DNA from: a virus
DNA length: 24,099 nt
Direction: 5' to 3' (one strand)
IMG/VR virus record: IMGVR_UViG_3300012271_000374
Location: 1 to 24,099 of that record
In this document: positions 1 to 24,099 of the stretch, piece after piece
Position numbering within the stretch: position 1 is the first letter of the stretch
How the letters are laid out: every line of letters starts with the position of its first letter
Notes under the pieces: model-generated
Databases searched by the model: none
What the model saw: the letters and a program-made list of their open reading frames with translations, nothing else
Told to the model about the DNA's origin: nothing
Program-made: the position numbers and the translations under genes

Positions 1-421
1 TACTTCTGATATGGTTACTACAAACGCCAGCGACGTTAGGAACGCTGTCCATATCATCAAAATGAGTAATAATCGTATTTTCTGAATAATCTTCTGCATG
101 TTCATGTGCCCACATCCATCCTCTATTAGTTATTGTGTAGTAATCTATGTCGTTCCATAATGTATGGATATGTTCATTTCTGAACAACTTATCAAAAGTT
201 TTCCACGTTTTCGGGTAACATATGTATTTTTCTTGTTCTAAGAACCCTTCAAATATCGGATACTGTTTTACTTTACTACCCAACCAAAAGTTCCCATCTT
301 CATACCAAACATCCAAAAAAACATAATATCCATATTGAAGGGCGATATCTACATACTGTGGGTTATTTTCGAACGCAGGATGGGCCCCATCAATATTCCC
401 ACGATATGATATAAATTTCAT
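1..421 (-). CDS. GDPD-like protein, degenerate active site (3' end outside window)
   Basis: The open frame runs from an ATG at 419-421 past the left edge of the window, so only about 140 N-terminal residues are visible. The start MKFISYRGNIDGAHPAFENN, then a G-Y-Y-V-x-L-D-V strand and an N-F-W-L-G turn, resemble glycerophosphodiester phosphodiesterase-like proteins (HRG, EN, ExD, GHD) that occur in phage and surface-polysaccharide clusters. The later segments TLWNDIDYYTITNRGWMWAH and AGVCSNHI match the second half of that family. The residues expected for catalysis look replaced: His of HRG is Tyr, Glu of ExD is Phe and GHD reads GSK. It may be a non-catalytic relative or bind another ligand. 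It starts directly after the stop of the IS-interrupted gene, so it was probably co-translated with it. The family call is by pattern only. Confidence 0.5.
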   Translation of the reverse strand, partial: MKFISYRGNIDGAHPAFENNPQYVDIALQYGYYVFLDVWYEDGNFWLGSKVKQYPIFEGFLEQEKYICYPKTWKTFDKLFRNEHIHTLWNDIDYYTITNRGWMWAHEHAEDYSENTIITHFDDMDSVPNVAGVCSNHIRS

Positions 422-695
422 TTATGTATCCAATCCTCGTGTCCAGATATTATCTGTTATATTATATTCGCCAACTTTTATATTTTTTAATTCTGATTTA
501 GCCGAATAATACGCATCAGTTTGGTTTTGTGTTACGTTGGTATCATGGCCCCTTATCAGCGATGTGTAAGCTAATAAAGTTTCCGGCACTCCATATTTTT
601 TCATAACAGGAACCACTGCATGAATAACATGAGCGTTTATTTCTGTACTATCGGCACATGCCCTATACATCCCATCATTCATATTAACTTCTACA

Positions 696-900
696 TTGAC
701 ATACTCCCAATGCTAAAGCAATTGGGATTCTAGCGTCAACAAGGACTGCTCAGAATTACTTCCAAGTCTTTTGTCCTCTCTGCTAACAGTCGATGCCCCG
801 ACTGTGTTTTTTGTATTTGCATTTGAGATTGTCCCAAGTGCATAATTTTTCAAGTTGATTGCAGCGTTCAAGTCTCTGTTGTGAATGGTTCCACATTCTT
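696..900 (-). ncRNA. Putative omega RNA (reRNA) of TnpB
   Basis: TnpB proteins of IS605-family elements use a noncoding RNA made from the 3' end of tnpB and the right end of the element, with the flanking host DNA as guide. Here tnpB ends inside the right-end hairpin, so the RNA scaffold must overlap the tnpB coding end almost completely. Its 3' boundary should be the right cleavage site at 696, and the guide would be read from about 695 to 676 in the interrupted gene. The 5' boundary given is a guess from the usual length of such RNAs. I did not fold it. Confidence 0.4.
705..727 (-). repeat. Right-end (RE) hairpin of the IS608-type element
   Basis: On the minus strand the stem is CCCAA, an unpaired T, TGC, loop TTTA, GCA, TTGGG. 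A single extrahelical T within the stem is also typical of IS608 ends. GAAT at 730-727 touches the 5' foot and TCAA at 699-696 follows the 3' foot. The tnpB stop codon (713-715) lies at the loop and inner stem, so the last codons of tnpB form one arm of the hairpin. Confidence 0.85.
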
Positions 901-1945
901 TGCAAGCCCATTCTCTATCTTTGAGTTGTAGTCCGATGTTAACGACACCACAATCAGAACAAGTCTTACTACTTGGAAAGAATTTATCGGCCAAGACAAG
1001 TTTGGTGCCAAGTTGTTGTGAGAAGTATTTAACATAACCAACGAATACACCGAAGCTTAAGTCGCTCATTTTACGACCCCAAATTCTTTTCATTCCTGTT
1101 AGTGTCAAATCTTCCAGGCAAATAACATCGAAGTCAAGACAAAGTTGTCTAGCAAGTTTCATCAAATAATCCTTGCGTTGGTCCGCAATTTTTATGTGAA
1201 TTCTAGCTACATGTTGTTTAGCTTTTAGTCTGTTGTTGCTTCCACGTTTCTTGCGAGATAACGAGCGTTGTCTTACTGCCAGTTCTTTATGAGAATGTTT
1301 GAAATACTGCGGAGACTTGAACTCTGTTCCGTCAGAACTAGTGAGGAAGGTCTTTAGACCAAAATCAAAGCCAGCGATTTTACCTGTCTCGACTCTTGTT
1401 TGATGGTCCTCTTCGTCACTTGTGTTCACAACAACGAAATAGAGATAAAGTTCTCCAATTGAATTACGTTTAATTGTTAGAGTTTTTATTTGCCCAAGAA
1501 TATCTCGGGACCTGTGAAAGCCGTAAGTATGCTTTCCTATTCTAAGTTGATTGGTTTCTTCAAATAGCTTATATCCCGCTTGCTTCAACGTGAAAGATTT
1601 ATAGTTTTTAAATTTTCTAAATCCTGGCGGAGAACATTTTCGCTTTTTCTTTATGTTAGAAAAGAACAATGTATAACTACGGTCAATACGTTCAACTACA
1701 TCTTGAATTGCTTGCGAAGGTAAAGTTTTCCAGTAAGCTTTACTGGAATGTCTATTTTTGATTTTTGTGAGATGCTTCATCAATTGAAACTTGTTCAAAT
1801 GCTTTTTGTAAAGCGAATAGTATCTGTTGTGAAGCGCAATTGAGTGATTGTATACACCAGCGAAGCGGTCAATTTGACTATAAAGAAGCTTATTTTTCTT
1901 GTCATTTTTGTATAACTTGAATTTATATGTCTTAACAACAGTCAT
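713..1945 (-). CDS. tnpB: TnpB, RNA-guided endonuclease of the IS608-type element
   Basis: The 410-residue protein has the normal TnpB layout. A basic N-terminal and helical part (residues about 1-185) comes first, then RuvC-I around D194 in GFDFGLKTFLTS, RuvC-II around E278 in ICLEDLTLTGM, a zinc ribbon with C329, C332, C348 and C351 (CSDCG and CKECG), and RuvC-III with D358 in HNRDLNAAINL. All three acidic residues and four cysteines are present, so it should be an active omega-RNA-guided nuclease, the family ancestral to Cas12. In this family it cuts empty donor sites next to the element's target motif and helps the element persist. The ATG lies 6 bases after the tnpA stop. The TAG stop falls within the right-end hairpin. 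It is a transposon gene, not part of a CRISPR system. Confidence 0.95.
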   Translation of the reverse strand: MTVVKTYKFKLYKNDKKNKLLYSQIDRFAGVYNHSIALHNRYYSLYKKHLNKFQLMKHLTKIKNRHSSKAYWKTLPSQAIQDVVERIDRSYTLFFSNIKKKRKCSPPGFRKFKNYKSFTLKQAGYKLFEETNQLRIGKHTYGFHRSRDILGQIKTLTIKRNSIGELYLYFVVVNTSDEEDHQTRVETGKIAGFDFGLKTFLTSSDGTEFKSPQYFKHSHKELAVRQRSLSRKKRGSNNRLKAKQHVARIHIKIADQRKDYLMKLARQLCLDFDVICLEDLTLTGMKRIWGRKMSDLSFGVFVGYVKYFSQQLGTKLVLADKFFPSSKTCSDCGVVNIGLQLKDREWACKECGTIHNRDLNAAINLKNYALGTISNANTKNTVGASTVSREDKRLGSNSEQSLLTLESQLL

Positions 1946-1951
1946 CCGATA

Positions 1952-2368
1952 TCACTTGTTTTTTTGGTCCATAATATATTGCTTTACTACTTCAAGTGAA
2001 ACCGAACCAACTGTGGATATAAATTTTGATCTAGTCCAAAGTGACGGTAGTCTACTTTTTATTGTCGGAAATTCTTCACGAATAAATCTTGAAGTGATAC
2101 CTTTGATGCGACCAACCGATTTATATATTCCAAACTTAGGGTCAGTCGATTCAATCAGCAAATGCACATGGTCTGGCATAATTTCCAATTCAATGATCTT
2201 ATAATGAAATTTATCTTGATATTCTAGAATAAGTTCTCTGGTTCTTAGTTCTACAGCATCGACCAAAACAGCCCGTCTATACTTTGGACAGAATATGACA
2301 TGATATTGACAACTATAAACAAGTGACTTCTTTTTAGAATATTCTTTTGCTTTATTTGTAATTTCCAT
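1952..2368 (-). CDS. tnpA: TnpA, Y1 HUH single-strand transposase
   Basis: This 138-residue protein is close to the usual IS200/IS605 transposase length (about 130-155). It shows the early QYHVIFCPKYRR segment, the HUH metal motif at H67-V-H69 in MPDHVHLLIE, and the catalytic tyrosine Y131 in VVKQYIMDQ near the C-terminus. Such enzymes work as dimers on single-stranded DNA, recognise sub-terminal hairpins, and excise the element as a circle that inserts 3' of a short target, here predicted to be TTAC. It is the promoter-proximal gene of the element, with tnpB 6 bases downstream. No truncation is visible. Confidence 0.95.
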   Translation of the reverse strand: MEITNKAKEYSKKKSLVYSCQYHVIFCPKYRRAVLVDAVELRTRELILEYQDKFHYKIIELEIMPDHVHLLIESTDPKFGIYKSVGRIKGITSRFIREEFPTIKSRLPSLWTRSKFISTVGSVSLEVVKQYIMDQKNK

Positions 2369-2419
2369 TAGATTGTGTTATCTTTTCTATAAATAGGTAA
2401 CTTAATTTTCAAAATTCAT

Positions 2420-2440
2420 CCCAACTATAAATAAGATGGG
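2420..2440 (-). repeat. Left-end (LE) hairpin of the IS608-type element
   Basis: On the minus strand an imperfect stem forms from CCCATC and GTTGGG (four pairs, a T-T mismatch, then one or two more pairs) around an AT-rich loop. AAAG lies directly 5' of it, and 19 bases separate the stem from the TTAC at 2463-2460, the predicted left cleavage site. The stem sequence resembles the right-end hairpin, as expected if one TnpA dimer binds both. Confidence 0.75.
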
Positions 2441-2502
2441 CTTTCTTTTGAATCAATCAGTAAAGCAATTATCTAATATGTTCTTGTAAACATCTAAATC
2501 AG

Positions 2503-3150
2503 TCATAGTGTTTCGTAGAAATTGTTTTGTTTTCGTTGCCTATCAATTGTCTTTGGGTGTCTGATTGCTAGCGCTTCTATTAACGGTAAATTGGATGATG
2601 TAGTATATCCGGTGAGTTGTTCATGTACCTTATTTTTCCATTTTATTTCTGGTGTATTTTTGTATGTCCGGCATTGAAAATCGGGCCAGTTAACCCACCC
2701 ATCTGAATTCACATTCCATCCCCATTTTTTAACATCGGCATCCGTTAACCCATCTACAGTATTTATACGAGGGACCCAAATTACATCTATTTCACTATTT
2801 TCTTCAAGTATAGTATGAATATTTGCCAAGAATACTTCTGATACGTATTCATCTGCATCAAGTTGTACAATCCAATCCCCACTGCACTTACTATTCAGGT
2901 AATTTTTATGAGATGCAAAATCGCCATTCAAACTATGAACATTTACGTATTCACCGAAAATATCATTGTGAGTCGATTGTATTTCTCTGTACGTATCCAT
3001 TACTTCATCGGTCCACCCATCATCATCAAATAGCACTACAATTTCATCATTTGGTTCTATATTATTAACAAGAATAGATAGTAACCTATCCAACTCTTCA
3101 TGTTCATTGCAGACCGGTATTGCGTAACTAATTTTAATCGAATTGCTCAT
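2503..3150 (-). CDS. Family 2 glycosyltransferase (GT-A fold)
   Basis: The 215-residue protein begins with KISYAIPVCNEHEELDRLL, the nucleotide-binding start of GT2 enzymes. It continues with DEIVVLFDDDGWTDE and has the metal-binding DxD-type motif in WIVQLDADEY. Near the end are WKNKVHEQLTGY and HPKTIDRQRKQNNFY, typical of the LPS-core-like GT2 subgroup. It probably transfers a sugar from a nucleotide sugar to a glycan or phage surface component. An ATG at 3186 would add 12 residues and overlap the upstream gene by 53 bases. I chose the ATG at 3150 because the fold begins just after it and the overlap falls to 17 bases. The stop TGA overlaps the ATG of the IS-interrupted gene, implying translational coupling. 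Confidence 0.85.
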   Translation of the reverse strand: MSNSIKISYAIPVCNEHEELDRLLSILVNNIEPNDEIVVLFDDDGWTDEVMDTYREIQSTHNDIFGEYVNVHSLNGDFASHKNYLNSKCSGDWIVQLDADEYVSEVFLANIHTILEENSEIDVIWVPRINTVDGLTDADVKKWGWNVNSDGWVNWPDFQCRTYKNTPEIKWKNKVHEQLTGYTTSSNLPLIEALAIRHPKTIDRQRKQNNFYETL

Positions 3151-3730
3151 CTTGCTTACCGAATTTTTGTCGTTTGCTATAATCATCCCATTCCCGACCG
3201 GTCCGTAGGAAATTTGCCTTTTCTATATCCGTTAGTAATTCACGTCGAATCGTACTACCAAGGAATCCAAGCTTTTGTAGGTCGGGCACCAATATACGAA
3301 GCGCTTTAATACCACCCATATTGTATGTTCGATATACATTTCCGCCACTGAGCAACCCAGATGGTCTAACTACATTTTTATAAAAATATTGAGCAGTTTG
3401 ATCCATGCCTAGTGTTGGCATTTTCAATGGAAGTTGATATTCGTTCATTCTAAGCGCTTCATCATACACACCATAGGCAATCGCCTTTTCATATCTATCA
3501 ACAATAGAGTCTGAAATTACCAATCTAAAGTGTTTAGCCAATTCATTTGGATTTACTTCATTCAATTTTAAACAATGAAGCTTCTTATTCCACACTCCAA
3601 TAGAAAAAACTACTCTAGATTTAGAGTTTCCATAGTTAAATGATAATAGCTGACCTGGATATATGGATGTTATACGCTTAGTAACTTCACTGATAATGGT
3701 TCGCTTATATAAGTTGTAGTAGTCAGCCAT
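3134..3730 (-). CDS. Conserved-looking phage protein of unknown function
   Basis: I do not recognise this 198-residue protein with confidence. It starts with a short helix (YYNLYKRTIISEVTKRI), then IYPGQLLSFNYG and a run of alternating hydrophobic residues up to HCLKLNEVNPNEL. This looks like a small beta-barrel domain and resembles the P-G-x-x-x-x-F-x-Y start of several hypothetical proteins of T4-like phages. The C-terminal 50 residues are charged and end acidic. No signal peptide or membrane segment is visible. It starts two bases before the ASCH-gene stop and overlaps the GT2 gene, so it belongs to the same transcription unit. Confidence 0.6.
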   Translation of the reverse strand: MADYYNLYKRTIISEVTKRITSIYPGQLLSFNYGNSKSRVVFSIGVWNKKLHCLKLNEVNPNELAKHFRLVISDSIVDRYEKAIAYGVYDEALRMNEYQLPLKMPTLGMDQTAQYFYKNVVRPSGLLSGGNVYRTYNMGGIKALRILVPDLQKLGFLGSTIRRELLTDIEKANFLRTGREWDDYSKRQKFGKQDEQFD

Positions 3731-3731
3731 A

Positions 3732-4040
3732 TTAATGTCTCTTTAATTCAAATGCTACAACCGTAACCCAATTATTTTCATTCATGCGAGGATAATGTTT
3801 CAATAGAGCATCTTTCAGTTGTTTAAGTGTATCAAATCCATATCTTTTTGCGTCTATAATATCCAATTTACGAGCAGGTACATATTCAACCTCTTCTATT
3901 GTAATTGGGATATGCACACCATCCGCTACAAAAAAAGCATCTCCTAAATTATATTTACGTCTACCAAATCTAATTATTTGTGTTTTTTACCTAGACTGTA
4001 CCAACGGAACATATTTTGGATCTAACTTAATTTGTTGCAT
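3732..4040 (-). pseudogene. ASCH-domain (PUA-like) protein with an in-frame TAA
   Basis: From the ATG at 4038-4040 the frame reads MQQIKLDPKYVPLVQSR, then TAA (3987-3989), then KTQIIRFGRRKYNLGDAFF and on to the stop at 3732. The two parts align without a shift to ASCH-type small proteins, in which a K or E is expected before KTxTIRxG where the TAA stands. One base change from AAA to TAA would explain it. The C-terminal part has the expected DAKRYGFDTLKQLKDALL and WVTVVAFEL segments. The ATG lies one base past the TAA of the upstream glycosyltransferase, normal for this operon. A GTG at 3915-3917 could start only a 61-residue remnant. ASCH proteins are thought to bind RNA or modified bases. 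It may be a true nonsense mutation, a readthrough site or a sequence error. Confidence 0.7.
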
Positions 4041-4041
4041 A

Positions 4042-5328
4042 TTAACTTGTCATTTTCAATTTTGGTAATTTCAATTCGGGAAGCACGAGCTCTTTGTGTT
4101 CCGTTACCTTTACATTTTCTTTCATTAATTCATCAAATTTATCATGCATAGCCGATAATGAGAACTTCTTTCGTTTATCCCTTGCCAGCTTCTTTGTCTT
4201 TTCTGTAACGCCCGAATAATCATCATATACCGCATTGATTAACTGTGCGGCTGCGTTATAGTCAACTGTGAACCAATTTGATTCTTTCAGTAGAAATTTA
4301 TTCCTTGCAGACTTATGAACCTTTTCCATTTTACCACCAACCAACTCTGCATAATCTGATAGGAAGTCAATATGACCTGACCAATTAGATGCAATGATTG
4401 GTTTTCCAGTAAACATAAATTCCTGAAGCGGGCGGCCATATCCTTCTCCCTTTGTGAACGATACCATTGCCTTAACCTTTGGATGATTGTATAGAGAGTT
4501 CATTTGATCATCTGTGAGATCTCCATGTAAGAGATAAACATTTGGTAAATCTCCAGACATTGATTTCTTAATTGCATCAATTCTATTTGCCAATTCTACT
4601 CTATCTATTATAGAGAATGTTGCTCTACTGGATTTTATTATAAGACCCGGTTGATTCGGTTTGTTCTTAAATACGGTAAGAAGTGTTTTGATCATCATAC
4701 CAACATCTTTCCTATCATGTCCAATTTCACCTTCCAACCAATGTCCTACAAATAAATAATTGAAATCTTCTTCAATACCATCCATTTGCAATTCTAGTTC
4801 AGCATCGGGATTGTACTTATCATTATATACCGAAACATCTGAACCTTCAAATAACACTTCAACCGGCGTATCAACTTGGTACATTCCAACAACCTGTCCC
4901 GTTTGTTTGTGTTGTTCCTGATATTTACTATTCAACATGGTTGTTTTGGAATGTTCAGACGGAACAAGTATCAAGTCCATATTATTACACCCCTTTACCC
5001 AATCGATAGGCATTACGGTAGTTTCTATACCAGCGGTAATACCAATGTTATATTTTCCAATTTTCTGGAATTCATTAGGAACTGATACTTGTATCCAAAT
5101 ATCAGGCTGTTGGCTGATAGATTGCGTTAGAATTCGATCTAAAATCAACCTATCATTTTCATTTTCAGGATTCAATGCATTCATTGGGCAATTTCCCCAG
5201 CGCATTGATATTATTTTGACATCATACCTATCCATTTTAATTAAGGATAGTGTTAGGTCTCTGGCGTGGCTACCATATCCACTGCGAGTAGCGACTGGTC
5301 CTGATATTACGCATATTGGTTTATTCAT
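4042..5328 (-). CDS. Glycosyltransferase, group 1 / GT4-like (GT-B fold)
   Basis: The 428-residue protein opens with CVISGPVATRSGYGSHARDL, the glycine-rich acceptor-side loop of GT-B enzymes. The second Rossmann domain contains NYLFVGHWLEG, LIIKSSRATF and the donor-site E-x7-E motif in KGEGYGRPLQEFMFTGKP, followed by IIASNWSGHIDFL. It should transfer a sugar from a nucleotide donor to a cell-surface, virion or DNA acceptor; the substrate cannot be told. The last 20 residues are a Leu-Lys-Pro-rich tail (ELVLPELKLPKLK). Its ATG overlaps the TGA of the upstream gene, and the ASCH gene starts right after its TAA, so it is translated in a tight polycistron. Confidence 0.85.
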   Translation of the reverse strand: MNKPICVISGPVATRSGYGSHARDLTLSLIKMDRYDVKIISMRWGNCPMNALNPENENDRLILDRILTQSISQQPDIWIQVSVPNEFQKIGKYNIGITAGIETTVMPIDWVKGCNNMDLILVPSEHSKTTMLNSKYQEQHKQTGQVVGMYQVDTPVEVLFEGSDVSVYNDKYNPDAELELQMDGIEEDFNYLFVGHWLEGEIGHDRKDVGMMIKTLLTVFKNKPNQPGLIIKSSRATFSIIDRVELANRIDAIKKSMSGDLPNVYLLHGDLTDDQMNSLYNHPKVKAMVSFTKGEGYGRPLQEFMFTGKPIIASNWSGHIDFLSDYAELVGGKMEKVHKSARNKFLLKESNWFTVDYNAAAQLINAVYDDYSGVTEKTKKLARDKRKKFSLSAMHDKFDELMKENVKVTEHKELVLPELKLPKLKMTS

Positions 5329-5798
5329 CTGTTTAATCTTAGTTTTACTTCATCTACAAGTTCTTCTACTGAATCGACTTGCTTAATTCTTTTCCAATCA
5401 CATGTGATCTGTACATTTCCTTTCCTATAAAACCCATCAGGACAACACACAACTAATTTATTAGGATACATGCCGCCGAACAGCCCAAGTTCAAGAAGTG
5501 TAATTGGTGATTTGGTATCTGGATCAAAATACATAATAATCATATCACATTTATCCTGTGCTACCAATTCCCAAAGAACCTGGCGGGTGAATTGATTATC
5601 ACCTGGAGTCTGGTCCCACGATGAATCCCAATCATCTCTGTGAGGGTTTAATATTAGTCCATCTTCATCTTCTAGGATACGTTCTACTTTTTCTTGCCAA
5701 TTTTCTGCCTTCCCCATTTCAATAGAGCCTGCCAAGAATATAGAGAAATTTTCTGATAGTTCCTTTGCAAATGGATCTACTGCTTTAATTACTTTCAT
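5325..5798 (-). CDS. Nucleoside 2-deoxyribosyltransferase-like protein
   Basis: The 157-residue protein has the start of the family, SIFLAGSIEMGKAENWQ, then LILNPHRDDWDSSW, VLWELVAQDKCDMIIMYF and SPITLLELGLFGG. The glutamate in LLELG corresponds to the catalytic nucleophile of nucleoside 2-deoxyribosyltransferases, and the NP-R-DDWD segment is the sugar/base pocket seen in the phage-type relatives. A later segment (GFYRKGNVQITC) is also typical. It may salvage or rework deoxynucleosides or make a modified nucleotide or sugar, and its place between two glycosyltransferases hints at the latter. It starts 6 bases after the stop of the upstream glycosyltransferase fragment and overlaps the next ATG. 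Confidence 0.75.
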   Translation of the reverse strand: MKVIKAVDPFAKELSENFSIFLAGSIEMGKAENWQEKVERILEDEDGLILNPHRDDWDSSWDQTPGDNQFTRQVLWELVAQDKCDMIIMYFDPDTKSPITLLELGLFGGMYPNKLVVCCPDGFYRKGNVQITCDWKRIKQVDSVEELVDEVKLRLNR

Positions 5799-5803
5799 TT
5801 TTG

Positions 5804-6718
5804 CTACACCTTATATAATTTAAACCGGTCAAGCGGTTCAAAGTTTTCTAATGTTTCTTCTATTCCCTTACTTAAAACTTCACACATGTAATCTTGATTA
5901 AGAATTCCATTTCGTACCCAATCGCTCCCAACCATACCACACTTCTTTCGTTCGACTGGGTCCATTTGGTGCCAAAACTTAATAGCATCTGCTACTTCTT
6001 CAAAATCAACTCTATCATCAAAAATATACGGAGTCGGAGGAGATCCATTCAATGATCGTACTCGAGACCATACAGGCTTCACCCATTCACCATGATCAAC
6101 TTTATTTTCCCATTTCCTCCAATCATGAAGCGAACGAATTTCAATGTAATCATCCGCTGTTAGTTCTTTACCATCAACCGAAAATCCACATTGATCTTGA
6201 AGTCCACCTGTAACATTTACTATTATTGGAGTTCCAGCCGCAATTGATTCACATGTTGTCAATCCAAATCCTTCATTGTTGGCAATGTTAACTGTCAAAT
6301 CTGCTATGTTGTGGAGATAGTTCATTCGTACTTCATCCATATGCCCGGCAGAAAATACTACATCATAGTCTTTACATAATTCGTTTTTGACTGCGTATAG
6401 ATCAGTACCGTTATCATCAACAGGCTGTGTGTGCATGATCAATAAACACCTACCTGCTTCATCTTTGGGTAGTGAATCACAGAAAGATTTGTACGCCAGT
6501 ATGACATCGCCTGGCACCTTTCTTCTAATGTTTCTGTTTATCCACAGTATTATAAAGTTTCTATCCTTGCCGCCTGAACTCTTTATTAGTTCATCTCTAA
6601 ATGAATTTAACTTAGTTACTTCTTCACTTTCTGTTATTGGATAGTACCAATTAAAATTCATACCATGCGGGCAATAATATACCCTCGCATCTCGTTTGTC
6701 GCTTGTAACTTGTTTCAT
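5804..6718 (-). CDS. Glycosyltransferase C-terminal half (GT-B donor domain)
   Basis: This 304-residue ORF carries the nucleotide-sugar-binding half of a glycosyltransferase family common in marine phages. It has YYCPHGMNFNWYYPI at the domain border, FIILWINRNIRRKVPGD, LLIMHTQPVDDNGTDLYAV, the ADLTVNIANNEGFGLTTCES donor motif, AAGTPIIVNVTGGLQDQCGF and GSPPTPYIFDDRVDFEEVAD. The acceptor half is encoded upstream at 6718-7312. The two ORFs overlap by TAATG, and this ORF is in the same frame as the very first codons of the upstream part, which suggests one ancestral gene. It could be made by translational coupling and pair with the N-half, or be part of a broken gene. No start better than the ATG at 6716-6718 is seen. 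Confidence 0.8.
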   Translation of the reverse strand: MKQVTSDKRDARVYYCPHGMNFNWYYPITESEEVTKLNSFRDELIKSSGGKDRNFIILWINRNIRRKVPGDVILAYKSFCDSLPKDEAGRCLLIMHTQPVDDNGTDLYAVKNELCKDYDVVFSAGHMDEVRMNYLHNIADLTVNIANNEGFGLTTCESIAAGTPIIVNVTGGLQDQCGFSVDGKELTADDYIEIRSLHDWRKWENKVDHGEWVKPVWSRVRSLNGSPPTPYIFDDRVDFEEVADAIKFWHQMDPVERKKCGMVGSDWVRNGILNQDYMCEVLSKGIEETLENFEPLDRFKLYKV

Positions 6719-7312
6719 TATGTAATATTTGATGTTGAAATGATATTCAATTCGTCGCCGAACTTGTTTTCCAATACTCTATTTACAATACCATAAGTCT
6801 GTTTTGATATACAAAACAATGAATCACACGATGCATAATAATTTGAATTGTATGTTGGATCGGGAACATCATCCCAAATCGTGAGAAACGTTAATGGTAA
6901 TTGTTCACGTATTTCATGTGCCATTTCATACAGCCATATCCAATATCGGGGATCTGTAAAATGTACTATTATATCAGGACGTTCTGTATTTATCAACTGT
7001 CGCAAAATATCACCGTTTCCATATCCCGAGTTCGCTAACACTCTAACACTGGCATCTTCTACTCCAGTTTTCTTCTGGACATCTGGACTGATATCTATCA
7101 TCTTTCCATGTTCAGGGTGCTTTATTGCTGCTCCGAGTTGTATCCAATCATATTTGTGTACAGTACCCATTACCAATTGCCTACTTACTGTGGCTATTCC
7201 AGAAGACATTCTGTTTTCGCAGGTCATCGCTGAGCAAGAGAATTTTTCTTTTCTCCTTTGGTTGCTCAACGTGACCTGCAGTAACCTCCTTACTGTTTTT
7301 CATGTTTTTCAT
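6718..7312 (-). pseudogene. Glycosyltransferase N-terminal half with frameshift
   Basis: From the ATG at 7310-7312 the frame reads MKNMKNSKEV, then EKRKILLLSDDLR, the usual N-terminus of this phage glycosyltransferase family (I recall SDDLRM-SGIA). It then ends at a TAG at 7181-7183. The family sequence continues one frame over with MSSGIATVSRQLVMGT, YDWIQLGAAIKHPEHGK, VHFTDPRYWIWLYEMAHEI and FCISKQTYGIV, up to the TAA at 6718-6720. The shift needs one extra base (or a net +1 insertion) near 7205-7216. The downstream half returns to the first frame, so a second, opposite shift lies near 6718. Without the 5' frame, a TTG at 7267-7269 could start 183 residues lacking the first beta strand. Real decay, frameshifting and sequence error are all possible. 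Confidence 0.7.
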
Positions 7313-7332
7313 GTTTTTCAATGTTTCGTCTA

Positions 7333-7377
7333 CCGCCAAAATAATGATATGGTAATCATATCCACTATCAATGGCGG
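7333..7377. repeat. Nested inverted repeats between RHH gene and glycosyltransferase
   Basis: An outer 6-bp repeat (CCGCCA at 7333-7338, TGGCGG at 7372-7377) encloses an inner perfect 6-bp hairpin (GATATG at 7346-7351, loop GTAAT, CATATC at 7357-7362). It fills the only sizeable gap in this part of the window, downstream of the RHH stop and 21 bases before the glycosyltransferase ATG. It could be a terminator, an operator or an RNA structure. There is no long T-run directly after it on the minus strand. Confidence 0.5.
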
Positions 7378-7390
7378 ATTTATTTCTTTT

Positions 7391-7594
7391 TTAAAACGAA
7401 CCGCTTATTTCAAGTTCGGTTGTGCTATCTATTTTGTTTCTAAATTCTGTATCTGTTTCATATAGTAATATGGAACGATTCACTACTTCCTGTAGTGAGA
7501 TACCTTGCTGTAACGCAATCATCTTAAAGTTACGATATATATTCGTCAATAACTTTACACTCGTCAGCTTTGTTTTTTCATTTAATCTTGCCAT
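7391..7594 (-). CDS. Small ribbon-helix-helix-like DNA-binding protein
   Basis: The 67-residue protein has a basic N-terminus (MARLNEKTKL), one short beta strand (TSVKLL), then two helices (IYRNFKMIALQQG and SLQEVVNRSILLYETD), the order of a ribbon-helix-helix (CopG/Arc-like) domain. Proteins of this type in T4-like phages start almost the same way. It probably binds DNA as a dimer and may regulate early or middle genes. A 7-bp inverted repeat just upstream could be its own operator. It ends before the structured gap at 7313-7390 and marks the border between the replication genes and the glycosylation genes. Confidence 0.65.
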   Translation of the reverse strand: MARLNEKTKLTSVKLLTNIYRNFKMIALQQGISLQEVVNRSILLYETDTEFRNKIDSTTELEISGSF

Positions 7595-7598
7595 TATA

Positions 7599-7637
7599 AC
7601 AATCTCGTTTGTTTCATATATAAGTATATAAGATTGT
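7599..7637. promoter_or_regulatory. Possible operator/promoter of the RHH gene
   Basis: ACAATCT (7599-7605) and AGATTGT (7631-7637) form a perfect 7-bp inverted repeat around an AT-rich spacer (TATATAAGTATATA on the plus strand), ending 5 bases upstream of the RHH ATG. A TATAAT hexamer lies at the start codon side on the minus strand. Both are weak evidence in such AT-rich DNA. Confidence 0.25.
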
Positions 7638-7642
7638 ACTTT

Positions 7643-8506
7643 TCAATCAGCACCCGAACATAATACTTTATGGAAATCACACCAATCACAATGCCGTCCC
7701 GGCTTCTTAACATAATCTTTATCTATGTATTCACCACCATCATCAAAAACTTCATTGACAAACCAATTGAATTCAGATTTAGCCTGTCCTTGTTTGATTT
7801 TTCCACTTGGAGGTGAAAACTTTGTAATACGATGAACAGGCCATTCTTGTTCTTCTTCCGGAGGAACGATACGCTTCATTATATGAAACTCAACGGATAT
7901 GGTATCAATGTCAACATTGTACTGATTAGAATACCACACCTTATATAGAATTATCTGATTCTTTTTAGATTCATCATTCTTTTGCCACTTCGACCATCCT
8001 GTTGTTGATGTTTTCAAATCGATGATAATTGTATTTCCCTTATCATCTTCAAGAACAACGTCGATGAACCCAATAACATTGACATTCTTTCTAATTTCTG
8101 CCTTTACTGGAATTTCAATACCAACGAGTTTACATCCTTTCTTCTTGAAGAATTTACGTAAATTACTACCGCTCTTAAACCATCTAATAATTTCTACACC
8201 CTGCCAATAGAATTCTTCTATTTCTTCACGAGTACATACAAATTCACCATCGGGTAATTCAGCGTTGGCCTTGTTGAATTCATCAACAAGATTCATTTTC
8301 AAATCCGCTTCAAGATCCATATTCCTAGCAGCGGTGACGGTGTTGTTATAATATACCTCTAAAAATGATTGTACAGTTGTATGGACCGCCGATCCAAAAA
8401 TTGCATGAATTCCTGATTTTGTCTTGTTTTTATCAATATATTTCAGTTTGTATTTCTGTGGACATGATGAATATGTTGAATATTGTGAATAACTAACCCT
8501 TGCCAA
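7643..8506 (-). CDS. Cas4/RecB-like PD-(D/E)XK exonuclease with predicted Fe-S cluster
   Basis: The 287-residue protein starts with YSTYSSCPQKYKLKYI, the N-terminal helix and first cluster cysteine of the Cas4/AddB type. FGSAVHTTVQSF carries the motif-I histidine. The core of the PD-(D/E)XK fold is IGFIDVVLED followed by IIIDLKTST (D-x-K), with the helix NQIILYKVWY after it. The C-terminal HCDWCDFHKVLC gives C273, C276 and C283, which with C15 can hold a 4Fe-4S cluster. It is likely a single-strand exonuclease serving recombination or replication, as in many large phages. The start is a TTG at 8504-8506 with AAAGGT 7 bases upstream; no ATG fits. No CRISPR repeats or other cas genes are present. 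Confidence 0.85.
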   Translation of the reverse strand: MARVSYSQYSTYSSCPQKYKLKYIDKNKTKSGIHAIFGSAVHTTVQSFLEVYYNNTVTAARNMDLEADLKMNLVDEFNKANAELPDGEFVCTREEIEEFYWQGVEIIRWFKSGSNLRKFFKKKGCKLVGIEIPVKAEIRKNVNVIGFIDVVLEDDKGNTIIIDLKTSTTGWSKWQKNDESKKNQIILYKVWYSNQYNVDIDTISVEFHIMKRIVPPEEEQEWPVHRITKFSPPSGKIKQGQAKSEFNWFVNEVFDDGGEYIDKDYVKKPGRHCDWCDFHKVLCSGAD

Positions 8507-8508
8507 AT

Positions 8509-8991
8509 CTATACCTTTAATTTAAGTTTCTTAATCTTTTTTGGTTCGACTCCATACATTCCACACAACTTCATTATGACTAAATGACCAGAGTCTGTTC
8601 CATATAATATATCAAGATAATCATTTGCGTTTAGTACCGAACATTCAAAATGATGCTTGACATATTCGACCAACCAGCTTTCGTATTTATTTTCCTTTTT
8701 GCCCTTCATATATTTGAGATACCGGCGTTTCTTGGGTATAACACCTATCAACACTCTATACAACAATTCAGGTTCTAATGTCTGAACTATAGGTTGCAGT
8801 TCCGCTATTGTATCTACAAAATCTGGTTCCATCGATAAAAACCGAAGGACCATATAATTTGACCAGCTTTTAGTATCTCCATTCGTCAGCTTTTTCCAAT
8901 AATCCGGATCCTGATATTGGGTTATTTGATTCAGGTGTTGAAATAGGCTTTTCGGCTTTGCCGCCGAAGATTCTTTCCCAGTTTGTTTCAT
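8509..8991 (-). CDS. gp62-like clamp loader small subunit
   Basis: The 160-residue protein shows the pattern of the T4-type clamp loader small subunit (T4 gp62, 187 residues): LFQHLNQITQYQDPDYWKKL, WSNYMVLRFLSMEPDF, ELQPIVQTL, VIPKKRRYLKYMKGKKE and a C-terminal KKIKKLKLKV. It would complex with the gp44-like ATPase, one copy per four, to load the sliding clamp. It is encoded four genes downstream of the fractured gp44-like gene. The ATG at 8989-8991 lies inside the small gene 8870-9043, giving a 122-base out-of-frame overlap. The next Met is well inside the conserved region, so this start is preferred. Confidence 0.75.
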   Translation of the reverse strand: MKQTGKESSAAKPKSLFQHLNQITQYQDPDYWKKLTNGDTKSWSNYMVLRFLSMEPDFVDTIAELQPIVQTLEPELLYRVLIGVIPKKRRYLKYMKGKKENKYESWLVEYVKHHFECSVLNANDYLDILYGTDSGHLVIMKLCGMYGVEPKKIKKLKLKV

Positions 8992-9043
8992 ATTTCTTTA
9001 TATTTGTTGGGCGACGTTTGTCACCCTTTCCATTCTGACTCAT
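8870..9043 (-). CDS. Small SQNGKGDKRRP-type protein, overlaps the gp62-like gene
   Basis: An ATG at 9041-9043 overlaps the TGA of clpP (ATGA) and opens 57 codons: MSQNGKGDKRRPTNIKKY, then ETNWERIFGGK and a 27-residue tail. The beginning is the hallmark of a very common family of tiny phage and bacterial proteins (SQNGKGDxxRP...NWDRIFxK) with no known function. The conserved part would end about residue 29; the rest is read out of frame over the start of the gp62-like gene and may be a non-conserved extension. The small size hides it from length-filtered gene finding. Start overlap and motif together make it a real gene. Confidence 0.75.
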   Translation of the reverse strand: MSQNGKGDKRRPTNIKKYETNWERIFGGKAEKPISTPESNNPISGSGLLEKADEWRY

Positions 9044-9657
9044 CACAATATAGTATCAATGAGCCCATATTCCAGGCAAGTTTCAGCATCCCACCATAAA
9101 TCATGCTTCATTATTTCATCTAACTTATCAATTGGAACATTTGCATATTCAATGTAAAGGTTTTTAATCATAGAATGAAGCCGATCAAGGTTCACCTTTT
9201 CATCTTCAATTTCGTCCATCTTTCCCCAAAATGAAGATGATAATTGATGAATCAACATGTATGAATGTCTGTACATGTATCTGTTTTTACCGACAATACT
9301 GAAAAATGTTCCGGCTGATGATACGTAACCATCAACGTATGTATGTACTGGAGAATTACAATTCAATATTGTATCCATAGCGGATATACCAGCGAAAACG
9401 CTGCCACCAAATGAACTAACATAGAGCTTAATTGGAATAGAATCCACCCCATATGCCAAAGCTTCTTGCTGTAATTTTACATCCAGTTTTCTAATTTCAG
9501 TATTAAATTTAGCCACCGATTCGGATGTAACATCTGAACAAAACTGAATGATGTTCGCATCAATACTTATATCACTATTTGATATTTTTAGTGGTTCATT
9601 TGTTTCCAAGTCAATAATACCCCAGTGGGCTGTATCTTTTGTATTATTTTTTATCAT
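9043..9657 (-). CDS. clpP: Phage ClpP-like serine protease
   Basis: The 204-residue protein has the ClpP fold markers: the handle strand IPIKLYVSSFGGSVFAG with the oxyanion-hole glycines (84-85), GYVSSAGTFFSIVG with the likely nucleophile S114, YMLIHQLSS with the catalytic H137, and WWDAETCLEYGLIDTIL at the end. The acid is probably D186 in MKHDLWWD. Phage ClpP homologues may process head proteins or degrade host or phage regulators with a host Clp ATPase; no ATPase partner is in the window. It starts 3 bases after the zinc-ribbon gene stop and overlaps the next gene by ATGA. Confidence 0.9.
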   Translation of the reverse strand: MIKNNTKDTAHWGIIDLETNEPLKISNSDISIDANIIQFCSDVTSESVAKFNTEIRKLDVKLQQEALAYGVDSIPIKLYVSSFGGSVFAGISAMDTILNCNSPVHTYVDGYVSSAGTFFSIVGKNRYMYRHSYMLIHQLSSSFWGKMDEIEDEKVNLDRLHSMIKNLYIEYANVPIDKLDEIMKHDLWWDAETCLEYGLIDTIL

Positions 9658-9660
9658 GAT

Positions 9661-9945
9661 TTAATTAGGTGAAAAATCATCTTTCATTCCATCGGGCAGT
9701 AATTCTGATAGTACAGAACCACATTTAGCACACACCATCAATTCAACAGGAACAATGGCGTCTTGATCGGTTGCCAACGCTATCCTAGATAGTCTCTTAA
9801 ATGCAGATGCTGGAAGAAACATAGTTCCTCCACAGTTATCAGTCTTACATTGTAAATATTCAGCGCTGTTTAGAGCAGTTGCTATTTGTTGTGGAGTTGG
9901 TTGATTACCTTGGTGTGGGGGAGACCCCATATCTTTAATGTTCAT
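9661..9945 (-). CDS. Small zinc-ribbon protein
   Basis: The 94-residue protein has a Pro/Gln-rich, probably flexible start (residues 1-25), then two cysteine knuckles, LQCKTDNCGG and MVCAKCGSVL, about 35 residues apart, which together form a zinc ribbon. The function is unknown. It lies between the last piece of the clamp loader and clpP and is co-oriented with them, with 25 bases to the clamp-loader stop. A role in replication or transcription is possible but rests only on position and fold. Confidence 0.65.
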   Translation of the reverse strand: MNIKDMGSPPHQGNQPTPQQIATALNSAEYLQCKTDNCGGTMFLPASAFKRLSRIALATDQDAIVPVELMVCAKCGSVLSELLPDGMKDDFSPN

Positions 9946-9970
9946 TTGTTTGTTTATTTAAATTTATTTG

Positions 9971-10702
9971 TTATCGTATTTCTGATAGTATTTGGATGAT
10001 GCACGCCATGAACGAAATTTCTTTGTCAACTACCAATGCGTCTTGAGCCTGTCTATCAGCCAATATCAAAATACATGTTGTTTGTTTTCCATCAGCGTAT
10101 GTATCTACTTTATCCTTCAATAACGTATACATATCTGAAAAATCTCTGATAGAATTATCTGCTATGATTTGTCTAATCTTAAAGAACGAATCACGTCCAC
10201 CTATATCAGATGTCAATATATCTATAATTTTATGTTTAAAATCGGAATCAAGAATAACCTGAGTATCGACCTTTAGCTTGCCGCTTTTGGATTGTCTCTG
10301 TAGTGTGTTGATTGCCTTTCTAATATCTGGATATGATGCATCTACAATAGGTACCAGGTCCTTTATATCATATGTTATACCTTCCGATTCTAATATATTG
10401 ACGAGTTGCTTTGCCACATCACCCTTTGATGGTGGAGTTATCGCTTCATCTTGGCATCGTGATATAATCGGTTCAATAATCTTCTGGACGTAGTTACATG
10501 TTAGGATGAATCTACAGTGGCCAGAGAACGTTTCCATCAAATTACGCAATATTGCTTGCGAATTTGGAGTAAGATAATCGCAATTATGAGTTAACGTTTG
10601 TGTATGTCCTATAAAGAAGTTGTGATTTCCTTCTACCGATAAGTCGTATACATGTCGTTTTTTGTTTAGTTTGGTTATTGACTGGATTCCAATTTTATTC
10701 AT
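9971..10702 (-). CDS. gp44-like clamp loader, piece 3: C-intein 2 plus C-extein
   Basis: Residues 1-40 are a C-intein (MNKIGIQSITKLNKKRHVYD, then a segment ending TQTLTHN). From C41 the protein is the C-terminal two thirds of an AAA+ clamp loader: CDYLTPNSQAILRNLMETF completes Walker B and sensor helices, CRFILTCNYVQKIIEPI is sensor 1, and IISRCQ is the SRC arginine-finger motif. The lid and collar domains follow to residue 243. After trans-splicing to piece 2 through the Asn-Cys junction it gives the ATPase subunit that opens the sliding clamp. The ATG (10700-10702) overlaps the TAA of a 25-codon mini-ORF (TAATG). No conventional N-terminus is present, so the ORF is meaningless without the intein. 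Confidence 0.93.
   Translation of the reverse strand: MNKIGIQSITKLNKKRHVYDLSVEGNHNFFIGHTQTLTHNCDYLTPNSQAILRNLMETFSGHCRFILTCNYVQKIIEPIISRCQDEAITPPSKGDVAKQLVNILESEGITYDIKDLVPIVDASYPDIRKAINTLQRQSKSGKLKVDTQVILDSDFKHKIIDILTSDIGGRDSFFKIRQIIADNSIRDFSDMYTLLKDKVDTYADGKQTTCILILADRQAQDALVVDKEISFMACIIQILSEIR
10583..10702 (-). other. Split intein 2, C-terminal half (IntC, 40 aa)
   Basis: The segment has the F and G blocks of inteins: HVYDLSVEGNHNFFIG and LTHN, followed by Cys+1 of the extein. The length of 40 residues matches canonical split inteins of the gp41-1/NrdJ-1 kind. Its partner is the N-half at 10822-11124. Confidence 0.92.
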
Positions 10703-10779
10703 TAAATCCCACTTTTTAGTTTATTAAGTTGTTTTTTATTAACATCGTTGTCAAATTTTGATTCATCTATATATTCCAT
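10702..10779 (-). CDS. Possible 25-codon mini-ORF between the split-intein halves
   Basis: Between the N-half and C-half of intein 2 lies an ATG (10777-10779) opening MEYIDESKFDNDVNKKQLNK and five more codons. Its TAA overlaps the ATG of piece 3, so translating it could couple to piece 3. In related fractured genes this spot may hold a homing endonuclease, but nothing here resembles one. There is no strong ribosome-binding site. It may be chance. Confidence 0.25.
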   Translation of the reverse strand: MEYIDESKFDNDVNKKQLNKLKSGI

Positions 10780-10818
10780 GATATTTGATTCATTAATCCA
10801 AATGAAGGAAAATATTAA

Positions 10819-11673
10819 CTATGGTGATAAAATATGATTATATTTATGTAATTCAGATGCCTTGACTACAATACATTCACCTGTTGAATTTTCAACATAC
10901 CATTTGTGGTCTGCTGTACATATCACACATTCTCCATTTTCTAATTCAATTTCATATACATCCTGGATTCCCTTATCCCATAAATAAAATGGTCTATATT
11001 CCACTTTATTTCGTTTAGTATTATATGATTTGACTAGGTCTTTATGTTCATCCAGATCCCGTATGGGTATGGATACATCCTTTCCTTTCCTGATAACGGA
11101 GACAAGAGTGTTTTCATCCAAGCATTCATCCAGAACTACAATCTTATATGGCTTAAATCCTTGGCTTGATGCGAAGTTCTTTATCTTACCACGTACCGTA
11201 TCTACGTTGTTTTCATCGGAAGCGTTGATAATAATGTAATCACATTCGATTGAATTCACAATCAATTTTGACAAAGTTGTATTGTGAGATATAATACCAG
11301 ATGCTGTAATGTATTCATGTGGGCTGTTTAATGCCATATCAAATACATCTGTATTTTCTGATACATCATTTTTAGATAAAATTAACTTATTACCATAAAT
11401 AGTATCGACTGATTTGATGGAATCTATATGATGGAATGTCCCATTTGATTTAACAAGGTGTCGTTCATCGCACCTAATAGAAATACCATCTTCCAATGTA
11501 TAAGTTGCTACGGTTCCTACTTTTCGTATCAACGCGTTAATTTGAGTATATTGGCCATTTGGTGTTTTAATTTTCAAATGTCGATCAATATCAATTTCTT
11601 CATTATAACCAAAGTCTGAATATCCGAAGAATTCAAATAATTTCGATATTGGTATTTTTAATTTAACATTCAT
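10819..11673 (-). CDS. gp44-like clamp loader, piece 2: C-intein 1, middle extein, N-intein 2
   Basis: The 284-residue ORF has intein sequence at both ends and only 52 residues of clamp loader between. Residues 1-131 are C-intein 1, ending ITASGIISHN. Residues 132-183 (TTLSKLIVNSIECDYIIINA through YKIVVLDE) run from the Walker A threonines to the Walker B acidic pair. Residues 184-284 are N-intein 2, starting CLDENTLVSVIRKG. It must react with piece 1 at its N-terminus and piece 3 at its C-terminus to yield a working ATPase. The ATG is 45 bases after the stop of piece 1, and the upstream sequence has only a weak AAAGAAA ribosome site. It stops at a TAG after ...NHILSP. Confidence 0.93.
   Translation of the reverse strand: MNVKLKIPISKLFEFFGYSDFGYNEEIDIDRHLKIKTPNGQYTQINALIRKVGTVATYTLEDGISIRCDERHLVKSNGTFHHIDSIKSVDTIYGNKLILSKNDVSENTDVFDMALNSPHEYITASGIISHNTTLSKLIVNSIECDYIIINASDENNVDTVRGKIKNFASSQGFKPYKIVVLDECLDENTLVSVIRKGKDVSIPIRDLDEHKDLVKSYNTKRNKVEYRPFYLWDKGIQDVYEIELENGECVICTADHKWYVENSTGECIVVKASELHKYNHILSP
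10822..11124 (-). other. Split intein 2, N-terminal half (IntN, 101 aa)
   Basis: Block A begins with the nucleophile in CLDENTLVSV. Block B has ECVICTADHKWYV with the T-x-x-H motif (TADH). The half ends soon after the ASELHKYNH segment. The length agrees with canonical N-inteins. It is fused directly to the Walker B residues LDE. Confidence 0.92.
11281..11673 (-). other. Split intein 1, C-terminal half (IntC, 131 aa, atypical split)
   Basis: This C-half is far longer than usual because the split point lies near the N-terminus of the intein. It carries block B (SIRCDERHLVKS), where the usual T-x-x-H reads D-E-R-H. Block F is DVFDMALNSPHEYIT and block G is GIISHN, followed by Thr+1. Layout and ending resemble the AceL-TerL/VidaL class of atypically split phage inteins. 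Confidence 0.85.
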
Positions 11674-11718
11674 TTATAATTTCTTTTTGTTTTGTGATAT
11701 AATATTCTATCCAAGTAA

Positions 11719-11988
11719 CTATACTAAATAATCAGATAACATATCTAGTTCATCTTCCGATAAATCTATTTCTATTTCTATAATTTCAGATGCATCCAAA
11801 CATTTTCCTGTTCCCGCTCTACCATGAAATAATAGATGAGGAATATCCCCATCATCAATATATGCTTTGATACGTTCCTTTAACGGTTCATTTCCAACAT
11901 ACTGTTCGAGTGTAGTTGGGCGGAATTTTTCCACCCAAAGCGAATTATTAACCGGTGTGGAATCATCCACATTTTCAAAAAAACTCAT
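11719..11988 (-). CDS. gp44-like clamp loader, piece 1: N-extein plus N-intein 1
   Basis: Residues 1-62 are the start of a clamp loader ATPase: SLWVEKFRPTTLEQYVGN is the RFC-box signature, and PHLLFHGRAGTGK is the Walker A loop cut exactly after the lysine. Residues 63-89 (CLDASEIIEI through SDYLV) are a 27-residue N-intein. The ORF then stops with TAG. Piece 2 supplies the rest of the intein and the Walker A threonines, so the P-loop GxxGTGK|TT is formed only after trans-splicing. It starts 3 bases after the Mom-like gene. Confidence 0.93.
   Translation of the reverse strand: MSFFENVDDSTPVNNSLWVEKFRPTTLEQYVGNEPLKERIKAYIDDGDIPHLLFHGRAGTGKCLDASEIIEIEIDLSEDELDMLSDYLV
11722..11802 (-). other. 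Split intein 1, N-terminal half (IntN, only 27 aa)
   Basis: The half starts with Cys1 (CLDASEIIEI) directly after Walker A lysine and ends at the TAG after LSDYLV. It is acidic (about nine Asp/Glu), which would suit binding to the partner half. Only block A is present; block B is in piece 2. Such short N-halves are known from AceL-TerL type inteins. Confidence 0.85.
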
Positions 11989-11991
11989 TTA

Positions 11992-12648
11992 TTATTCCTT
12001 TACATATTCATTTGATTCAAGCATCAATCTTGATGCCTTTTTCTTTCCATTTCTATTGAGCGCCTTCCAATATAAATATTTACCTTCATCATAATGTGGT
12101 TCTATATCCAAATCAGGCCGCTGATCTTTTAACTTACTGGGACTACGCGTTCCATATCTAGCATTGCACGTTCTACCAGGCACAAATGTTCCATCTATAA
12201 TCAAACCATCCATTGCTCTTTTTCGTTTCCCATGAAAGTTCCAGGATGCAGCCTGATAGATCCCACCATGATGTCCCTGTGTACTATCAGCAAACGATAC
12301 TATTAAATCGTGTTGTGTATTGCGTTTCAGCCATTTTAATGATTCTGATAACAGTCCTGTTAATGGTGGAATACCATCCTGCTCTGATCTGACCAGGCGT
12401 AACAATTCTATTACTTCTTCCGACCATCTAGTTGGTGGTGATGAAAATACTGCACCTGCAACACAATCACCAGGAATTTCTCCCCATGGAGATTTTCTTG
12501 GAAAATGCCAAGAAAAAGTATTTATTGAATTAACCGGGCGACCTGAATAATGAAATTCCTTAATCAGTTCAGATACTTGATCCTTTTGATTTACTTCAAA
12601 CAACAGCGAAATCATTTTATCCCAAATAACTTTTTGATTGAAACCCAT
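11992..12648 (-). CDS. Mom-like DNA modification protein (GNAT-related), candidate
   Basis: The 218-residue protein has the layout of phage Mom-type proteins: an early EFHYSGRP segment, WGEIPGDCVAGAVFSSPP, a helix with ELLRLVRSEQDGIPPLTG, and the signature LIVSFADSTQGHHGGIYQAASWNFHG. NARYGTRSPSKLK follows. In phage Mu, Mom turns adenine into a carbamoylmethyl form that blocks restriction, and homologues occur in many unrelated phages. A like role here is inference. It sits just upstream of the clamp loader pieces and starts inside the end of the preceding gene (37-base overlap). An internal Met at residue 12 is a possible alternative start. No Com-like translation activator was recognised nearby. 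Confidence 0.65.
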   Translation of the reverse strand: MGFNQKVIWDKMISLLFEVNQKDQVSELIKEFHYSGRPVNSINTFSWHFPRKSPWGEIPGDCVAGAVFSSPPTRWSEEVIELLRLVRSEQDGIPPLTGLLSESLKWLKRNTQHDLIVSFADSTQGHHGGIYQAASWNFHGKRKRAMDGLIIDGTFVPGRTCNARYGTRSPSKLKDQRPDLDIEPHYDEGKYLYWKALNRNGKKKASRLMLESNEYVKE

Positions 12649-12929
12649 CGTTTTGTTTTCCTATTTTTAGGAAATTCTGAATTTGGGACTGGGTCGGTCC
12701 GGGTCAGGAGGACTGGGTCGGTATTCAAATAAATACGCATGCCTTTAGATTTAATAATAGACAACATTAATGATATTTGTTCAGATGGACAATCTTTAAA
12801 ATCAAATTCACAATCAATGGATGCAATAATTTTACCATTTTTTACAAATTCATACATGTTTGTAAATGTAACTTTAGATGATGATACCACCCGTATGTTG
12901 GTGAACTCATTATATATAACATCAGACAT
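12612..12929 (-). CDS. Hypothetical protein with internal GC-rich repeat
   Basis: I do not recognise this 105-residue protein. Residues 1-75 alternate short strands and one helix (CPSEQISLMLSIIKSKG), giving a small alpha/beta domain. After IYLN comes TDPVLLTRTDPVP, encoded by a 13-base GC-rich sequence present twice, then a basic tail (PKNRKTKRWVSIKKLFGIK). The tail overlaps the start of the Mom-like gene by 37 bases. The tail and repeat differ in base composition from the rest and could be a late addition. Confidence 0.55.
   Translation of the reverse strand: MSDVIYNEFTNIRVVSSSKVTFTNMYEFVKNGKIIASIDCEFDFKDCPSEQISLMLSIIKSKGMRIYLNTDPVLLTRTDPVPNSEFPKNRKTKRWVSIKKLFGIK
12686..12722. repeat. 13-bp GC-rich direct repeat, two copies
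   Basis: GGACTGGGTCGGT occurs at 12686-12698 and 12710-12722, period 24 bases, with CCGGGTCAGGA between, which itself repeats part of the unit. The period is a multiple of three, so it duplicates eight codons in the hypothetical gene. The GC content is far above its surroundings. Confidence 0.85.
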
Positions 12930-12942
12930 AATTCAGTTGTAG

Positions 12943-13203
12943 TTAATTGCCGTTTCGTTTCCAATTGTCAATATAACCACCATCTTCCAGTAAGTCAAGC
13001 ATTGCTTCATATACATAATGATTATTATCGACTAATTCACCACGAATGTATATTTCTCCATTCTGCCGAATATCAATTATCGTTTCATTTGATTGTTTAA
13101 ATTCAAATACAGTTAGAGTCGAATTTGGTTCGGTGGTTCCTATTCCAAAAAACCCGGTGGGTCCTACATCATATCCACTTAATTTATTTTTATCGTCCAA
13201 CAT
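12943..13203 (-). CDS. Small hypothetical protein with tail-fibre-like motif
   Basis: The 86-residue protein begins with a Gly-rich stretch, GPTGFFGIGTTEPNSTLTVF. The G-I-G-T-T-x-P-x-S-x-L-x-V motif is common in beta-helical tail-fibre and adhesin repeats. The remainder reads like a short beta strand pair (IDIRQNGEIYIRGELV) and an acidic helix (YVYEAMLDLLEDGG). It is too short to be a fibre by itself and may be a small structural or assembly protein. It overlaps the upstream gene by 14 bases and ends 13 bases before the next ATG, so it is part of the operon. Function unknown. Confidence 0.55.
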   Translation of the reverse strand: MLDDKNKLSGYDVGPTGFFGIGTTEPNSTLTVFEFKQSNETIIDIRQNGEIYIRGELVDNNHYVYEAMLDLLEDGGYIDNWKRNGN

Positions 13204-14416
13204 CTTTCAAATACCTCTTTTTTGCATCTTCCCATGACATTCCTATGATGTCAATGTAGAATAAAGTTTCGTCTTTCAACCTATTATCATCATACAATTT
13301 CTGATAGCGGCGTATTGCTTTCGGTTTCCACCATTTAATTGTATAAGCGTCACCTTCTATAAATTTCTTTTTCATTTTCAGTTCAGAATGTTTTATTTCA
13401 TTTCGAAGAAATGATGGACCATTATCATACATCATAGCGCCGTAATACCCCCGTTGAAACCCGTGGTGATATTGAGATCCCTTAATACTAAGATGTTTAA
13501 ATATTCTACTTAAAATCTTTTGCTTAATACCACTAACAGGACCGGATCTACCTGAATCCGTTCCATACATGTTTTCACCGTTTCTGTTTCTTTCTTCTGT
13601 TATTTCTGTGGTATACCATTCATTGTCATTTTCTTTCAACCATTGGTGCCACGGTTCATATACAGAATCATCTGGTTTAATTGCAATTTTGCCAGCGGTT
13701 ACTCCTAATGTTTTGAAATGCGGGATTGCATTATATTGTGAATGAATTCCATACAATGAAGTTGTACCCACTGCAATTAGTTCATCACCATATTTTTCTT
13801 TCCACACATCTCTAACGGTTGGAGATGTTGCCAATGCTGCGATCAACTTCCCTCCCAGAAAGTTGAACCCAAGTGGTTGCGTTGCAACAATGGTCGTTGC
13901 AATCGTTGTGTTGTTCAGTTTCCCGTCCTTGAAGCGATTGTCTCTAGTCCAACCTATGTAATCATCCCTTACTTTCAGAGCCGTTACATCGGAACCTAAG
14001 CAAATCTGGCCAAGTATTTTATTCGTTATCCTATCCTTTACATAGAATTTCAAATTCCTACCTGGATTGGCGGAAAATTCCATCGTATGAATTAACTTTC
14101 TTACTTCAACCCATTTACTCGCATCCTTTGGATTATCTACCCATTCTACGTATGGTTCAATATTCTCTATTTCAGAAATAGTCTGTTGTAGATTTGTTAT
14201 ATCGGTTGGTTTCCATATATCATCAAAGTACATACCCAAGTATGATTTTTGAGGATATGTTTTTTCCAAATCGGCATTCCATTCTACCCACTTCTTATAT
14301 AGAGTCTGCTCTTCAACTGTCATTGAAAAGAGATAGTCCATGTTTTCAATGAACTTTTTCTTTTCGGATTCAAATTCAAAACCAGTTACTTCTTCACCTA
14401 CGTCCCAAAATGACAT
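13190..14416 (-). CDS. DUF4338/DruA-like protein, candidate
   Basis: The 408-residue protein has a central region that resembles DUF4338 (the DruA domain of Druantia systems): ILGQICLGSDVTAL, then VRDDYIGWTRDNRF, an Asn-Thr-rich strand (LNNTTIATTIVATQPLGFNF), GGKLIAALATSP, a W-K-x-K-Y-G-D-E-L segment and GTTSLYGIHSQYNAIPHFK. The C-terminal YHHGFQRGYYGAMMYDNGPS and WWKPKAIRRYQKLY recall large-phage versions of unknown role. In phages these may be modification, counter-defence or DNA-transaction proteins; none can be claimed here. A TTG at 14432-14434 would overlap the clamp gene, so I chose the ATG at 14416, just after the clamp's TAA. The nearby Mom-like gene makes a shared role in genome protection worth considering. 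Confidence 0.5.
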   Translation of the reverse strand: MSFWDVGEEVTGFEFESEKKKFIENMDYLFSMTVEEQTLYKKWVEWNADLEKTYPQKSYLGMYFDDIWKPTDITNLQQTISEIENIEPYVEWVDNPKDASKWVEVRKLIHTMEFSANPGRNLKFYVKDRITNKILGQICLGSDVTALKVRDDYIGWTRDNRFKDGKLNNTTIATTIVATQPLGFNFLGGKLIAALATSPTVRDVWKEKYGDELIAVGTTSLYGIHSQYNAIPHFKTLGVTAGKIAIKPDDSVYEPWHQWLKENDNEWYTTEITEERNRNGENMYGTDSGRSGPVSGIKQKILSRIFKHLSIKGSQYHHGFQRGYYGAMMYDNGPSFLRNEIKHSELKMKKKFIEGDAYTIKWWKPKAIRRYQKLYDDNRLKDETLFYIDIIGMSWEDAKKRYLKDVGR

Positions 14417-14420
14417 ATTA

Positions 14421-15116
14421 TTATTTAATTTCAACTAGAAAATATTCAGATGTGTAATCACCGCCAGTAAATGATGCAACGCAAAGACCTGCCGTTGATA
14501 TTTTCAATGATGATTCCGTACTACCACGATTAGCGGATAGAATAGCCTTCAAAAAGTTAGCAGAGAACGTTATGGATTCTACATCCTTTTCAACTGTAGC
14601 ATTAACTTTGATCGAAATTCTATTTGTGTTTATTGTTGAAAATCCAAGAACAATTTCATGTACACCCTTATATGATGTAAATGTAAATTTGTCAGAATCG
14701 GATAATGCACCAGTCGATTTAATAAATCTAGAAACAAATTCATCATCCAATTTAATTTCAACATCAAAATCAGGCTGAGCCTTCAAGTCTGGAACACTTG
14801 GAATTACAGCTTCTTGTGATTTCATATACCGAACTTCGGACACTTCATCATTGAAAATCAAAGAGTGGTCGTTTGCTGTAACTTTGATGTTATTATCAAG
14901 AACAGACAATAGAGATTTAAGTTGAGATGTTGTGTATATTCCATATCGACCATCTGGCATTGTTTCATCCTTCATAGAAACAGAACCAAGTAATGTTTTA
15001 TCATCCGATATCATACGTGTTGATACATTTTCACCATCAACGTTGATCATTACTGATTCAACGGCGCCGAGCAAACTGTACCTATTCAAAAACCCTTCAA
15101 ATTTGGTTTTATTCAT
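14421..15116 (-). CDS. Sliding clamp (gp45-like)
   Basis: The 231-residue length matches T4 gp45 (228) and the sequence follows the clamp fold: a short N-terminal helix (KFEGFLNRYSLLGAVES), the strand MINVDGENVSTRMI, the helix of the second half (EFVSRFIKSTGAL) and repeated amphipathic strands to the end (YTSEYFLVEIK). It would form a trimeric ring that tethers the polymerase and also serves late transcription in T4-like phages. It lies between polB and the DruA-like gene, in the same operon as its loader. Confidence 0.8.
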   Translation of the reverse strand: MNKTKFEGFLNRYSLLGAVESVMINVDGENVSTRMISDDKTLLGSVSMKDETMPDGRYGIYTTSQLKSLLSVLDNNIKVTANDHSLIFNDEVSEVRYMKSQEAVIPSVPDLKAQPDFDVEIKLDDEFVSRFIKSTGALSDSDKFTFTSYKGVHEIVLGFSTINTNRISIKVNATVEKDVESITFSANFLKAILSANRGSTESSLKISTAGLCVASFTGGDYTSEYFLVEIK

Positions 15117-15136
15117 TTTTGTGTAACCTTTATTTA

Positions 15137-17650
15137 TTAGTTAAATGAGAAAAACTTATCAGCTGTTGTTTCATCGCTAATCAACTTTCCCCAATTTAGT
15201 GTATCGTAAAACTGTTGTAGTTTTGTTTCCAATTCTTTTTTAAACATAGTATCTCTATCAACATATGTGTTGATTATATCCATTATTTCTACAGGATCGG
15301 AATTTCCTTTAAATGCTATAGCATCTAACCCATATGGATTGTTTTTTAAATATATCCACTTTATCTTATCACCTTGCTTTATCGGTTCATATTTAAATGC
15401 ACAGTTAAAATGTTCTAATAATGTGTTATACGCAAATGATGCTTTAATATGTGCCGGCGTCGATTTTTTAAACTCAAACAGTCTGTTCTTATCACCTACA
15501 ATATACTCATCCCATTTGTTCAGACCTGAATTCTTTGCAACATCCGATGGAGATGATTCGTATAAGTGATTCTTAAATATAACTATCTTATCCGTTATCG
15601 ATTCACGCGATTTATCATTTAAAATTTCTGTTAGGATTTCAGCCATAAACGATCTAAATAGCTTAGGATAACTTGATCTAACAGAATCCAACCCTTTAAC
15701 ATTTAGTTCATCTGTTTTCTTTCCCTTATTGATAATAAGCCACTGTGCATACCGTTTCTTTGTAATAAAAATAGCCCGTCGGGCGACGGTTTCCTTTTTA
15801 ATTTCAAACCTATGTTTGTTCACATTAAAGAATCTCTTTGACATTTGATCATAAAATTCATTGATATGGTCTTGCATTTCTTGAGCCAATTCAAATACTT
15901 CATGTGCAATTCGTTCGTTATCCCATTCATCATAATCAGAATGTCTATGCTTTAATATAGGTTCAACGTGAATATACAGAGAATCTGTATCCACATATTT
16001 GACATGCCCCGATGTCATTTCTACTTCTCTGTTGTATTTCAAATTAGCCACACGTTCACTGTTCAAAATAACATCCTGACCGGTTGCGGTAACAGCAAGT
16101 GCATTGTCTACATCATAGAACCTAAAAACTGGCAAACCAAGAACACCATACAATGAGTTAAGAAGAGTCTTTTGAATTAATTGCCTCCTGTTAAAGAATT
16201 TGTATTCTTCTGAATCCTTATCATATTCTTCTAACTTATTTTGATACTCTTTACGTTGATCAAACCATGTTTCAAGAATTTCGGGAATACATCCACGGAT
16301 ATCCTGTCGATACATAACACCATTAGATGCCACCGAAATATTCATTTCTTCTAATGTATCTCGTAATTTCTTATCAGTCCAAGTATTACCGCCGATCTTC
16401 CATTCAGTATCTATTCCCTTAACAAAAGTCTCTACATCCCAATTCGTTATTCTTCCCAATTTAGTTTCAGGACTAATGTTTAAGCTCATAATGATTGATG
16501 GATATAGAGAAGTTAAATCCAAATCATATATCCAATTGTACTTACCTGCAATTGGTTCTTTAACAAATGCACCCGAAAATCCCTTTTCTCCCGATTCTTT
16601 CAGTTCCTTCATTTTAGCCTGTGCATTTTTCATTTTATTACAGGCTACCATGCGTTTCGACTTAAGAAATGTTAATACAGCACCTTCTAAATATTTTGAT
16701 GAATAAACAATTTCTTCATACGGAACATGTCCAGCGTGGCAAATACCACGGGCCAAGTCAATAAATTGTAATTTTTTATCTAAACCAACTACCAATTCAA
16801 CATCAACAATGTTATATTCAATGAATTTTTCAATATCATCACGTTTCAGTTCATCAAGATTTCCATCATACTCTATTTTTCCACGCCCAAGTTCTTTTCT
16901 GGAAATAGCGTCCAATGAATATGATGCTTCTTGTGTATATGTGAAGTTTTTATACAGTAACATATAATCTAAAGAGCTCACACCTGCGATTTGATATTTG
17001 TTCTTAAACGTTGAATATGATACTTCTCCTATTTCTGATAATCTATTCGCATTTGTTGTACCACATACATTCACCAATCTATTATATAGATAAGGTACAT
17101 CAAAATTGTCAGAGTTCCAACCTGTTATAATCGTAGGACGAACACCTTCCCAATATGATATAAAATTCAATAACATATTGTGTTCATTATCGAATCTTCT
17201 AATTTCTCGATTGTCTGATATGTTGTCGTCTATTTCATTCTTATCATCCACAACAAAAACAACATATGATTTTGTTATTGAGTCCTGAGCAGCTATTGAT
17301 GTTATTTCATTTTGTGCTTCCCTTATATCTGGGAGGCCGGTGATCATTTCCACTTCTATATCAAATGTAAGAACAGTATGATTTTCGGAAGGTATATCAC
17401 TATCTTGATATAGATCAACAAGAACACGAGTAGTTAAATTTACATCATGTTCAAATAATTCACTTTCGTCGACACCAGCCCATTCATATACCTTTCTACA
17501 CTTATCACCGTAAATACTTGTGTATTCACCATCCGGATCTTTTTGATAACAATACCTATCAAACTTAAATTGAGAAAACCCCTTTTGGTCATCCCAAAGA
17601 TTAACTATATTACCACGCTTCGTTCTTTTTATAAAAATGTTCTGGTACAA
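15137..17650 (-). CDS. Family B DNA polymerase (gp43-like)
   Basis: The 837-residue protein is complete and has no intein. The 3'-5' exonuclease motifs are present: Exo I FDIEVEM (D97, E99), Exo II GWNSDNFDVPY (D184) and Exo III YNIVDVELV (D283). Polymerase motif A is YDLDLTSLYPSIIMS (D378), motif B QKTLLNSLYGVLGL (from about 493) and motif C KYVDTDSLYI (D554, D556). It is shorter than T4 gp43 (898) but all catalytic parts are there. The start is a TTG at 17648-17650 with AGAGGT five bases upstream. The first residues (YQNIFIKRTKRG) already match the expected first strand, so no other start is needed. It should work with the clamp encoded next. Confidence 0.97.
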   Translation of the reverse strand: MYQNIFIKRTKRGNIVNLWDDQKGFSQFKFDRYCYQKDPDGEYTSIYGDKCRKVYEWAGVDESELFEHDVNLTTRVLVDLYQDSDIPSENHTVLTFDIEVEMITGLPDIREAQNEITSIAAQDSITKSYVVFVVDDKNEIDDNISDNREIRRFDNEHNMLLNFISYWEGVRPTIITGWNSDNFDVPYLYNRLVNVCGTTNANRLSEIGEVSYSTFKNKYQIAGVSSLDYMLLYKNFTYTQEASYSLDAISRKELGRGKIEYDGNLDELKRDDIEKFIEYNIVDVELVVGLDKKLQFIDLARGICHAGHVPYEEIVYSSKYLEGAVLTFLKSKRMVACNKMKNAQAKMKELKESGEKGFSGAFVKEPIAGKYNWIYDLDLTSLYPSIIMSLNISPETKLGRITNWDVETFVKGIDTEWKIGGNTWTDKKLRDTLEEMNISVASNGVMYRQDIRGCIPEILETWFDQRKEYQNKLEEYDKDSEEYKFFNRRQLIQKTLLNSLYGVLGLPVFRFYDVDNALAVTATGQDVILNSERVANLKYNREVEMTSGHVKYVDTDSLYIHVEPILKHRHSDYDEWDNERIAHEVFELAQEMQDHINEFYDQMSKRFFNVNKHRFEIKKETVARRAIFITKKRYAQWLIINKGKKTDELNVKGLDSVRSSYPKLFRSFMAEILTEILNDKSRESITDKIVIFKNHLYESSPSDVAKNSGLNKWDEYIVGDKNRLFEFKKSTPAHIKASFAYNTLLEHFNCAFKYEPIKQGDKIKWIYLKNNPYGLDAIAFKGNSDPVEIMDIINTYVDRDTMFKKELETKLQQFYDTLNWGKLISDETTADKFFSFN

Positions 17651-17655
17651 TTATT

Positions 17656-17661
17656 ACCTCT
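17656..17661 (-). promoter_or_regulatory. Ribosome binding site of the TTG-started polymerase
   Basis: On the minus strand AGAGGT stands five bases before the TTG at 17650. It decides the start, since no ATG lies near the beginning of the conserved sequence. Confidence 0.7.
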
Positions 17662-17678
17662 TATATTAATTTATAGTC

Positions 17679-18368
17679 TTAGACTATTTCACAGTTACCG
17701 GCAGCGCAGGCTAACTCTCCACTTAAATCTGTATTATCTTCTACTTCAATAATATTAGTAAGTTCCACTCCTGACAATGATTTCATCATTTCCATATATT
17801 CGGATTCTGTACATTCTTCAAATGGAGCCTGTACATAGCTATGATCCGAATCATCATACGGTAAACAACTCAGCCCATTGAATTTTCCCTTATTTTTCCA
17901 CATCCAATCTGCCACCATACCCCATTCATTTTCTTTTATTGATACCGTTGCTGACACATTGTGTGTATTTGCTCCCTTTCTATGTCCAGAAGCGACCCAT
18001 TGAGTATTCCACCTTGCTACTCTTTCGAGAAAGTCCATTGTTGTTTCTTTCTTCCGAGTAACAGCAGTATCTGGAGCCTTTTGGGGTATTCCAATAACCG
18101 CCTGTTCGGTTGGTCGGAAGTATTCATCTTCTACCAATTCAGGATGATTTTGTTCCAAATATTGATATATTGCTTCATTTTTTCCAACACGAATATGTCT
18201 TATATAATATTCAGAGTGCCACGCGTGAATTCCGGATGAACATCCAAGAACCAAGCTGGACGTATTATGCACCACATTTCCATTTTTCAACTGATAGCTG
18301 TGTGTGTTTTGTACTTCTACATCTACCGTAAATCTTCTCTTTCCTTTTTTTACCGAACGTACCCGCAT
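17679..18368 (-). CDS. nrdJ: Class II ribonucleotide reductase, piece 2: C-intein plus C-terminal extein
   Basis: Residues 1-35 (MRVRSVKKGKRRFTVDVEVQ through NGNVVHN) are a C-intein. From T36 on (TSSLVLGCSSGIHAWHSEYY) the sequence is the last third of a B12-dependent reductase, with IRHIRVGKNEAIYQYL, TTMDFLERVARWNTQWV and the redox-active C-terminus ACAAGNCEIV with two cysteines that re-reduce the active site. Trans-splicing joins it to VKPSG of piece 1, restoring the conserved PSG-TSS turn. The ATG has GGAG six bases upstream. The 83-base gap to piece 1 has only an 18-codon ORF ending just before the ATG and no homing endonuclease. Confidence 0.93.
   Translation of the reverse strand: MRVRSVKKGKRRFTVDVEVQNTHSYQLKNGNVVHNTSSLVLGCSSGIHAWHSEYYIRHIRVGKNEAIYQYLEQNHPELVEDEYFRPTEQAVIGIPQKAPDTAVTRKKETTMDFLERVARWNTQWVASGHRKGANTHNVSATVSIKENEWGMVADWMWKNKGKFNGLSCLPYDDSDHSYVQAPFEECTESEYMEMMKSLSGVELTNIIEVEDNTDLSGELACAAGNCEIV
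18264..18368 (-). other. RNR split intein, C-terminal half (IntC, 35 aa)
   Basis: The F block is FTVDVEVQNTHSYQL and the G block NVVHN, followed by Thr+1. The length is canonical for a C-half. The N-half is at 18455-18811. Confidence 0.92.
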
Positions 18369-18451
18369 CTACTTCTCCAATATAATATGTGTATGTATGG
18401 TAGTTTTTGAATTTTCCACCACCATTTCTTTGTTTTTTTTTAATCCTTCTT

Positions 18452-20563
18452 TTAAATATCCAAAACAGTCGATTTCGCCGTAGAATATGACTTTATTTCA
18501 TCATTTTCTTGTAGTTCATCCGCACGCACCCACCCACGATTCTCTACCAAAAATCTATGATTTGGAGTACAAGCAATAACCGAGCCATCTTCCATTTCAA
18601 TATCAAAAGTATCTTCCATTCCATTTACATACAATTGTGTAATTTCTTGATATTCGTTGTTCATATCAAGAGCATATATTTTTTCTGTTACTGGTAAAAA
18701 TAGCGCATCAACATCGTTCAATTTATCTAAATCATATCCATTCAATTCAAACAATTGTTCAAACGATATTACTCCCTTTGATGTTTTGATTTTGGTAGAT
18801 GGTATCATACATCCACTTGGTTTGACTGTTGTGGTTCTGGCAGCGGAATTGATTCCTATTAAATTTGCTACTCTTTTGTTTTCAGATAATACTTCTTTGG
18901 CCGCTTCTTCCAAGTCCAATGGGAACACAACACCACTTGCAATTCCGGTCATACCAACACCAACCAACGCTTCTTTTTCAGTCGTACGTTTCCAAATATC
19001 ACGCAAATAGTGAAAATCGGTATATCCAGCCTGTAATGTTCCAATAAATGCTGCTACCCGTACACGTTTATTCAAATCATGCTGATCACTAACGTTAGAT
19101 GCGTTTACTTCTGTAAGATTGCAGAACTGGTTTGACCGTAGTGCGATTTCAGCACAATTATGAACCAATACACCATTTGCAAAGAAATTATGATTGTCGG
19201 CAACTGCGACATCATAAACATCTTCATTTTTACGTATTTTTATTTTTTTAATTCGGCCCTGGGCTGTCTTAAATTGGGCCATTTTTCTTTCTCCTTTTTG
19301 TAATAATACAATTTCATCACTTTCCACCAATTCCGAAGCTTTTATGTATTCTCTATTTACTGTGTAGACTAGGTGATCTGGTGTTAATTTTAACATTTCT
19401 CCGGATTCCAATTCCAATTCTACAATAGAGGCGGTCCGCCTAGTCATTTCCGACCCCAATAGTTCTTTCCATTCAGGTATATTGGTAGTTGTATTATACG
19501 AAAGAATTTCCATCGTTGAATCAACAGGAAGCGCATTATACAATGATACTAATTCATCCATCCGTATTAAGGAATGATTTGATGTTATAGAATTACGTAT
19601 AATGACTTCAGAATCTCCCGTCAAACACGGGTTCGTTCCCATATCCTTATCATGTGAAAAATACACACCTGGTTCACCTGAACCGCTTTTCTTTACACGC
19701 TCCCAAAATGCTAAGAATTCATTCTTCTTTACTCTATGTCGCATAATAACAGCTGAATTGTTTGCGCGGCCTCTATGTGGGTTCAATTCCCACCAGTTAC
19801 CAAACTTACACGTCGCCATTACTTCATCATCAAACGAAAACAATGATATCAGCGCTGCCCTTCGGATTCCGCCTGCTAATACAGCATCGGCAATAAAACA
19901 AATAATATCATGAACTTCTAATGTAGATAATCTATCTCCATCTTCCTTTGTATCAAGAATCTTTATAATATTATGTACACAATCTTTAAGCGGTTGCGGT
20001 CCTGGTGCCTTTCCACCCGATGTTACCAATTGTGCACCCTTTGGTCTAATATCGGAATAATCAAAAACAGGCGTCGATTTTCCTTCAAAATAAGCCCGCA
20101 TCAAAACCTTAATAGTATCAGCCCACCCTTCGATAGAATCTCCGATTAGGAAGCGCCTATTTCTATTGGGATTGGGTTTTCTTATTTCAGGTAATTTATC
20201 TACATGGTGGTACTGTACTGAATATCCGACTCCAGTGCCGCCCAATAAAAGAAACATTGTTTCACTAAAAGCTCTCCAATCATCCATTGGTAAATATGCA
20301 CAATTGTAAACCCTATTTGGGCTAATCTCTATTGGCTTTCCTCCAAATTGAAGGCTTCTCATTGATGGTAAAACTTTCTTGTCGTAAACAAATTTATAAG
20401 CTTCACGTATTTCATCTTCCAATTTTGGGTATCGCTTAATATGCATTTCCATATTTCGTGTAACCAATTCATCCCATGTCTCTCTTCTACCAATTTCTGG
20501 CTTATGCTTTGCGTATTTCATATACACCGTTATGTCTGACAAAATCTCGTTGCTTATATTCAT
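18452..20563 (-). CDS. nrdJ: Class II ribonucleotide reductase, piece 1: two exteins, a cis intein and an N-intein
   Basis: The 703-residue ORF holds residues 1-312 of extein (LPSMRSLQFGGKPIEISPN, ETMFLLLGGTGVGYSVQ, RRFLIGDSIEGWADT, TSGGKAPGPQPL), a 157-residue contiguous intein (313-469), extein 470-584 (CAEIALRSNQFCNLTEVNAS through TTTVKPSG) and an N-intein (585-703). The extein pattern is that of monomeric adenosylcobalamin-dependent ribonucleoside triphosphate reductases, so no small subunit is needed and none is seen. The mature enzyme after one cis- and one trans-splicing event would be about 621 residues. It supplies dNTPs for the replisome encoded around it. The ATG follows an AGAGAAA site; a hairpin separates it from the helicase gene. 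Confidence 0.95.
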   Translation of the reverse strand: MNISNEILSDITVYMKYAKHKPEIGRRETWDELVTRNMEMHIKRYPKLEDEIREAYKFVYDKKVLPSMRSLQFGGKPIEISPNRVYNCAYLPMDDWRAFSETMFLLLGGTGVGYSVQYHHVDKLPEIRKPNPNRNRRFLIGDSIEGWADTIKVLMRAYFEGKSTPVFDYSDIRPKGAQLVTSGGKAPGPQPLKDCVHNIIKILDTKEDGDRLSTLEVHDIICFIADAVLAGGIRRAALISLFSFDDEVMATCKFGNWWELNPHRGRANNSAVIMRHRVKKNEFLAFWERVKKSGSGEPGVYFSHDKDMGTNPCLTGDSEVIIRNSITSNHSLIRMDELVSLYNALPVDSTMEILSYNTTTNIPEWKELLGSEMTRRTASIVELELESGEMLKLTPDHLVYTVNREYIKASELVESDEIVLLQKGERKMAQFKTAQGRIKKIKIRKNEDVYDVAVADNHNFFANGVLVHNCAEIALRSNQFCNLTEVNASNVSDQHDLNKRVRVAAFIGTLQAGYTDFHYLRDIWKRTTEKEALVGVGMTGIASGVVFPLDLEEAAKEVLSENKRVANLIGINSAARTTTVKPSGCMIPSTKIKTSKGVISFEQLFELNGYDLDKLNDVDALFLPVTEKIYALDMNNEYQEITQLYVNGMEDTFDIEMEDGSVIACTPNHRFLVENRGWVRADELQENDEIKSYSTAKSTVLDI
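18455..18811 (-). other. RNR split intein, N-terminal half (IntN, 119 aa)
   Basis: It starts CMIPSTKIKT right after VKPSG. Block B is SVIACTPNHRFLV with T-x-x-H (TPNH), followed by NRGWVRADELQENDEI. It ends with a 12-residue tail and a TAA. The N-half is somewhat longer than the 88-105 residues of well-known relatives. Confidence 0.92.
19157..19627 (-). other. Contiguous mini-intein in the reductase (157 aa, NrdJ-1-like)
   Basis: It runs from C313 (CLTGDSEVIIRNS) to N469 (ANGVLVHN) at the site GTNP|CAEI. Block B is EMLKLTPDHLVYT and block F VYDVAVADNHNFF. There is no endonuclease domain. Both parts resemble the split NrdJ-1 intein known at the same reductase site, but here the halves are in one frame, joined at KGERK-MAQF. 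Confidence 0.9.
19280..19296 (-). promoter_or_regulatory. Internal Shine-Dalgarno and ATG inside the mini-intein
   Basis: On the minus strand AAGGAG (19296-19291) is followed after eight bases by ATG (19282-19280), in frame with the reductase at M428, exactly at the border between the N-half-like and C-half-like parts of the intein. It could start a separate C-intein plus extein polypeptide. Confidence 0.6.
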
Positions 20564-20583
20564 ATGTTTCTCTATTAAAAATC

Positions 20584-20632
20584 AATTGGGTAGTAATAAG
20601 TAGGATATATACTGCATTTATTTTACCCAATT
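20584..20632. terminator. Inverted repeat between helicase and reductase genes
   Basis: AATTGGGTA (20584-20592) and TACCCAATT (20624-20632) are a perfect 9-bp inverted repeat around 31 bases. It begins within the helicase stop codon. On the minus strand GATTTTTAA follows it, so it could be a weak terminator or attenuator, or an operator for the reductase gene. The long loop makes it uncertain. Confidence 0.35.
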
Positions 20633-21992
20633 ACATTAATTCTTTATATTTTTTTGATAAATTCTGGCGTTCTATGTTCTTGCCATTTTGCGAACTCCTT
20701 TCTGCCAGTACAGCACCTGTTGTATTAGGTGAATGTATTTCTATATGGCCGTTCGATAAGTCCATATTTGAATGTAACGTTAACCCATCAGGACCCAATC
20801 TATTCTTAACAATATGAATCCTAGCAGTATTTGCTATCTTATCCTTATCCTTTCTACTAGCTGACATAATAAAATCACAGACCATTGCCTTAGCGTATGA
20901 ATCCGCAATTGCAGATACTCTAATAACTTCATCATCTGTACCATCACGGTTTACCTGAGATGCAGTCCAAACTGGTATACTTAATTCTCCACCCATACCA
21001 CGAAGTTCTTCATATATAGTACCAAGTTCTTCATACTTACTATCAGCCGTCTTAAACGAAGGCCGGAGAAGGTCGGCATAATCCACTATAACCAAGTCGG
21101 GGCTGACGCCTGCAGCCTTGGAGCGTTCTATATGAGATATTATAGTACGGACTGATGCACTCTTTGTTGGATATATTTGTAAAATAAGATTTCCAGGAAG
21201 AGACTGAATCGTGTGGATAATCTTGTCTTTATTATCCTTGTGTTTCTGTGAAACTATTCCTGAAAAAATGCTATCGTATCGTTCGGCCGCGAGACGTTCA
21301 CCGTTTTCAAGTGAATAATGAAATACAACCTTTCCCCGTTTAATAGCTTCTGCTGCAATTGCACCAAGGACCCAAGACTTTCCGCCGCCTGTGGGTGCGA
21401 GTATACATCCAATTTCACCTGGACCCAACCCACCATCCATCAAATCATTGATAACATCCCATGGGGTAGCTATAGTATCTCTATTGTTTTCATCATTCAT
21501 TCTAGATTCTACGTTTGCTATATAATCATACCCCAAACCACCCTGCTGTCCCGCTCTAAGTGCTACATCAATTTCTGCTCGTATTTGTTCATAATTTCCC
21601 GATTCCATCAAATCAACTGATTTCATGATAGCGGACTTCATCTTTTGATTTTTACAAAAGTCGGTAAACTTTTCTTTTACAAAATCTAGATCGTTGGCAG
21701 TATTAAACTTCCAAGCTTCTCTAAGATTATCAGTAATCGACTGTTTTAATGTTTCACTTTCTACAGATACTAAGCTTACCTTGAAAACATCAAGAGACGG
21801 TGGTACTCCAAATTTAACAAAATACTTCTTTATTTCATCAACAATCCACTTATTTGCATTACTTTCAAAATAATCAACAAATAGTATATCATCGACATTT
21901 GATAGAAACTTACCATCTAACATCAAACATGATATTACCTTAGTTTGAAATGAAGAACCAAATTCAGATAATGTATCTCTCTTTTCTGTCAT
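20631..21992 (-). CDS. Replicative DNA helicase (gp41/DnaB-like)
   Basis: The 453-residue protein has a helical N-terminal domain (about 1-150) for primase contact and a RecA-like motor. Walker A is APTGGGKS (199-206), Walker B is DLVIVDYADLLRP (D304), and the sensor strand IPVWTASQVNRDG and the late KNRLGPDG segment with an arginine-finger-like residue follow. The size fits T4 gp41 (475). It would form the hexamer that unwinds the fork. Homologues in other uncultured phages carry split inteins in this gene; this one has none. The ATG overlaps the exonuclease TGA (ATGA), so the two are coupled. Confidence 0.93.
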   Translation of the reverse strand: MTEKRDTLSEFGSSFQTKVISCLMLDGKFLSNVDDILFVDYFESNANKWIVDEIKKYFVKFGVPPSLDVFKVSLVSVESETLKQSITDNLREAWKFNTANDLDFVKEKFTDFCKNQKMKSAIMKSVDLMESGNYEQIRAEIDVALRAGQQGGLGYDYIANVESRMNDENNRDTIATPWDVINDLMDGGLGPGEIGCILAPTGGGKSWVLGAIAAEAIKRGKVVFHYSLENGERLAAERYDSIFSGIVSQKHKDNKDKIIHTIQSLPGNLILQIYPTKSASVRTIISHIERSKAAGVSPDLVIVDYADLLRPSFKTADSKYEELGTIYEELRGMGGELSIPVWTASQVNRDGTDDEVIRVSAIADSYAKAMVCDFIMSASRKDKDKIANTARIHIVKNRLGPDGLTLHSNMDLSNGHIEIHSPNTTGAVLAERSSQNGKNIERQNLSKKYKELM

Positions 21993-23047
21993 TTTCTATA
22001 ATAATCTAATGTACCAAACGTTGAATTCAACCAGCCAATAGGGTCGGCAAACCCATTTGATATTTTTTCACGATTAAGAAATCCTATGAATTCACTTTTA
22101 TTTAATTCAGTAATGTCTTCTCTAAATCTACTTTGTATTTGCAATTTCAGCTGCCCATTTACATCAACATCTGACAATTGCATTAACTTGTAATTTCGTT
22201 CCAATATATCAACATTGTCTAATACCGTATCATAGAGTTTTATTTTTCCTTTCTTATTTTCAGCATGAGATACAATTTCATCAACTGTTATTGTATCATC
22301 CGATATTATCGCTGGAAATCGTTTAATTATAGATTTCAAACCAGCACCTTGTATTCCTGCTATATTGTCTGACTTGTCACCATCCAATATTCTATATGTG
22401 AGAAAATTATGAGTGGGAATGCCGTATTCAGAAAAAACAAGTTCTTTGGTGTATAACTTTGATTTAGTTGGTGACCACACCATACAGTCATCACCCACCA
22501 ATTGTAAAAAGTCATTGTCAGATGACATTATTATAGACTTTTCATCACACATCCTATTTGATACATATGCCATTACATCATCGGCTTCCACTGCATCATA
22601 TAACATAACAGTGACAGGCAATGATAACAGCATTTCAGCGAGCAAAATGATTTGGCGGCGTTTGGACTCCTGTTCATCTTCGTCATTTAATTGTTCATAT
22701 ATGCCACGATTTACTCGTAACTTATTCTTTCCACGATTGGATTTATACTCCGAATATACTTTCTTTCTTGATCGGGATGAATGCTTTCCATCGAATACGA
22801 TAACAACTCTAGTTGGATTTAACTCTCTAATTGCATATCCAATGGATTTAAGAAACCCAATCACACCGCCAATGTGTTCACCATTATCATTTAAATTTGG
22901 TACTACCGACCAACATCTAATGAAAGTATTCATTCCATCTACAATAAGAACGTTTGAATTCTTATTTAATGTACTTGTATTGGATGTATTTGATGTATTT
23001 GATTGTAATTCTTTAAATAGTTCATAGTATTTAGGATTTAATTTCAA
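21989..23047 (-). CDS. 5'-3' exonuclease, T4 RNase H / FEN-like
   Basis: The 352-residue protein has the PIN/FEN acid cluster: VLIVDGMNTF (D37), VVIVFDGKHSS (D86), VEADDVMAYV (E154, D156, D157), MSSDNDFLQLV (D177, D179) and the helix-hairpin-helix entry LDGDKSDNIAGIQGAGLKS (D224, D227). It removes RNA primers and flaps from lagging strands, as T4 RNase H does. A non-conserved 30-residue start has a Ser-Asn-Thr repeat from a 9-bp tandem repeat. The start is a TTG (23045-23047) that overlaps the recombinase TGA, with GAGG seven bases upstream; the next Met is past the first catalytic Asp. It is coupled to the helicase by ATGA. Confidence 0.9.
   Translation of the reverse strand: MKLNPKYYELFKELQSNTSNTSNTSTLNKNSNVLIVDGMNTFIRCWSVVPNLNDNGEHIGGVIGFLKSIGYAIRELNPTRVVIVFDGKHSSRSRKKVYSEYKSNRGKNKLRVNRGIYEQLNDEDEQESKRRQIILLAEMLLSLPVTVMLYDAVEADDVMAYVSNRMCDEKSIIMSSDNDFLQLVGDDCMVWSPTKSKLYTKELVFSEYGIPTHNFLTYRILDGDKSDNIAGIQGAGLKSIIKRFPAIISDDTITVDEIVSHAENKKGKIKLYDTVLDNVDILERNYKLMQLSDVDVNGQLKLQIQSRFREDITELNKSEFIGFLNREKISNGFADPIGWLNSTFGTLDYYRK
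22976..23002. repeat. 9-bp tandem repeat in the exonuclease gene, three units
   Basis: TGTATTGGA, TGTATTTGA and TGTATTTGA follow one another and encode a Ser-Asn-Thr repeat near the N-terminus. The unit is three codons, so copy changes keep the frame. Confidence 0.8.
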
Positions 23048-24099
23048 TCGTCATCCTCATCTCTTTCCTTTGAAATGTTTCCATTTACTATTGATTCTTC
23101 TCGTTTAATATAATTCATGATAACGGTGTTGCATATTAAATCATATATAGATTTTCTAAGTTCGGTATCTTCTTCTAATGTAGAAACAAAGTCCTTAACT
23201 TGAAATTTCCATTCTCGTGTAACTTCTCCTGTTTCGGTATCTACAACTTCATATGTATACCAAGCTCCCTTTTGAATCAACAGCTTAGCCTTTTTCAATA
23301 CATTAAACCAAGATCCATAGTTATCAATGCCGCTGTTAAATAATATATCAAATTCAATATTCCGTTCTGGTGGACCCATTCTGTTTTTAATAATAACAGC
23401 CTGTGTCGTTAATCCAACCACACTATCTCCTATATCACTCTTTACCTTTAACTTTCCTTTCTTTTTAAGTCTAAGCCTAACCGATGAATGGAATTGTAGA
23501 GCCTTACCCCCACTTGTAGTATAGGGATCACCAAACATTGAACCAAGTTTCATTCTCAATTGATTTGTAAACACAAGAGTAATCTTCTGTCTACCAATCA
23601 TATTCGTTACTTTACGCATTGCTTTTGATAGGATAATAGCCTTACCTGTTGACCAACCGTCCTTCGTATAATCAGATGATTGTTCGAGTTCGGTTGTTGC
23701 CCCTGCTACTGAATCAACTACAACAGTTACCAACCTATCGGGTGCCTTTTCTCTGATTTTAGCGATAATCGTTTCTATCACTGCAAATATCTCTTCTACA
23801 GTATCAACATTTACATACACCAAATCAATGAGATTCACACCAATAGCAGTCAAAAATGGATTATCTACCGCCGTCTCGGTATCTATCAAAACAGCCACTC
23901 CTCCCTTCTTTTGAGTTTCAGCCAATAGGTGATATGATAATAAGCTCTTTCCAGATTGCTCTAGTCCAGTGATCTCCGTAATCCGCCCAACGGGGATTCC
24001 CCCGTTGGGTCGGTTGGAAATGGCTAAGTCAAGCATATCACATCCAGTTGAAATCCAATCACCAACATTAGTCGGTGCATCCAAATCGGTAAGAGAATA
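23044..24099 (-). CDS. RecA/UvsX-like recombinase (5' end outside window)
   Basis: About 350 residues are visible and the frame stays open to the right edge, so the N-terminus is probably missing; a TTG at 24082-24084 is possible but the sequence before it (YSLTD) reads like coding sequence. The RecA core is clear: ISTGCDMLDLAISN, GGIPVGRITEITG, Walker A GLEQSGKS, VAVLIDTETAVDN, Walker B RLVTVVVDSVAGA and the L2 region FTNQLRMKLGSMFGDPYTTS. The acidic end (KERDEDDD) resembles the acidic tails of RecA and UvsX. It drives strand exchange for recombination-dependent replication. It is the first gene in the operon direction, and its TGA overlaps the exonuclease start. Confidence 0.93.
   Translation of the reverse strand, partial: YSLTDLDAPTNVGDWISTGCDMLDLAISNRPNGGIPVGRITEITGLEQSGKSLLSYHLLAETQKKGGVAVLIDTETAVDNPFLTAIGVNLIDLVYVNVDTVEEIFAVIETIIAKIREKAPDRLVTVVVDSVAGATTELEQSSDYTKDGWSTGKAIILSKAMRKVTNMIGRQKITLVFTNQLRMKLGSMFGDPYTTSGGKALQFHSSVRLRLKKKGKLKVKSDIGDSVVGLTTQAVIIKNRMGPPERNIEFDILFNSGIDNYGSWFNVLKKAKLLIQKGAWYTYEVVDTETGEVTREWKFQVKDFVSTLEEDTELRKSIYDLICNTVIMNYIKREESIVNGNISKERDEDDD

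What the first reader, a model, noticed from the sequence alone, without database searches (positions are those of the whole stretch)
9971..11988. Clamp loader ATPase made from three ORFs by two different split inteins
The gp44-like gene is broken at both nucleotide-binding motifs: Walker A (GTGK|TT) and Walker B (LDE|CD). The pieces encode 62, 52 and 203 extein residues, total 317, close to T4 gp44. Fractured phage genes with one split intein are known. A three-piece gene needing two ordered or independent trans-splicing events in an essential replisome ATPase is, as far as I know, not described. Until both occur no piece can bind ATP, so splicing could gate replication.
Basis: partly seen in the sequence, partly recalled or inferred. 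Interest (0 to 1): 0.9.

Follow-up and report, generated by a model that had tools for sequence, protein, structure and literature searches.

The report
Phage clamp-loader gene fractured twice
A phage gene for a DNA-replication motor protein is broken into three separate genes whose products carry two different self-splicing protein tags, so the working protein most likely exists only after two protein-joining reactions; related viruses show that each break belongs to its own mobile DNA element.

Summary
Three minus-strand ORFs encode 62, 52 and 203 residues of one gp44/RFC-type clamp loader (317 in all), broken exactly after GTGK (Walker A) and LDE (Walker B). Intein 1 is divergent and atypically split (27 + 131 aa); intein 2 is canonically split (101 + 40 aa). 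A syntenic sister virus (L003/L015, about 84% identical) has one continuous gene with both sites empty. Other viruses carry only site 1 (split or contiguous) or only site 2 (split). Three further IMG/VR records share the double fracture; with the window they fall in at least three places of the extein tree. The fullest, L198, has an intact HNH endonuclease gene in gap 1 and an unrelated endonuclease gene in gap 2. The window has lost both: gap 2 keeps a clear 3' stub of the second (E = 1.6e-12), gap 1 a probable stub of the first (6/3000 shuffles). So this is a 'fractured gene' of the known split-intein kind, hit twice by independent mobile elements. I found no description of a natural doubly fractured gene, but the founding paper was not readable here. 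Gating of replication by splicing is unsupported, and splicing itself is untested.

The parts
11803..11988 (-). Extein A: residues 1-62 of the clamp loader, ending in Walker A GTGK
   Evidence: phrog_168 positions 6-57, E 1e-13; 76% identical to continuous L003
11722..11802 (-). Intein-1 N piece, 27 aa, net charge -10
   Evidence: Conserved in L004, L209, L198, L186, L193; charge count
11663..11718 (-). Gap 1 (11674-11718) and start of ORF B: probable 3' remnant of an HNH endonuclease gene (TWIEYYITKQKEIINEC*)
   Evidence: 6 of 3000 shuffles score as well against the L004 stub; same reading frame as in L004, L209, L186
11281..11673 (-). Intein-1 C piece, 131 aa, ending HN before Thr+1
   Evidence: Family profile hits solved inteins, best 7qil E 2e-6; contiguous homologues in LR756508 and L195
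11125..11280 (-). Extein B: 52 aa from the Thr after GTGK to Walker B LDE
   Evidence: phrog_168 positions 56-109, E 4e-13; 87% identical to L003
10822..11124 (-). Intein-2 N piece, 101 aa
   Evidence: NCBIfam intein_Nterm 39.2 bits, cut-off 24.5
10703..10818 (-). Gap 2: 3' stub of the site-2 homing-endonuclease-like gene (FSFIWINESNIMEYIDESKFDNDVNKKQLNKLKSGI*)
   Evidence: HMM of endonucleases from L005, L008, L009, L013, L016: E 1.6e-12, the only hit in the six-frame window
10583..10702 (-). Intein-2 C piece, 40 aa, ending LTHN before Cys+1
   Evidence: NCBIfam intein_Cterm 28.3 bits, cut-off 15.6
9974..10582 (-). Extein C: 203 aa, rest of the AAA+ module, lid and collar
   Evidence: phrog_168 positions 109-309, E 2e-38; 85% identical to L003

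Best explanation
This is a doubly fractured phage clamp-loader (gp44/RFC small subunit) gene. Two unrelated mobile split-intein units, each with its own homing endonuclease gene between its halves, inserted independently at the two nucleotide-binding motifs of one gene. In this virus both endonuclease genes have been deleted, apart from 3' stubs that overlap or abut the start of the next piece. The three polypeptides (A-IntN1, IntC1-B-IntN2, IntC2-C) should be joined by two orthogonal protein trans-splicing reactions, in either order, into one 317-residue ATPase. Shown here: the anatomy, the empty-site sister, the single-site relatives, the archetype with both endonuclease genes, the gap-2 stub, and amino-acid constraint on the intein pieces. 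Inferred: that splicing occurs, that the two inteins do not cross-react, that the endonucleases home, and that the stubs survive because they hold the translation start region of the next piece.
For: Consecutive match of the pieces to one family. Continuous syntenic sister with both sites empty. Both inteins recognised. Site-1-only relatives L186, L193, L195, LR756508 and site-2-only relatives. Same double fracture in L004, L209, L198, not one clade on the extein tree. Endonuclease genes in both gaps of L198; stubs in the window. Position-3 changes exceed position-2 changes in every piece, window against L004. Cys1, terminal HN and +1 Thr/Cys are intact in the window.
Against: No expression or splicing data. 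The HNH remnant in the window's gap 1 is short and only moderately significant (6/3000). Intein 1 lies below the curated Pfam and NCBIfam cut-offs. The record is a fragment, so a second, intact gp44 elsewhere in the genome cannot be excluded.
Confidence: 0.86

Rival explanations
1. Regulatory gate: the two fractures are kept because double trans-splicing delays or conditions ATPase activity, and thereby replication.
For: Both breaks lie in the ATP site, so unspliced pieces should be inactive (sequence; alignment to solved clamp loaders).
Against: Inteins generally favour such conserved motifs (PMC5874633). The nearest sister lacks both; distribution is patchy; endonuclease genes and stubs mark mobile elements. 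Natural phage split inteins tested so far include very fast ones (gp41-1, NrdJ-1, IMPDH-1; PMC7090010).
Confidence: 0.05
2. Assembly or frameshift artefact of a gene with two contiguous inteins.
For: Contiguous site-1 inteins do exist.
Against: L004, L209 and L198 show the same three-ORF plan from other assemblies, with equal lengths of ORFs A and B in L004; endonuclease genes lie in the gaps of relatives.
Confidence: 0.02
3. Decaying gene: the pieces are no longer functional and another clamp loader serves the phage.
For: The record is only 24 kb; both endonuclease genes are lost.
Against: All splicing residues and loader motifs are intact and position-3 changes dominate; the adjacent polymerase, clamp, helicase and recombinase genes are intact; no second copy in the record.
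Confidence: 0.05
4. The pieces assemble non-covalently into an active loader without ligation.
For: Halves of split inteins bind each other tightly (established for the family).
Against: Cys1, the C-terminal Asn and the +1 nucleophile are kept at both sites in all four double-fracture records; only splicing needs them. Penultimate His is Ser at site 2 in L209 and L198.
Confidence: 0.02

Closest known systems
Fractured genes with a split intein and an intervening homing endonuclease (Dassa et al. 2009; AceL NrdHF, PMC7891396; PolB of phage MIJ3, PMC6892783)
   Same: Phage replication or nucleotide gene broken at an intein site; intein halves on the two pieces; endonuclease gene between them (present in L198, L209 and site-2 relatives, lost here)
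   Different: One gene broken twice, by two unrelated units, so that the middle piece carries both an IntC and an IntN; endonuclease genes reduced to stubs
[quoted passage not shown] PMC10189870)
   Same: Intein 1: 27-aa IntN and 131-aa IntC
   Different: Divergent sequence, in a clamp loader, and combined with a second, canonically split intein in one protein
Contiguous inteins in archaeal RFC and several contiguous inteins in one phage gene (PMC5874633, PMC7886860, PMC3322345)
   Same: Clamp loader as intein host; more than one intein per gene
   Different: Those are contiguous; here both are split and need trans-splicing
Engineered three-piece ligation with two orthogonal split inteins (e.g. 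PMC7090010)
   Same: Middle piece carries IntC of one intein and IntN of another
   Different: Designed in the laboratory; this one is natural and recurrent

Membership tests
Fractured gene (split intein plus homing endonuclease) | Host gene broken into ORFs exactly at intein insertion sites | tested here: met
   Two breaks; empty sites in L003/L015
Fractured gene (split intein plus homing endonuclease) | Endonuclease gene between the halves | tested here: not met
   In the window only 3' stubs remain; intact in L198. Filed as a derived form that lost it.
Fractured gene (split intein plus homing endonuclease) | Protein trans-splicing of the pieces | not testable with these tools
   Needs expression
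Class 1 intein (intein 2) | Cys1, block B TxxH, terminal HN, +1 nucleophile, recognised by intein models | tested here: met
   CLDENT..., TADH, LTHN|C; NCBIfam above cut-off at both ends
Class 1 intein (intein 1) | Cys1, block B His, terminal HN, +1 nucleophile | tested here: met
   CLDASE..., CDERH (Thr of TxxH replaced by Asp), SHN|T; conserved in relatives
Class 1 intein (intein 1) | Passes curated intein models | tested here: inconclusive
   Below Pfam and NCBIfam cut-offs, but the family profile hits solved inteins first
Atypically split intein | IntN much shorter than the usual ~100 aa | tested here: met
   27 aa in the window; about 27-32 aa in split relatives
gp44/RFC small-subunit clamp loader | Walker A, Walker B, SRC motif and lid over the joined exteins | tested here: met
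   GTGK|TT, LDE|CD and SRC in sequence; phrog_168 and Gp44_lid matches; intact L003 matches archaeal RFC and T4 gp44 structures
gp44/RFC small-subunit clamp loader | ATP-dependent clamp loading | not testable with these tools
   Needs purified, ligated protein

The most novel reading that the evidence does not exclude
A natural three-polypeptide protein built by two orthogonal trans-splicing events in which at least one reaction is slow or conditional, so that the double fracture times clamp loading during infection.
Probability: 0.05. Interest if true: 0.85.

Novelty: new variant of a known kind. Interest (0 to 1): 0.62.

Why it matters
It appears to be a natural counterpart of engineered tandem trans-splicing: one middle fragment with the IntC of one intein and the IntN of another, in a core replication gene. 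Its recurrence in at least three lineages, the empty-site sister, the single-site forms and the L198 archetype lay out the likely steps: separate invasions, endonuclease gene loss, and fractures that remain. It also offers a naturally co-existing pair of split inteins, one with a 27-aa IntN, that ought to be orthogonal; this is directly testable and useful for three-piece protein ligation.

Tried and rejected
Replication gate: no evidence found, and the selfish-element evidence speaks against it. Artefact: rejected by three independent records. Bacterial and archaeal genomes searched with ORF B: nothing; the junction pattern there gave three chance hits. One search was a mistyped pattern (spacer 10 bases short) and is ignored; the corrected scan is. 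Fold models of ORF B and of the L195 protein were of low confidence (pLDDT 59 and 63), so Foldseek results serve only as support. The mixed extein+intein query A2 returned only intein-free loaders; the intein-only query found only L004; DNA patterns did better. The pattern scans give a lower bound on double fractures, since they demand fixed spacing and exact residues. Literature: nine searches, no natural doubly fractured gene found; Dassa et al. 2009 not held.

Full report
OBSERVATION. On the minus strand: A, 11719-11988 (89 aa); B, 10819-11673 (284 aa); C, 9971-10702 (243 aa). Read as exteins plus intein pieces they are 62+27, 131+52+101 and 40+203. The exteins sum to 317. The ORFs tile the PHROG clamp-loader family phrog_168 (314 positions) at 6-57, 56-109 and 109-309. 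The window is the whole IMG/VR record, 24,099 bases.

EMPTY SITES. L003/L015, the nearest relative (about 84% identical in the loader; syntenic at 70-77% DNA identity over much of 5.3-16.2 kb of the window), has one continuous ORF. Window blocks 11803-12594, 11122-11265 and 7384-10581 are contiguous in L015 (4052-8178), so each site holds a clean insert of about 540 bp. Residue +1 of site 2 is Cys in the intein carriers and Ser, Ala or Phe in the empty-site relatives read.

THE INTEINS. Intein 2 passes NCBIfam cut-offs for both intein_Nterm and intein_Cterm and has the common split, 101 + 40 aa. Intein 1 is divergent. Pfam Intein_splicing finds its end only below cut-off, but a profile of six family members hits solved inteins first: 7qil 2e-6, Npu DnaE 0.0011, Spl DnaX 0.0012, VidaL 0.0021, gp41-1 0.0046. 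It is atypically split, 27 + 131 aa. Its IntN carries net charge -10 (-8, -8, -9 and -5 in split relatives), against -1 and -3 in the matching stretch of the contiguous forms; this fits charge-assisted pairing of halves. Between the window and L004, third-position changes exceed second-position changes in every piece, so the pieces are under amino-acid constraint. The fold of ORF B was of low confidence, but its Foldseek hits are nearly all inteins.

RELATIVES. Site 2 alone, split: L005/L006, L008/L010, L009, L013, L014, L016, L017, L021, and distantly LR756500. Site 1 alone: split in L186 and L193; contiguous in L195 and in the 484-kb phage LR756508. Both sites split: L004, L188/L209 and L198. 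A scan of the viral collection with a pattern spanning both inner junctions found exactly these three besides the window. Eighty further clamp-loader loci are intein-free. On the extein tree the four double fractures fall in at least three places, and holding them together is rejected (p-AU 1.6e-104). The window's sister is the intein-free L003; L209 and L198 group with the site-2-only L014. The tree does not tell gains from losses.

THE ENDONUCLEASES. In most single site-2 carriers the gap holds an ORF that matches phage endonuclease families and looks PD-(D/E)XK-like; in L017 and L021 only short remnants are left. L198 carries the complete set: A, an HNH endonuclease (PHROG HNH 5e-8), B, the site-2 endonuclease (phrog_15427, 5e-20), C. 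In L209 both endonuclease genes are frameshifted and a FkbM-type methyltransferase gene sits in gap 2. L193 has a different, long ORF in gap 1. Window gap 2 keeps the last 36 or so residues of the site-2 endonuclease (HMM E = 1.6e-12, the only hit in the six-frame window). Window gap 1 (45 nt) keeps a probable HNH remnant: 6 of 3000 shuffles score as well, and the frame is the same as in L004, L209 and L186. The L004 and L186 gap-1 stubs are clear (0 of 1000). In nearly every case the endonuclease ORF, or its stub, ends inside or at the start of the next piece. I infer that deletions spare these bases because they contain the translation start region of the next piece.

MECHANISM. Each fracture is best read as a mobile split-intein unit with its own endonuclease gene. 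One gene received two such units. The endonuclease genes were later lost, but the fractures remain, since undoing one requires an exact junction. The product should form by two trans-splicing reactions in either order. Cross-pairing is possible in principle (IntC1 with IntN2 would cyclise the 52-aa middle piece) and must be excluded by experiment; the different split positions and the acidic IntN1 argue against it. No splicing was shown here.

WHAT IS KNOWN. Phage fractured genes with one split intein are known (AceL NrdHF, PMC7891396; PolB of MIJ3, PMC6892783), as are short-IntN inteins (PMC10189870), two inteins in one phage gene (TerL of a crAss-like phage, PMC7886860; genes of Campylobacter phage IBB_35, PMC3322345) and inteins in archaeal RFC (PMC5874633). 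Multi-piece ligation by orthogonal split inteins is known as engineering (PMC7090010). I found no natural doubly fractured gene in nine searches. Dassa et al. 2009 was not held, so prior mention there cannot be excluded.

VERDICT. Observation confirmed; interpretation partly supported. It is a new variant of a known kind: a recurrent, doubly fractured gene. The gating idea is left at about 5%.

Noticed in passing
18452-20563 and 17679-18368 (-): Class II ribonucleotide reductase gene with one contiguous mini-intein and a further split intein (IntN at the end of the 703-aa ORF, 35-aa IntC at the start of the next ORF), so this virus should carry three split-intein pairs and one contiguous intein.
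   Followed up: partly
L004:435-3033: IMPDH gene fractured by a split intein, with an endonuclease-like ORF between the halves, just upstream of the doubly fractured clamp loader.
   Followed up: partly
L004:3637-3843 and 4697-4962: Both gaps hold a nearly identical element (AATAATAAAAAAGAAAACCCCTTCCTTTAGGTAG...), possibly a hairpin; its role is unknown.
   Followed up: no
L195:6187-7557 (-): Contiguous site-1 intein in which the acidic IntN tail runs straight into the body of IntC and the first ~13 residues of IntC are missing; it may be a re-fused split intein.
   Followed up: no
L209:6307-6906: FkbM-type methyltransferase gene inserted in gap 2 together with a frameshifted endonuclease gene.
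   Followed up: no
11992-12648, 13190-14434, 713-2368 (-): Mom-family gene directly upstream of the loader, a DruA-family protein, and an IS200/IS605-like pair (OrfB/TnpB-like and TnpA-like).
   Followed up: no
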